Shown here piece after piece: positions 1 through 64,000 of a stretch of 64,000 nucleotides of DNA. The position numbers and the translations under genes were made by a program. The notes under the pieces were generated by a model, which saw nothing but the letters and a program-made list of their open reading frames with translations, was not told the origin of the DNA and ran no database searches. The stretch lies in the NCBI RefSeq assembly GCF_020166435.1, contig NZ_JAINZP010000010.1:1-64000 (forward strand), given 5' to 3'. The first letter of the stretch is position 1. Every line of letters starts with the position of its first letter. This DNA comes from Pectobacterium versatile (GTDB lineage Bacteria; Pseudomonadota; Gammaproteobacteria; Enterobacterales; Enterobacteriaceae).

Positions 1-154
1 TTAATCCCGTATTATCGTCAACCCTATTTAGGGAAAAGCTGTTCAACTGATTAACTTTACGGCAATCTGATCGGGTAGGCGTCGATTTTGCACAAATCTT
101 CCAGAATTGATGCGTATGAACGGGTAATGCTGATAGCGAAAAGAGGGGAGCGAG

Positions 155-1000
155 ATGGCGAACGACTGGCTTGAGCTACGTCAGCATGCAGATACGGGGA
201 TTGAAACGATCAAGGCGCATTTTGAGGGGCACGCCTACGATCCACACTGGCACGACAGCTATCTCGTGGGGGTGACCCTTTCCGGTACGCAGCAGTTTCA
301 TTGCCGCCGTGAACGACATCGTAGTCGTCCCGGCGATGCTTTTTTGCTGGAACCGGGTGAAATCCACGACGGTGACGCGCCAGTAGATGGTGGGTTTACC
401 TATCTGACGTTTTACCTCGATGAGCAGTGGCTGACTAATGCGCTGCACGGCTTATATGCCTCCACGCCAGGAAGTTACTCGCTTCATTTTGCGCAAACAC
501 TCACGCGTGATCCACAACTGGTCCGTTCGATTGGCGACACGTTCGCCACGCTTCACAACGATGAAATGAAAATCGTGCAGCAGAGCGCCATGGATAACCT
601 GCTTTCGCAGATCACCGCCCATTGTCACTGGCGAAAAAGGTTACCCTCGCAGCTGCAAAGCACGGCGGTGGCTCATCGCGCACGCGATTATCTTTATGCG
701 CATCTGGGCGAAAATATCGGTCTGTCTGACCTCGCGCGGGAGACGGGCACCGACCGCTTCACGCTGACTCGTTGCTTTAAACGTGAATTTCATCTGGCTC
801 CGCACGCCTGGCTTATCCAGCTTCGTTTGGCGAAAGCACGGCAGCGACTGGCATGCGGCGATCAGCCTGCCGACGTGGCTGCGGCCCTAGGTTTCTCCGA
901 TCAAAGCCATCTTGGTCGGTGGTTTCAGCGGGCCTATCGGATCTCGCCAGCTCATTACCGTCGGTTGTGCACAAACCTTCCAGACGTTTCCAGAAAATAG
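155..1000 (+). CDS. AraC-family transcriptional regulator
   Basis: 281-residue regulator. The N-terminal half (about residues 1-160) looks like the cupin-type sensing domain of AraC proteins, with histidines in HDSYLVGVTLSGTQQF and PGEIHDGD. The C-terminal ~100 residues form the double helix-turn-helix (LSDLARETGTDRFTLTRCFK, then AAALGFSDQSHLGRWFQRAY). The ATG at 155 follows a good Shine-Dalgarno run, GAGGGGAGCGAG. A LysE-type exporter starts 35 bp downstream on the same strand, so the regulator probably controls, or is co-transcribed with, that exporter; AraC/LysE pairs of this kind are common. The effector cannot be told from sequence. Confidence 0.85.
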   Translation: MANDWLELRQHADTGIETIKAHFEGHAYDPHWHDSYLVGVTLSGTQQFHCRRERHRSRPGDAFLLEPGEIHDGDAPVDGGFTYLTFYLDEQWLTNALHGLYASTPGSYSLHFAQTLTRDPQLVRSIGDTFATLHNDEMKIVQQSAMDNLLSQITAHCHWRKRLPSQLQSTAVAHRARDYLYAHLGENIGLSDLARETGTDRFTLTRCFKREFHLAPHAWLIQLRLAKARQRLACGDQPADVAAALGFSDQSHLGRWFQRAYRISPAHYRRLCTNLPDVSRK

Positions 1001-1035
1001 CGGCACAGTCAGGGCTCTTAAAAAAGGAGTGACCT

Positions 1036-1626
1036 GTGAGTTTGATGCCGTTTCTATTGTTTGCCTTTGTCGCCTCGATAACGCCGGGGCCAACGAATAT
1101 CCTGATTTTGACCAACAGCCAGCGCCATGGCGTGAGAAACACGCTACCCGCAGTGGTCGGTGCCTGTGTGGCGGCAAGCGCTATCGTTCTGATTTCCGGT
1201 GCTGGCGCGGGAGAGATGCTGCGTCAGTATCCGGTGGTTCGTCAGGTGATGAGCTGGGCGGGTGTGCTGTGGCTAAGCTGGATGAGTTGGCAGTTATTTA
1301 GGGCACCTGCGGCTACTCTCTCTGGCGAATCGCACCACCGTTTTACGGCTCGTGCAGCGGCGTTGTTACAGGTGATCAACCCGAAAACGTGGATGATGGC
1401 ATTGGCCGTCGTGAGCTTGTTCGCCCCTGCGGGGGAGCATGCATTGCGGGAGGTATCGATCATGGCGCTGTGGTTTTTGATTATCTCGATGGCCTGTCTG
1501 GTGTGCTGGGCAGGGCTGGGGAAAGCGGTGAACAGGGTGTTTCGCACCACCGTTGCAATGGTGCGTTTTCAGCGCCTGATGGCGCTGTGTCTGTTCGTTT
1601 CCGCCTGGGCAGGCATGCTCGCTTAG
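1036..1626 (+). CDS. LysE/RhtB-family amino-acid exporter
   Basis: 196-residue inner-membrane protein of the LysE/RhtB family, which exports amino acids or derivatives. The N-terminal family motif [13 protein letters not shown] is present and about five to six hydrophobic segments span the length. The start is GTG at 1036, preceded by AAAAAGGAGTGACCT, a strong ribosome binding site. It follows the AraC regulator by 35 bp and probably forms a two-gene unit with it. It converges on yjdC with a 4-bp overlap of coding ends. The substrate is unknown. Confidence 0.85.
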
Positions 1627-2198
1627 GTCAACGCGCCGTTTTTGCGGCACAGCGCAAAGCGTAAGACATCCTCTGCCAGCCGCTGGGCGGTGGCGATGCT
1701 GGCGGCCTGATGCTTGACCAGCAGGTTGCTCAGGCAGCCTTCCAGAATTAACTCCATCTGCTGTGCCACCATCTCGGGATCGTCCGTTTCCAGTTCTTCC
1801 AGTAAATCGCGAGTGTACTGGTAAGACGCCAGCTTCTGCTGTTCCGCAATTTGGTGAATAGGGTGGTTGATATCAGGGAAGAAGCTGCATGCTGCAATAA
1901 ACAAGCAGCCCGGATAACGCTGTTTATTCACCGACTCATGCAGCACCTGATAGCGCGCCAGCAGCTTGTGCTCGATGCTTTTCTCGTCGTCTAAGAGAAG
2001 CTGACGTCGCCAGGTATCGACCTGCTGGCTATGGTGACGCAGGCCGTCGTACAGCAGCGCCTCCCGATCTGGCCAGAATGGCGTCAGTTCCTCTACCGGA
2101 ACCCCCAGTTTTTCCGCCAGCATATCCAGCGTCGTCATGGCAAATCCGTGCTGCTCCAGCAGAGTAAGCGCATGTTCAAGAACGTCTTCCCGTTGCAT
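1623..2198 (-). CDS. yjdC: TetR-family regulator, YjdC-like
   Basis: TetR-type repressor with an N-terminal helix-turn-helix (residues ~5-50, including [18 protein letters not shown]) and a C-terminal ligand/dimerisation domain. A longer reading from 2237 exists, but the ATG at 2198 has GGAGGAGACCTA directly upstream and gives the expected 191-residue protein. In E. coli yjdC lies next to dsbD, as here, which supports the name; the regulated genes are not established from this sequence. It is separated from dsbD by an interspersed repeat. Confidence 0.75.
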
Positions 2199-2225
2199 TA
2201 GGTCTCCTCCAGAAGCACATGTAGG

Positions 2226-2428
2226 TATACCCGTCATACTTCAAGTTGAATGTGCGTTGGCTTCGCTCGTTACTCGGCTCATCCATGAGCCTCGCCCCGT
2301 CGGGGCCGCTGCGAGCAGCGTTCAAATCTGCTCCCGGCAGATTTGTCACCCGAATCACTTACCGATGTAAGCTCATCGGGATGTCTTCTCTTGCCGCCTG
2401 CCTGAAACTCGAATTATTTAGGGTATAT
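2226..2428. repeat. Interspersed intergenic repeat, copy 1
   Basis: About 200 bp between yjdC and dsbD. Its left end reads TATACCCGTCATACTTCAAG and its right end CTCGAATTATTTAGGGTATA. The two ends are imperfect inverted repeats of each other. The interior contains several palindromes, such as GCTCATCCATGAGC, CCCCGTCGGGG and CAAATCTGCTCCCGGCAGATTTG. The same ends recur near 5957, 24098 and 37537, so this is a dispersed MITE-like family with no coding capacity. Confidence 0.8.
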
Positions 2429-2436
2429 ATCGTCGT

Positions 2437-4167
2437 TTATGGGCTGAATTTCTGTAAATGCGTCTTAAATTGTTCAGCGTTCATAAAACCGGTGACGCGC
2501 GAGCCGGGGATTTCTTTCCCCTGCGCGTCAAAAAAGACGATGGTCGGCAGCCCTAAAACCTGTAGCTTTTTCAGCAGCGCGTTTTGTTCTTCGCGGTTAG
2601 CGGTGACGTCCGCCTGTAGCAGCGTGATGCGCGACAGATGGTTTTGCACCGCCGGGTCGCTGAACGTGTATTTCTCGAACTCTTTGCAGGCCACGCACCA
2701 ATCAGCGTAAAGATCGAGCATAACAGGCTGAGCGCTCTTTGCCAGCGCGCTGTTGAGATCGGCAATGTTGGCGACGGGGGAGAAGTTCAGTGCCGATGTG
2801 TGGGCTTGCGCCGCGCCAGTTGGGGGGAATACCCAGTCTTGCAGCGGTTTAGCGCTGATCACTACGCCTGCCAGCAGCAGCAACTGTACGCCACGCATCC
2901 AGCCTTTGCTGCTACGCAACGTCAGCATAAGCGCCCAGCCGAAGAAGGCGATGCCGAGTGCGCTCCACAGACGCATTCCCCACGTTTCACCCAGAATACG
3001 TTCCAGTAGGAAGACGGGCAGTGCCAGAATAATGAAGCCAAACGCTTCCTTAACGTACTGCATCCACGGGCCGCTGCGCGGCAGCAGTTTGTTGCCGAAC
3101 AGCGTGACCAGAATGAGCGGTAATCCCATTCCGAGCGCGTAGAGATAAAGCGTGCCGCCACCTGCCAGCATGTTGCCGCTCTGGGCGATATAAAGCAGGA
3201 TGGCGCTGAGCGGGGCGGTGGTGCAGGGGGAACAAATGAGTCCCGCCAGAGCGCCCATGCAGAATACGCCGGTAACGGAGCCACCTTGCTGACGGTTGCT
3301 CCACTCTGTCAGCTGGGTTTGTACCGATGACGGAAGCTGGAGTGTATACAGACCAAACATGGACAGCGCCAGCGCAGCAAACATCACCGACAGGCCAATC
3401 AGAATGTACGGATGCTGGAGCGCCGCCTGAAAGCGTAATCCGGCGGCGGCGACAACCAACCCGAGCAGCGTGTAGGTGAGCGCCATGCCCTGAACATAGG
3501 TCATCGACAGCAGCAGCGTGCGGCGCGGCGTCAGCTGTTCTTTTCTACCCAGCACCAGACTGGCGATTAGCGGGTACATCGGCAGGACGCAGGGGGTGAA
3601 AGCGACGCCGATACCAATCAACAGCGCCCACCACGGCGAGAACGGCATCGGCGTGGTCTGCGGCAGTGCTGTCTGGGCTGATGCGGTATTCGATGTAGCC
3701 GTGCCTGCATTAGCCAGCACCTGACTGAGAGGAACGACGCGCGTTTCCGGCGGATAGCAGAAACCCGCATCGGCGCAGCCTTGATAGGTGACTTTAACCG
3801 TCGCGCCGCTTTCGGCCTGTTGAATCGGAACCGTTAGCGCCAGCCGATCCCGTAGGATAAAGACCTGACCGAAGAACTCGTCGTTATGGCTTTCGCCCTG
3901 TGGCAGCTCTACCTTGCCAAGCGTAGCACCGTTCCCTTCGATCTTGATTTGCGCGCGGTACAGGTAGTAATCGGGATGGATATCCCAGCGCAGATTGAGC
4001 TGGTTATCCTGCTGCTGAAACTCAAAGGCGAAAGCCCCATCGACGGGCAGAAAGCGTGACGTTGTGCTGTTGCCAAACAGTTTCTGGCCGAAAGAAGAGG
4101 CGGCCACACTGGGTGTGCCGAAAGCCGTCCATAACAGGAAAATCAGCGTAAAGATGCGTTGAGCCAT
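2437..4167 (-). CDS. dsbD: Thiol:disulfide interchange protein DsbD
   Basis: 576-residue inner-membrane electron conduit passing reductant from cytoplasmic thioredoxin to periplasmic DsbC/DsbG. Order: signal peptide (~1-23); periplasmic alpha domain with the CADAGFC cysteine pair; central membrane domain with redox cysteines in TPCVLPMYP and [10 protein letters not shown]-terminal thioredoxin-like gamma domain with WCVACK. All six redox cysteines are present and the length is normal. Its start overlaps the end of cutA by 25 bp, so the two are translationally coupled, as in E. coli. Confidence 0.96.
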
Positions 4168-4475
4168 GTCAGATAATCGCTATCGCCCCCAGATACCGGC
4201 AGAACTAACAGCTCCGGCGTATCATAAGGGTGTTGTTGTTTCAGATGAGTCAGCAGCGCTTGCTGATGTGAGGTATCGCTTTTTATCAGCATTTGTACTT
4301 CTGATTGCTGTTCGAGCTTGCCTTCCCAGTAATAGAGCGAACGTGCGCCGGGAAGCAGGGTGACGCAGGCGGCAAGCCGCGTTTCCAGCAGCGAGTCGGC
4401 AAGCCGTTGCGCGCAGGCGTCGTCAGGTGCGGTACATAATATGACGACAGCATCGCTAAGCGGGCGGTCAGACAT
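4143..4475 (-). CDS. cutA: Divalent-cation tolerance protein CutA
   Basis: 110-residue trimeric CutA1 protein, originally linked to copper tolerance; its biochemical role is still debated. Family blocks [25 protein letters not shown] and YYWEGKLE are present. An upstream in-frame ATG at 4619 would add 48 non-conserved residues. The ATG at 4475 is preceded by GGAGGATGTG and gives the usual length, so it is preferred. It lies upstream of and overlaps dsbD, forming a cutA-dsbD unit. Confidence 0.93.
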
Positions 4476-4622
4476 CACATCCTCCGTGTCAGATGAACAA
4501 ATTCCAGACAACCAGAGCCACACTATACCTTGCTTTATTGTTTGAAGGGAATGAACTGTGCGAGAGGATGAGGCGGATCGACGAGTCAGCCGATCCGCAA
4601 GGTTCTGTCTTAATGGCAATCT

Positions 4623-5924
4623 TTAGATCAGGATGCTGCCGAGGATAAAGCCAAATATTACCGACAGCGTAATTGCCATCACACCAGGAATCAGGAAAGA
4701 ATGATTAAACACAAATTTGCCGATGCGCGTTGAGCCAGTGTCATCCATCTCCACTGCGGCTAGCAGGGTAGGATAGGTCGGCAGAACGAATAGGGCGGAA
4801 ACGGCAGCAAAAGACGCTACAGCCGTGACCGGAGACACGCCCAACAGCAGCGCAGCAGGCATCAGCGCTTTTGCCGTTGCCGCCTGTGAGTAAAGCAGGG
4901 TAGCGGCGAAGAACAGCACAACAGCCAGCATCCACGGATAGCTTTGCAGCAGCGCACCAGCGGTATCCTGAATATCAGAAATGTGCGCTTTAACAAAGGT
5001 ATCACCCAGCCAGGCCACGCCCATCACGCAGATACAGGCGCTCATGCCGGACTTAAACGTGCTGGCGGAGAGGATACGCGAGGTGTCGATTTTGCAGGTG
5101 ATGCAAATCAGCGTGGCGATGGTCAGCATAAAGACCACGATAGCTTCGTTACGTGGCAGAACCGGGTTTTGAATCAGCCCAACGGTGCCGCTGATTGCCG
5201 TGGCATACAGAACGACAGCGACGATGCCGATCAGAAACAGCATCACGGAAAGCTTGGCACCTGGTTTGACCTCATGCTGGCTATTACCGCGCAGCGTGGT
5301 TTCGCCTTTTTTCAGACGTTCCTGATAAATCGGATCGTCTTTCAGCTCTTTACCCAGGAAGTTGGTCACAATGGCCGTCAGTATGATCGCGGCGAGTGTG
5401 GTCGGAATACAAATCCCTAACAGCAGCAGATAGCTGACGCCGTGCGGCTCAAGAATACCGGCGACAAACACCACCGCCGCCGAGATTGGCGAGGCGGTAA
5501 TCGCGATTTGCGAAGCAACAACGGCGATAGAGAGAGGGCGAGAAGGGCGAATTCCCTGCTCTTTGGCGACTTCAGCGATAACCGGCAATGTGGAAAATGC
5601 GGTGTGTCCAGTTCCGGCCAGAATCGTCATGAAGTAAGTGACCAGCGGCGCAAGAAAGGTGACGTATTTCGGGTGCTTACGCAGCAGTTTCTCCGCCAGA
5701 CTGACCAGATAATCCATTCCGCCCGCCACCTGCATGGCGGCAATGGCGGCGATAACGGCCATGATAATTTCAATGACATCAAAAGGGATGACGCCGGGTT
5801 TTATCTGAAACCCCAGCGTAAGAACAAGCACTCCCAGGCCACCGGCGAAACCAATGCCGATGCCTCCCAGTCGTGCCCCCAAATAGATGGCGAGCAGAAC
5901 GATCAGTAACTCAAGACCAAGCAT
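4623..5924 (-). CDS. dcuA: Anaerobic C4-dicarboxylate transporter DcuA
   Basis: 433-residue, highly hydrophobic Dcu-family antiporter, the same length as E. coli DcuA. It exchanges aspartate or fumarate for succinate, chiefly in fumarate respiration. The start at 5924 has AAGGAGCATAGTC upstream. It sits downstream of aspA in the same orientation, the classic aspA-dcuA arrangement: DcuA brings in aspartate, AspA makes fumarate. An interspersed repeat and a probable terminator separate the two genes, so read-through may be reduced relative to E. coli. Confidence 0.96.
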   Translation of the reverse strand: MLGLELLIVLLAIYLGARLGGIGIGFAGGLGVLVLTLGFQIKPGVIPFDVIEIIMAVIAAIAAMQVAGGMDYLVSLAEKLLRKHPKYVTFLAPLVTYFMTILAGTGHTAFSTLPVIAEVAKEQGIRPSRPLSIAVVASQIAITASPISAAVVFVAGILEPHGVSYLLLLGICIPTTLAAIILTAIVTNFLGKELKDDPIYQERLKKGETTLRGNSQHEVKPGAKLSVMLFLIGIVAVVLYATAISGTVGLIQNPVLPRNEAIVVFMLTIATLICITCKIDTSRILSASTFKSGMSACICVMGVAWLGDTFVKAHISDIQDTAGALLQSYPWMLAVVLFFAATLLYSQAATAKALMPAALLLGVSPVTAVASFAAVSALFVLPTYPTLLAAVEMDDTGSTRIGKFVFNHSFLIPGVMAITLSVIFGFILGSILI

Positions 5925-5956
5925 GACTATGCTCCTTAATTAATAAAAAATTCAAT

Positions 5957-6178
5957 CTACTCGTCATACTTCAAGCTGCTTGTGCGTTGGCAATACTCGG
6001 ATCCTCTTTGAGGCCTCACCCTTCGGGCCAACGCTAGCGCTGTTCAAATTGGCCTAGAACCGATTTGTCATGCGGTTGCTGCGTTACAAGGCCATGCGGC
6101 CTTGTCCTAAAGGACCAACGCAGAGCGTTGTTCAAAACGCTCACGTTTTGTCACGCAACTCGAATTATTTAGAGTACA
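5957..6178. repeat. Interspersed intergenic repeat, copy 2
   Basis: About 220 bp occupying most of the 342-bp aspA-dcuA gap. The ends match the family (CGTCATACTTCAAG... and ...ACTCGAATTATTTAGAGTA) but the interior differs from copy 1: it holds other palindromes such as AAGGCCATGCGGCCTT and GAGCGTTGTTCAAAACGCTC. The rest of the gap holds the aspA terminator and the dcuA ribosome binding site. Confidence 0.75.
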
Positions 6179-6204
6179 TAACTTATTCTTATGGCCGTAG
6201 ACGG

Positions 6205-6246
6205 CAAAAAATAAAGGCACGCTGTTCTTCGTGAACGGACGTGCCT
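6205..6246 (-). terminator. Rho-independent terminator after aspA
   Basis: Read on the minus strand, GGCAC(G) pairs with (C)GTGCC across an inner GTTC/GAAC helix, followed by TTTATTTTTT. It lies just beyond the aspA stop codon and before the repeat and dcuA. Confidence 0.7.
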
Positions 6247-6266
6247 GTTGGAATTAGATGTCGGTA

Positions 6267-7706
6267 TTAGGGAAGCTCGTTTTCATCGGTGTAGCGTTTG
6301 GCTTTGTACGCCGGATGCATCAGGTTCTGGATGGAGAAAATATCATCCAGCTCGGCTTCCGTTAGCAGGCCGCGCTCCAGTACGACTTCACGCACGCTTT
6401 TCCCTGTTTCGGCGCAGATTCTACCGACGATATCGCCGTTGTGGTGGCCGATGAACGGGTTCAGGTACGTCACAATCCCGATGGAGTTGAAGACATAGGC
6501 TTCGCACACGCTCTTATTGGCAGTGATGCCGTTGACGCATTTTTCCAGCAGGTTGTAGCAAGCATTGGTCAGAATGTGGGTCGATTCAAACATCGCCTGA
6601 CCGATGACCGGCTCCATCACGTTTAATTGTAATTGCCCGGCCTCTGACGCCATCGTGACGCAGGTGTCGTTACCGATGACCTTGAAGCACACCTGATTGA
6701 CGACTTCCGGCACCACTGGGTTAACCTTAGCGGGCATGATTGAGGAACCCGCTTGTAGCTCCGGCAGGTTGATTTCATTCAGGCCAGCGCGCGGGCCGGA
6801 AGAGAGCAGACGCAGGTCATTACAGATTTTCGACAGCTTCACGGCCAAACGCTTCAGCGAACTGTGTACCATCACATAGGCACCGCAGTCTGACGTGGCT
6901 TCAATCAAATCCTCTGCGGGCACGCACGGCAGGCCGCTGACTTCCGCCAGACGCTGTACCGCCAGTTGCTGGTAGCCGTCCGGCGTATTCAGGCGCGTAC
7001 CGATCGCGGTCGCACCCAGATTGACTTCAAGCAGCAGTTCCGCCGTGCGCAGCAGGTTTTTAATTTCCTCCTGCAACAGCACGTTGAACGCATGAAACTC
7101 CTGGCCGAGCGTCATCGGTACGGCGTCCTGCAACTGAGTCCGCCCCATCTTCAAAACGTCTTCAAACTCTTTGGCTTTACGCTCGAAACCATCACTCAGC
7201 TTTGCTATCGCATCCGTCAATTTCAGTATGGCCGCGTAGACCGCGATACGAAATCCGGTGGGGTAGGCATCATTGGTGGATTGGCATTTATTCAGGTGAT
7301 CGTTGGGGTTCAGATACTGGTATTCGCCCTTCTGGTGTCCCATCAATTCCAGACCAATATTGGCTAATACTTCGTTGGTATTCATGTTGACCGACGTGCC
7401 AGCGCCCCCCTGATAGACATCTACTGGGAACTGATCCATGCATTTGCCGTTATTCAGCACTTCATCGCAGGCGCGGATGATGACGTCGGCGATTTTTTTC
7501 GGGATAGTTTGCAGCTCTTTGTTCGCCAGCGCTGCGGCTTTCTTCACCATCACCATGCCGCGCACGAACTCAGGAATGTCACTGATTTTATTGTTACTGA
7601 TATAGAAATTTTCGACGGCGCGCAGCGTGTGAACGCCATAATACGCGTCTGTGGGAACTTCTCGGGTGCCTAACAGGTCTTCTTCAATACGGATGTTTTC
7701 TGACAT
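6267..7706 (-). CDS. aspA: Aspartate ammonia-lyase (aspartase)
   Basis: 479 residues; catalyses L-aspartate to fumarate plus ammonia in the cytoplasm and feeds fumarate respiration. The fumarase/aspartase superfamily signature [11 protein letters not shown] is present with its catalytic serine, as are [13 protein letters not shown] and the substrate block QSTNDAYPT. Length is as in E. coli. A near-consensus CRP site lies about 220 bp upstream, in keeping with known cAMP-CRP and anaerobic control of aspA. It precedes dcuA. Confidence 0.97.
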
Positions 7707-8172
7707 GAGAGTGCTTATCCTGTTGTGCGACTAGTGATGCAACTAGACGTTGTGGGCTGGTGTGTCGGGCGGCGTTATCTGTTATCTCGGATAAACCGTC
7801 TAATCTCGGCAATAGCCTCGGGATGTTTGACCAACCAGGTATCCATTGCCGTGAGGATATGTCGTTACGACAGCGAAAAATAGGTGTTTAGATCACTATA
7901 CTGGCGTTCTCTACCACTATGGTAAATGAACTGTGACTGTAGTCACGAGTCACTATTTTAGAACAATAATCGTAGGGCGGCGGCTTGAAAATGCGGAAAG
8001 TCGTACCCACTTCAGTAAATCATGATGTGCTAGATCGCAGAGCAGGCGCGCGTTTTACCTAATCCATTGGTAGTAAAGCGTACTGGATTTTCAATAGCGA
8101 TGGCTTAACTCGTTTTTATTAACAGATGTTTTTATTAAAAAACAGTACGCGTAAAAAACACAGGAGTACCGG
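7707..8172. other. aspA-fxsA divergent intergenic region
   Basis: 466 bp with no convincing ORF. It must hold the divergent promoters for aspA (minus) and fxsA (plus). A CRP-like site lies at 7932-7947. The fxsA-proximal part (8100-8165) is AT-rich with runs of A and T. No repeat or RNA gene was recognised. Confidence 0.6.
7932..7947. promoter_or_regulatory. Candidate CRP site upstream of aspA
   Basis: TGTGACTGTAGTCACG matches TGTGA-N6-TCACA at 9 of 10 conserved positions. The position suits activation of aspA. Confidence 0.6.
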
Positions 8173-8649
8173 GTGCGCTGGTTACCGTTATTACTTATTT
8201 TTCTTTTGGCTTACATCGAGATATCGCTGTTTATTCAGGTGGCTGAGGTGCTTGGCGTCGCCATGACCCTGCTGCTGGTCGTCTTCACCTCCTGTGTGGG
8301 CGTCTCGCTGGTGCGTAATCAGGGGATGAAAACGCTGGTGCAGATGCAGCAGAAAATGGCAGCAGGTGAAAGCCCAGCTGCCGAGATGGTAAAAAGTGTT
8401 TCCCTGGTGCTGGCGGGTTTCCTGCTCCTGATTCCGGGCTTTCTGACTGACTTTCTGGGGCTGCTGTTGCTGCTGCCGCCGGTGCAGAAAAGGCTGACAC
8501 TCAAACTGTTGCCTCACCTACATGTCTGGCGTTCTGGTTCTGGCCCAGGCGCGTCATCTTCCGGCGGTAACACTTTTGAAGGTGAATACCAGCGCAAGGA
8601 TGGCGGGCGCGGAAATATTGAACACCATGACGATCGTGATGACCGTTAA
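8173..8649 (+). CDS. fxsA: FxsA membrane protein
   Basis: 158-residue cytoplasmic-membrane protein; in E. coli its overproduction relieves F-plasmid exclusion of phage T7, and its normal role is unclear. Hydrophobic segments at about 3-45 and 75-100 surround the conserved LVRNQGMKTLVQMQQKMAAGE and the C-terminal NTFEGEYQRKD. The start is GTG at 8173 with CAGGAG upstream, giving the same length as E. coli FxsA. It sits between aspA and groES, its usual place. Confidence 0.92.
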   Translation: MRWLPLLLIFLLAYIEISLFIQVAEVLGVAMTLLLVVFTSCVGVSLVRNQGMKTLVQMQQKMAAGESPAAEMVKSVSLVLAGFLLLIPGFLTDFLGLLLLLPPVQKRLTLKLLPHLHVWRSGSGPGASSSGGNTFEGEYQRKDGGRGNIEHHDDRDDR

Positions 8650-8672
8650 CGTCAAGACGAATTGAAAAGCAG

Positions 8673-8708
8673 ATAAGGATTATCATATTGATAATCCTTA
8701 TTTTTTAT
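8673..8708 (+). terminator. Terminator after fxsA
   Basis: AAGGATTATCA and TGATAATCCTT form a perfect stem around a short loop, followed by ATTTTTTAT. Confidence 0.85.
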
Positions 8709-8760
8709 CTGCTGTTAGCGACAAGCGGCTACCTAACGCAAAAAAAATGAATTTTTTTCC

Positions 8761-8789
8761 CTTGAAGGGCGGTGAAACGCCCCCATTTA
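8761..8789 (+). promoter_or_regulatory. Heat-shock (sigma-32) promoter of groESL
   Basis: CTTGAAG and CCCCATTTA are separated by about 13 bp, near-identical to the E. coli groE sigma-32 promoter (consensus CTTGAAA, CCCCATNT). It lies about 100 bp upstream of the groES start. Confidence 0.9.
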
Positions 8790-8853
8790 GAACACCACAA
8801 GGCCGATTATGAAAAGCATAGTCGTTATGAAACATAGTCGGCGTTTATCCTAA

Positions 8854-9180
<327 letters not shown>

Positions 9181-9213
9181 TTGCGTGTAATCATCTGAAC
9201 TGAAAGAATTTAA

Positions 9214-10872
<1,659 letters not shown>

Positions 10873-10952
10873 TAGGACGCGATTGTCGCCGGAAGCCATT
10901 TTCTGGTGACAGGGAGTCAGGTTACAGAAGTACGTCTTTCTGTCCTTTAAAG

Positions 10953-10990
10953 AGCACTATCTGGTCGCGAGACTGGGTGGTGCTTTTTTT
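10953..10990 (+). terminator. Terminator after groEL
   Basis: A 14-bp stem (AGCACTATCTGGTC with GACTGGGTGGTGCT, allowing G-U pairs) closes a GCGA tetraloop and is followed by TTTTTTT. Confidence 0.92.
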
Positions 10991-11137
10991 ATGCGCAGCA
11001 TTGCTGAAATGTTGCCGTATCGTTGATGAATGCGTTTATAGCCTGTTATCGGGGGAAGCATTCTGCGCTACAATGGCGGCGTTACTTTATTTACGAATAC
11101 CTTTTTATTCAAAACAACCCTGTTCGGAGTAGGGACA

Positions 11138-11647
11138 ATGTCTGACGATGCGTCTACGCTTCTGCGCTCTATTTCCTGGTTTACTGAGCCCCCTTCGGTA
11201 TTACCTGAGCACATTGGTGACTGGCTGATGGAAACCGGCTCCATGACGCGGCGACTGGAAAAATATTGTGCCCAACTGAAGACCATCCTGTGCAGTGAGA
11301 AATTTATTACGCCACAGGCGCTGGGCGAAGAGCGCGAACAACTGCCTTACAGTGAGCGTTACTGGCTGCGTGAAGTGGTGCTGTATGGTGACGATCGTCC
11401 CTGGCTTTTTGGCCGTACCATTGTTCCGCAACAAACGCTCGACGGCACGGATTCAGCCCTGACGAAAATAGGCAATCAGCCGCTAGGCCGCTACCTGTTT
11501 GGGCAAAAGGCGCTGACGCGTGACTATATCCATACCGGATGCAGTGAAGGCTTATGGGCGCGACGTTCCCGCCTGTGTGTCTCGGGTTATCCGTTACTGT
11601 TGACTGAGCTTTTCTTACCGGAATCACCGATTTATTTCAGCCGGTGA
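11138..11647 (+). CDS. ubiC: Chorismate pyruvate-lyase
   Basis: 169 residues; converts chorismate to 4-hydroxybenzoate and pyruvate, the first committed step of ubiquinone synthesis. Conserved blocks WLREVVLYGDDRPWLFGRT (active-site arginine region) and LLLTELFLP (catalytic glutamate) are visible. Length is close to the E. coli protein (~165). It lies 34 bp before ubiA, as the usual ubiCA operon. Confidence 0.95.
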   Translation: MSDDASTLLRSISWFTEPPSVLPEHIGDWLMETGSMTRRLEKYCAQLKTILCSEKFITPQALGEEREQLPYSERYWLREVVLYGDDRPWLFGRTIVPQQTLDGTDSALTKIGNQPLGRYLFGQKALTRDYIHTGCSEGLWARRSRLCVSGYPLLLTELFLPESPIYFSR

Positions 11648-11681
11648 TGAAGGTTGGCAGGTAATTTGAGGAGATAAATCC

Positions 11682-12545
11682 TTGGAAAGAAGTATTACAG
11701 CAGGGAAATGGCTGGCTTATTGTCGCTTGATGCGAATTGATAAACCAATAGGTTCTCTGTTGCTGCTGTGGCCAACGCTATGGGCGCTGTGGCTAGCGGG
11801 TGGGGGAGCGCCAGCACCGTGGACGCTGCTTGTTTTTGTCGCTGGCGTTTTCTTAATGCGTGCAGCAGGCTGCGTCATCAATGATTATGCCGATCGCCAT
11901 TTTGACGGCCATGTAAAACGAACCGCTTCTCGCCCGTTGCCTAGCGGTGAGGTGAGTGAGCGAGCGGCCAAAGTGCTGTTTGTCGTGCTGGTCTTGCTGG
12001 CGTTTGGTCTGGTGCTGACGCTGAATAAGATGACGATCTGGCTATCCGTTGCGGGGCTGGTTCTGGCATGGGTCTATCCGTTTATGAAACGGGTCAGCCA
12101 TCTGCCTCAGTTTGTGCTGGGCGCGGCGTTTGGCTGGTCAATCCCGATGGCTTACGCGGCGGTGAGTGAAAGCCTGCCGGCGAGCTGCTGGATGATGTTT
12201 TTAGCGTATATTTGCTGGACGGTCGCCTACGATACCCAATATGCGATGGTGGATCGTGATGATGACCTGAAGATCGGCGTAAAATCCACCGCGATCCTAT
12301 TTGGCCGTTTTGACAATATCATCATCGGGTTACTGCAGTTCAGTATGCTGGCATTGCTACTGGCTTTGGGCATCACCACCGGATTAGGAACGCCATACTA
12401 TATTTCGCTGCTGGTGGCTGCGGGAATGTTTGTTTATCAGCAAATCCTGACCGCTGGGCGCGAACGTGATGCCTGTTTCAAAGCCTTTCACAATAATAAA
12501 TATGCGGGTATGGCAATATTTATTGGCGTGCTGTTTGGCCTGTAG
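11682..12545 (+). CDS. ubiA: 4-hydroxybenzoate octaprenyltransferase
   Basis: 287-residue polytopic membrane prenyltransferase that attaches the octaprenyl chain to 4-hydroxybenzoate. Both aspartate-rich motifs are present: NDYADRHFD and [13 protein letters not shown]. The start is TTG at 11682, preceded by GAGGAGATAAATCC; no in-frame ATG gives the conserved N-terminus ([20 protein letters not shown]). It is the second gene of ubiCA. Confidence 0.95.
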
Positions 12546-12562
12546 GTCGAACCGACAGAGAC

Positions 12563-12594
12563 AAAAAAGCAGCGATTTCTCGCTGCTTTTTTTA
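12563..12594. terminator. Bidirectional terminator between ubiA and plsB
   Basis: AAAAAAGCAGCGA-loop-TCGCTGCTTTTTTT: a GC-rich stem flanked by A and T tracts, serving ubiA (plus) and possibly plsB (minus). Confidence 0.88.
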
Positions 12595-12688
12595 TGGTGG
12601 AATGCTCAGAGATGTTTGTCATGCCAAACGCATCTAGGGCTTGATGGCGGCGTGTTATCCGCCATTCTCCCGTGACACCCGTCTGGGG

Positions 12689-15202
12689 TTACGCCTGCTT
12701 TGTCTCTTCCGCTTTTTCTGCTGCCGGATCATTGGTTTCTATCTGACCGTCGGTTCCCAACTGATTGCTGGCTTCCATTTCAGCAGGTGAGCTGGCGCTT
12801 TCGATAGTTAACCGAACTTCCGGTGTGATCAGATCGCCGAGGATATTGTAGATTGCCACGATATCGCCTTGCGCTGTTTCCGCACTATCGGTGATATACC
12901 CTTCTGTACGTAAGGTGGCGACCAGCGTTGAGAACACCGCTTTATCAAAGAATTCCGGCGCGTTGATGCCGTGCAGAACGGACAGGCGCTGCGCCATATT
13001 CCGGCTTTCTTTCTCCAGTGTTCCACGGTTGATTGCTGGGTTCGCGCACAGCAAGGACAGCGTGATCGCATAGCGTTGCAGCGTTTCACGCACGCCTGCT
13101 GACAGCAGTTGCAGCGTACGGATGCGTGGCGGATTGATAGCTAATTGACCGTCACGGCTACATAGCAGCTCTTGTCGAATCAGTTCGTTAGCCAACGTTT
13201 CCAGCACGCTTGGCAACTGTTCTTTGGAATAGTGCAGGAACAGCTCGGCTTGCAGCAGCGGATAGACCAGCGTGATCTGTCGCACGACTTCGTCAAGCGT
13301 AATCCGGCGATGATGGATGACGATGCTGGCGATCAGTGACGGCAAGACCAACAGATGCTGGATGTTATTGCGATAGTACGTCATCAGTACCGCCTGCTCG
13401 CGCGGCAGAATGATGATATCGCCAATGCTATCCTTTTCTACTTCAAACTTGTTCATACCCAGCGCGTGTTCCAGCAGTTCATCCGCTGTCTTCTTCGGTG
13501 CCGTAATATCTTTATGATAAGGAACCTGACGCAGCAACTGCAGATAGCAATCCAGCTGTTCGTGCATTTGTTCGCGCGTCAGTGAACGCTGGCGCGAGGC
13601 TAACAAGGCCGTAGAGCACAAGTTCATCGCGTTTGCTGCCGCAGAATTATTGATGCGCACCATAATATCCATAGAGATATCCTGCACCGTCGGCGTTAAC
13701 CAGCTTGGACGCTGTGCTTCGATGGGATCGATTGCATCACGCCATTGCGGAACATGCTGATTCAGATAGGTTGTCAGCGGGAGGGGTTCGCCGAAGTTCA
13801 CGTAACCCTGACCCAAATTACGCAGTTTGCGCAAACCGCGCACCATCTGCATAAAGCCTTCTTTTTCCTTCACCGCGCCGCGCAGCTCTTTCGCATAGGT
13901 GCCGACTTCCATCACATGTTCGTAGCCGACATAAATCGGTACTAGCGTGATAGGGCGCGTACCGCCTCTGAGCATGGCTTGGATGGTCATCGCTAGCGTA
14001 CCGGTTTTCGGCTCTAACAGACGGCCCGTGCGTGAACGTCCGCCTTCCATGAAGTATTCAACCGAATAACCGCGGGCAAACAGCTCACCCAGATATTCAC
14101 GGAAAATCGTGGAATACAGCTTGTTGCCTTTGAAGGTACGGCGAATAAAGAACGCGCCAAGACGGCGGAAGATTGGCCCTGCTGGCCAGAAATTAAGGTT
14201 GATGCCTGCGGCGATGTGCGGCGGCACTAAACCCTGATGGTACAGGACATAGGACAGCAGCAGATAATCCATGTGGCTGCGGTGGCAGGGCACATAGACA
14301 ATGCCGTGACCATCCTGCGCCAGTTGGCGAACACGTTCGGCGTTATGGACGTTAATCCCCTGATAAAGGCGGTTCCACGTCCAGCTTAATACGCGATCCG
14401 ACAGACGCACGGCCTCGTAGGAGAAATCGGCGGCGATTTCTTCCATCAGCGCAATCGCATTCTGCTGCGCTTTCTCATGAGAAATCTTCTTACTGCGCGC
14501 CTCATCGTCGACGGCTTTCTTGATCGCTTTGGAATCCAGCAGCTTGTTAAACAGCTCCTGACGCACCGGCAAGCGCGGTCCAACTGCCGCCAAACGTTGG
14601 CGGGAGAAATGCATACGTGCGACACGCGCCAGTTTGTGGGCTATGGTTTTGTCAGTGCCGTGCTCGGTCGCCATATAGCGCAGCGATACTGGGCTGGAGA
14701 AGCGGACAAAGCTGTCGCGGCCTAGCCACAGGACGGCGAAAAATTTCTCGATACCGTTGAGCAATCGCAGGTGTGGTGTGGCCTGAGAGTGGCCTTCCCG
14801 GCCTGGAGAGCGCCCGAACATCACGGAAACCGGCACCATCTGTACGTCTAAATCTGGATTAGCACGATGCAGGTCCAGATAGTCGTGGAACAGCTTGACG
14901 GATTTCTGCTTGGGAACGTAATAGCGAAAGACGCGAGGCCCGTCATTAATAAAGACGTGGCTAGGAAGTTCGACGCCATTGAATTCGAACGGTAGCGAAG
15001 GATCGGGTAGCCCCAATGCCAGGCATTTCGCACGTAGCGTCAAGAGATCCGCCTGAGAGTTATAAGGCAGAACATAGAGTATAGGACGTGAGGGATCTAA
15101 CCCCAACTCGACCACGGGATCTGCGGGAATAACTTTGCTTTTCACCAGCAATTTCAGTGGGAGATTCAATAATTTATAGTAAATTTTACGCCAACCTGAC
15201 AT
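12689..15202 (-). CDS. plsB: Glycerol-3-phosphate O-acyltransferase
   Basis: First acyltransferase of phospholipid synthesis, acting on sn-glycerol-3-phosphate at the inner membrane. Acyltransferase motifs are visible: [13 protein letters not shown] (HX4D catalytic motif) and [14 protein letters not shown]. The open frame extends to 15313, but the ATG at 15202 ([16 protein letters not shown]) matches the E. coli N-terminus and gives 837 residues. The C-terminus runs about 30 residues beyond E. coli PlsB (807), ending in an acidic, low-complexity tail. It is divergent from dgkA. Confidence 0.95.
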
Positions 15203-15332
15203 AACAACGTGGAGCCTCTTGTTAGCAATGCGCCGCAAGGATAACAGAAACTGCGCCGGAGATCTGTGGTGATGAGACAACGTAGGTGCGTTAAAATGCG
15301 AATTATTTAGCATATAAATAAATGGAGGATAA

Positions 15333-15698
15333 ATGAATAAAGCAACGGGGATGACCCGGATTATTAAGGCGACCGGTTATTCCTTTAAGGGGCTGAAGCA
15401 GGCGTGGCAGCATGAGGCTGCGTTTCGTCAGGAAACGATACTGACCCTTGTCGGCGTGATTATCGCGTGTTTACTGCCGGTTACGTTGGTCGAAAAACTG
15501 CTGCTGATTGGGTCTGTGGTGCTGATTATGCTGTTTGAACTGGCGAATAGCGCCATTGAAGCGGTCGTTGATCGCATTGGGCCTGAGCATCACGAATTAT
15601 CCGGTCGGGCGAAAGATATCGGATCGGCCGCTGTCTTTGTTGCCATCTTGTTAGCTGCTGTCGTGTGGGGCAGTATCCTCTGGCAACATTTTGCCTGA
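15333..15698 (+). CDS. dgkA: Diacylglycerol kinase
   Basis: 121-residue small trimeric membrane kinase that recycles diacylglycerol to phosphatidic acid. It has three transmembrane helices and the signature [28 protein letters not shown] good ribosome binding site, ATGGAGGATAA, precedes the ATG. It is divergent from plsB and upstream of lexA, as in E. coli. Confidence 0.96.
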
Positions 15699-15762
15699 CG
15701 GCGCGCATAAATGAGTAAAAGTCAGGGCTTTGCCGATATCTTCATTCCCAATTGTGCCTTAC

Positions 15763-15778
15763 CTGTATATACTCACAG
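15763..15778 (+). promoter_or_regulatory. SOS box 1 of lexA
   Basis: CTGTATATACTCACAG fits CTGT-N8-ACAG exactly and equals one of the two E. coli lexA operators. Confidence 0.93.
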
Positions 15779-15783
15779 CAAGA

Positions 15784-15799
15784 CTGTATAAACAACCAG
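15784..15799 (+). promoter_or_regulatory. SOS box 2 of lexA
   Basis: CTGTATAAACAACCAG, a near-consensus LexA site 21 bp from box 1. Two tandem boxes give the autoregulation known for lexA. Confidence 0.88.
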
Positions 15800-15807
15800 G
15801 GGGCGGA

Positions 15808-16416
15808 ATGAAAGTATTAACAGCAAGGCAGCAGCAGGTTTATGACCTGATCCGCGATCATATTGCGCAAACCGGAATGCCGCCAACGCGTGCGGAAATT
15901 GCTCAACAACTGGGGTTTCGCTCTCCTAATGCGGCTGAAGAACATCTGAAAGCGCTGGCGCGTAAAGGTGTGATTGAAATTGTATCGGGTGCTTCTCGTG
16001 GTATTCGTCTACTGATGGAAGAAGAGACGGGTATTCCTCTGGTTGGTCGCGTGGCCGCAGGTGAACCCCTGCTGGCACAGGAACACATCGAGTGTCGCTA
16101 TCAGGTTGACCCTGTGATGTTCAAACCCAGCGCTGATTTTTTGCTGCGGGTGAGCGGCATGTCGATGAAAAATATCGGTATTATGGATGGCGATTTACTG
16201 GCCGTGCATAAAACAGAAGATGTGCGCAACGGTCAGATTGTCGTCGCGCGTATTGACGATGAAGTGACGGTGAAACGCTTGAAAAAGCAGGGCAATACGG
16301 TACACCTCCTCGCTGAAAATGAAGAGTTTGCCCCTATTGTTGTCGATCTGCGTCAGCAAAGCTTTTCGATAGAAGGCTTAGCAGTTGGCGTGATTCGTAA
16401 CAGCGACTGGAGCTAA
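15808..16416 (+). CDS. lexA: LexA repressor
   Basis: 202 residues, identical in length to E. coli LexA. N-terminal winged helix ([27 protein letters not shown] in part) binds SOS boxes. The C-terminal S24-type autoprotease has the Ala-Gly cleavage site in GRVAAGEP, the catalytic serine in GMSMKNIGI and a lysine in [15 protein letters not shown]. The frame is open back to 15730, but the ATG at 15808 follows CAGGGGGCGGA and lies after both operators. The usual downstream partner dinF is missing. Confidence 0.97.
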
Positions 16417-16427
16417 CCATTCGCAGA

Positions 16428-16470
16428 GATGCACTGCTCGTCTGTTTGGGTCAGTGCATCATGTTTTGTA
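16428..16470 (+). terminator. Terminator after lexA
   Basis: GATGCACTG pairs with CAGTGCATC across a 15-nt loop, followed by ATGTTTTGTATT. It ends the lexA transcript about 15 bp after the stop codon, where dinF would begin in E. coli. Confidence 0.7.
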
Positions 16471-16877
16471 TTCATCGTTTAGCATATTAATCTGCTAGTC
16501 ATATATATTTAGTTACATTTCGCGCGCATTTTCTACGATCCCCATTATCCTCTGTTTTTTCACTGCTTTTTGCGGTGATTTTCTCTTTTTCAACGTCCGC
16601 TCTAGTCACAGATTTCTGATTTTTCATATTAAATGAAATATTCGACTATAATTTTTACCAAGGTAAGCATTTTTATCTTGATTTATCGTTTGTCGATTGA
16701 TCATTAGCCATCACATTTAGATAGCTCGGTAATTAAGGGAGACAGTGGCGAAGAGCACCGTCATGGTTCACAGAGTTATGATGCTGCTTACTGAATAAAT
16801 CTATTTATCTGAAACTGACGCATAAGTCGGTAGTCACGATTTTTTATGCGCAATGCACCTAAGGTACGGAGATTCTT
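16471..16877. other. lexA-csbD gap lacking dinF
   Basis: About 400 bp of AT-rich sequence with no convincing ORF and no recognisable dinF remnant. The last 150 bp presumably hold the csbD promoter; a ribosome binding site (TACGGAGATTCTT) precedes csbD. Nothing else was identified. Confidence 0.55.
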
Positions 16878-17087
16878 ATGAATAAAGACCAAGCCAGCGG
16901 TAACTGGAAACAGTTTAAGGGTAAAGCGAAAGAGCAATGGGGCAAATTAACGGATGACGATCTGACGGTCATCGAAGGTAAACGTGACCAACTGGTGGGT
17001 AGAATCCAGGAGCGTTACGGGTATGCAAAAGAAGCGGCAGAGAAAGAAGTGAAACACTGGGAAGAGCACCACAAATATCACTGGTAG
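16878..17087 (+). CDS. yjbJ: CsbD-family stress protein (YjbJ)
   Basis: 69-residue hydrophilic CsbD-like protein; in E. coli YjbJ is an abundant sigma-S-dependent protein of unknown function. Family blocks are NWKQFKGKAKEQWGKLTDDDL and the Gln/Arg-rich GRIQERYGYAKEAAEKEV. Its place between lexA and zur agrees with E. coli once dinF is removed. It ends at a bidirectional terminator shared with zur. Confidence 0.93.
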   Translation: MNKDQASGNWKQFKGKAKEQWGKLTDDDLTVIEGKRDQLVGRIQERYGYAKEAAEKEVKHWEEHHKYHW

Positions 17088-17123
17088 CTATCACTGGTTA
17101 CAAAGGTGATGTCTCTCCACAGA

Positions 17124-17156
17124 GAAAACGATAGCCCTTGGGCTATCGTTTTTTAA
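17124..17156. terminator. Bidirectional terminator between csbD and zur
   Basis: AAAACGATAGCCC-TTG-GGGCTATCGTTTTTT. The zur stop codon (complement of CTA at 17143-17145) lies inside the 3' arm of the stem. Confidence 0.9.
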
Positions 17157-17652
17157 TGGGGACGGTATGGTCGTGATCGCAATGATCCGGCTGTTTGCAT
17201 GATGCAACTTCCTGACAGCCTCCGCACAACCCGTGTGCTTCCACCACGCTGTGACGCAGCGTAAACCCTGACTGCTGTGCCAGACTACGCAGCGTTTCTT
17301 CCACACCTTCGGTTTGACGTTCTGTGACTTGCCCGCAGCGGTCGCAGATGAAAAGGGCGGACGTGTGGCTGTGGTCTTCGATATGGTGACACAGCACGTA
17401 GCTGTTGTTTGATTCGACTCGATGAATAAAGCCTTGTTCCAGCAGAAAATCCAGCGCGCGATAGACAGTCGGCGGTTTCGCCTGAGGTTCTGAAACGCGT
17501 AGCAGGTCCAGCAGGTCATAAGCGCTGATAGCACCGGACTGCTGTGCCATAAGGCGTAAAACCTCTAACCGCTGTGGCGTTAGACGCACAGCGCGCTGCT
17601 GACAAATCTGTTCAGCCTGGGCAAGAAGTTTGTCCTGTTTGGTTGAATCCAT
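17143..17652 (-). CDS. zur: Zinc uptake regulator Zur
   Basis: About 169-residue Fur-family repressor sensing Zn2+. The winged-helix block RLTPQRLEVLRLM...KPPTVYRALDFLLEQGF, structural zinc pairs CDRC and CGGC, and His/Asp ligands in HIEDHSH and EAHGLC are present. Upstream in-frame starts reach 17778; the ATG at 17652 has AGGGTG at optimal spacing and fits the E. coli N-terminus, with the ATG at 17658 an alternative. It is convergent with csbD, as in E. coli. Confidence 0.94.
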   Translation of the reverse strand: MDSTKQDKLLAQAEQICQQRAVRLTPQRLEVLRLMAQQSGAISAYDLLDLLRVSEPQAKPPTVYRALDFLLEQGFIHRVESNNSYVLCHHIEDHSHTSALFICDRCGQVTERQTEGVEETLRSLAQQSGFTLRHSVVEAHGLCGGCQEVASCKQPDHCDHDHTVPIKKR

Positions 17653-17790
17653 TGTCATATCACCCTGACGCGTTGAGGAACAAGACGGATATCTTACCAC
17701 GACTGAATAAAAACGCCGAACTGGCGGCGTTTTCCTGCGAAAACAACTCCCTGCAAAAATAACTCCCTGCAAAAACAATGGACAGACGTG

Positions 17791-18489
17791 CTACACGACC
17801 AGATCGATGAGCAGCGCCCGCAAAGGCGACTCTACCTGTAGCGTCAACGCCGTTTCTTCCTTAATGAAGGCACCGTCGCCGCAGTGTAGTGTTTCACTGT
17901 TCAGATTGCCTTTTACCGCCATTGAACCGTGGATCAATTGGAGGTACGCCTGATTTCCCTGTAGCGCGATTGTGCTTTGCTCATTCTGCTGGAGGTCGAC
18001 ATGATGAACCCAAACCTGCTGACGCAGTTGCAGGCTATTGTGTTCACCTTCCGGTGAGGCAAGCAGAGTATGGTTGGCTGAATTCAAGCCCATGCGCTGC
18101 AACGGGCTGTTCTCTCGGGTCTGGCAGGCATTCAGCCATAATTGCAGGCGCGTCAGCGGCTTATTGGCACTGGTATTATGCTCGCTATAGCTGACGTTTG
18201 GCTGAGTAGCGAGTAGCAGCACATCTCCGGCTTTAGCCTGAATGTGGCAACCGTTGCTGTCGCGGTATTCCGCTTCGCCCTGAAGAATAATGTTCAGAAT
18301 ATCAACCCGTGGGTAGGTTCGCGGCTGGAATGATGCCCCCGGTGCCAATACTTCCTGATTGAGCACGCGCAGAGACGCGTAGCCCAGCAGCTGTGGGTCA
18401 AAATAGTGACCAAAAGAAAAGGTATAGCGCGCCTGCAACCAGCCATAGTCGGCCTGGCCGCATTGCCCCGCTGCTCTTCGTGTGATCAT
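17791..18489 (-). CDS. yhaK: Pirin-family protein YhaK
   Basis: 232-residue bicupin of the pirin family, cytosolic, close to E. coli YhaK, which is reported to be sensitive to reactive chlorine/oxidants. The N-terminal signature GYASLRVLNQEVLAPGASFQ and PRVDILNIILQGEAEYRDS lie in the cupin core. The start at 18489 follows CTGGGGGTAAAAGTC. It is divergent from yhaJ with a ~110-bp gap, so YhaJ may act on this shared region. Confidence 0.93.
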   Translation of the reverse strand: MITRRAAGQCGQADYGWLQARYTFSFGHYFDPQLLGYASLRVLNQEVLAPGASFQPRTYPRVDILNIILQGEAEYRDSNGCHIQAKAGDVLLLATQPNVSYSEHNTSANKPLTRLQLWLNACQTRENSPLQRMGLNSANHTLLASPEGEHNSLQLRQQVWVHHVDLQQNEQSTIALQGNQAYLQLIHGSMAVKGNLNSETLHCGDGAFIKEETALTLQVESPLRALLIDLVV

Positions 18490-18600
18490 GACTTTTACCC
18501 CCAGAGAATTATTTATTAAACCGATAGTAATTGTGTGGACGTTGGATTGTTAGCTAGTTAATCTGGTGGGTATGTTCAAAATTCCTGAATGAGTACGAAG

Positions 18601-19497
18601 ATGGCGAGAGAACGAGCGTTGACGCTGGAAGCCTTGAGGGTGATGGATGCGATCGATCGTCGTGGCAGCTTTGCCGCCGCGGCAGACGAGCTGGGTAGAG
18701 TGCCTTCGGCACTGAGCTATACCATGCAAAAACTGGAAGAAGAGTTAGATGTGGTATTGTTTGATCGTTCTGGGCATCGTACTAAATTCACGAATGTTGG
18801 ACGCATGTTGTTGGAACGCGGACGTATCTTGCTGGAAGCCGCAGATAAGCTCACCACCGATGCTGAGGCGCTAGCGCGCGGTTGGGAAACGCACTTGACG
18901 ATTGTGACGGAAGCCTTGATTCCGACTCAGCGGATTTTCCCATTAATCGATAAGCTGGCGCTCAAAGCGAATACGCAGGTATCGATTCTGACGGAAGTAC
19001 TGGCGGGAGCGTGGGAGCGTCTTGAGCAAGGACGCGCCGATATCGTGATTGCGCCGGACATGCATTTTCGCGCGTCTTCTGAAATGAATACCCGCAAGCT
19101 GTACACGTTGGATAACGTTTATGTTGCCAGCCCAGAGCATCCTATTCACCAAGAGCCAGAGCCGCTGTCAGACGCGACCCGTGTAAAATATCGCGGGATT
19201 GCGATGGCAGACACTGCGCGTGAACGTCCGGTACTGACCGTGCAATTGTTGGATAAACAACAGCGTCTGACGGTGAGTTCGTTGGATGATAAACGGCGTG
19301 CGCTGCTTGCTGGATTAGGTGTCGCGACTATGCCTTATCCGATGGTGGCGCAAGACATCGCCGAAGGACGTTTACTAGTGGTTGGGCCAGAGCATCAGAT
19401 GGAAAGCCAGATTATTATGGCGTGGCGGCGAGACAGCATGGGCGAGGCGAAATCCTGGTTCCTGCGTGAAATTCCAAAACTGCTGAACCAGCCCTAA
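18601..19497 (+). CDS. yhaJ: LysR-family regulator YhaJ
   Basis: 298 residues from the ATG at 18601, the length of E. coli YhaJ, a regulator of yhaK/yqjF-type genes and the aromatic (dinitrotoluene) response. N-terminal winged helix (ALRVMDAIDRRGSFAAAADE) and a C-terminal periplasmic-binding-like sensor domain. An in-frame ATG at 18589 would add four residues; neither start has a strong Shine-Dalgarno sequence. Its likely targets in E. coli, yhaK and yqjF, are both nearby here. Confidence 0.92.
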   Translation: MARERALTLEALRVMDAIDRRGSFAAAADELGRVPSALSYTMQKLEEELDVVLFDRSGHRTKFTNVGRMLLERGRILLEAADKLTTDAEALARGWETHLTIVTEALIPTQRIFPLIDKLALKANTQVSILTEVLAGAWERLEQGRADIVIAPDMHFRASSEMNTRKLYTLDNVYVASPEHPIHQEPEPLSDATRVKYRGIAMADTARERPVLTVQLLDKQQRLTVSSLDDKRRALLAGLGVATMPYPMVAQDIAEGRLLVVGPEHQMESQIIMAWRRDSMGEAKSWFLREIPKLLNQP

Positions 19498-19511
19498 ATC
19501 CTGCATTTTCT

Positions 19512-19541
19512 GAGGCAAGGTGTGGTTCCACACCTTGCCTC
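19512..19541. terminator. Perfect hairpin between yhaJ and yqjG
   Basis: GAGGCAAGGTGTGG-TT-CCACACCTTGCCTC is a 14-bp perfect inverted repeat between convergent gene ends. It lacks a strong T tract, so terminator function is likely but not certain. Confidence 0.6.
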
Positions 19542-19578
19542 TGTATTTCACGACTGTTTAGCTCAAATCGACAAAACC

Positions 19579-20574
19579 TTAGTATAAATCGACAAACGTC
19601 TTATCACGGTGGTGAGGCTGGTTCAGATCTTGCTCTGGACCCAGCGAAATCACGCCATGCGGATTAATCGTGCCGTGGCTACGATAGTAGTGGTGACGAA
19701 TGTGCGCCATATCGACGGTATCGGCGATGCCTGGTATCTGATAAATATCACGCAGAAAACCGAACAGATTTGGATAATCGCTCAGGCGATATTTATCGCA
19801 TTTAAAATGCGTGTGATAGACCGGATCGAAACGGATCAGCGTCGTCCACAGCCGCAGGTCGGCTTCTGTTAACTGCTCACCCGTCAGATAGCGCTGTTTT
19901 GCCAGAATGCTTTCCAGATCGGATAACGCGGCGAAAACGGTCGTGGCGGATTCATCATAGGCTGACTGGCTTGTCGCAAAACCGGCTTTGTACACACCGT
20001 TATTGACCTTGTCGTAAATCCAGCCGTTCAATTCGTCAATCTGAGCGCGTAGCGCTTCTGGGTAATAATCTCCCGCCGTTGATCCCACGCCATCAAAAGC
20101 GCTGTTCAGCATGCGGATGATATCGGCGGATTCGTTACTGACGATGGTGTGCTGCTCGGTATCCCACAGGACAGGCACGGTCACCCGACCGCTGTAGTTT
20201 GGCATAGCGTGCAGGTAGAGCTGGTAGAGGAATTCGTGCTGATAGAGTGAGTCACCCGTTGCTGCTTCAAAATCGGTACCGAACGTCCAGCCGTGATCGA
20301 GCATGAGCGGATGAACTACCGAAACGGCGATGTGATCCGTTAACCCTTTCAACTGCCGCATGAGCAGCGTGCGGTGTGCCCACGGGCAGGCGAGCGAAAC
20401 ATAGAGATGATAACGGCCGGACTGGGCAGGAAAGCCACCTGTGCCGGTGAGGCCGGGTGCACCATCGGGCGTTACCCAGTTGCGGAATGCAGATTCTGAA
20501 CGCTTAAAATGGCCGCCGGTAGATTTGGTTTCATACCAGGTATCGTGCCATACGCCGTCAACCAGTTGTCCCAT
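19579..20574 (-). CDS. yqjG: Glutathionyl-hydroquinone reductase YqjG
   Basis: 331-residue Xi-class glutathione transferase; reduces glutathionyl-hydroquinones. The catalytic cysteine is in SLACPWAHRTL and the C-terminal GST helical domain follows. A longer reading from 20631 exists; the ATG at 20574 has GGAGGATTT upstream and gives the expected length (E. coli 328). It lies downstream of yqjF, with which it probably forms a quinone/aromatic detoxification unit. Confidence 0.95.
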   Translation of the reverse strand: MGQLVDGVWHDTWYETKSTGGHFKRSESAFRNWVTPDGAPGLTGTGGFPAQSGRYHLYVSLACPWAHRTLLMRQLKGLTDHIAVSVVHPLMLDHGWTFGTDFEAATGDSLYQHEFLYQLYLHAMPNYSGRVTVPVLWDTEQHTIVSNESADIIRMLNSAFDGVGSTAGDYYPEALRAQIDELNGWIYDKVNNGVYKAGFATSQSAYDESATTVFAALSDLESILAKQRYLTGEQLTEADLRLWTTLIRFDPVYHTHFKCDKYRLSDYPNLFGFLRDIYQIPGIADTVDMAHIRHHYYRSHGTINPHGVISLGPEQDLNQPHHRDKTFVDLY

Positions 20575-20677
20575 AAATCCTCCGTGAGTGATGATAAAAC
20601 GACGGCAAGCCTTGTGTGCTTGCCGTCTCATTCGTTATTCGACTATTAAGTGTAGTACAGGCCGGAAAAGGCTCGTC

Positions 20678-21076
20678 TTACCACTTTTTGCCCAGCAGGC
20701 GGTCGATACTGAATGCGCCTGGGCCAGTGACAGCCAGCAAGAGGTAGCCGCCAGCGATGGTCAGGTTTTTCATGAACATCAGTTGGTTCATGCCTTCCGC
20801 AAAGTTAGAGTGGAAAATCAATGCAGTCAGCAGTGTAAAGCCGGCAGTGAACAGCGCGACAGTACGCGTCAGCAGACCGAACAGAACAGCCAGGCCACCA
20901 CCCAGTTCCAGCAGAATGGTCAGTGGCAGCAGAAAGGTCGGTACGCCCATCGCCTGCATGTATTGTTGTGTGCCCGCATAGGCATCACCCAGCTTACCGT
21001 AACCTGCAACGATAAACAGAATCGGCATTAAGATACGTGCAACCAGCAGTGCGGTGCTTTCTAAATTTTTCATCAT
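20678..21076 (-). CDS. yqjF: DoxX-family inner membrane protein YqjF
   Basis: 132-residue DoxX-like protein with four hydrophobic helices; a probable quinol/thiosulfate-oxidoreductase-like membrane protein of unproven activity. VARILMPILFIVAGYGKL and FAEGMNQLMFMKNLTIAGGYLLL are family-typical. E. coli yqjF is strongly induced by dinitrotoluene via YhaJ, and yhaJ lies 1.2 kb away. It is followed by yqjG after ~100 bp. Confidence 0.9.
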   Translation of the reverse strand: MMKNLESTALLVARILMPILFIVAGYGKLGDAYAGTQQYMQAMGVPTFLLPLTILLELGGGLAVLFGLLTRTVALFTAGFTLLTALIFHSNFAEGMNQLMFMKNLTIAGGYLLLAVTGPGAFSIDRLLGKKW

Positions 21077-21346
21077 CTCTCCAATTGATTTTGTTTTGGG
21101 CTATACGGCCCTATTGTGTTTGTTGTAGCAGGTATTGTCTGAAAATTTTGCCCGCCATCAAGTTATGGGCAGATAGTATAGAGAGATGATTTACGCTGCC
21201 AGCGAGTATAATTGTTGCTTTATTTCAGAAAAATTGATGTTCAGTTAATTCGGCAAGAACGCGCTGTCATGGCGTGAGCGCGTTAGGTAAAAGTCAGATG
21301 AAAAGTGGTGTATAGGTAAGGCAGGTAGCCGAGGTGATAGGAAGGA

Positions 21347-21637
21347 TTACGGACGTGGCTCAAACGTTTTACGGACGAGCCTGAATGTCCCCCACAGCCC
21401 GACGAGGCGGCGTCCCCAGCGGATCATGCGGCTAGGATGGCGCACGCCATAGAGCGCCACGAGGCTGGAGCCCACGATCCAGTATTTACGCCACTGCATC
21501 AGGCTTTGCCAGCCGCGATCGTAACGGGCGGTGGTATCCAGCCAGTGTTTTTTACCTGCCGATAAATCCAGCCGCTGCCGCTGTATCTGACGCAGTAGCT
21601 GGGCTTTTTCTCTGTCTCGCTGCTGACGCTGGCTCAT
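21347..21637 (-). CDS. yqjK: YqjK-like membrane protein
   Basis: 96-residue basic protein: a hydrophilic, coiled N-terminal part (RDREKAQLLRQIQRQRLDL) and one hydrophobic segment (YWIVGSSLVALYGV). Its start codon overlaps the yqjE stop by 4 bp, so it is the last gene of a yqjD-E-K unit. Function unknown. Confidence 0.85.
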   Translation of the reverse strand: MSQRQQRDREKAQLLRQIQRQRLDLSAGKKHWLDTTARYDRGWQSLMQWRKYWIVGSSLVALYGVRHPSRMIRWGRRLVGLWGTFRLVRKTFEPRP

Positions 21638-22029
21638 TTGGGATCTTCCTCCAGCAGCGATCTGTCGGTCGCCAGCTCCTTACGCGTCGCTTTGAGTAAG
21701 GTGGAACGACGTACCTTCAGGAGTGTCCATATGCCGCCTATCAGCGCCAGACCAAGCAATGTGGCGGTAATACAGCCTAACGCAAAAAGGCGATATTGTG
21801 GGTCGATGCCCCAGATGATCAGCGCAATCAGGCTCATAATGCCAAAAGCGGCAAAAAGCAGCGTCAGGCCGACCATAATCAGCAACTGAATCAGATTAGC
21901 TTTCTCTTCCTCTAATTCAATGACGGCCAGTCGAACACGGCTTTCCACCATGCTGACAATAATAGAGATGATGCGCTGAGCAGAAACTATGACCCCGCTT
22001 GCGGGGCCTTGTTGTGATTTATCCGTCAT
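21634..22029 (-). CDS. yqjE: YqjE, holin-3-like membrane protein
   Basis: 131 residues with two strong transmembrane segments (LIMVGLTLLFAAFGIMSLIALIIWG and LFALGCITATLLGLALIGGIWTLL). This is the phage_holin_3_6/YqjE family (DUF1469), a paralogue-like partner of ribosome-associated YqjD. It lies between yqjD and yqjK with short spacing. No lytic role is implied. Confidence 0.88.
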   Translation of the reverse strand: MTDKSQQGPASGVIVSAQRIISIIVSMVESRVRLAVIELEEEKANLIQLLIMVGLTLLFAAFGIMSLIALIIWGIDPQYRLFALGCITATLLGLALIGGIWTLLKVRRSTLLKATRKELATDRSLLEEDPK

Positions 22030-22042
22030 AGCAATCCGCTAA

Positions 22043-22348
22043 TTAGCGACGAGACAGCAGGACGCCAAGCACGACACCGACTGCTGCGCCAATGCCGACA
22101 CCGGTCCACGGATTCTGGCGTACATAATCGTCCGCCGATTCAACCGCTTCTTTCGTATGTGAAGCGATGCGCTCACCCGTATCGCTCAGGCGACTGCGGG
22201 TTTCTTTCAGTGCGCTTTCTGCTTTATTGCGCAGCTTATCGAGTTCCGCTTTAGATTTATCGCTGGAGGTGCTTAATACTTCTTCCAGCGTGTCCGCCAG
22301 TGATTTCAATTCGGCGCGTAGGTACTCAGAATTTTGATCTTTAGCCAT
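22043..22348 (-). CDS. yqjD: YqjD, membrane-anchored DUF883/ElaB-type protein
   Basis: 101 residues: a long amphipathic helix/coiled coil with a C-terminal glycine-rich transmembrane anchor (GVGIGAAVGVVLGVLLSRR). E. coli YqjD binds 70S/100S ribosomes at the inner membrane in stationary phase under sigma-S control. It is the first gene of yqjD-E-K; stationary-phase expression is inferred from the family. Confidence 0.92.
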   Translation of the reverse strand: MAKDQNSEYLRAELKSLADTLEEVLSTSSDKSKAELDKLRNKAESALKETRSRLSDTGERIASHTKEAVESADDYVRQNPWTGVGIGAAVGVVLGVLLSRR

Positions 22349-22523
22349 ATTAATAACCCTTCATGTTATAAACCTGAATGTTAACTATAGCTGATACTGT
22401 GATTTATGCTGCCCCAAACGGGTACGGACAATTCTGATAACTCGCTGTAAATTTTAGTGATTTGGTTTTTGAATACAAAATGAACAGTTGCCGTGTGTTT
22501 TATCAGGGCAATCTATTGATGGG

Positions 22524-22928
22524 TTATTGCGATGCGGCATGTTCCGCGGCGCGTAATTCCTGCTCGGCTTCAGCCAGCTTTCTTTCACGCTTGAGGATCT
22601 TGTCGGCGTCATCCCCTTTCTGGCGGCTTTCATTTAGTTCTTGCTGCCGTTCAGCGACGTCTTTGCGTTTTTCCGCAATGGTTTCCTGACGTTTCTCTGC
22701 TAACCCAGCATCCGTACAGTGGGTTTTCACGCCGTCCAGCGCCTTCTCTAAGCCACTGATGCGGTTCTGATTGCCGTGCTTACGCGCTTCATCGATTTGG
22801 CGCTGAATATCTTGCGCTTTCTGCTGACAGGTCTCTACCTGATTGGCGGTATTGGCCAACGCATGACCGGAAAGCAGGACGGATAAAGCAATAATGGATG
22901 GAGATAGTTGCGATGGAAATAATTTCAT
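22524..22928 (-). CDS. yqjC: YqjC, secreted DUF1090 protein
   Basis: 134-residue protein with an N-terminal signal peptide (IIALSVLLSGHALA) and a charged, helical mature part containing two cysteines and repeated RQQEL/KRERKLAEAEQEL coiled coil. A GTG at 22937 overlaps the mzrA stop, but the ATG at 22928 has GGGGTG at better spacing. It forms an operon with mzrA and yqjA. Periplasmic, function unknown. Confidence 0.88.
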   Translation of the reverse strand: MKLFPSQLSPSIIALSVLLSGHALANTANQVETCQQKAQDIQRQIDEARKHGNQNRISGLEKALDGVKTHCTDAGLAEKRQETIAEKRKDVAERQQELNESRQKGDDADKILKRERKLAEAEQELRAAEHAASQ

Positions 22929-22933
22929 AGTCG

Positions 22934-23329
22934 TCACCCCAGTTTGGATTGTTTCTGTGTCAGTTTCTGCTGCCAGAACGGTGTCGGGGTTGTCACTTGC
23001 TGCGCAGTAATCGTGACTTTAGGTAGAGATAAACGCAGGACATCTCTGGCAGCGATACTTTGTTCTGGCGAGGCCAGACGCACAATGAGGCTATCTTGCT
23101 CTGGCGTAATGCTTTTGATCGCAATCCCTTTCTCATTGAGACGCTGATACACGTAAAAGCCATCTGGCAACGCGGCACCGTCATAAGGCTTGATGTGTAG
23201 CATAGCATCGTCTTGGGAACGGCGTAGTGACTGGGACTGTGTCAATGCAATCATCGGCAGCGCAAGCAATAGCAGTATGCGACCCGCTTTTCTGGAGAAG
23301 AGCTTAGAGAATAACCCGCTAATTGACAC
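22934..23329 (-). CDS. mzrA: EnvZ/OmpR modulator MzrA
   Basis: 131-residue bitopic inner-membrane protein: short cytoplasmic N-terminus, one transmembrane helix ([13 protein letters not shown]) and a periplasmic domain. In E. coli MzrA binds EnvZ and links CpxA/R to EnvZ/OmpR signalling. The start is GTG at 23329, two bases after the yqjA stop. The order yqjA-mzrA-yqjC is conserved with E. coli. Confidence 0.87.
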
Positions 23330-23331
23330 GG

Positions 23332-24038
<707 letters not shown>

Positions 24039-24097
24039 TCATTTTAGCCTTGGCGATAATCATGCTTCTGGACATGACAAGAGTGAATACAGTGTTA

Positions 24098-24170
<73 letters not shown>

Positions 24171-24209
24171 AATGATCTCTGTTTTTTCCGCCCGATAGTG
24201 ACGCTGGGT

Positions 24210-24254
<45 letters not shown>

Positions 24255-24473
24255 CGCTTGAGGATTGTTCGGTCTTGGCAGACTTTGCATCCAAAGCAAC
24301 GGATTAAGCATAAGAAAGACGCGTCAACTGTAACAAAATAGGTGTTGCTGAGACAGAAAAATATTACGACAACTGAGGCGGTTTAGGGGGGTTTTTGCGG
24401 AAGAATTGGGATTTCTGCGATATTTTACACTCACTGACAGAAATCAACGTTTTCTGACCTTTTGCCTTTCGTA

Positions 24474-24510
24474 CAAAACTTTCCCCCTTCGTTAAAAATA
24501 AGGGGGAAGA
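24474..24510 (-). terminator. Terminator after exuR
   Basis: TTCCCCCTT and AAGGGGGAA form a 9-bp stem around a 10-nt loop; on the minus strand it is followed by AGTTTTGT, just past the exuR stop codon. Confidence 0.75.
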
Positions 24511-24517
24511 TGTGTGT

Positions 24518-25294
24518 TTAGGGTTTGCCGGTGTGTATTTGATCGAGGTGAACGACTGGGTTTTCGGCGAACATATAGCGATCGACGTTAAACTCGAAAT
24601 CATCGGTTGTGGCGCGAAACAGCATTTGTTTGGTATTTTCCAGATGTTGCCACATTGCCAGCTTGGCAGCATAAGGATCTTTTCTAATCAGTGCCTTAAG
24701 AATGCGGTCGTGCTCTTCGCACCAGCTTTCAATCGACTTATCGTCAATGTGCTCATGCAGTTTGCGCCAGTAAGGGTTGTGGATCCGTTGGCTCCACATT
24801 TTCTCAACGATGGTCGCCATCGCGGAGTTTTGCGTTGCCAGCGCGACCTGAACGTGGAATTTAAGATCCCATTGAGAATCACGGAAGCGATCTTCCTGAC
24901 GTGCATACTCCTGAATTTCCATCAACTGGATGATGTCCTGGCGGGTCACCTGCGTGGCCGCAAATTCAGCAATATTACTTTCAATCAGTTGACGTGCCTG
25001 AAGCAGTTCAAACGGGCCAGCGGCGACGAATTCACTATCACTGCTATTAATGAACGGGTTTTTCTGCTGATTGGAAATAACATGAATGCCTGAACCTTTG
25101 CGTACTTCAACGTACCCTTCGACTTCCAGCATGATGATGGCTTCTCGCACTACGGTGCGACTGACGTTCATTTCTTCAGAAATATAGCGCTCTGCCGGTA
25201 ATTTTTCGCCGACCTGATACATACCGCTCTCGATGCGCTGTTTTAATTCTGCGGCTAACTGCTGGTATAGCCGTCGGGGTTCAGTGAGTGCCAT
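24518..25294 (-). CDS. exuR: Hexuronate regulon repressor ExuR
   Basis: 258-residue GntR/FadR-family repressor, the same length as E. coli ExuR; galacturonate-pathway intermediates relieve repression of exuT and uxaCBA. Winged helix in [27 protein letters not shown] and [30 protein letters not shown]; the C-terminal FCD domain holds His/Asp metal ligands. The frame is open to 25327, but the ATG at 25294 ([13 protein letters not shown]) matches the family start. It lies 207 bp downstream of exuT in the same orientation. Confidence 0.95.
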
Positions 25295-25500
25295 GATGAT
25301 GTCTACTCTCGATAGATGACGGTCCATGTGCCACGTCAGGGCCTGAGTGTCTATCTCGTTAATCTTTGAGGGATGATTTGTTATACCACTTAATCATAGC
25401 AGCAACCAATGTTGTGGTCACAGTTATCGCAGTGTGTTATCGGAGGGAGGTGGCTCACCCAGTCGCAGATCATACCGAATGAGCCAGGATAATGCAGGGA

Positions 25501-26805
25501 TTATCCGTGTTGGTTGGCTTCTTTCAATGTTTCAGCCGCGGCGGCGACTTCTGATGCTGGTTGGTTTTTCAACACGGTCCAGATGACGATAGCACCCAAC
25601 AGGTCAAAGACGGCCAGTGCCGCGAACAGCGGGCTGAAGCCCATCGTGTCGGCCAGTGCGCCCACAACCAGAGCAAACAGGGTGCTTGCCATCCAGGCTG
25701 CCATGCCGGTCAAACCGTTCGCGGTCGCCACTTCATTACGACCAAATACGTCGGATGACAGGGTAATCAGTGCGCCGGACAGCGACTGGTGCGCGAAACC
25801 ACCGACGCACAGCAGGGCGATGGCGACGTAAGGGCTGGAGAACAGCCCGATCATGCCCGGTGCAATCATTAGTACCGCACCCATCGTGACGACCATTTTG
25901 CGGGAAACGATCAGATTCACTTTGAAATGCTTTTGGAACAGCATTGGCAAGTAACCGCCCAGAATGCAGCCGATATCGGCGAACAGCATCGGCATCCAGG
26001 CGAACATGGCGATTTCTTTCAGGTTAAATCCGTAGGCTTTAAACATGAACAGCGGAATCCATGCATTGAAAGTCCCCCAAGCGGGTTCAGCCAGAAAACG
26101 CGGCAGTGCGATACCCCAGAATTGGCGGTTACGCAGGATCTGCAAGGCGGACATTTTTTTCGCGTTATTGGTTTGGTGCTGTGCTTCCTGCCCGCTAAGA
26201 ATGTAGTCGCGCTCTTCGTCGCTGAGTTTTTTCTGATCTTTCGGGTGCTTATAGAAAACGAGCCAGCAGAGGGCCCAGATCAGGCTCAGCACACCAGTAA
26301 TGATGAAGGCCATTTCCCAGCTGTGTGCCACAATCGCCCAGACCACCAGCGGTGGCGCGATCATGGCGCCGATGGATGACCCCACGTTGAAGTAACCCAC
26401 CGCAACAGATCGCTCTTTTGCCGGAAACCATTCGCTACTGGCTTTCAGGCCAGCAGGGATCATGGCCGCTTCTGCCATACCGACAGCGCCGCGGGCGATC
26501 GCTAAACCCCCCCAGCTGTTTGCCAGCGCGGTGCCCATACAGCAGATGGCCCACAGAATGGCGAACATGGCATAGCCGATTTTTGTGCCAAGCAAATCCA
26601 GTACATAGCCAGCGATGGGCTGCATAATGGTATAACAAGCTGAGTAGGCAGCAACGATGTAAGAATACTGCTGTGTCGTGATGTGCAACTGATCTTGTAG
26701 CGTCGGTGCGGCAACAGACATTGCATTACGCGTCAGATATCCCAGCACGGTGCCAATGGTCACCAGGCCGATCATGTACCAGCGTAATCCTTTGATTTTA
26801 CGCAT
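25501..26805 (-). CDS. exuT: Hexuronate transporter ExuT
   Basis: 434-residue major-facilitator permease with 12 transmembrane segments that imports galacturonate/glucuronate by proton symport. Family features: the GTVLGYLTRNAMSVAAPTLQ start and the large central loop with KHPKDQKKLSDEERDYIL. In soft-rot bacteria it feeds monomers from pectin breakdown into the Uxa pathway. It is divergent from uxaC and shares its regulatory region. Confidence 0.96.
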   Translation of the reverse strand: MRKIKGLRWYMIGLVTIGTVLGYLTRNAMSVAAPTLQDQLHITTQQYSYIVAAYSACYTIMQPIAGYVLDLLGTKIGYAMFAILWAICCMGTALANSWGGLAIARGAVGMAEAAMIPAGLKASSEWFPAKERSVAVGYFNVGSSIGAMIAPPLVVWAIVAHSWEMAFIITGVLSLIWALCWLVFYKHPKDQKKLSDEERDYILSGQEAQHQTNNAKKMSALQILRNRQFWGIALPRFLAEPAWGTFNAWIPLFMFKAYGFNLKEIAMFAWMPMLFADIGCILGGYLPMLFQKHFKVNLIVSRKMVVTMGAVLMIAPGMIGLFSSPYVAIALLCVGGFAHQSLSGALITLSSDVFGRNEVATANGLTGMAAWMASTLFALVVGALADTMGFSPLFAALAVFDLLGAIVIWTVLKNQPASEVAAAAETLKEANQHG

Positions 26806-27220
26806 TTATTTTCTCTCCGAGTCAATAAAAAACACCGTAATGGCTCTTGGGTGGCATCAGGGTGTGATGTGTCTTGTGATGTCGTGCGACACGTTTTGTT
26901 GTTGTACTGAACAGGAAACCCCTTCTCTTTGTGAGATAGCGATTGAATCCCTGCTTAAGGCAGCGCTACAATAATTTGTCATACAACTTTAAAAGTTGAG
27001 TGATATCACAAAACCATTATTTTTATATGGAATAGCGGATTCCTCGTTTAAACCGAGAGAAATAAGCCGTTTTCGGCGATAAACGCTGAGTTATTGTACT
27101 TTTTGTTACATTTTTGCGATCATGACCTCACAAATACTGTGAGATATCGCGCATAATTGGTGTGATATCTTTTAACGGTCAACTAATTTGGTGCACAAGA
27201 AGCACGGTAAGGAAGAGAAC
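26806..27220. promoter_or_regulatory. exuT-uxaC divergent control region
   Basis: 415 bp with no convincing ORF. A CRP-like site, GTTGAGTGATATCACA, lies at 26995-27010. Two AATTGGT/ATTTGGT-type half-sites near 27156 and 27186, close to uxaC, resemble ExuR/UxuR half-sites. cAMP-CRP activation plus ExuR repression is the known logic for these genes; the assignments here are by eye. Confidence 0.5.
26995..27010. promoter_or_regulatory. Candidate CRP site, exuT-uxaC region
   Basis: GTTGA-GTGATA-TCACA: the right half is perfect, the left half matches 3 of 5 positions. Placed between divergent catabolic genes. Confidence 0.5.
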
Positions 27221-28630
27221 ATGCCCCAGTTTCTGAGTGAAGATTTTCTGTTAGACAGTGAATTTGCCCGTCGTCTTTATCACGAGTATGCCGTCGATCA
27301 ACCGATATTTGACTATCACTGCCATTTGCCGCCTGAGCAGATCGCGGAAAACTATCGCTTCAAAAATTTGTATGACATCTGGCTGAAAGGCGATCACTAC
27401 AAGTGGCGCGCGATGCGCACCAACGGCGTGCCTGAACGTTTGTGTACGGGTGATGCCAGCGATTGGGAAAAATTTGAAGCCTGGGCCGCTACCGTGCCGC
27501 ACACCATCGGCAACCCGCTCTACCACTGGACACATCTGGAACTGCGTCGTCCGTTCGGTGTAACCGGCACGCTGCTGTCGCCGAGCACGGCAAAAGACAT
27601 TTGGGATCGTTGTAATGCCATGTTGGAGCGCGATGACTTTACCGCGCGCGGCATCATGCAGCAGATGAACGTGAAAATGGTCGGTACGACAGACGATCCG
27701 ATTGACGATCTGCGCCACCATAAAACCGTTGCTCAGGATTCAAGCTTCTCTATCAAAGTGTTGCCGAGCTGGCGCCCAGATAAAGCGTTCAACATTGAAC
27801 TGGCAACCTTCAACGACTATATGGCGAAACTGGGTGAAGTCTCTGACACCGACATTCGTCGTTTCAGCGATCTGCAAACGGCGCTGACCAAGCGTCTGGA
27901 TCACTTCGCCGCACACGGCTGTAAAGTGTCTGACCACGCGCTGGATGTGGTGATGTTTGCCGAAGCGGATGACGCCGCTCTGGATAAAATTCTGGCGCGT
28001 CGTCTTGCGGGCGAAACGCTAAGTGAACATGAAGTGGCACAGTTCAAGACCGGCGTTCTGGTCTGGCTGGGTGCGGAATATGCCCGTCGCGGCTGGGTTC
28101 AGCAGTATCACATTGGTGCTCTGCGTAACAACAACCTGCGCCAGTTCAAGCTGCTGGGGCCGGATGTGGGCTTCGATTCCATCAATGACCGTCCGCTGGC
28201 TCAGGAACTGTCTCGTCTGCTCAGCAAACAGAATGAAGAAAACCTGCTGCCGAAAACCATCCTTTATTGCCTGAACCCGCGCGATAACGAAGTGCTCGGT
28301 ACCATGATCGGCAACTTCCAGGGCGAAGGGATGCCGGGCAAGATGCAGTTCGGTTCCGGCTGGTGGTTCAACGATCAGAAGGACGGCATGCAACGTCAGA
28401 TGACCCAGTTAGCACAGCTTGGCCTACTGAGCCGCTTTGTCGGCATGCTGACCGATAGCCGCAGCTTCCTGTCTTATACCCGTCATGAATATTTCCGCCG
28501 CATCCTGTGCCAGATGATTGGCCGCTGGGTGGAAGATGGCGAAGCGCCAGCCGATCTGCCTTTGCTGGGCGAAATGGTGAAAAACATCAGTTTCGATAAC
28601 GCTAAAAACTATTTTGCCATCGAGCTGTAA
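27221..28630 (+). CDS. uxaC: Uronate isomerase
   Basis: 469 residues; isomerises D-galacturonate to tagaturonate (and glucuronate to fructuronate) in the cytoplasm. Amidohydrolase-like metal motif FDYHCHLPP and the strongly conserved C-terminal half ([36 protein letters not shown]) are present. The frame is open from a GTG at 27188, but the ATG at 27221 follows AAGGAAGAGAAC and matches E. coli. First gene of uxaC-uxaB-uxaA. Confidence 0.97.
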
Positions 28631-28742
28631 TTCCACGGCGTCGTAAGGTGTGAATTGCGCGAGGGCGCGGCAGTAAGATTCCCAAAGGGGCTTACGCCGT
28701 GACTCTCGATGTCTCGGTCTTTTGTCTTAAGGTAGTCTGTTA

Positions 28743-30209
28743 ATGCAAACGTTAAATCGTCGTAACTTCCCCGGTCGTCAACACCCAGATCGTGTTATCC
28801 AGTTTGGTGAAGGCAACTTCCTGCGTGCTTTCGTTGACTGGCAGTTGGATTTGCTGAATGAGCACACCGATCTGGATGCGGGCATTGTCGTTGTTCGCCC
28901 GATCGATTCCGATTTCCCACCCGCGCTGGACACTCAGGATGGGCTGTACACCACCATTATTCGTGGTCTAAACGAGCAGGGTGAAGCGGTGCGTGAACCC
29001 CGTCTGATCCGTTCGGTGAACCGTGAAATCAACGTGTACCGTCAGTTCGATGAGTATCTGGCGCTGGCGCACGATCCGAATATCCGCTTCGTGTTCTCCA
29101 ATACCACCGAAGCGGGTATCAGCTATCACGCAGATGACCGCCTGAACGACGCGCCGCCTGTCAGCTTCCCGGCGAAATTAACCCGTCTGCTGTATGAGCG
29201 CTTTTGTCATTTTGACGGTGCGGCGGATAAAGGTTGGGTATTGCTGCCGTGTGAACTGATTGATTACAACGGCGTGGCGCTGAAAGAGCTGGTGCTGCGC
29301 TATGCCGCACAGTGGAAACTGACGCCAACGTTTACCGCTTGGCTGAACGACCACAACACTTTCTGTTCGACGCTGGTGGACCGTATTGTCACGGGTTATC
29401 CGCGTGCCGAAGTGGAAGCGCTAGAGCAGGAGATGGGCTACAAGGATACCTTCTGGGATACGGCGGAACACTTCTACCTGTTCGTGATTCAGGGGCCACA
29501 GTGGCTGGCGGAAGAATTACGTCTGAACAAGCTGGATCTGAACGTTCGTATCGTTGATGACATCAAGCCGTACAAAGAACGTAAAGTGGCGATTCTCAAC
29601 GGTGCCCATACCGCGCTGGTGCCGGTGGCATTCCTCGCAGGTCTGGATACCGTTGGAGAATCGATGAATGATGCCCTGATCGGCAAATTCGTAGAAAAGA
29701 CCATTGCCGAAGAGATTGTGCCGGTACTGGATCTGCCTCATGACGAACTGACGTCGTTTGCTCAGGCTGTACTAAGCCGCTTCCGTAACCCGTTCATTCA
29801 GCATCAGCTGTTATCTATCTCGCTGAATGGCATGACCAAATTCCGCACCCGTATTCTGCCGCAGTTGCTGACCTACCGTGAGCGTCACGGTGAACTGCCT
29901 GCTCGCTTGACGTTTGCGCTGGCGGCCTTGATTGCATTCTATCGCGGCGAGCGCAGCGGTGAAGGCGATGCGTTACAAACCTATCCATTGCAGGACGATG
30001 CACACTGGCTGGAGCGTTATTCCACGCTGTGGGCGGGCGTAAAAGAAAACACCGTCAGCCTGGCTGAGTTGGTGAATGTCGTACTGCGTGATGCCGATCA
30101 CTGGGAACAGGATTTAACACAGGTTCCTGGCTTGGCTGCGCAGGTGACTGAACAGTTGCAAACCATCGTTGAGCGCGGCATGCGCGCAGCCGTGGAAGGT
30201 TATTGCTAA
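28743..30209 (+). CDS. uxaB: Tagaturonate reductase (altronate oxidoreductase)
   Basis: 488-residue long-chain mannitol-dehydrogenase-family enzyme; NADH-dependent reduction of tagaturonate to altronate. N-terminal nucleotide fold with [17 protein letters not shown]; the catalytic lysine block [17 protein letters not shown] is present. A 112-bp gap after uxaC contains an imperfect hairpin (GGCAGTAAG with CTTACGCC). In E. coli uxaB is elsewhere on the chromosome; here it sits between uxaC and uxaA, as in soft-rot bacteria. Confidence 0.96.
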
Positions 30210-30228
30210 TCAGTAAGAAGGGTTATCC

Positions 30229-31719
30229 ATGCAAAGTATTATAAAAATTCATTCTCTGGACAATGTGGCTGTCGCCCTGCGTGATGTTGAGCAAGGCGAA
30301 ACGGTGTCGGTGGATAGCCATACGGTGACACTTCAGCAACCTGTCGTGCGCGGACATAAGTTCGCGCTGGAAACCATCGCACCGGGAGAAATGATTACCA
30401 AGTATGGCCTGCCGATCGGCCATGCGTTGGTGTCTATTGCTCCCGGAGAACACATCCATTCCCAGAATGCGAAAACCAATCTGAGCGATCTGGATGAATA
30501 TCAGTATGAACCAGAATTTCTCGAACTGCCGCCGCAGATGGGCGATCGGGATGTGCAGCTCTATCGCCGCCAAAATGGCGATGTCGGTATCCGTAATGAG
30601 CTGTGGATCCTGCCTACCGTCGGCTGCGTGAACGGGATTGCCCGCCAGATTCAGCAGCGTTTCCTGAAAGAAACCAACGATGCGGAAGGGATCGACGGCG
30701 TTTACCTGTTCAGCCATACCTTCGGCTGCTCACAGCTCGGTCAGGATCACGAAAACACCCGTACGATGCTGCAAAACATGGTGCGTCACCCGAATGCGGG
30801 TGCCGTACTGGTGATCGGTCTGGGCTGTGAGAACAATCAGGTTGACGCCTTCCGTACGACGCTGGGCGATTTTGATTCCGATCGTGTGACGTTCATGGTG
30901 TGCCAGCAGCAGGACGACGAAGTCGAAGCCGGTCTGGAGCGTCTGCATACGCTGTATGAGGCGATGCGCCATGACAAACGCGAGCCGGGTAAGCTGAGCG
31001 AGCTGAAGTTTGGTCTGGAATGCGGTGGCTCTGATGGGCTGTCTGGTATTACTGCCAACCCGCTGTTAGGCCGTTTCTCCGACTATCTGATTGAGAACGG
31101 TGGCACCACCGTGCTGACCGAAGTGCCGGAAATGTTCGGTGCGGAACGTATTCTGATGAGCCGTTGCCGTGACGAAGCCACGTTTGAGAAAACCGTGCAC
31201 ATGGTGAACGACTTCAAACAGTACTTCATCGCGCACAACCAGCCGATTTACGAGAACCCATCGCCGGGTAACAAAGCGGGGGGGATCACCACGCTGGAAG
31301 AGAAATCACTGGGCTGTACGCAAAAAGCCGGACAGAGCAAGGTGGTGGACGTACTGAAATATGGTGAGCGCTTACATACCCCAGGGCTCAACCTGCTCAG
31401 CGCTCCGGGGAATGATGCCGTCGCAACCAGCGCGCTGGCGGGTGCCGGTTGCCATATGGTGCTGTTCAGTACCGGTCGCGGTACGCCTTACGGTGGGTTC
31501 GTGCCTACCGTAAAACTGGCGACCAACAGCGAACTGGCGAAGAAGAAACCACATTGGATTGATTTCGATGCGGGACGTCTGATCCACGACATGCCGATGG
31601 ATGAACTGTTGAGCCAGTTCGTGGATCTGATTGTCGAGATTGCTGACGGCAAGCGTACGAAGAATGAGGTGAACGACTTCCGTGAATTAGCGATATTTAA
31701 GAGCGGCGTGACGTTGTAA
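30229..31719 (+). CDS. uxaA: Altronate dehydratase
   Basis: 496 residues; dehydrates D-altronate to 2-keto-3-deoxygluconate, which enters the KDG branch shared with pectin catabolism. N-terminal SAF-type domain (~1-100) and UxaA/GarD catalytic domain with FSHTFGCSQLGQDHENT and GLGCENNQ. It starts 19 bp after uxaB with AAGGGTTATCC upstream, so it is last in the operon. A terminator follows. Confidence 0.97.
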   Translation: MQSIIKIHSLDNVAVALRDVEQGETVSVDSHTVTLQQPVVRGHKFALETIAPGEMITKYGLPIGHALVSIAPGEHIHSQNAKTNLSDLDEYQYEPEFLELPPQMGDRDVQLYRRQNGDVGIRNELWILPTVGCVNGIARQIQQRFLKETNDAEGIDGVYLFSHTFGCSQLGQDHENTRTMLQNMVRHPNAGAVLVIGLGCENNQVDAFRTTLGDFDSDRVTFMVCQQQDDEVEAGLERLHTLYEAMRHDKREPGKLSELKFGLECGGSDGLSGITANPLLGRFSDYLIENGGTTVLTEVPEMFGAERILMSRCRDEATFEKTVHMVNDFKQYFIAHNQPIYENPSPGNKAGGITTLEEKSLGCTQKAGQSKVVDVLKYGERLHTPGLNLLSAPGNDAVATSALAGAGCHMVLFSTGRGTPYGGFVPTVKLATNSELAKKKPHWIDFDAGRLIHDMPMDELLSQFVDLIVEIADGKRTKNEVNDFRELAIFKSGVTL

Positions 31720-31742
31720 ATTACATTTATTCCAATTAAAAT

Positions 31743-31782
31743 AAAACGGCGTTTCATTTTTATAATGACGCCGTTTTTTTTC
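31743..31782 (+). terminator. Terminator after uxaA
   Basis: AAAACGGCG...CGCCGTTTT with an AT-rich inner stem, followed by a run of T. Confidence 0.85.
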
Positions 31783-31808
31783 GCCACAACTTTTTAGAGG
31801 CAGGGATC

Positions 31809-32339
31809 ATGACACATTATTGGATTGCCCAGTCTGTTGGTGTACTGGCATTTCTGGTCGGTATCACCATGTTCTTCAACCGTAACGATCAAAAATTCAA
31901 AATACAGCTCTCGGCATACAGCGCCGTCATTGGTCTGCATTTCTTCTTGATGGGGGCAAATGCGGCAGGTGCCAGCGCATTGTTGAACTCGGCACGTACG
32001 CTTATTTCACTGAAAACACACAACATCCTTGTGATGTTTGTCTTTATCTCACTGACGCTGCTCTTTGGTTTGTCGGGCATGAACCATGCGATGGAATTGC
32101 TGCCGATCGCGGGCACCGTCGCCAGTACCTGGGCGCTGTTCCGTACTTCTGGGCTGACGACGCGCTGCGTGATGTGGTGCTCAACCGCCTGCTGGGTTGC
32201 GCATAATATCTGGTTGGGCTCGATTGGCGGCTCGTTGATCGAAGGCAGTTTCCTGCTGATGAACGGCTTTAACATCATCCGCTTCTGGCGCATGCAGCAG
32301 CGCGGTATCGATCCTTTTAGCGTAGAGAACAAAGCGTAA
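31809..32339 (+). CDS. ygjV: YgjV-family inner membrane protein
   Basis: 176-residue protein with five to six hydrophobic segments, matching the E. coli YgjV family (Imp-YgjV) of unknown function. It sits directly after uxaA and before sstT, as in E. coli. It has its own ribosome binding site (AGAGGCAGGGATC). Separate transcription is likely because a strong terminator lies just upstream. Confidence 0.88.
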   Translation: MTHYWIAQSVGVLAFLVGITMFFNRNDQKFKIQLSAYSAVIGLHFFLMGANAAGASALLNSARTLISLKTHNILVMFVFISLTLLFGLSGMNHAMELLPIAGTVASTWALFRTSGLTTRCVMWCSTACWVAHNIWLGSIGGSLIEGSFLLMNGFNIIRFWRMQQRGIDPFSVENKA

Positions 32340-32353
32340 TTTCAGGCACTTTA

Positions 32354-32380
32354 GGGCCGCTCGTTTTTAAGCGAGCGGCT
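32354..32380. terminator. Hairpin between ygjV and sstT
   Basis: GCCGCTCG and CGAGCGGC form an 8-bp perfect stem between convergent gene ends; no long T tract. Confidence 0.5.
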
Positions 32381-32399
32381 GATAATCAATCCTAATCAA

Positions 32400-33647
32400 T
32401 TACAGCAAATTCAAGCGTTCTTTTTCCGCCAGCTTGGCGTCTTCTGCATGGCACACGGCGGCGATGAATATCACGTCCGTCGAGGAATTCACCGCGGTTT
32501 CTGCCGAGTCCTGCAAAACGCCGATGATGAAGCCAACCGCAACCACCTGCATGGCGATATCATTGGAGATACCAAACATGCTGCATGCCAGCGGAATCAG
32601 TAACAGTGACCCGCCCGCTACGCCTGATGCACCACAGGCACACAGTGAAGCGACGACGCTGAGCAACAGCGCGGTCGGCACGTCAATCTGAATACCCAGC
32701 GTATGTGCGGCGGCGAGCGTCAGCACCGTGATAGTAATTGCTGCGCCCGCCATATTGATGGTTGCGCCCAGCGGGATGGCGACAGAATAGGTGTCTTCAT
32801 CCAGATTCAGCTTGCGGCACAGTTCCATATTCACCGGAATGTTGGCGGCAGAGCTGCGGGTAAAGAAGGCTGTCACACCGCTCTCACGCAGGCAGCGCAG
32901 CACCAGCGGATAAGGGTTGCTGCGAATCTTCCAGTAGACGATCAGTGGGTTGACCGCCAGCGCGACCAGCAGCATGCCGCCGATGAGCACCATCAGCAGA
33001 TGGGCATAGCCCCACAGTGCGCCGAAGCCCGTTTCCGCCAGCGTTGAGGCGACCAGACCGAAAATCCCCAGCGGTGCGAAACGGATCACCACGCGAACGA
33101 TCGAGGTAACTGCGTTGGAGGCATCAGTAATCAGGCTCTTTGTACTGTCCGAACCGCGACGGAACGCAATGCCCAGCCCAATGGCCCAAACCAGAATGCC
33201 GATGTAATTTGCATTCAGCAGCGCATGAATCGGGTTGGCAATGACGCTCATCAACAGCCCCTCCAGCACTTCGACAATGCCTGATGGCGGCGTGATGTCG
33301 TTGGCCTGGGCGTTGAGCGTCAGCGTAGAAGGGAAAAGAACACTTAGCACGACGGCAATCAGCGCTGCCGAGAAAGTGCCGATAAGGTAGAGAAACAGGA
33401 CAGGGCGGATATTGGTTTTCTGCCCTTGCTGGTGGTTAGCGATAGACGCCATGACCAGCACTAATACCAGAATGGGGGCGACGGCTTTCAATGCGCCGAC
33501 GAACAGCGTTCCCAATAAGCCCGCCGCCAGCGCAGCCTGCGTGGACAGTGAAGCCAGAATAATACCAGCCGCAAGCCCCAGAAGAATCTGTTTAACCAGG
33601 CTGCCGTGAGTAATGTACTGCAAAAAACGAGAGTGTTGAGTTTCCAT
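32400..33647 (-). CDS. sstT: Serine/threonine:Na+ symporter SstT
   Basis: 415-residue DAACS (glutamate transporter) family symporter for L-serine and L-threonine. Family features: the [21 protein letters not shown] region, the [24 protein letters not shown] hairpin block and the helix-8 motif [16 protein letters not shown]. Length is as in E. coli. It is convergent with ygjV. Confidence 0.95.
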
Positions 33648-33996
33648 AGTTTTGCCGATGTAACTGTTCCGCTAAGTGGTTGTCTGTACGGATATGACAC
33701 CTCTGGCATGTGCTGGGCGACTTTGTTATTTCCGTAACTAAATGTGTTTGCGTGTATCAGTATATGAAAAATTTTTTTTGAGAAAAGCGGCGATGTGGTT
33801 TTTTATGACGGACATCCTTGTCCGTCACCCTACGGGCCGTTGCTATGCAACGTTGAAAAACGCTCCCGACGTTTTTTATGACGTAGCGCTGATTTTCGCG
33901 TAGGGCGTGTGTCGAAACGCGTGAATGTAGAAAGCATTAATGGGAAAACGTCTCCGCACAGCTGAAGCCGTGCGGAGAGGAGGCAAGAGAAAAGGA
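33648..33996. other. sstT-alx gap with palindromic repeat sequence
   Basis: 349 bp without a gene. At 33808-33827, GACGGACATCCTTGTCCGTC is a perfect inverted repeat with a 4-nt loop. From about 33806 to 33895 the sequence (CCCTACGGGCCGTTGC, ACGCTCCCGACGTTTTTTATGACG) looks like another palindromic intergenic repeat, distinct at its ends from the family near 2226. A hairpin TCTCCGCAC/GTGCGGAGA at 33951-33978 probably terminates alx. Confidence 0.55.
33951..33978 (-). terminator. Probable alx terminator
   Basis: TCTCCGCAC and GTGCGGAGA form a 9-bp stem with a 10-nt loop; on the minus strand CGTTTTCCC follows. It lies about 20 bp after the alx stop. Confidence 0.6.
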
Positions 33997-34950
33997 TTAA
34001 CGCTCGGCGCGTTTGTTCACCCAGACGTTGATCAGCATGGTGATGACCAGAATGCTGGCAACGACACCCAGAGAAATCGCTACTGGAATATGGAAAATGT
34101 CGATGAGCATCATCTTGGTACCAATAAAGATCAGGATAACGGCCAAACCATATTTCAACAGGGAGAAACGTTCAGCCACGCCAGCCAGCAGGAAGTACAT
34201 CGCACGCAAGCCCAGAATAGCGAACAGGTTCGACGTCAGCACGATAAAGGGATCGGTCGTGACGGCGAAAATAGCTGGGATACTGTCTACGGCGAAAATC
34301 ACGTCGCTGATTTCAACCATAATCAGCACCAGAAACAGCGGTGTGGCATACAGGATGCCGTTACGACGGACGAAGAATTTGTCATTCTCAATGCTATCCG
34401 TCATACGCAGACGGCTACGCAGCCAGCGCACCAGCGGTTTGTCACCGATCGCCCCATCACCTTCTTTAGCCAACGCCATTTTAAGGCCGGTGAACAGTAG
34501 GAACGCGCCGAACACGTAAAGTAGCCACTGGAATTGCGTGACGAGCCAACTGCCACCAAACACCATCAGCGTTCTGAGAACGATGGCACCCAACACACCG
34601 TAAATCAGCACGCGACGTTGGTATTGTGGGGGAACAGCGAAGTAGCCGAACAGCATCAGCCAGACGAAGACGTTATCGACGGCGAGGGCTTTCTCGATCA
34701 AATAACCGGTCAGGAAGGCCAGTGACTGCGCGTTAGCAACTTCGCGACCTAATGTGCTGTCCAGATACCACCAGAAACCGGCGTTGAACAGCAGAGAGAG
34801 CGTGACCCAGATGATAGACCAGACGGCAGCCTGTCTGAACGTCATTACCGTCGACCCTTTTCGCCCTTGATAGAGTAGGTCGATGGCCAGCATCACTATA
34901 ACAATGGCAGCGAAGCTGCCCCATAACCATGGCGTGCCGATGGTGTGCAT
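33997..34950 (-). CDS. alx: TerC/Alx-family membrane protein (Mn2+ efflux)
   Basis: 317-residue TerC-family membrane protein; E. coli Alx (321 residues) is induced at high pH and by manganese and helps export Mn2+. Conserved acidic membrane motifs [14 protein letters not shown] and [19 protein letters not shown] are present. The frame is open to 35052, but the ATG at 34950 ([10 protein letters not shown]) matches Alx and follows TTAAGGATCTTGCT. A riboswitch and terminator precede it. Confidence 0.95.
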
Positions 34951-34969
34951 AGCAAGATCCTTAAATAGA

Positions 34970-35004
34970 AACAAAAACGGCCAACATCGGAAGGACGCTG
35001 GCCG
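34970..35004 (-). terminator. Intrinsic terminator inside the alx leader
   Basis: On the minus strand CGGCCA...TGGCCG closes a loop and is followed by TTTTTGTTT, 20 bp before the alx start. It sits between the riboswitch aptamer and the ribosome binding site, so it is a candidate expression platform. Confidence 0.7.
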
Positions 35005-35025
35005 CTTGTTATTAAAGCTGCAAAT

Positions 35026-35172
35026 GCACCTCGCCTTCCGGCAAGGTCTCACTTACAACATTAATGAAACTGTTTCATTAAGAATGAAGCTTTTCATCAA
35101 AGTTGCCCAGTAACCGGATGCGGTACGCATCGTAATGACGATTAGCTGGCGGAAAAGTTACTCCCCTTTGCC
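35026..35172 (-). ncRNA. yybP-ykoY (Mn2+/pH) riboswitch, alx leader (PRE/SraF)
   Basis: On the minus strand the leader holds AAAGGGGAGTAAC near its 5' end and GACCTTGCCGGAAGGCGAGGT near its 3' end, conserved elements of the yybP-ykoY aptamer. Between them are paired segments such as ATCGTCATTACGAT. In E. coli the equivalent leader (PRE, also detected as sRNA SraF) turns on alx translation at high pH and binds Mn2+. Boundaries are approximate. Confidence 0.82.
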
Positions 35173-35223
35173 TGACTGAAGATAGGTGAAAAGACGATCC
35201 TGGTCAAATAATTATCGCGTTAT

Positions 35224-36222
35224 TCACTCTGCATTTCCCAGCGTGGCAGAATCGGCTGGGAATACCACACCCGTTTGGCGGCGAATTTCCGTCAGCAGTC
35301 CGGCGACGGTGCGTGAGCGCGCCAGTTCCGCATGGTTAATGTTGTTATTGTTCACCAGCGTGGCAAAGACTTCAGCTTCGTACAGCATGCTGTTGATATG
35401 CTGTGGCTGGCTGAGATCCACCTGCTTGCCTTCACGCGGAATGAATTTCACGTTATGGCATTCGGACACTTTTTCAATCACCAGCGAACCGTCTTCCCCT
35501 TGAATTTCGCTAGGAATAGCGGAGTGGCTGACTTTGGAGTGGACGATGGTCACATCGAAATCGCCGTAATTCAGGATGATGCTGCCATGTGCGTCGACGC
35601 CGCTTTCCAGCAGTGTCGCACTGGCCTGCGTGGTGCACGGTTCGCCCCACAGCGCTACGGCGAAGGCCAGACAGTAGTAGCCGATATCCATGATGGAACC
35701 GTTGGAGAACGTCGGATTGAACGTGTTGGGATTCTCACCTGCCAGATAGCGCGGGTAGCGCGAGGAATACTGGCAGTAACTCAGCACCACTTTACGCAAC
35801 CTGCCGACTTTCGGCAGTGCCTGCTGTACCACGCTAAAGTTGGGTAGGCTGGCGGTTTTGAACGCCTCAAACAGCACAACTTGATTTTCTCTGGCGCAGG
35901 CTATCATTTGTTCGACTTCATAGCGGTTGGAAGCCAGTGGTTTTTCACAGATGACGTGCTTACCGTGACTCAGGAAAAGCAGCGCCTGTTCGCAGTGCAG
36001 TGAGTTAGGGCTGGCCAGATAGACGGCGTCGATAAGATCGGATTTCGCCATGGCTTCCAGAGAATCAAATAGCGTATCCACCATATAATCGGCTTGAAAC
36101 GGCTGCGCTTTTTCTACCGTTCGGGAATAGATGGCGGTGAGCTTCAACTTACCGGTTTCATGGGCGGCATCAACAAACTGACGGGTGATCCAACTGGTTC
36201 CTACAATAGCGAAGCGAATCAT
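35224..36222 (-). CDS. ygjR: Gfo/Idh/MocA-family oxidoreductase YgjR
   Basis: 332-residue NAD(P)-dependent oxidoreductase of unknown substrate. Rossmann N-terminus MIRFAIVGTSWITRQFV, the EKPLASN signature lysine region, and the C-terminal alpha/beta domain. The ATG at 36222 matches the E. coli protein; an upstream ATG at 36246 is less likely. It lies upstream of alx and is divergent from rlmG, as in E. coli but without ygjP and ygjQ between them. Confidence 0.92.
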   Translation of the reverse strand: MIRFAIVGTSWITRQFVDAAHETGKLKLTAIYSRTVEKAQPFQADYMVDTLFDSLEAMAKSDLIDAVYLASPNSLHCEQALLFLSHGKHVICEKPLASNRYEVEQMIACARENQVVLFEAFKTASLPNFSVVQQALPKVGRLRKVVLSYCQYSSRYPRYLAGENPNTFNPTFSNGSIMDIGYYCLAFAVALWGEPCTTQASATLLESGVDAHGSIILNYGDFDVTIVHSKVSHSAIPSEIQGEDGSLVIEKVSECHNVKFIPREGKQVDLSQPQHINSMLYEAEVFATLVNNNNINHAELARSRTVAGLLTEIRRQTGVVFPADSATLGNAE

Positions 36223-36384
36223 AAGCGTTTGGTATCCTGAAAGCATTCATGCATGACTATGCAGATTATCACGGTGAAATGACAAGGCAACGTCAATCAT
36301 TTCCCATTCCGGCAGAGAAAAGCATTTACTGACGGGCTATTTTAAGGGATAAACAGCGCAAATTTTATGATGCAGGAGAGGCTA

Positions 36385-37524
36385 ATGAGCCAACTCGAAT
36401 TGGAAACGTGCAACCTGACGTTGGTGCGTTACCCTCAGGTCGCTGAAAACTCGGCGCTACAGGCGTGGGATGCCGCAGATGAATATCTGCTGCGTGAACT
36501 GGCTAGCATGGAAATCGCGCCGGGCCCGCGCCTGATTTTCAATGATACGTTTGGTGCGCTGGCCTGCGGTTTACAGGCGCAATCGCCCGTCAGTATCAGT
36601 GACTCTTATCTCAGCCAACTGGCGACGCGACATAATCTGGAACTGAACGGTTATGATGCCGATGCGGTAACGTTGTTGGATAGCATGGCGGATCTACCCG
36701 CTGCGCCCGCGCTGGTGGTGATAAAAATACCGAAAACGATCGCGCTGCTGGAACACCAGTTGAGAATGTTGCGTAAGGTCGTTACGCCGCAAACGCGCAT
36801 CATCGCCGGGGCGAAAGCTCGGGATATTCATACTTCTACACTGCAACTGTTTGAACGCGTGATGGGGCCGACGAAAACCTCGCTGGCCTGGAAAAAGGCG
36901 CGTCTGGTTCACTGTGAGTGGGCGGAACTAAAAGTCAGTGAGCAGTCACTTACTACTGAGTGGGAGCTGGATGGTTACGGTTATCGCATTCAAAATCATG
37001 CTAACGTGTATTCGCGTAATGGGTTGGATATCGGCGCCCGTTTCTTTATGCAGCATTTGCCGGAACAGATAGACGGTAAGATCATCGATCTCGGCTGTGG
37101 TAACGGCGTTATTGGGCTGGCGGCGCTGGAAGCCAACCCAGAAGCCACTGTCGGCTTCTTTGATGAATCCTACATGGCGGTGGCATCAAGCCAGATCAAC
37201 GTTGAAGTTAACCGCCCGCAGGATATTGAGCGCTGTAGCTTCGTGGTGAACCACGGATTGTCTCGCGTGAGGCGCGATACGTTGCAGGCGGTGCTGTGTA
37301 ATCCCCCCTTCCATCAACAGCAGGCTGTGACTGATGAAATCGCCTGGCAGATGTTTATGGATGCCCGCCGCTGCCTTCAGGTTGGCGGAGAACTGCGCAT
37401 TGTGGGGAATCGCCATCTGGATTATTTCCACAAGTTGAAGCGTCTATTCGGTAATTGTGAAACCCTCGCCAGCAACACGAAGTTCGCTGTACTGCGTGCG
37501 GTTAAAACGGGATCGTCCCGCTAA
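36385..37524 (+). CDS. rlmG: 23S rRNA m2G1835 methyltransferase RlmG
   Basis: 379-residue AdoMet-dependent methyltransferase modifying G1835 of 23S rRNA. N-terminal degenerate methyltransferase-like domain, then a C-terminal catalytic domain with [16 protein letters not shown] (motif I) and the amino-methylating NPPFHQ motif. An ATG at 36367 is in frame upstream; the ATG at 36385 follows AGGAGAGGCTA and fits the family. Confidence 0.95.
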
Positions 37525-37536
37525 GCTGAATTTGTC

Positions 37537-37809
37537 TATACCCTAAATAATTCGAGTTTCAGGCAGGCGGCAAGCGAAGGACAAATTCGTCGGGAACGAA
37601 TTTGACCAGCCAACGGCTGGCCTCCGGTGAGAGACAGGATGTCTCTCATTTAATCCCGATGAGCTTACTCAGGTAAGTGATTCGGGTGACAAATCTGCCG
37701 GGAGCAGATTTGAACGCTGCTCGCAGCGGCCCCGACGGGGCGAGGCTCATGGATGAGCCGAGTAACGAGCGCAGCCAACGCATATGCAACTTGAAGTATG
37801 ACGGGTATA
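37537..37809. repeat. Interspersed intergenic repeat, copy 3 (inverted)
   Basis: About 270 bp between the convergent rlmG and fadH ends, filling nearly the whole gap. It is in the opposite orientation to copy 1, beginning TATACCCTAAATAATTCGAG and ending CTTGAAGTATGACGGGTATA. The distal half matches the copy 1 interior (GATGAGCCGAGTAACGAGCG, CCCCGACGGGG). The proximal half has an extra palindromic block (ACAAATTCGTCGGGAACGAA, GAGAGACAGGATGTCTCTC) absent from copy 1. Confidence 0.8.
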
Positions 37810-37811
37810 AA

Positions 37812-39914
<2,103 letters not shown>

Positions 39915-40081
39915 CTAGCGGTAATTGAGGGAATTGTGAAATTTATGTTTATTTATTGTGATTGATGTCATTGCGAATCTCGGGGAGAAGCGCGTGTAGA
40001 CAAGGGGTCGTGTGCTGGAGTGTTTGTTGTCAGGGGCGTGTCACATTATAATCCGCGAGTTTATTGGGCAAAGGTATCGTT

Positions 40082-40378
40082 ATGCGGGTGGAAGAGTTGG
40101 AATATCGGCTGAATAGTGCGCTTCAGGCGTTAGAGCAAAGCGTTCAGCGGCAGCAGCAGATGTGGCGGCAGGAACATCAGTCCCTTCAGCAGCAATTACT
40201 TCAGGCAAAAGAGCGTGACGCTTACCTTTGTACGCAGATTGAACGGCTCTCTGCGCAGCTGAGCGCGATGGATAGTTCGCCGGAGCGCAATCCGCTGATT
40301 CAGAAAATGAAAGCCATTCATGCCCATCTTGATGTGTTGGCACAAGAGGCCACCGCCTTTAGGCGTTCACTTCGGTAA
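40082..40378 (+). CDS. Small coiled-coil protein of unknown function
   Basis: 98-residue Gln-rich helical protein (MRVEELEYRLNSALQALEQS, repeated QQQ and heptad-like spacing), with no signal peptide or membrane segment. The ATG at 40082 follows AAAGGTATCGTT; a GTG-type start at 40064 is possible. No family could be assigned with confidence. It is divergent from fadH and stands alone before spy. Confidence 0.65.
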   Translation: MRVEELEYRLNSALQALEQSVQRQQQMWRQEHQSLQQQLLQAKERDAYLCTQIERLSAQLSAMDSSPERNPLIQKMKAIHAHLDVLAQEATAFRRSLR

Positions 40379-40605
40379 TTGCACCGCAGTATTACTATGA
40401 TGCGTCGTTAACACCCTATTTCGTTAACGTAATGCTTCCGCTTCCTTACACAATTTCTCCTCATTCTCCATAATTGCCGCAAATGTGGAGCCGACACTTG
40501 CAGAGATTTACCCTTGCTCTAATTAACTGAAGGTGTCGGGCCTATACTTTGTCTCGTAGCACGGCACTCGCCGTCGACAAGTCAATTCAGAGAGAGGAAT
40601 AGAAT

Positions 40606-41094
40606 ATGCGTAAACTCACTGCAATGCTGGTTGCTTCTTCTTTAGCATTGGGCGCGGCAGGTATCGCGCATGCTAGTGATGCCCCGAAAGGTCCTGGCCC
40701 GGAACACAAGATGATGATGAAAGAGGGTCGGGAGCATCGTGGCATGATGGGGCCGGATGCGATGTTTAAGGAGCTGAATTTGACGGAAGCGCAGAAGCAG
40801 CAAATTAAAGACATCATGAAAGATTCCCGCGAGAAAATGCACAAAGCGATGCAGGATGACCGCCGCGATATGCATAGCCTGGTCGCCTCCGATACGTTTG
40901 ATGCCGCAAAAGCACAGGCACAGTTGGATAAAGCCGACGCCGCGCACAAGGCCAGAATGCTTAACGGACTGGAAACCAAAAACAAAATTTACAACGTTCT
41001 GACGCCAGAACAGAAGAAGCAGTACAACGACAACTTTGAAAAGCGACTGACTCAACCGCAAAAACCTGACGGCAAGCCCGTTCCTGCGGAATAA
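40606..41094 (+). CDS. spy: Periplasmic chaperone Spy
   Basis: 162 residues; ATP-independent periplasmic chaperone of the CpxP/Spy family, the same length class as E. coli Spy. Signal peptide MRKLTAMLVASSLALGAAG..AHA, Met- and His-rich N-terminal mature region, and two LTxxQ motifs (LNLTEAQKQQ and VLTPEQKKQY). E. coli spy is under Cpx and Bae envelope-stress control. The ribosome binding site is AGAGAGGAATAGAAT. Confidence 0.93.
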   Translation: MRKLTAMLVASSLALGAAGIAHASDAPKGPGPEHKMMMKEGREHRGMMGPDAMFKELNLTEAQKQQIKDIMKDSREKMHKAMQDDRRDMHSLVASDTFDAAKAQAQLDKADAAHKARMLNGLETKNKIYNVLTPEQKKQYNDNFEKRLTQPQKPDGKPVPAE

Positions 41095-41143
41095 CTCGTT
41101 ATTTCATGAATCGGCGCGATAGCTAAAATACCCAAGTCAGTAG

Positions 41144-41200
41144 ACCACCGGATTGACGTATTACCTCACGGGTAATGCTTCGGTCCGGTGGTTTTTTTAT
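41144..41200 (+). terminator. Terminator after spy
   Basis: A long hairpin: ACCACCGGA with TCCGGTGGT enclosing GTATTACC/GGGTAATGC, followed by TTTTTTTATTTATTTT. Confidence 0.9.
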
Positions 41201-41303
41201 TTATTTTCCCTCTCCCATCACACTGTGAGTAGGGAAATGATTAATGCTATTCTCACGCGGAGAGCGCAGATGAAATGATCGGACAGTGGGCGGTAAAGGA
41301 CAG

Positions 41304-42773
41304 ATGAATCACGATTTGACGTTGAAAACGATAAAATTCATGCCGTTTCTGTTTCTGACCACCCTGATAGTGAGTTGTCTGGGATTTCGGTTTCGGGTGT
41401 TGGATGAGCTATCGCTGTTTTGGCCTGCCAACATTCTGGTTTTTTGCCTCATGATTAGTTTCAGAGCCAGAAAAGGGACGATAAAAGGTAAAACGCTCTC
41501 TATCTGTATCGGTTTTTTGGTGGGTTATGCCGCGATGCTGTCGGCCGCGTTACTGATGGACAATAACTCACCGTTAAAAACCAAGGTGTTGTTATGTTTG
41601 TGCAATATAGTCTTTGTGGTGACGGCCTGGTGTGCCTTTTGCCTGCTGTGTCGGTTTACCGGAAAGTGGTCGACCTTTGAGAAATTCAGCAAATATTACG
41701 TCTATATTATTTTCGCTTCGACGTTTGTTGGCGCGTTCTTATCCGGCGTGGCATATGGGTTCTATGCGTATGTCTATGATACGGGGAACCGCTATGCCGA
41801 GTTTATGGACTGGTTCAGCGAGCAACTGGGAACCGGCATTATCCTCGCGTTCTTTTTCCTGCGCGGTAAAGACATCCTGCGGGCGCTACGGAATATTCCG
41901 CTGTGCCCTAAGAATATCAGAGAAAATATCTTTCCCTTTCTGGTCTTCATCATTTTCTTATTAGTTAGCCTGTTTTTTCTTGATGCCAGCCTGATTACGC
42001 TGTCCGTTATTCCACTCACGCTGTGTGCGTTCAATTACTCTTTCCCGATCATGTCGCTGCTCTGTGCGATTACTGGCGTAATACTGAATTATCTCTATAT
42101 TAATCAGGTCGGTATACTCATCGATTCGAACTCCGAAGCGTACATTAATTCGTTTCTGACCACGGCGCGGCTAAATATCGCGATGCTAATTATGGCGATG
42201 TTAAGCGTCTCTCATTTTGTCTCGATGAACCGGCGACTGATTAAAATCATTGAAAGCGGCAGCCGGAAGGATGCGCTCACCAATACTTTCAATCGTCGGG
42301 CGTTTCTCAGCATGTTGAATGGGAAGCAGAATGCGCCGGGGTATAAGAAAAAGTGCCAATTAACGCTGCTCTTTCTGGATATCGATTATTTTAAGCAGGT
42401 CAACGATACCTACGGCCATGCCTGCGGTGATGAACTGATCGCCAGCTTTGCCCGTATGCTGAGCACCGCTATTCGGCCGAGCGACATTCTTTGCCGCTGG
42501 GGTGGTGAAGAGTTTGTCATTGCGGCTTATGACCTGACGGCGGAGCAATCTGAAGCGATGGCCGAAGCGCTGCGACATCTTACGGAATCCACGGCGCTTA
42601 TGCTGTCCGATGGGCGGGAAATCCATTTTACGACCAGTATTGGTGTTGCCGTGTTTGCCCAGTATGAGGGCGGTAATATTTACGATCTGATCGGGCTGGC
42701 GGACGAGCAGCTATATAAAGCGAAGGCGCAGGGGCGTAATCGTGTCTGCATGCGTCTGGTCGAGGAGGCTTAA
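41304..42773 (+). CDS. Membrane diguanylate cyclase (MASE1-like + GGDEF)
   Basis: 489 residues. About eight to nine hydrophobic segments (residues ~10-315) resemble a MASE1 sensor (LSLFWPANILVFCLMI). A GGDEF domain follows from about 325: DALTNTFNRRAF, the active WGGEEF motif and an upstream RxxD inhibitory site (RPSDILCRWGGEEF). It should make cyclic di-GMP with product inhibition. The ATG at 41304 follows GTAAAGGACAG; a GTG at 41286 is an alternative. Monocistronic; signal unknown. Confidence 0.9.
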   Translation: MNHDLTLKTIKFMPFLFLTTLIVSCLGFRFRVLDELSLFWPANILVFCLMISFRARKGTIKGKTLSICIGFLVGYAAMLSAALLMDNNSPLKTKVLLCLCNIVFVVTAWCAFCLLCRFTGKWSTFEKFSKYYVYIIFASTFVGAFLSGVAYGFYAYVYDTGNRYAEFMDWFSEQLGTGIILAFFFLRGKDILRALRNIPLCPKNIRENIFPFLVFIIFLLVSLFFLDASLITLSVIPLTLCAFNYSFPIMSLLCAITGVILNYLYINQVGILIDSNSEAYINSFLTTARLNIAMLIMAMLSVSHFVSMNRRLIKIIESGSRKDALTNTFNRRAFLSMLNGKQNAPGYKKKCQLTLLFLDIDYFKQVNDTYGHACGDELIASFARMLSTAIRPSDILCRWGGEEFVIAAYDLTAEQSEAMAEALRHLTESTALMLSDGREIHFTTSIGVAVFAQYEGGNIYDLIGLADEQLYKAKAQGRNRVCMRLVEEA

Positions 42774-42844
42774 ATCTTCCCTTGACCTTCCCCTTACTGG
42801 AATGTTTACCCTCAAAACGTACTGTGACTGATTGAGGGGTTGTG

Positions 42845-43204
42845 ATGAAGAACGTCCATTTGTTATTAACGGCAGCGTTGCTGGTTCCGTTTCTCTCGTT
42901 TGCGGCCGACAGCGCGCATAGCGGCCATGGTTCTGCAAACGACGCGTCGTCCTCCCAGCAGGTGTATAAGAAAGGGATGGATGCGATGCATAGCGAGATG
43001 ATGGAAGGGATGCAGTCCAGCGACCCTGATATTGCCTTCGCCAAAGGGATGATTGCCCACCACCGTGGCGCGATTGATATGGCGAAGACGGAACTGCAAT
43101 ACGGCAAAGATCCGGAATTGCGCAAGCTGGCGGAAGAGATTATTAAAGCTCAACAGCCAGAGATCGACCAAATGGAAGCCTGGCTGAAGAAGCTGGGCAA
43201 ATAG
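42845..43204 (+). CDS. Secreted DUF305 protein (CopM-like)
   Basis: 119-residue protein with a signal peptide (LLLTAALLVPFLSFA) and a DUF305 four-helix domain. His- and Met-rich motifs SAHSGHGS, AMHSEMMEGM and MIAHHRGAIDMAK suggest periplasmic metal (copper or silver) binding, as shown for cyanobacterial CopM; metal choice is inferred. The start ATG at 42845 follows GAGGGGTTGTG. It stands alone between the diguanylate cyclase and bglF. Confidence 0.85.
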   Translation: MKNVHLLLTAALLVPFLSFAADSAHSGHGSANDASSSQQVYKKGMDAMHSEMMEGMQSSDPDIAFAKGMIAHHRGAIDMAKTELQYGKDPELRKLAEEIIKAQQPEIDQMEAWLKKLGK

Positions 43205-43294
43205 TCAATTTTCCGATGGCACTTCTTCTGAGAGGCGTCATTTTGCTTTTATCACGCCGTGAATTGGGCGGCTTTGCCTGATTGGTAAAAATTT

Positions 43295-43310
43295 AGTGAC
43301 TGTTTTCACA
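43295..43310 (+). promoter_or_regulatory. CRP site upstream of bglF
   Basis: AGTGACTGTTTTCACA matches TGTGA-N6-TCACA at 9 of 10 positions. It lies about 55 bp before the RNA antiterminator element. Confidence 0.72.
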
Positions 43311-43363
43311 GAATAAAACGTGGAGATAGCTTTCTCTGCGTTAACTTGTTAGAAAACAGGAAA

Positions 43364-43393
43364 GGACGTCACCAGAATCTTCTGGGCGAGACC
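43364..43393 (+). promoter_or_regulatory. Ribonucleic antiterminator (RAT) in the bglF leader
   Basis: GGACGTCACCAGAATCTTCTGGGCGAGACC follows the BglG/LicT-family RAT pattern (GGA..GT.AC....GGC.A.ACC). Its last three bases are the start of the following terminator stem, so the two structures are mutually exclusive. A very similar element precedes bglA at 54711-54743. Confidence 0.75.
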
Positions 43394-43439
43394 TGGATAA
43401 AGCAGCGTATAGCACGCTGCTTTATCCAGGTTTTTTTTT
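43391..43439 (+). terminator. Leader terminator before bglF
   Basis: A perfect 17-bp stem (ACCTGGATAAAGCAGCG with CGCTGCTTTATCCAGGT) and a T9 tract, 85 bp upstream of the bglF start. It should stop transcription unless antiterminated. Confidence 0.92.
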
Positions 43440-43523
43440 GCTTATTTTCCAGTTGGCCAGAGGACAACAAACGGGATGACGTGTATCAGGCAGTTGCAGC
43501 CATTGACGAAACGGGAAGTCATT

Positions 43524-45440
43524 ATGAATAGCAAAGTGCTCGCTGAAAGTATTCTGGAGTTAGTCGGAGGGGAAACCAACGTTTCTACTCTGGTGCATTG
43601 TGCAACACGCTTGCGCTTTAAGATTGTTGATCACGGTAAAGTGGATGTGGCTGCGCTTGAGGCGCTGGATGGCGTCATTACGGTCATCAATGCTTCAGGG
43701 CAATTGCAGGTGGTGATCGGGAACCGAGTGCCGGAGGTGTACCGCGCTTTTGGTTCGATCTCCAGGCTGCTGGAGGACGGCGACGGGAAACGCCAGACGG
43801 CGGGAAGTGAGGCATCAACGTCTGCGATGGGACGGCTGATCGATCTGGTTGCTGGGATCTTTACCCCATTGCTGGGGGCGATGGCGGCAGCAGGGGTGCT
43901 GAAAGGCGCGTTGTCTATTGTGATTGCGCTCGGGTGGCTGAATACCAAAGAAAGTACCTATGTCATCCTGCACGCGGCGTCTGACAGCCTGTTTTATTTC
44001 CTGCCGATGCTGTTGGCGATTACCGCCGCGCGTAAATTCGAAACCAACATTTTTGTGGCCGTGTCGGTTGCTGGCGCACTGGTTTACCCCACGATTCAGG
44101 GGCTGTTCGACGCCGGTCAGCCCGTGACGTTCTTTGGCCTGCCCGTTGTAATGATGAAGTACACCTCCTCGGTGATCCCGATCATCTTCAGCGTGTGGCT
44201 GATGTCGTATATCGAGCGTTTCCTGAATCGCCATATTCATGAAAGCGTGCGCAATATCCTGACGCCGTTCTTCCTGCTGGTACTGATGGTGCCCCTCACG
44301 CTGATGACCATCGGGCCGATTGGCATTTCAGCCAGTAAGCTCATTGCGTCGGTGTTTGTCAGTATCTATAGCTTCAACCCGATTATTGCCGGGGCGCTGA
44401 TTGCGGCGGCATGGCAGATTTTAGTGATCTTCGGCGTGCACTGGGGCTTTGTGACCGTGTTTATTAATGACCTGTCGGTCATGGGACACAGCTACCTCAA
44501 AGCGGCATCCAGCCCGTCGGTCTTCGCTCAGTCTGGTGCGCTGCTGGGCGTCATGGTGCGCACCAAAGATAAAAAGCTCAAAGCGCTGGCGGGCAGTACC
44601 TTTATCGCCTCGCTGTTTGGCATTACAGAACCTGGCGTTTACGGCGTCACGCTGAAGCTGAAAAAACCGTTTATCTGTGCGGTGATCGCAGCTGCACTGG
44701 GGGGCGCGATCGTCGGTTACGCGAAAAGCTCGGCAATCTCCATGGGAATGCCCGGTTTACTGACGCTGCCGATTTTCTACGGCGAAGGTTTTGTTGGGTT
44801 CCTCATCGGTTGCGCTATCGCCTTCGCGGTGAGTTTTGTACTGACCATCATTGTTGGTTTTGACGATCCCGTACCTCCTGCTGAAAAAGCGCCAGTGCCA
44901 ACGCACTCTCCAGCAGCGACACCTGCTGCACCTGCATCACGTCAGCACGCCAATGCTGTGCCCCTACCGCTGAAAGACGCACCTGAAACGGCTGAACAGC
45001 TGGGGTCGCCAGCAAAAGGTGAACTGATCTCGCTGGAAGAGGTAAATGACAAGGTGTTCTCTTCCGGCGTCGTCGGGCAGGGTGTCGCCATTCTGCCGCA
45101 GGAAGGGCGCATCTATTCTCCTGTGGATGGCGTGATTGCCAGCACGTTCGCGAGTGGCCATGCCGTCGGCATTCTTTCGCAGGGCGGTGCAGAGATTCTG
45201 ATCCATGTCGGCATCAACACGGTACAACTGGAAGGCCAGCATTATCAGATGCACGTTGCAGAAGGCGACAAGGTGCAAAAAGGCCAACTGCTACTGGAGT
45301 TTGATTTGGAAGCAATCCAGAAGGCGGGCTACGACACAGTGACGCCGATGGTAATAACGAATGCTGATGAGTACCACCTCTTCAGTCCGGGCACCACACG
45401 TCAGCTGATGGTAGGGGAGACGATTATCGCGCTGGCATAA
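43524..45440 (+). CDS. bglF: Beta-glucoside PTS permease EIIBCA (BglF type)
   Basis: 638-residue fused phosphotransferase permease. EIIB at ~1-85 with the phosphorylated cysteine C26 in VHCATRLRF; EIIC at ~105-465 with the ITEPGVYGV motif; a Pro/Ala linker; EIIA-Glc-like domain at ~500-635 with the active histidine in ILIHVGIN. It imports and phosphorylates beta-glucosides such as arbutin, salicin or cellobiose; the sugar is not fixed by sequence. The ATG at 43524 is preferred to upstream frames. CRP-RAT-terminator leader, and in bgl systems the permease itself modulates the antiterminator. Confidence 0.92.
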   Translation: MNSKVLAESILELVGGETNVSTLVHCATRLRFKIVDHGKVDVAALEALDGVITVINASGQLQVVIGNRVPEVYRAFGSISRLLEDGDGKRQTAGSEASTSAMGRLIDLVAGIFTPLLGAMAAAGVLKGALSIVIALGWLNTKESTYVILHAASDSLFYFLPMLLAITAARKFETNIFVAVSVAGALVYPTIQGLFDAGQPVTFFGLPVVMMKYTSSVIPIIFSVWLMSYIERFLNRHIHESVRNILTPFFLLVLMVPLTLMTIGPIGISASKLIASVFVSIYSFNPIIAGALIAAAWQILVIFGVHWGFVTVFINDLSVMGHSYLKAASSPSVFAQSGALLGVMVRTKDKKLKALAGSTFIASLFGITEPGVYGVTLKLKKPFICAVIAAALGGAIVGYAKSSAISMGMPGLLTLPIFYGEGFVGFLIGCAIAFAVSFVLTIIVGFDDPVPPAEKAPVPTHSPAATPAAPASRQHANAVPLPLKDAPETAEQLGSPAKGELISLEEVNDKVFSSGVVGQGVAILPQEGRIYSPVDGVIASTFASGHAVGILSQGGAEILIHVGINTVQLEGQHYQMHVAEGDKVQKGQLLLEFDLEAIQKAGYDTVTPMVITNADEYHLFSPGTTRQLMVGETIIALA

Positions 45441-45451
45441 CGCAATAAATC

Positions 45452-45479
45452 AGACGGCGCTGTGTGAACACGCCGTCTC
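45452..45479 (+). terminator. Terminator after bglF
   Basis: AGACGGCG and CGCCGTCT form an 8-bp stem just past the stop codon, followed by CATATAAAAAA rather than a T tract. Confidence 0.6.
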
Positions 45480-45483
45480 ATAT

Positions 45484-45520
45484 AAAAAAGTCCAATGCTT
45501 TATCATAACCGATGGACTTT
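45484..45520 (-). terminator. Terminator after the sugar porin
   Basis: On the minus strand AAAGTCCA pairs with TGGACTTT across a 17-nt loop and runs into TTTTTTATATG, ending the treB-to-porin transcript. Confidence 0.72.
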
Positions 45521-45530
45521 ACCTTTAAGT

Positions 45531-47024
45531 TTAAAATAGATATTTAAAACGAATACGTGCGCCATAGCGATCTTTATCACTGCTGTCCACGGAGGTCATT
45601 TCTCCACGGCCATTGATATATGAATAATATGCGCCAAGGTACGTTTTAAAGTTATCCATCTCTAAGATGCTAGGTAATTCATAAGAAGTAAATATAGTAT
45701 GGATATCATATTTACCGGGGCGTAGCGATTTTTCTTGGCCGGGGTTGAAATTGGTATCGCGTTGATAATATTTAATGTCATTATGTGCATAAATATAACC
45801 AACTTGTAGCTTGCGCCATAATACGTTGGCGCCAATTGAGAAATCACTTTCGTTTTTCGCATCTAAATATGCCGTGCTTAAGTTAGCAGCGATGCCATTT
45901 TCAGCGTTATTTTTTAAGTTATCCCAATTAAAATTGAGGCCATAGCCGGTGCGACGAGATTGGTCTTCAAATTTCCCATCTGCATTTTGGTAACCGTAGG
46001 CATTGCGTATGACGTTAGCGTCTATAGCTCCCGCAATGGTGAGGTTATCTTTTTTCCATGCGGCCACAGGGCGAACGTAAACCACGTTTTTGCGATTATC
46101 TAATTGTCTACCATGATATTTTCCATCTTGGAACACCTTACTACCATCTTCAACTAATGTGTTCACTTCGAAGTACCAATCATTGTAAGTGCTACTTAAA
46201 TTCATGGCTCCACCATTATCACTTCTTCCTCGACCTTCTTTCATCATATAGACATAGCCAAATCCGTCTGCATATAAATCGTTGGCGCTGTTTCCCGAGT
46301 GTTCAACGAAGGTATCTTGGTTAAGTGGGAACATATCGTAGGCTTCATATCGGCCAATCTTGAAGTTCCACTTATTATCTTGACCAAAATAGAAGACGGC
46401 ATCATCGAGACCCATAGAACCGGACATGTTGGCCAAAGGTTGTACCTTAAATCCGGCACGGTTCCCATTGGACAGCGCTCGCTCTCCGTCTAAACCAATC
46501 AAGAGGCGCCCATTCAAATCCCAACGCTCTTTATCTTTAAAGTCTCCAGAGCCATCCCCAGCCTGAGTGTGCATTGAGGTGATTTGGCCTTTGCGGCTCG
46601 CACCATCAATGTTAAATTCGACATCGCCATATAGCTTTAATGTGCCCCAATCGCTGTTATTTGCCACAAAACTGTTAGATTTTTCAGCGACGCTTTGTCG
46701 TTTTTCTAATTGATTGACTTTTTCATTAGCCAGTGTGGCATTCGCTTGAGCCTGATCTGAATTTTTCTCAAGAGTAGTGATACGCTGCTCTATATTCACT
46801 GAATTCGTGATTTTTTGCGGTGTATTCTTATTCGTGATTAATTGCTCAAGCCTCGCTGCTTTTTGTTCCGCAGAGGCCGCTCTTGATTCTGCATCTACCG
46901 CTCGTTTCTCAAGAGAATTTAAACGTGCTTCAATGTCGCTTAACGAACTATCTGCGTTAACTAATAAAGGAGAGGCACTAAGTAAAAACCCTATCACTAA
47001 CGATAGCTTATTTATTCTCATCAT
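45531..47024 (-). CDS. Carbohydrate-specific outer membrane porin (ScrY/BglH-like)
   Basis: 497 residues: signal peptide (~1-24), a periplasmic coiled-coil region (~27-115, heptads such as LSDIEARLNSLEKRAVDAES), then an 18-strand LamB-type beta barrel ending in the terminal phenylalanine RFKYLF. This layout is that of ScrY, RafY and BglH. It is the last gene of the treB cassette, 66 bp after pgmB, so it probably admits the same disaccharide. Ribosome binding site AGAGGAATAA. Lower GC than flanking genes. Confidence 0.87.
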   Translation of the reverse strand: MMRINKLSLVIGFLLSASPLLVNADSSLSDIEARLNSLEKRAVDAESRAASAEQKAARLEQLITNKNTPQKITNSVNIEQRITTLEKNSDQAQANATLANEKVNQLEKRQSVAEKSNSFVANNSDWGTLKLYGDVEFNIDGASRKGQITSMHTQAGDGSGDFKDKERWDLNGRLLIGLDGERALSNGNRAGFKVQPLANMSGSMGLDDAVFYFGQDNKWNFKIGRYEAYDMFPLNQDTFVEHSGNSANDLYADGFGYVYMMKEGRGRSDNGGAMNLSSTYNDWYFEVNTLVEDGSKVFQDGKYHGRQLDNRKNVVYVRPVAAWKKDNLTIAGAIDANVIRNAYGYQNADGKFEDQSRRTGYGLNFNWDNLKNNAENGIAANLSTAYLDAKNESDFSIGANVLWRKLQVGYIYAHNDIKYYQRDTNFNPGQEKSLRPGKYDIHTIFTSYELPSILEMDNFKTYLGAYYSYINGRGEMTSVDSSDKDRYGARIRFKYLF

Positions 47025-47090
47025 TTATTCCTCTTTTTCTATGTAAAGTGTTACCAATAATCGGATAAAATATTTTGGAGTAAGATTTAC

Positions 47091-47762
47091 TCACTTTTCA
47101 ATTTTGTTTTTTTGTTCAAATAACATATCAGGGGATATGTTATTTAATGAGGGAACAACAATCTTAGCTTCAATTAGACTTTCTTGTTTTCCGGCGATAC
47201 CCACCGAAAATATTTTTGCTTTATTCAATGCAGCAATGCCCGACAAGGCATCTTCAAACCCTATTGCATTGTGAGGTTCGACACCGATAGACTCCGCCGC
47301 CTTCAGAAAAATTTCAGGGTCAGGCTTCCCATTTTTCAAGGTGTCTGGGTCAACAATGTGTTGAAAGTAATCGCTAATATTTAGTTTTTCTAAAATAGAT
47401 TTGGCATTTTTTGATGCGGATGCAATGGCGCATGGAATGCCAAGTTCTTTTGCCCTTTTAATAAATGAAAGAATACCGGGGAGGATATCTTTTTCAGTTA
47501 ACTGGTTAAGCAGATTGACGTAGTGCTCATTTTTTTCTTGAGCCATTTTTTCTTTTTCCTCTGCGTCAAATTCACTTGATTTCCTGCCATGTTGGAGAAT
47601 CCTTTCCAAGGATTCTCCACGGCTGATTCCCTTTAACGCTTCATTAAACTCCTCATCGATATCTATTCCGATTCTATTGGCGAGATGCTTCCATGCTATA
47701 AAGTGATAATGCGCGGTATCTACAATAACGCCGTCTAAATCAAAGATGAAACCGTTATTCAT
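47091..47762 (-). CDS. pgmB: Beta-phosphoglucomutase
   Basis: 223-residue HAD-superfamily mutase converting beta-glucose-1-phosphate to glucose-6-phosphate. Nucleophile motif FDLDGVIVDTAHYH, the substrate loop around KGISRGESLERIL, SASKNAK and the metal motif GFEDALSGI are present and match L. lactis and E. coli PgmB-type enzymes. Its start overlaps the phosphorylase stop by 4 bp. Pairing with a GH65 inverting phosphorylase, which yields beta-glucose-1-phosphate, fixes its role well. Confidence 0.93.
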   Translation of the reverse strand: MNNGFIFDLDGVIVDTAHYHFIAWKHLANRIGIDIDEEFNEALKGISRGESLERILQHGRKSSEFDAEEKEKMAQEKNEHYVNLLNQLTEKDILPGILSFIKRAKELGIPCAIASASKNAKSILEKLNISDYFQHIVDPDTLKNGKPDPEIFLKAAESIGVEPHNAIGFEDALSGIAALNKAKIFSVGIAGKQESLIEAKIVVPSLNNISPDMLFEQKNKIEK

Positions 47763-50464
47763 GACTTTTGACCTTCAGTGTAGTTATACGAGAAATCAAC
47801 TCTGGGGATTACGAAGTGTTTTTTATGGTTAATCTCTACCTGGGCATTTTCGCTGGCAGAAATGATGATTTCTTTATGTGAAATAACAAAATAATACTGG
47901 ATGCCACGATGCTGTAGATTGAACCGAATACATTCCCACCCCTTTGGCAGTGACGGTGCAATTCGTAAACACACGTGACGGATATCTACCCCTGCATAAG
48001 CGATGATTGTCGTATTTAACGTCGCAGCCATAACACCGGTGTGGATACCTTCAGCGGTAGTACCACTTTGAATGTCCTGATAATCGGAAGACAACGCTTC
48101 GCGGTATAATTTCCAGGATAGTTCATGAAAATTGATGTCGTTCGCGAGCTGAGCATGCACGATGCGCGACAGTGTAGAACCATGAGATGTACGTTCCAGA
48201 TAATAATTCAGGTTTTTTCTTGCATAATTTTTTCTTAGTTTATATCCCATGTTTTTTAATATCTCTGTTACGTCATCTTCAGAGAAATTATTAAATATCA
48301 TTAAGGCATCCGCTTGTTTTGCAACTTTATAATGATCCGCGCTCTTTCCTTCAGCACGTAAAATACGATCCATACGATAAATATTTTGGTGTTTTTTTCT
48401 ATAGTGCTTCCAGTCAATCTCTGTTAGATCAAAGTAACCATCGAATTGTGAAATGATGTCATCTTCGATAATTAAAGATAAGTTTTTCCCTACATGATCG
48501 ATTTCAGTCCAAAAATTTGTATTAACGGTATCGATAAGATGGATGTCGAATCGCTGACGTAATTCAGCTAACTTCGAAAACAGCCATGAAACCATCAAAT
48601 TGGTGTAAGCATTATCCTTGAGCCCATCGGTTTCACTACCAACAGAGTGTTCATGGAATTCATCAGGACCCATCACACCTCGAATAGAGTAACGCTGGGT
48701 TATTTCATTCCACTGAGATTTACTTAACCAGAATCGAGCAATTTCCATAAGTATTTCAATACCATGAGACTCCATGAACTCGTTATCTTTGGTATTGATC
48801 CAATACAGCCAAATGTTATAGGCAATCGCTAACGAAACATGCCGTTGCAGGCGGCTATAATCCGGATCCCACTCACCATTGAGTGGGTTTAGGTGAACAA
48901 TTTGCGTTTGCTCAGTACCATCATGGCCTGATTGCCATGGGAACATCGCGCCCTCATAGCCTTCTTCTTTTGCTGCGTGGCGCGCGGCAGATAGACGGTT
49001 ATATCGGTACATCAATAACTGGCGAGCAGTTTGAGGGAAATGCATGATATAAAAAGGTAGGATGAATATTTCATCCCAGAATATATGCCCTCTATAGGCC
49101 TCGCCGTGTAATCCCCTTGCCGTCACTGACACATCAAGTTGGTAGCTTTCATTGCTGAAAGGTGAGCAAGAACAGAGTAAATGATAAGTATGAAGGCGTA
49201 GGAGTTTTTGAGACATCAAATCGCCATCAATAATAATATCTGTTTTCTCCCACAGCGATTCCCAGGATTGTTGAGTTGATTTTAATTGAGTAGCAAAATC
49301 AACTAATACCGACTCATCTGCAATGTGCCACTCATCGGGAAATACCGTCGATAGTCGAATATTGACGCTTTTTTCAAACTGGTAAGTTTTCCCTTGTACT
49401 ACAGGGCATGTGATCGATTGGCTAACCTTATTCGGCTCTTCCTGAATGTGAATATCTTTTTCTGTGAAAAAATTCCCTCGTATTGTTGAGGAAAATCCCA
49501 TCCCGATTTCCGATTGAAGGGTTCTCGCATTTAAATAGGCATTTTTACCTAACACATTACAAGACAGCACTTCATAGTGATGTGACGTGAGGCTACGGTA
49601 ACGCGCTACGCCATAGTTATGTGTTTCCCCATCAATGTGGGTGCTGATGGTGATATCACCATCAAAGTTAAGAGGTGTGAAGCAATACTCAATTGCGAAA
49701 CGAGTAGGGTGAGACATATCCGCCAGTATTTGGCTGCGGATTTGAATTTGGCGTTGTTGTTCGTCCTCCACCAGCCAATTTTGTTCTAGCACGCCATTTT
49801 TTAGAGAAAGATTACGATAAAGCGCAATATTCTTACTGGTTTCGGGCGTTAACCAATCACCGTTGCCGATTTTAATCCGGATCGCACGTGCGTCTGGCGC
49901 ATTGACAAAATCCTCGTTGGTGACCGTATGATCAGCAACATTTGATTGGGCTTGGTTATAACACCCAGCAAGATAAGTCGCGGGGTATGTCGCATCATTT
50001 GCCTGCATATCAGGCATTGCGCCACGTACACCTAAATAACCGTTTGCTACCGTTAATAGCGATTCTACAGCGTATTCTTCTTTCCCTGCGGTAAACCCGC
50101 AGTAATTAATTCCCCAACTGAGCGCATCATATTGCTGCTCGATAGCCTTTTTCAGACTGGCAGGGGAGAGTGTGTCTGCGTACTCTTTAGCAATAAATGG
50201 CACATTAAAAATTTCCGAAAATGCCTTTTCTAAATTAATAACTTCTTGGTTAGTCAATTCGATACAAAATAGCGGGTAATGTGGCAATTTTTCTCCGCTT
50301 ATAAACCCACCTTTTACCAAAGGGAAATCATTTTGTATCTCTCTTAATGCTGCTAAACATGCCTTGGTGGATAAAGAATTCCATTCCATATCATAGTGAT
50401 GTTTAATCTCATCTAAGGAGGCATCAAGTCCATTTTTGTTTATTAAGATAGCGAGATAATGCAT
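47759..50464 (-). CDS. GH65 glycoside phosphorylase, probable trehalose-6-phosphate phosphorylase
   Basis: 901 residues. From ~108 on it is a complete family GH65 enzyme: SLLTVANGYLGVRG, FWDEIFILPFY, the general acid glutamate E602 in GVMGPDEFHE, and the phosphate loop TSHGSTLS (760-766). GH65 members include maltose, trehalose, kojibiose and trehalose-6-phosphate phosphorylases. Placement after a TreB-like PTS, which delivers trehalose-6-phosphate, and before pgmB points to trehalose-6-phosphate phosphorylase; maltose- or other disaccharide-phosphate substrates cannot be excluded. The first ~105 residues are an extra domain not usual in the family. AT-rich. Confidence 0.85.
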   Translation of the reverse strand: MHYLAILINKNGLDASLDEIKHHYDMEWNSLSTKACLAALREIQNDFPLVKGGFISGEKLPHYPLFCIELTNQEVINLEKAFSEIFNVPFIAKEYADTLSPASLKKAIEQQYDALSWGINYCGFTAGKEEYAVESLLTVANGYLGVRGAMPDMQANDATYPATYLAGCYNQAQSNVADHTVTNEDFVNAPDARAIRIKIGNGDWLTPETSKNIALYRNLSLKNGVLEQNWLVEDEQQRQIQIRSQILADMSHPTRFAIEYCFTPLNFDGDITISTHIDGETHNYGVARYRSLTSHHYEVLSCNVLGKNAYLNARTLQSEIGMGFSSTIRGNFFTEKDIHIQEEPNKVSQSITCPVVQGKTYQFEKSVNIRLSTVFPDEWHIADESVLVDFATQLKSTQQSWESLWEKTDIIIDGDLMSQKLLRLHTYHLLCSCSPFSNESYQLDVSVTARGLHGEAYRGHIFWDEIFILPFYIMHFPQTARQLLMYRYNRLSAARHAAKEEGYEGAMFPWQSGHDGTEQTQIVHLNPLNGEWDPDYSRLQRHVSLAIAYNIWLYWINTKDNEFMESHGIEILMEIARFWLSKSQWNEITQRYSIRGVMGPDEFHEHSVGSETDGLKDNAYTNLMVSWLFSKLAELRQRFDIHLIDTVNTNFWTEIDHVGKNLSLIIEDDIISQFDGYFDLTEIDWKHYRKKHQNIYRMDRILRAEGKSADHYKVAKQADALMIFNNFSEDDVTEILKNMGYKLRKNYARKNLNYYLERTSHGSTLSRIVHAQLANDINFHELSWKLYREALSSDYQDIQSGTTAEGIHTGVMAATLNTTIIAYAGVDIRHVCLRIAPSLPKGWECIRFNLQHRGIQYYFVISHKEIIISASENAQVEINHKKHFVIPRVDFSYNYTEGQKS

Positions 50465-50493
50465 GTTGAACTCTTTTTAAATATTGGAATTTA

Positions 50494-51915
50494 TTAGGAA
50501 GTGACCAAGGTGCCTTTTCGTTTTTGGTAACGATAAACAGTCATTGTCAATACGATTGGGATAACGATGGCGACGATCATGGCAATAAAGTAAACCCCCC
50601 AAAATGTCGGTTGAATTGACAGAATACCGGGGATCCCTCCTACACCAATTCCGTTAGAAAGCACACGAGCATAGCCACAAATAAGTCCCGCTGATGCAGC
50701 ACCGATCATCGCGCAGAGCATCGGGAAGCGATAATGTAAGTTGACGCCGTACATGGCTGGTTCAGTCACGCCTAAGTAAGCGGAAATTGCGGCAGGTATA
50801 GTTACTTCACGCTCGTTATGTTTTTTGCTAATCAAAATGATGCCGACAACTGCAGAAGCTTGTGCAATGTTTGAGAGTGCGATGATTGGCCAAATCGGTG
50901 TTCCTCCCACGCTTTGTGTCAATTGCATGTCGATTGCCAAAGTCGTGTGGTGCAGGCCAGTAATGACTAAAGGTGAGTAGAAAAAGCCAAAGATCATCGA
51001 GCCAATGGGGGCGAAATCGCCTAGCATTAAATAGCGAACCCCTTCTGAAATGCCATTGCCGATAAGACGGCCAATCGGCCCAAGGATGGTATGGGCAACG
51101 GTAACAGAAACCAATATAGTGATGATGGGGACGATGACTAATGTCAGGTAATTAGGAATGTATCTGCGTAATCTAACTTCAAACCAACCCAAGAATAGCC
51201 CAGCCAAAATGGAAGGGATCACTTGAGCTTGGTAACCGACTTTCTGAATGGCAAAAATCCCGAAATCCCAGCTATCAGGAATCTGGCTTCCGGTGCCATA
51301 GGCATTCATTAATTGCGGTGAGACCAGCGTAATGCCTAATACGATACCCAGTATGGGGGTGCCGCCCATTTTTTTTACCGTAGACCAGCAGATTGCTACA
51401 GGCAAGAAATGGAAAATTGCCTCGCATGGTAACCATAAGAAGTCATATATTGGTTGGAGCCATGAATATGTCGAGACCAGCGTTTTATCGCCGTATACTG
51501 GCATTTCTCCAATGACGTTTCTTAAACCAAGCAATAAACCACCGCAGATTAAAGCGGGTAATAGCGGGATGAATATCTCAGATAAATTCGCAATTAATTT
51601 CTCCCAAAATTTCATATTTTTTTGGGCGGAAATTTTTGCTTCTTCTTTGCTGGTTCCTGTGATGTTTATTTTTTTTATCATTTCTTTATAGTAAGCATCT
51701 ACATCCGTCCCTATTATTATTTGGAATTGCCCTGCATTGTTGAAACATCCTTTTACTACAGGGATGTCCTTAATTCCTTCAATGTCTGCTATCTCTGGAT
51801 TATTCAATACGAACCGTAGGCGAGTTAGGCAGTGAGAAACGGTAATGATATTATCTTCACCGCCAATTAATTTGATTATCTGATCTATCACATCAAAGTT
51901 TATTACTTTATTCAT
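50494..51915 (-). CDS. treB: Trehalose-type PTS permease EIIBC (TreB-like)
   Basis: 473 residues, exactly the length of E. coli TreB and clearly similar throughout. EIIB has its cysteine C29 in VSHCLTRLRF; EIIC carries KKMGGTPILGIVLGITLVSPQLMNAYG, GLHHTTLAIDMQ and GVTEPAMYGVN. There is no EIIA domain, so it should depend on the general EIIA-Glc (Crr). It imports trehalose as trehalose-6-phosphate. A TreR-type operator and CRP-like site precede it; the GH65 gene follows after 28 bp. Confidence 0.92.
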   Translation of the reverse strand: MNKVINFDVIDQIIKLIGGEDNIITVSHCLTRLRFVLNNPEIADIEGIKDIPVVKGCFNNAGQFQIIIGTDVDAYYKEMIKKINITGTSKEEAKISAQKNMKFWEKLIANLSEIFIPLLPALICGGLLLGLRNVIGEMPVYGDKTLVSTYSWLQPIYDFLWLPCEAIFHFLPVAICWSTVKKMGGTPILGIVLGITLVSPQLMNAYGTGSQIPDSWDFGIFAIQKVGYQAQVIPSILAGLFLGWFEVRLRRYIPNYLTLVIVPIITILVSVTVAHTILGPIGRLIGNGISEGVRYLMLGDFAPIGSMIFGFFYSPLVITGLHHTTLAIDMQLTQSVGGTPIWPIIALSNIAQASAVVGIILISKKHNEREVTIPAAISAYLGVTEPAMYGVNLHYRFPMLCAMIGAASAGLICGYARVLSNGIGVGGIPGILSIQPTFWGVYFIAMIVAIVIPIVLTMTVYRYQKRKGTLVTS

Positions 51916-51975
51916 GTGGTTTATCTCTAGTTTCGTATCCTTAATTTAAAATACGTAGAGACACACCCATCCTCA

Positions 51976-51991
51976 ATGGGAACGTTCCCAT
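51976..51991. promoter_or_regulatory. TreR-type operator upstream of treB
   Basis: ATGGGAACGTTCCCAT is a perfect 16-bp palindrome with the GGGAACGTTCCC core of the E. coli trehalose operator. It lies 61 bp before the treB start, between treR and treB. Confidence 0.9.
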
Positions 51992-51993
51992 AA

Positions 51994-52009
51994 ATTGATG
52001 AGTGTCACA
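51994..52009. promoter_or_regulatory. Candidate CRP site upstream of treB
   Basis: ATTGATGAGTGTCACA: perfect right half (TCACA), left half 3 of 5. It abuts the TreR operator on the upstream side. Confidence 0.55.
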
Positions 52010-52026
52010 TAATTTATATTTTTAAC

Positions 52027-52974
52027 TTATGGTTTTAAAATAGTGTGTTTTTTTTGTGGGGATTTTCCGTCAAGGATGTTAATCAATAATTTGGCGGAAA
52101 TTTCACCGCTCTCACGGAAGCCTAAACGGCAGGTTTTTGTTTCAGGAAATAAAAATTTTAGTAAATCGTTACGACCAATACAAGCAACAAAAATATCATT
52201 AATATTTTGAATTTTTAAGTATTTTTGTACTCCAAACGCTAATGAATCTGTGGCACATAAAATGGCTTGGGGGTGTGTAGAAACCACCTTTTTTGCGAGC
52301 GAATAACCGCTCTGATAATTGAGCTCCCCTAACTCGGCATTAACGGTTAATTGATGTTGCTGGCAATAATTCTCGTAAGCTTTAAAACGTAGTAACCCAG
52401 TTGTTTCATCTTGTAAATCAATACCGACGTAACCAATTTCACTGAATTTTTTTTCTTGATGCAAGAATTCCATGAGATGATTCACGGCACCTGTATCGTC
52501 ATTACAAACACAGGTATAACCGTCAAATGAACGAGCGATGATGACGATACGCTGCTGCCAGGAAGCTAGCTGTTCACTGGAGACCCCAGTGAATGCGAAT
52601 AATATCACCCCATCAATCTTTCGCTGTTCCAACATTGTTAAATGTTCATCAACTTTTTTGGGATCGAACTGGCTTTCCAGAATAATGGGGTCGATACCAT
52701 TAGCATGCAAAAGGGGTAAAATGGCTCTCACCGTTTGGTTTTCTGCATACGAATCAAGGCGGGTTACGATAATCCCAACGGTTTTGTTCGCTAATCCACG
52801 CATCGCTCGGGCTGATTTCGACGGCGTGAATTGATACTGCTCAATCACCGCGAGTATTTTTTTGCGTGTCACCTCATTAACTTTCTGGTCGTTATTGATT
52901 ACACGGGAAACAGTCGATTTCCCCACATTACAAAGGGCCGCTATGTCTTTTATCGTCAATTTATGCACGGTCAC
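52027..52974 (-). CDS. treR: LacI-family repressor, TreR-like
   Basis: About 315 residues, as in E. coli TreR. N-terminal helix-turn-helix LTIKDIAALCNVGKSTVSRVINN, hinge with SARAMRG, then a periplasmic-binding-like effector domain. TreR is induced by trehalose-6-phosphate, the product of TreB. The frame runs to a TTG at 52989; GTG codons at 52974 and 52968 fit the TreR N-terminus better, and 52974 has GGA at useful spacing. No ATG start is available. It lies upstream of treB in the same orientation. Confidence 0.9.
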   Translation of the reverse strand: MTVHKLTIKDIAALCNVGKSTVSRVINNDQKVNEVTRKKILAVIEQYQFTPSKSARAMRGLANKTVGIIVTRLDSYAENQTVRAILPLLHANGIDPIILESQFDPKKVDEHLTMLEQRKIDGVILFAFTGVSSEQLASWQQRIVIIARSFDGYTCVCNDDTGAVNHLMEFLHQEKKFSEIGYVGIDLQDETTGLLRFKAYENYCQQHQLTVNAELGELNYQSGYSLAKKVVSTHPQAILCATDSLAFGVQKYLKIQNINDIFVACIGRNDLLKFLFPETKTCRLGFRESGEISAKLLINILDGKSPQKKHTILKP

Positions 52975-53134
52975 TGTATTCCAATACAAGACGTCTCTTA
53001 AGACTTGCGATGTTAATATAGTTGCCCATACTTAACAATTACAGGCTCACAGTCTGTATAACTTCAAAGTTTTTGATAGGAATGCCAGCTAAGCCCACTA
53101 CGTCATGAATGGATAACCCATCCCCGAATAGATC

Positions 53135-53165
53135 AGAAGGCAACAAATATGTACGCCTTCTGGTT
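53135..53165. terminator. Hairpin between bglA and treR
   Basis: AGAAGGC pairs with GCCTTCT across 13 nt in the 215-bp gap between the bglA end and the treR start; GGTTTTC follows on the plus strand. Probable terminator of bglA transcription, weak as judged by the minus-strand tail. Confidence 0.4.
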
Positions 53166-53189
53166 TTCTGCACTGCTACAACGATATTG

Positions 53190-54599
<1,410 letters not shown>

Positions 54600-54665
54600 C
54601 TACACCATTACGTTGCGCTGAACGGCGGCTCCGCGCTGTCGCGCAGGGGACTGCCAGATAACAGG

Positions 54666-54715
54666 CAAAAAAAAACTTGGGCAGAAGAGAGTAACGCTAC
54701 TCACCTCTGCCCAAG
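54666..54715 (-). terminator. Leader terminator before bglA
   Basis: On the minus strand CTTGGGCAGA pairs with TCTGCCCAAG around an inner GAGTAGCGTTACTC helix, followed by T9. It overlaps the 3' end of the RAT element. Confidence 0.9.
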
Positions 54716-54743
54716 TCTCGCCCGCCATTGGCGGTAACGTCTT
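54711..54743 (-). promoter_or_regulatory. Ribonucleic antiterminator (RAT) in the bglA leader
   Basis: Minus strand: AAGACGTTACCGCC, then AATGGCGGGCGAGACTTGG. It shares ACGTyACC and GGGCGAGACyTGG with the bglF element and fits the BglG-type RAT pattern, including overlap with the terminator stem. Confidence 0.75.
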
Positions 54744-54795
54744 GTTAGTACACTATACAATCCTGAATCTCTGCGGCAATGCCCCCGTCTGGTTA

Positions 54796-54811
54796 TGTGA
54801 TTTCGGTCACG
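54796..54811 (-). promoter_or_regulatory. CRP site upstream of bglA
   Basis: TGTGATTTCGGTCACG matches TGTGA-N6-TCACA at 9 of 10 positions, about 55 bp upstream of the RAT, the same spacing as at bglF. Confidence 0.7.
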
Positions 54812-54886
54812 ACATCTCTGCTGGTGTAAATTGGGGTTGCTATGCATTAGGTGTTTTACCACCTAATGCAGCTGATCATTCGGTGA

Positions 54887-55651
54887 TTACGCTTTCTTTT
54901 TCAGCGCATTGACGACGGCTTCGCCGAGTGTTTTAGCTGATGCAGGGTTTTGGCCGGTGATCAGTCTTCCATCCACGACGACTTTATTTTCAAAGATCGG
55001 TGCCTCTTCGAACGTTGCACCATCCTTTTTCAACGCGGCTTCGAGTTCAAACGGAACAATCTTGTCGTATTGCCGCGAAGCCTCTTCTTCTGCGGTAAAT
55101 CCGGTCAGGTGGCGGCCTTTAATCAACAGTTGACCATTGCTGAGCTTCACATTCAGTAATCCAGCCGGACCGTGGCAAACTGCGCTAATGATGTCATTCT
55201 TTTCGTACATGGTGCGTACGATGCTGATCAACTCAGGATTGTTGGCAAAATCCCACATCGGCCCATGTCCACCAACGAGCAGGATCGCAGTGTATTTTGC
55301 TGGATCAACCTTGGCGAGCGGGATGGAATTAGCGAGCTTGTTACGGTGTTCCGGGTTAGTCCAGAAATCCAGATTCGCCTGATCTTTAAGATCAAATCCG
55401 TCAAACGGAGGCAGCCCTCCTTTCGGACTGGCGATATCATAATCCAGCCCGGCTTTATCGAAGACTTCAACCGGGTGGGTCAATTCTGGAAACCAGAACC
55501 CGCCAACCAGCTCCGGCGTCTTTTTATCCAGACTGGAGACGACAATCAGTATTTTCTTTTCTTTCAGATTGGCCTGAGCGAAAACAGGGGAGGCTGCGGC
55601 AAACATAGCCATCGCGGCGATAAGACCAGCGCAGCGCTTGATTATTGACAT
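54887..55651 (-). CDS. Secreted DJ-1/PfpI-family protein
   Basis: 254 residues with an N-terminal signal peptide (GLIAAMAMFAAASPVFA), then a DJ-1/PfpI (Hsp31/glyoxalase III-like) domain. The nucleophile elbow AVCHGPAGLL has the Cys-His pair, and VGGHGPMWDFANN lies nearby. Most relatives are cytosolic; export to the periplasm is unusual. It may be a glyoxalase or deglycase, or a chaperone; activity is unknown. It is divergent from a LysR gene with a 179-bp gap. Confidence 0.82.
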   Translation of the reverse strand: MSIIKRCAGLIAAMAMFAAASPVFAQANLKEKKILIVVSSLDKKTPELVGGFWFPELTHPVEVFDKAGLDYDIASPKGGLPPFDGFDLKDQANLDFWTNPEHRNKLANSIPLAKVDPAKYTAILLVGGHGPMWDFANNPELISIVRTMYEKNDIISAVCHGPAGLLNVKLSNGQLLIKGRHLTGFTAEEEASRQYDKIVPFELEAALKKDGATFEEAPIFENKVVVDGRLITGQNPASAKTLGEAVVNALKKKA

Positions 55652-55830
55652 AAAAAACTCCTTTCAGCAGGTGGTGTCTGCCGACTATATCTGTGATAGC
55701 TGATTGAAAATAGGGGGTAATAATGGGATACATTGTTTAATAAATCGATGTAATAACTTTGTATTGGCGTGAGAAACTGTCGTAAAGTGCGTTGAATGAT
55801 CCTGGTATCGCATGACGATGAGGAACCCTG

Positions 55831-56733
55831 ATGGGGCAATATGATAACTTTGATGGACTGGCAGAATTTCTGGCGATAGCGAAACGATTGAGTATTCGCA
55901 AAGCCGCGCTCGATCTGGGTAAGACGCCGGGTTCGGTGAGCTTGTCGCTCCAGAAACTGGAGCATCGCCTCGGCGTGCTACTTTTCCATCGCACGACGCG
56001 CAAAATGGCATTGACGGAAGCTGGAGAAGGCCTGCTGCTGAGAATTGGGCCCGCGGCACACGTTATCGCAACGGGTTTTGAAGATGTGGCTCAATCGGCA
56101 AAAAAGCCTTCGGGGACGTTGAAGCTGATCGTAGAACGTTTGGCATTGCCTCATGTTATCGAGCCCCTCATCCCTGCATTTCGTCAAGCATGGCCGAATT
56201 TGAATATCGATATCACGGTGAGTAATCGTCACAATAATTTCGTTTCCGAAGGCTACGATGCTGGCATCATGATCGGTTCATACATCGAACAGGATATGAT
56301 TGCAGTACGACTCTCCCCGCCATTTAAGTGGGCGGTATTTGGTTCGCCAGACTATTTCAAAGCGAACGGTAAGCCTAAAGCGACGCGCGATCTGGTGCAT
56401 CACGAATGTATTCGCTTCCGTCGCCCTGAAAAGGGCGATATTTACCGATGGGAATTTATCGAAAACAAAGAAAGCGTAAGAGTTGAGCCTACGGGAACGG
56501 TGACCGTTAACGATGGGGAGCTCATGCGTAGCCTCGCGGTCAGGGGTGTTGGGCTTATTTACTCATCTACCTTCCATACCTCACGCGAACTGGCAAATGG
56601 CACGCTGGAAGCGGCGTTAATCGATCTCTCGCCGGGCAACGATGGCCTCTTTCTTTATTTCTCCAGAGCCGCGAGGAATCAACCCAAATTGCGTGCGTTT
56701 ATCGACGTGTGTTCACAGATAATTAAGACGTGA
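55831..56733 (+). CDS. LysR-family regulator divergent from the DJ-1 gene
   Basis: 300 residues: winged helix (LAEFLAIAKRLSIRKAALDL, GSVSLSLQKLEHRLGVLLFHRTTRKMALTEAG) and a substrate-binding-like sensor of the CrgA/AaeR type. The divergent arrangement suggests control of the DJ-1/PfpI gene; the inducer is not known. It starts at the ATG at 55831 after GAGGAACCCTG. Confidence 0.85.
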   Translation: MGQYDNFDGLAEFLAIAKRLSIRKAALDLGKTPGSVSLSLQKLEHRLGVLLFHRTTRKMALTEAGEGLLLRIGPAAHVIATGFEDVAQSAKKPSGTLKLIVERLALPHVIEPLIPAFRQAWPNLNIDITVSNRHNNFVSEGYDAGIMIGSYIEQDMIAVRLSPPFKWAVFGSPDYFKANGKPKATRDLVHHECIRFRRPEKGDIYRWEFIENKESVRVEPTGTVTVNDGELMRSLAVRGVGLIYSSTFHTSRELANGTLEAALIDLSPGNDGLFLYFSRAARNQPKLRAFIDVCSQIIKT

Positions 56734-56969
56734 ATACGTTTCTCCGAATCGTTGCGTTGTGAAAATAACGCTACAAAGCGCCCCTTTTCAGGGGGCGAGT
56801 GCGATCAATTAATGTCAACGTTGAACTCATGCTCTTCCCACGTTGACTTATTGAAAGGCTGACCATAAATCAGTTTCAGCGTACCTTTGCCGGATCCTGT
56901 ACCAATGAAATAAAAGGTTTGTTCACCACCACAGCCTACCATGCCATCTTTGCAATCGGTGGATTCGTG
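56734..56969. other. LysR-tRNA gap
   Basis: Contains a hairpin CGCCCC/GGGGGCG near 56778-56797 (likely LysR terminator) and an inhibitor-gene remnant on the minus strand (56805-56972). No intact gene. Confidence 0.6.
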
Positions 56970-56972
56970 CAA
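56805..56972 (-). pseudogene. C-terminal remnant of a chagasin-like (I42) protease inhibitor
   Basis: The minus strand reads, in one frame to a TGA, DCKDGMVGCGGEQTFYF, then IGTGSGKGTLKLIYGQPF and NKSTWEEHEFNVDIN. The GxGGxQxFxF and GxGxLxLxYxxPF pattern is that of the C-terminal half of I42 (chagasin/emfourin-like) inhibitors. There is no start codon, signal peptide or N-terminal half (the NPTTGY-type loop is missing). The frame is cut by the A-run of the tRNA terminator. Confidence 0.65.
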
Positions 56973-57005
56973 AAAAAAGGAGTCGCGCTATTAACGCAAC
57001 TCCTT
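56970..57005 (-). terminator. Terminator after tRNA-Ile
   Basis: On the minus strand AAGGAGTTGCG and CGCGACTCCTT pair with one mismatch zone, followed by TTTTTTTTGCA. Confidence 0.85.
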
Positions 57006-57013
57006 GATATATT

Positions 57014-57089
57014 TGGTGGCCCCTGCTGGACTTGAACCAGCGACCAAGCGATTATGAGTCGCCTGCTCTAACCACTGAGCTAAGGGGCC
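57014..57089 (-). tRNA. ileX: tRNA-Ile (CAU anticodon, ileX type)
   Basis: 76 nt including encoded CCA. Acceptor GGCCCCT/AGGGGCC, anticodon loop CTCATAA (CAU; the C is modified to lysidine to read AUA), and T arm GCTGGTTCAAGTCCAGC. The sequence agrees with E. coli ileX, which also lies beside mug and rpoD. Confidence 0.96.
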
Positions 57090-57229
57090 GATTGGACGAT
57101 GATTATACGGTAATGTGCAGGGGAAGGTCTATAGGTTATCTGCCGGGTGGTGGTTTTATACTCAAGATAGCTTGTTGTTATTCTTATCAGTATTTACGAT
57201 GGGCATAGTCAACGGCAGTAAGGAAAGAC

Positions 57230-57733
57230 ATGATTACCGATATTCTGGCAATGAATCTTCAGGTTGTTTTCTGCGGTATTAACCCAGGGCTATCGACGGC
57301 CCATCACGGTTACCACTTCGCGAATCTCAGTAATCGTTTCTGGAAAGTGATTCATCAGGCGGGTTTTACCGAACGTTTGCTGGTTCCTGCACAAGAACAG
57401 CATCTGTTGGACACCGGATGCGGCATCACCATGCTGGTGGAGCGTCCCACAGTTGAAGCTACCGAGTTGGGACGAGATGAGCTGTTGCAGGGGGGGAATG
57501 CGATTGTTGAGAAGATGACACGCTATCAACCGCGCGCACTAGCCGTGCTGGGGAAACAGGCGTTCAGTCAGGCTTTTGGTATCAAAAAGGTTTCATGGGG
57601 ACGCCAAGAGCGGCGTATTGGCGAGACGCAGGTTTGGGTGCTACCAAATCCAAGTGGGCTGAATCGTGCGACGCTGGAGTCGCTGGTGGCGTCGTATCAG
57701 GAGCTGCATCGGGCATTGCTGGACAACGTATAA
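57230..57733 (+). CDS. mug: G/U mismatch-specific DNA glycosylase Mug
   Basis: 167 residues; removes uracil and ethenocytosine opposite G. Active-site block FCGINPGLSTAHHGYHFA (asparagine of motif 1), NRFWKVIHQAGF and the motif-2 region VLPNPSGLNRATL are present. It is convergent with rpoD, as in E. coli. Confidence 0.95.
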   Translation: MITDILAMNLQVVFCGINPGLSTAHHGYHFANLSNRFWKVIHQAGFTERLLVPAQEQHLLDTGCGITMLVERPTVEATELGRDELLQGGNAIVEKMTRYQPRALAVLGKQAFSQAFGIKKVSWGRQERRIGETQVWVLPNPSGLNRATLESLVASYQELHRALLDNV

Positions 57734-57833
57734 ATTAGAGATGGGTGTTCTGACAGGCAAAAAATAACCCCGGCGAACCGAGGTTATCTATATTTTGGGG
57801 CTATTTGGGCGTGTAGATTAGCTGAGGGATGAA

Positions 57834-59672
57834 TTAATCATCCAGGAAGCTACGCAGTACTTCGGAACGGCTTGGGTGTCGAAGTTTACGCAGCGCTTTC
57901 GCTTCGATCTGACGAATACGTTCACGCGTAACGTCAAACTGTTTGCCCACTTCTTCCAGCGTATGGTCGGTGTTCATATCAATACCGAAACGCATGCGCA
58001 GTACTTTCGCTTCACGTGCTGTCAGGCCAGCCAGTACGTCGTGTGTCGCAGAACGCAGGCTTTCCGATGTGGCGGAATCCAACGGTAGCTCCAGCGTCGT
58101 ATCTTCGATGAAATCGCCCAAATGTGAATCTTCATCATCACCAATTGGGGTTTCCATTGAAATCGGCTCTTTCGCGATTTTCAGCACTTTGCGGATCTTG
58201 TCTTCCGGCATCAGCATACGTTCAGCCAGTTCTTCCGGCGTCGGCTCGCGACCCATTTCCTGCAGCATCTGACGAGAGATACGGTTCAGTTTGTTGATCG
58301 TCTCAATCATGTGTACCGGAATACGGATGGTACGTGCCTGATCGGCGATAGAACGGGTGATCGCCTGACGGATCCACCAAGTTGCATAGGTCGAGAATTT
58401 GTAACCACGGCGATATTCGAACTTATCTACCGCTTTCATCAGACCGATGTTGCCTTCCTGAATCAGGTCGAGGAACTGCAAACCGCGGTTGGTGTATTTC
58501 TTCGCGATAGAAATAACCAGACGCAGGTTGGCTTCCACCATTTCTTTCTTGGCGCGGCGAGCTTTCGCTTCACCAATCGACATACGGCGGTTGATGTCTT
58601 TAACCTGCTCGATCGTCAGACCGGTTTCTTCTTCGATCTGCTGTAGCTTTTGCAGACTGCGGGTGACGTCTTCTTCAACATCATTCAGCTTTTCAGACCA
58701 TGGCTTGCCCATTGCGACTGCTGCGGCAAACCAAGTGTTGTTGGTTTCATTGCCAGTGAACATCGTGACGAAGTTTTTCTTCGGCATTTTGCACTGTTCA
58801 ACACACAACTTAATGATCAAACGTTCCTGAGTACGAACGCGATCCATCATGGAACGCATGCTGTTAACCAGGAAATCAAACTGTTTCGGCACCAGACGGA
58901 ACTGTTTGAAGACTTCGGACAGATTCAGGATTTCCTGTGCTGCTAATGCATGGCTACGACCGTGAGCTTTGATAACCTGACGGGTCGTTTCATATTGCAC
59001 ACGCAGCTCGGTGAACTTCTCACGCGCCAGCTCAGGATCGATGCTGTTGTCGTCTTCTTCTTCCTCTTCGTCTTCTTTTTCCTCATCATCATCGTCCATT
59101 TCTTCGCTCGAAAGCTCGGAACCAACGTGAGTCGCGGTAGGCGCAATGTCCTCTTCCGCATTAGGATCGACGAAGCCAGTGATCAGGTCGGACAGGCGGC
59201 TTTCGCCCGCTTCGACGCGGTCATACTGTTCCAGCAGGTAAGTAATGGCTTCAGGATACTCCGCAACAGAGCACTGAACCTGGTTGATACCGTCTTCAAT
59301 ACGTTTGGCGATGTCGATCTCGCCCTCACGCGTCAACAGCTCAACGGTACCCATTTCACGCATGTACATGCGAACCGGATCGGTGGTGCGACCAATTTCC
59401 GATTCAACACTGGATAGAACCTGCGCAGCAGCCTCTGCCGCATCTTCATCGGCATCATTGGTGTTTTCGGCCAGCAACAGATCGTCTGCATCCGGTGCTT
59501 CTTCCATCACCTGGATGCCCATGTCGTTAATCATCTGGATGATATCTTCGATCTGATCCGAATCGATGATATCTTCCGGCAGATGGTCATTGACCTCAGC
59601 ATAGGTCAGGTAGCCTTGCTCCTTACCACGGGTGACAAGCAGCTTCAGCTGTGACTGCGGGTTTTGCTCCAT
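57834..59672 (-). CDS. rpoD: RNA polymerase sigma-70 factor
   Basis: 612 residues (E. coli 613). Housekeeping sigma: region 1.1, an acidic spacer ([17 protein letters not shown]), region 2 with [27 protein letters not shown], region 3, and region 4 helix-turn-helix [28 protein letters not shown]. Last gene of rpsU-dnaG-rpoD; 153 bp separate it from dnaG. Confidence 0.99.
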
Positions 59673-59825
59673 AAGACGGTATCCACACTTCAGAGTATTT
59701 GGGTTGGTGTCGGTCAGCGTAGTTCGCTAACAATAGCATTAGGGGTATTTTTCTTATCGCCGCGCCCCTGTAGCGGCTCTTTGCAGGGCTCAACCCTGCT
59801 ATTTATCGGCAATTAAGCCTCTGTA

Positions 59826-61577
59826 TCAGTGTTTTCTGGTCAACGCCAGTTGCAACGACCAAAGCTCTTTTTTTTCTTTGGCGTTGAGCCCATGCGTTCT
59901 GTCACGGGCAATCAATGTTTCTTGTCGCTGTTTCAACAGTTGATCGTAGAGCTCTGCCAGACTGATTCTGAACTTCTCGTCGAGCTCTTCCTCTACGATC
60001 ATATGGTTCCATACCGCTATGGTTTCAAGCTGTTTATAGTATTTGCTGTCTCGATATTGTTCTAACAGTAGAGCCATACTCATTCCCGGGCTGGCGTTAC
60101 AGATTTTCACCAAGTCCTGAAACAACGATAAACCTGGGACTTTGTCTTGCTCAATACCTTCCAACGCGAGGTCAGGAACTTCAGTCGCTAGCCTCGGGTT
60201 TTGCACTAAGAGTCCTATAAGTATACGCATAGTTGTGACTTTTAGTTGCGGCGTCTGGTAAGACTGCTCCAGCTCTGCGGCTTTGGGCAGCAGCCGATCC
60301 AACTGGCTGTCGTCCAAAATACCTAGCTTGTTGCCAAGTTGCTGGCGTAAGTAAAGCCGTTGTGTTTCTCCCGGCACTTGACCAATCAATGGCATAGCGA
60401 GAATACCAAGTTTGGTTCGACCATCAGCAGAACTCATATCCACCTGCTGTTGCAGCGTCTCAAACAGAAACTGTGACAGCGGCAACGCTTGTACCATACG
60501 CTGCTCAAAGGCGGCTTTGCCTTCTTTACGCACCAGTGTGTCGGGATCTTCACCGTCCGGCAGGAACATAAAACGTAGCTGGCGACCATCGTTCAAATAG
60601 GGTAGCGCAGTTTCCAGCGCGCGCCATGCCGCTTCGCGTCCTGCACGATCCCCGTCGTAACAACACACCACCTGGTCTGTGGCGCGAAAGAGTAACTGAA
60701 TGTGTTCGGCAGTAGTGGAAGTACCCAGCGATGCCACCGTATAATCAATACCAAACTGCGCCAGCGCCACCACATCCATATAACCTTCAACAACCAAGAG
60801 TCGTTTGAGATCTTTATGGCTTTGCTGTGCTTCATACAGGCCGTACAGCTGGCGACCTTTATGGAAAATGCTCGTTTCTGGTGAGTTCAGATACTTCGGC
60901 GTATCGTTACCTAACACGCGTCCGCCGAAGGCAATCACTCTTCCCCGTTTGTCGCGGATGGGGAACATCACTCGCTCGCGAAAGCGGTCGTACGTTCTGC
61001 CCTGATCGTTAGTCACCAGCATACCGACATCGTTCAATACGTTGCGATCGCTACCTTCACCAAACCGCTTGAGAACGTTATCCCAGCCAGATGGGGCGAA
61101 GCCAATTGCAAAATGGCTGATCACCTCTGCACTTAAACCACGCTGTTGCAGATACTGCAACGCAGGAACTCCGACGGAATGTCGCAGTGCTTGCTGATAA
61201 AACGAGCTGATGTGTCCCATCAGCTCATACTGATTATGTCGTTGGTGAATTTCTTGCTTAGTTGGGCCTGTGCCAGTTTCATAAGGCACTTCCAGGCCAT
61301 GCATCGTAGCCAGTTCTTCAATGGTTTCAACGAATTCGAGACGATCGTAATTCATTAAAAAGTCTATGGCGGTGCCGTGTGCGCCACAGCCAAAACAGTG
61401 ATAGAACTGTTTGTCACCGTTTACGGTGAATGAGGGGGTTTTTTCGTGATGGAATGGACAGCACGCGTGGTAGTTTTTGCCCTGTTTTTTCAGTTTGACG
61501 CGCGCGTCAATGAGATCGACGATGTCGGTGCGAGCCAGCAGGTCATTAATAAATACGCGTGGGATTCGTCCAGCCAT
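59826..61577 (-). CDS. dnaG: DNA primase
   Basis: 583 residues (E. coli 581). CHC2 zinc finger (CCPFHHEKTPSF...YHCFGCGAHG), TOPRIM catalytic core (LLVVEGYMDVVAL, YDGDRAGREA) and a C-terminal DnaB-binding helical domain. Middle gene of the macromolecular synthesis operon. Confidence 0.98.
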   Translation of the reverse strand: MAGRIPRVFINDLLARTDIVDLIDARVKLKKQGKNYHACCPFHHEKTPSFTVNGDKQFYHCFGCGAHGTAIDFLMNYDRLEFVETIEELATMHGLEVPYETGTGPTKQEIHQRHNQYELMGHISSFYQQALRHSVGVPALQYLQQRGLSAEVISHFAIGFAPSGWDNVLKRFGEGSDRNVLNDVGMLVTNDQGRTYDRFRERVMFPIRDKRGRVIAFGGRVLGNDTPKYLNSPETSIFHKGRQLYGLYEAQQSHKDLKRLLVVEGYMDVVALAQFGIDYTVASLGTSTTAEHIQLLFRATDQVVCCYDGDRAGREAAWRALETALPYLNDGRQLRFMFLPDGEDPDTLVRKEGKAAFEQRMVQALPLSQFLFETLQQQVDMSSADGRTKLGILAMPLIGQVPGETQRLYLRQQLGNKLGILDDSQLDRLLPKAAELEQSYQTPQLKVTTMRILIGLLVQNPRLATEVPDLALEGIEQDKVPGLSLFQDLVKICNASPGMSMALLLEQYRDSKYYKQLETIAVWNHMIVEEELDEKFRISLAELYDQLLKQRQETLIARDRTHGLNAKEKKELWSLQLALTRKH

Positions 61578-61632
61578 AAGCCCCTAGTGTTATACCCTTC
61601 TGTAAGGTGGTTACATTGGATATAGCTTATAA

Positions 61633-61670
61633 ACGACAACAAGCCGCGCCTCCTTTAGGAAAGCACGGCC
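61633..61670 (-). terminator. Internal terminator between rpsU and dnaG
   Basis: On the minus strand GCCGTGC pairs with GCGCGGC (one G-U), with an inner TTTCC/AGGAG helix, then TTGTTGT. It corresponds to the known attenuating terminator T1 of this operon in E. coli, which lowers primase relative to S21. Confidence 0.75.
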
Positions 61671-61732
61671 TTACGTATGCAACTGCTAAGTCTGCGGATT
61701 AATCACGCGTTGGAGGGAACCCCTCCTGAAAA

Positions 61733-61960
<228 letters not shown>

Positions 61961-62175
61961 TCAATAAATTCGGTTTGCCGCTGGCCTTGTGCCAGCCTTT
62001 TCAAAATGGTGCGGAATTCTACTGCAAACGTGACGCCTTTGTAAAGCATTGCGGTGATCATAAAACATCCAACCGCTGCCAGCGCAGAAATCAGGTCGCT
62101 TATGGTAGACTATCCGCAGTTTGAAGCAAGCGGCATTTAACGAATGCTCGTATCGTCATCAAAGTAGGAACAGCA

Positions 62176-63189
62176 ATGCGCGTATTGGGTATCGAAACAT
62201 CCTGTGATGAAACCGGAGTAGCTATTTATGACACGGAAGCTGGTTTGCTCGCCAATCAGCTATACAGTCAGGTCAAATTACATGCTGATTACGGTGGTGT
62301 AGTGCCTGAGCTCGCCTCACGCGATCACGTGCGCAAAACAGTTCCGTTGATTCAGGCGGCGCTGCGTGAAGCTGGGCTACAGGCTGACGATATCAATGGC
62401 GTGGCTTACACCGCAGGCCCAGGCTTGGTCGGCGCGCTACTGGTGGGGGCGACTATCGGCAGGTCGTTGGCATTCGCATGGGGGGTACCGGCGATTCCTG
62501 TTCACCATATGGAAGGGCACTTGCTGGCACCGATGCTGGAAGATAATCCGCCAGCGTTTCCTTTCGTGGCGCTGCTGGTTTCTGGTGGTCATACGCAGCT
62601 CATCAGCGTGACGGGCATTGGTGAGTACCGTTTGCTGGGTGAGTCGATTGATGATGCGGCGGGTGAAGCGTTTGATAAAACGGCGAAATTACTGGGATTA
62701 GATTATCCCGGTGGCCCAATGCTGTCGAAAATGGCGCAGGCGGGGGATTCCCAACGCTTTACGTTTCCGCGCCCGATGACCGACCGTCCGGGGCTGGATT
62801 TCAGCTTTTCTGGGCTAAAAACGTTTGCTGCTAATACGATTCGTAGCAACGGTGATGACGATCAAACGCGTGCTGACATCGCTCGTGCGTTTGAAGATGC
62901 CGTTGTAGATACGTTGGCGATAAAATGTCGTCGTGCGCTGGATGAGACGGGCTTTAAACGACTGGTCATGGCGGGGGGCGTGAGCGCAAACCGGACGTTA
63001 CGCCAGCGCTTAGGTGAAGTGATGGCGAAACGCGGTGGTGAAGTGTTTTATGCGCGGCCTGAATTCTGTACGGATAATGGCGCGATGATTGCCTATGCGG
63101 GCAGTGTACGCCTGGTGCATGGCGCGAGCCAGACGCTGGGCGTATCTGTTCGGCCACGTTGGCCGTTAGCTGAATTGCCTGCGGTGTGA
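62176..63189 (+). CDS. tsaD: tRNA threonylcarbamoyladenosine synthase subunit TsaD
   Basis: 337 residues; with TsaB/TsaE makes t6A37 on ANN-decoding tRNAs. Kae1/ASKHA motifs [13 protein letters not shown], the metal-binding HHMEGH, GGHTQLI and [17 protein letters not shown] are all present. It is divergent from rpsU, as in E. coli, and convergent with argR. Confidence 0.98.
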
Positions 63190-63274
63190 GCGTTAGATCG
63201 TTAATCGCTACGTGTAGATAGCTGCTCTACACGTAGTGAAGAAAGCGTAGCAAAAACATTAGCGTATAAGCGGA

Positions 63275-63763
<489 letters not shown>

Positions 63764-63792
63764 TTATGGTTAATCTTCCTATTATGCAGTTG

Positions 63793-63810
63793 TGTGAATT
63801 TTTATGCAAT
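63793..63810. promoter_or_regulatory. ARG box upstream of argR
   Basis: TGTGAATTTTTATGCAAT fits the ARG-box consensus (WNTGAATWWWWATTCANW) with one core mismatch. It lies 48 bp upstream of the argR start, where autorepression would act. Confidence 0.65.
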
Positions 63811-64000
63811 TAAATCGCGTATAATTCCAATCCATTTCACCAGATATGTGTTAGTCGCTGTTTTCAAAAAAAATCGACTCTTGGGTAGTCCGAAAAATGC
63901 GTCCCGCGTCACATAAAAGTAAATCAAATGTTATCAGAATGATGTTGTTCGGACGCCATTGATCGGTGTAATGTAGCGCACTGGTTAAACGCACGTGAAT
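63811..64000. other. Right-hand edge, no gene seen
   Basis: A TATAAT at 63820 on the plus strand could serve a divergent gene (mdh in relatives) starting beyond the window. No ORF begins within the window here. Confidence 0.4.

Follow-up and report, generated by a model that had tools for sequence, protein, structure and literature searches.

Trehalose fermentation in Morganella tracks the presence of treR-treB-treP, according to passages in PMC8638253 and also in PMC7446228 and PMC11264931, and passages of the same three papers describe these genes as an operon in Morganella morganii subsp. sibonii. As reported in the pertinent part of PMC8638253, isolate FAM24679 ferments trehalose, and the sole non-fermenting isolate among 11 has an IS5 in treB. 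For P. mirabilis, a passage in PMC13289894 reports poor growth of a ptsH mutant on trehalose. The TrePP-PgmB pathway of Lactococcus lactis was described by Andersson et al. 2001, as cited in PMC12125463. Where they address the phosphorolytic trehalose route, two reviews place it in Gram-positives (PMC10969515) and in Gram-positives and fungi (PMC12125463), respectively. In our search of the literature on such systems, with subscription journals outside its scope, the queries directed at Proteus and Arsenophonus gave no paper, and a further one gave none that mentions Pectobacterium.

Here we analyzed a stretch of 64,000 nucleotides from Pectobacterium versatile (referred to as the window). It contains a cassette of five intact genes, treR, treB, a gene for a 901-aa GH65 enzyme, pgmB, and a porin gene, and the ORF listing, in which they lie on the minus strand, confirmed both the location and the shared strand that an initial annotation had given for them. 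With a probability of about 90%, we regard this cassette as an operon for trehalose catabolism that was acquired horizontally and belongs to the treR-treB-treP kind, extended by pgmB and an outer-membrane porin, for phosphorolysis of trehalose-6-phosphate (T6P) under the control of TreR. The features of the locus are as follows.

45479..53188, no strand: acquired insert with the cassette
45483..45520, minus strand: hairpin followed by a U run, likely operon terminator (fold)
45531..47024, minus strand: porin of the Porin_8 / RafY glycoporin type, 497 aa (PF16966, 430.7 bits)
47091..47762, minus strand: pgmB, beta-phosphoglucomutase, 223 aa (TIGR01990, 267.3 bits vs a cut-off of 189.4)
47759..50464, minus strand: GH65 inverting phosphorylase, 901 aa, proposed T6P phosphorylase (treP/trePP), EC 2.4.1.216 (Pfam, alignment, tree)
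50494..51915, minus strand: treB, trehalose PTS EIIBC, 473 aa (PRK11007, TIGR01992)
51978..51989, no strand: proposed TreR operator GGGAACGTTCCC, a perfect palindrome in the treR-treB gap (conservation)
51996..52009, minus strand: candidate CRP-like site (TGTGA-N6-TCA), whose start lies 20 bases upstream of the operator
52027..52974, minus strand: treR, LacI-family trehalose repressor, 315 aa, GTG start (TIGR02405)

The insert of ~7.7 kb was delimited by its composition (GC content 0.408 vs 0.519 in the remaining window) and by alignment to two cassette-less congeners (G013 and G021), in which bglF adjoins the GH1 gene with ~30 bp separating the aligned ends. In the window, the flanks are bglF (43476-45440, plus strand) and the GH1 gene (53190-54593, minus strand). 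The hairpin and U run just beyond the porin stop were found by folding window positions 45441-45530 of the minus strand, and the z-score of −3.2 applies to this whole stretch, which includes a second, bglF-side stem. Within the window's genus, the cassette occurs in 3 of 25 genomes and is absent from the other 22, and a near-match DNA search of E. coli genomes found nothing. All five genes are present in identical order in 8 of the 11 cassette genomes, including that of the window, and treB-GH65-pgmB is found in all 11, linking the GH65 enzyme to the trehalose PTS and a beta-phosphoglucomutase throughout. The cassette genes are under purifying selection, with dN/dS values of 0.05-0.17 in 15/15 gene-by-genome comparisons against two congeners and Samsonia.

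The GH65 enzyme has the complete set of three Pfam GH65 domains, whereas its N-terminal 115 aa gave no Pfam match with a meaningful E-value. The alignment bore out the intact general acid and phosphate loop that had been read from the window: E602 is unchanged in 11/11 orthologues, and the loop TSHGSTLSR (759-767) is complete. A profile of the 11 orthologues had 9lb6 as its closest solved relative (680.6 bits), compared with 379.7 bits for the kojibiose phosphorylase 3wiq and 203 bits for the maltose phosphorylase 1h54; the identity of the cassette enzyme to 9lb6 is only 37%. The deposited name of 9lb6 is 'Trehalose-6-phosphate hydrolase', and its reading as a T6P phosphorylase is based on this name and on the title of Feng et al. 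2025 as cited. A tree of 22 rows placed the 11 cassette enzymes in a cluster with 9lb6, two GH65s from Lactobacillales plasmids, and one otsB-linked GH65 (the 9lb6 branch was flagged as long), separate from 7 enterobacterial GH65s (100/100; L010-L016). The latter are members of GH65 too, but are 26-28% identical and lack the 8-residue insertion after the GPDE motif, the W-x-x-D to Q-x-H segment, and the R-x-D-R segment, which the cassette/9lb6 side has in common. Based on the scores and the tree, the enzyme thus groups with the T6P-enzyme GH65 (for the reference 9lb6, an activity given by its deposited name) and not with the maltose or kojibiose enzymes. Neither the window's GH65 nor its orthologues from Proteus and the Morganella-like genomes scored above the cut-off of any NCBIfam model; in the window's GH65, the scores for kojibiose hydrolase (NF053734; 173.9 vs 800 bits) and for the GH65 domain model (NF010380; 270 vs 838 bits) were below the curated cut-offs. 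A structure model from a two-row alignment (window and Samsonia) had a mean pLDDT of 34.8 and was unusable. We infer T6P as the substrate of the enzyme and phosphorolysis as the direction of its reaction.

TreR, which starts at a GTG at 52974 (the ORF tool begins at TTG 52989), scored 372.8 bits for TIGR02405 against a cut-off of 357.35 and had TreR 4xxh as its top solved relative. TreB also exceeded its cut-offs (PRK11007, 827.3 vs 409 bits; TIGR01992, 643.7 vs 591.95 bits), and the earlier description of the two products as a TreR-like repressor and a 473-residue TreB-like EIIBC therefore holds. In a tree of 16 rows, the cassette TreB proteins occupy their own side, apart from treC-linked TreB (100/100). 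The proposed operator GGGAACGTTCCC is the same 12-mer that lies in the treR-treB gap of E. coli K-12; the form GGGA(A/T)CGTTCCC was found in this gap in 9/9 cassettes with treR, and it was absent upstream of treB in 2/2 cassettes without treR. Two further copies of GGGAACGTTCCC in the window's genome both lie within coding ORFs, exact copies also occur in the cassette-less genomes G002, G003, and G004 (the three inspected fall within an ORF), and a search of the window allowing ≤2 mismatches gave 1 match vs a shuffle mean of 1.77. It is position and conservation that give the operator candidate its weight. Since its family score is above the curated cut-off and the palindrome known from E. coli precedes treB, the regulator is a TreR of the E. 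coli type. As to the candidate CRP-like site, 11/11 cassettes have TGTGA upstream of treB, and wherever an operator is present (nine cassettes), TGTGA precedes it by exactly 20 bases; the fuller TGTGA-N6-TCA occurs in 4/11. We set aside a larger hairpin that encloses the operator (z −5.0), because by eye its outer arms are unpaired in G001.

The pgmB gene overlaps the GH65 gene by 4 bp (ATGA), and this overlap and the TIGR01990 score agree with what had been stated for a beta-phosphoglucomutase. The porin had been called LamB-type in the initial annotation and had to be reassigned to Porin_8 / RafY: no Pfam LamB model matched at E ≤ 0.001, and PF16966 alone was above its cut-off. It is present in 8 of the 11 cassette genomes, with the window counted. 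Its N-terminal stretch appears coiled-coil-like by eye.

The claim that treC is missing stood for the window and failed for the genome, as a search of the contigs revealed that C1 carries a treB-treC pair (treC at C1:84681-86312; 843 bits vs a cut-off of 799.05). The cassette itself has no treC, and the hydrolytic treBC arrangement of E. coli, with treC beside treB, was thus not found there. Because treB-treC is present elsewhere in this genome, the cassette is an additional route here, not a replacement, and it is dispensable for T6P breakdown there. Across the 11 cassette genomes, treC had no match at E ≤ 0.001 in 6, a match below the cut-off in 1, and a match over the cut-off in 4. Genomes without a match include Proteus mirabilis and a genome of 0.84 Mb, and outside the window's genus and Samsonia treC was not found in 6/7 cassette genomes; within that genus and Samsonia, the cassette coexists with a treB-treC pair. 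We rejected the missing treC as statistical proof of a replacement: of 392 family genomes, only 176 have a treC match over the cut-off (as do 3/9 cassette genomes of that sample), and for a gene that so many members of the family lack, a failure to find it in 6 genomes is no statistical depletion. Control of the treB-treC pair by TreR was found to be unsupported, since GGGAWCGTTCCC was not found on C1 and all three weak palindromes in the gap upstream of that treB are unlike the operator.

The cassette would most likely serve to import trehalose and to cleave it with phosphate, not water. Trehalose would pass the outer membrane, possibly assisted by the RafY-type porin, and would be imported and phosphorylated by TreB, which would spend one PEP to yield T6P. 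Acting as a T6P phosphorylase, the GH65 enzyme would convert T6P and inorganic phosphate to glucose-6-phosphate and beta-glucose-1-phosphate, and PgmB would turn the latter into glucose-6-phosphate. As both halves would end as glucose-6-phosphate, no ATP would be spent on glucokinase. TreR would bind GGGAACGTTCCC ahead of treB and act as a repressor until released by T6P, and CRP probably activates the operon; we infer these roles of the porin, of TreR with its effector, and of CRP.

The GH65 enzyme might instead act on another phosphorylated alpha-glucoside, such as kojibiose- or maltose-phosphate, with the specificity of TreB and TreR shifted and trehalose left to treB-treC on C1. The presence of this pair and the split of the cassette TreB from treC-linked TreB in the tree would fit such a scenario, which is nevertheless unlikely given that TreB and TreR exceed the trehalose equivalog cut-offs, that the operator is the same as in E. 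coli, and that a Morganella operon of like make-up tracks trehalose fermentation in the passages cited above. The treB-treC pair and the occurrence in just 3/25 genomes of the genus would also suit a redundant, decaying acquisition without a role in the window's genome; with every ORF intact, conserved promoter elements, and the low dN/dS values against two congeners and Samsonia, we consider decay slightly less likely still. Phosphorolysis of unphosphorylated trehalose (EC 2.4.1.64 type) following dephosphorylation of T6P is very improbable, even though trehalose phosphorylases belong to GH65 and an alphaproteobacterial GH65 relative adjoins otsB: a PTS transporter is part of the cassette, none of the five cassette genes codes for an OtsB-like phosphatase, and treB adjoins the GH65 gene in 11/11 cassettes. 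The route proposed initially, in which T6P is phosphorolysed under the control of a TreR/TreB unit of the E. coli type, is well supported at the sequence level by the operator, the GH65 grouping, the treC absences, and the Morganella operon.

On balance, it seems somewhat more likely than not that TreR, TreB, phosphorylase, PgmB, and porin form a self-contained, self-regulated module that moves between enterobacterial lineages, possibly as the sole T6P route where treC was not found and beside treB-treC in the window's genus and Samsonia. If so, T6P in a cell that has both would be consumed by two branches that differ in energy yield, of which only the acquired one would be T6P-gated. The retention of treB-GH65-pgmB in the strongly reduced 0.84-Mb genome, which has no treC match, suggests a real dependence on the route in that organism. 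Our analysis also serves as a warning that a genome without treC may still use trehalose, and it provides gene-level and regulatory detail for an enterobacterial trehalose route that is named in passages of the Morganella papers yet placed elsewhere in those of the two reviews.

Compared to treR-treBC of E. coli K-12, TreR is 47% and TreB 63% identical, and the treR-treB order and GGGAACGTTCCC in the gap are alike, whereas the cassette has GH65, pgmB, and the porin in place of treC, the GH13 hydrolase. Judged by its description as cited, the TrePP-PgmB pathway of L. lactis resembles the one proposed here, with T6P split by a GH65 phosphorylase and a subsequent phosphoglucomutase step; in contrast to it, the window has an E. 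coli-type TreR and TreB, plus a porin. With the Morganella operon, the window cassette shares the order of treR, treB, and GH65 and the palindrome between treR and treB, the published treP being equated with the GH65 gene by gene order. Three Morganella-like genomes (G176, G361, and G423) have a GH65 with 64-65% identity to that of the window, have the operator as well, and gave no treC match; the Morganella passages name treR, treB, and treP only, and pgmB and the porin follow in these three genomes too. Unlike them, the window's genome also has treB-treC, and its cassette lies on an AT-rich insert that separates bglF from GH1. The 'distinct variant' of the E. coli pathway, put forward in the initial annotation, had thus already been published, in the passages cited, as treR-treB-treP of Morganella morganii subsp. 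sibonii, and the window cassette is a good new example of this system and not a new type.

Family searches assigned the five intact open reading frames of the cassette, which are listed below with a candidate operator.

Features of the trehalose cassette in the window.
52027–52974, minus strand: treR, intact ORF, TreR family
51978–51989: candidate TreR operator GGGAACGTTCCC, a perfect palindrome in the treR-treB gap
50494–51915, minus strand: treB, intact ORF, TreB family
47759–50464, minus strand: GH65 gene, intact ORF, GH65 family
47091–47762, minus strand: pgmB, intact ORF, PgmB family
45531–47024, minus strand: porin gene, intact ORF, Porin_8/RafY type

These searches back the TreR, TreB, GH65 and PgmB identities proposed in the initial annotation, and GH65 and pgmB share four bases as described there; the porin, named LamB-type, is of the Porin_8/RafY type instead. 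Each of the five genes shows purifying selection (dN/dS 0.05–0.17 versus the congeners G001 and G015 and Samsonia). The cassette is real and well-formed, and is best explained as an acquired operon for the phosphorolysis of trehalose-6-phosphate (T6P) with E. coli-type TreR control.

Among solved structures, the best match to the cassette GH65 is 9lb6, whose deposited name is ‘Trehalose-6-phosphate hydrolase’; it scored 680.6 bits with an 11-sequence GH65 profile, followed by a kojibiose phosphorylase with 379.7 bits. Feng et al. 2025 is probably the paper behind this structure. In a 22-row GH65 tree, the cassette enzymes clustered with 9lb6, two GH65s from Lactobacillales plasmids and an otsB-linked GH65 (9lb6 and the otsB-linked row were flagged as long branches), and seven other enterobacterial GH65s were separated from this side with 100/100 support. 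The 11 cassette GH65s formed a group with 94/98 support. Unlike the other clade, 9lb6 and the cassette enzymes share an insertion that follows the GPDE motif, as well as two other segments. The N-terminal ~115 residues of the window enzyme (50120–50464) matched no Pfam family; this part is missing from the 9lb6 chain, and the Lactobacillales plasmid enzymes are likewise about 905–911 residues long. One of them, a 905-residue GH65 on a Lactiplantibacillus plasmid, adjoins an annotated pgmB, and no PTS gene is annotated in that 16-kb stretch.

GH65 searches matched 9 of 392 genomes of the family (E ≤ 1e-90) and 11 of 147 genomes of nearer relatives (E ≤ 1e-50), 7 of the latter only 28–30% identical. 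Altogether, 11 distinct cassette genomes were compared, including P. mirabilis H110 and G015. The full treR-treB-GH65-pgmB-porin arrangement occurs in eight; G165 has no porin match, and G408 and G071 (genome size 0.84 Mb) have treB-GH65-pgmB alone, with no treR or porin match near treB. No TreR-family match was found in the whole G071 genome.

That treC is lacking, as initially annotated, holds within the window and fails genome-wide: the whole-genome search proposed there found treC over the family cut-off on another contig, C1 (84681–86312), immediately downstream of a treB. The C1 TreB is 79% identical to E. coli TreB and 62% to the cassette TreB, which itself shares 63% with the E. coli protein. 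In a 16-row TreB tree, a fully supported branch parts the 11 cassette TreBs from five treC-linked ones. At E ≤ 0.001, treC was over the cut-off in four cassette genomes (the window genome, G001, G015 and Samsonia), G165 had one match below it, and six (G176, G361, G423, G408, G071 and P. mirabilis) had none. The cassette can thus exist without treC. These absences are not a statistical depletion of treC, because it was over the cut-off in 176/392 genomes family-wide versus 3/9 cassette genomes of that sample. Two points are of interest: the cassette occurs alongside treB-treC, and its core is kept in a reduced genome.

GGGAACGTTCCC or GGGATCGTTCCC is present in the treR-treB gap of all nine treR-bearing cassettes, and neither was found upstream of treB in the two cassettes without treR. 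A CRP-like TGTGA lies upstream of treB in 11/11 cassettes, the latter two included, and exactly 20 bases upstream of the palindrome wherever the palindrome occurs (9/9). E. coli K-12 likewise has the TGTGA element, and its own treR-treB gap carries a 12-mer identical to GGGAACGTTCCC. What supports this predicted operator is its position and conservation rather than its rarity. Allowing ≤2 mismatches, the window holds one match versus a shuffle mean of 1.77; GGGAWCGTTCCC has two further matches in the window genome, both within ORFs; exact palindromes also occur in the cassette-less G002, G003 and G004 (the three examined lie inside an ORF; G003 has one more); and the control pattern of this search also matched in G002, G003 and G361. 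The gap (51916–52026) has an unusually stable predicted RNA fold (z −5.0), whose outer stem around the operator is, by eye, not conserved in G001. The cassette TreR is the sole TreR over the cut-off in the window genome, and none of the six cassette-less congeners searched has one over it. Judged from sequence, control of the C1 treB-treC pair seems to differ from that in E. coli, because no treR adjoins it and GGGAWCGTTCCC has no match on the contig.

Acquisition best explains the presence of the cassette in the window genome. GH65 is carried by 3 of 25 genomes of the genus, and in the cassette-less G013 and G021 a GH1 gene directly adjoins bglF. Compared with these, the window has extra DNA from about 45479 to 53188, with a GC content of 0.408 versus 0.519 elsewhere in the window. 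The bglF-GH1 gap (45440–53190; compared loci L090–L093) varies between genomes: G013 and G021 have almost nothing there, the window has the trehalose cassette, and the cassette-less G018 and G020 carry other genes, by eye sulfatase- and radical-SAM maturase-like. In G001 and G015, genes resembling these flank the cassette.

A literature search found no paper joining Pectobacterium with T6P phosphorylase. Growth on trehalose was poor in a ptsH mutant of P. mirabilis HI4320 (PMC13289894). Three papers (PMC7446228, PMC8638253, PMC11264931) describe a treR-treB-treP operon that marks the trehalose-fermenting subspecies sibonii of Morganella morganii, with treP named trehalose 6-phosphate phosphorylase; 1 of 11 cheese isolates, whose treB holds an IS5 element, did not ferment trehalose (PMC8638253). 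Because of these Morganella papers, this kind of system is already in print, and the initial description as a distinct variant has to be withdrawn to that extent. G361, with a full cassette and no treC match, has the gene order of the published Morganella operon, its GH65 gene being the putative treP, and the window cassette belongs to the same kind.
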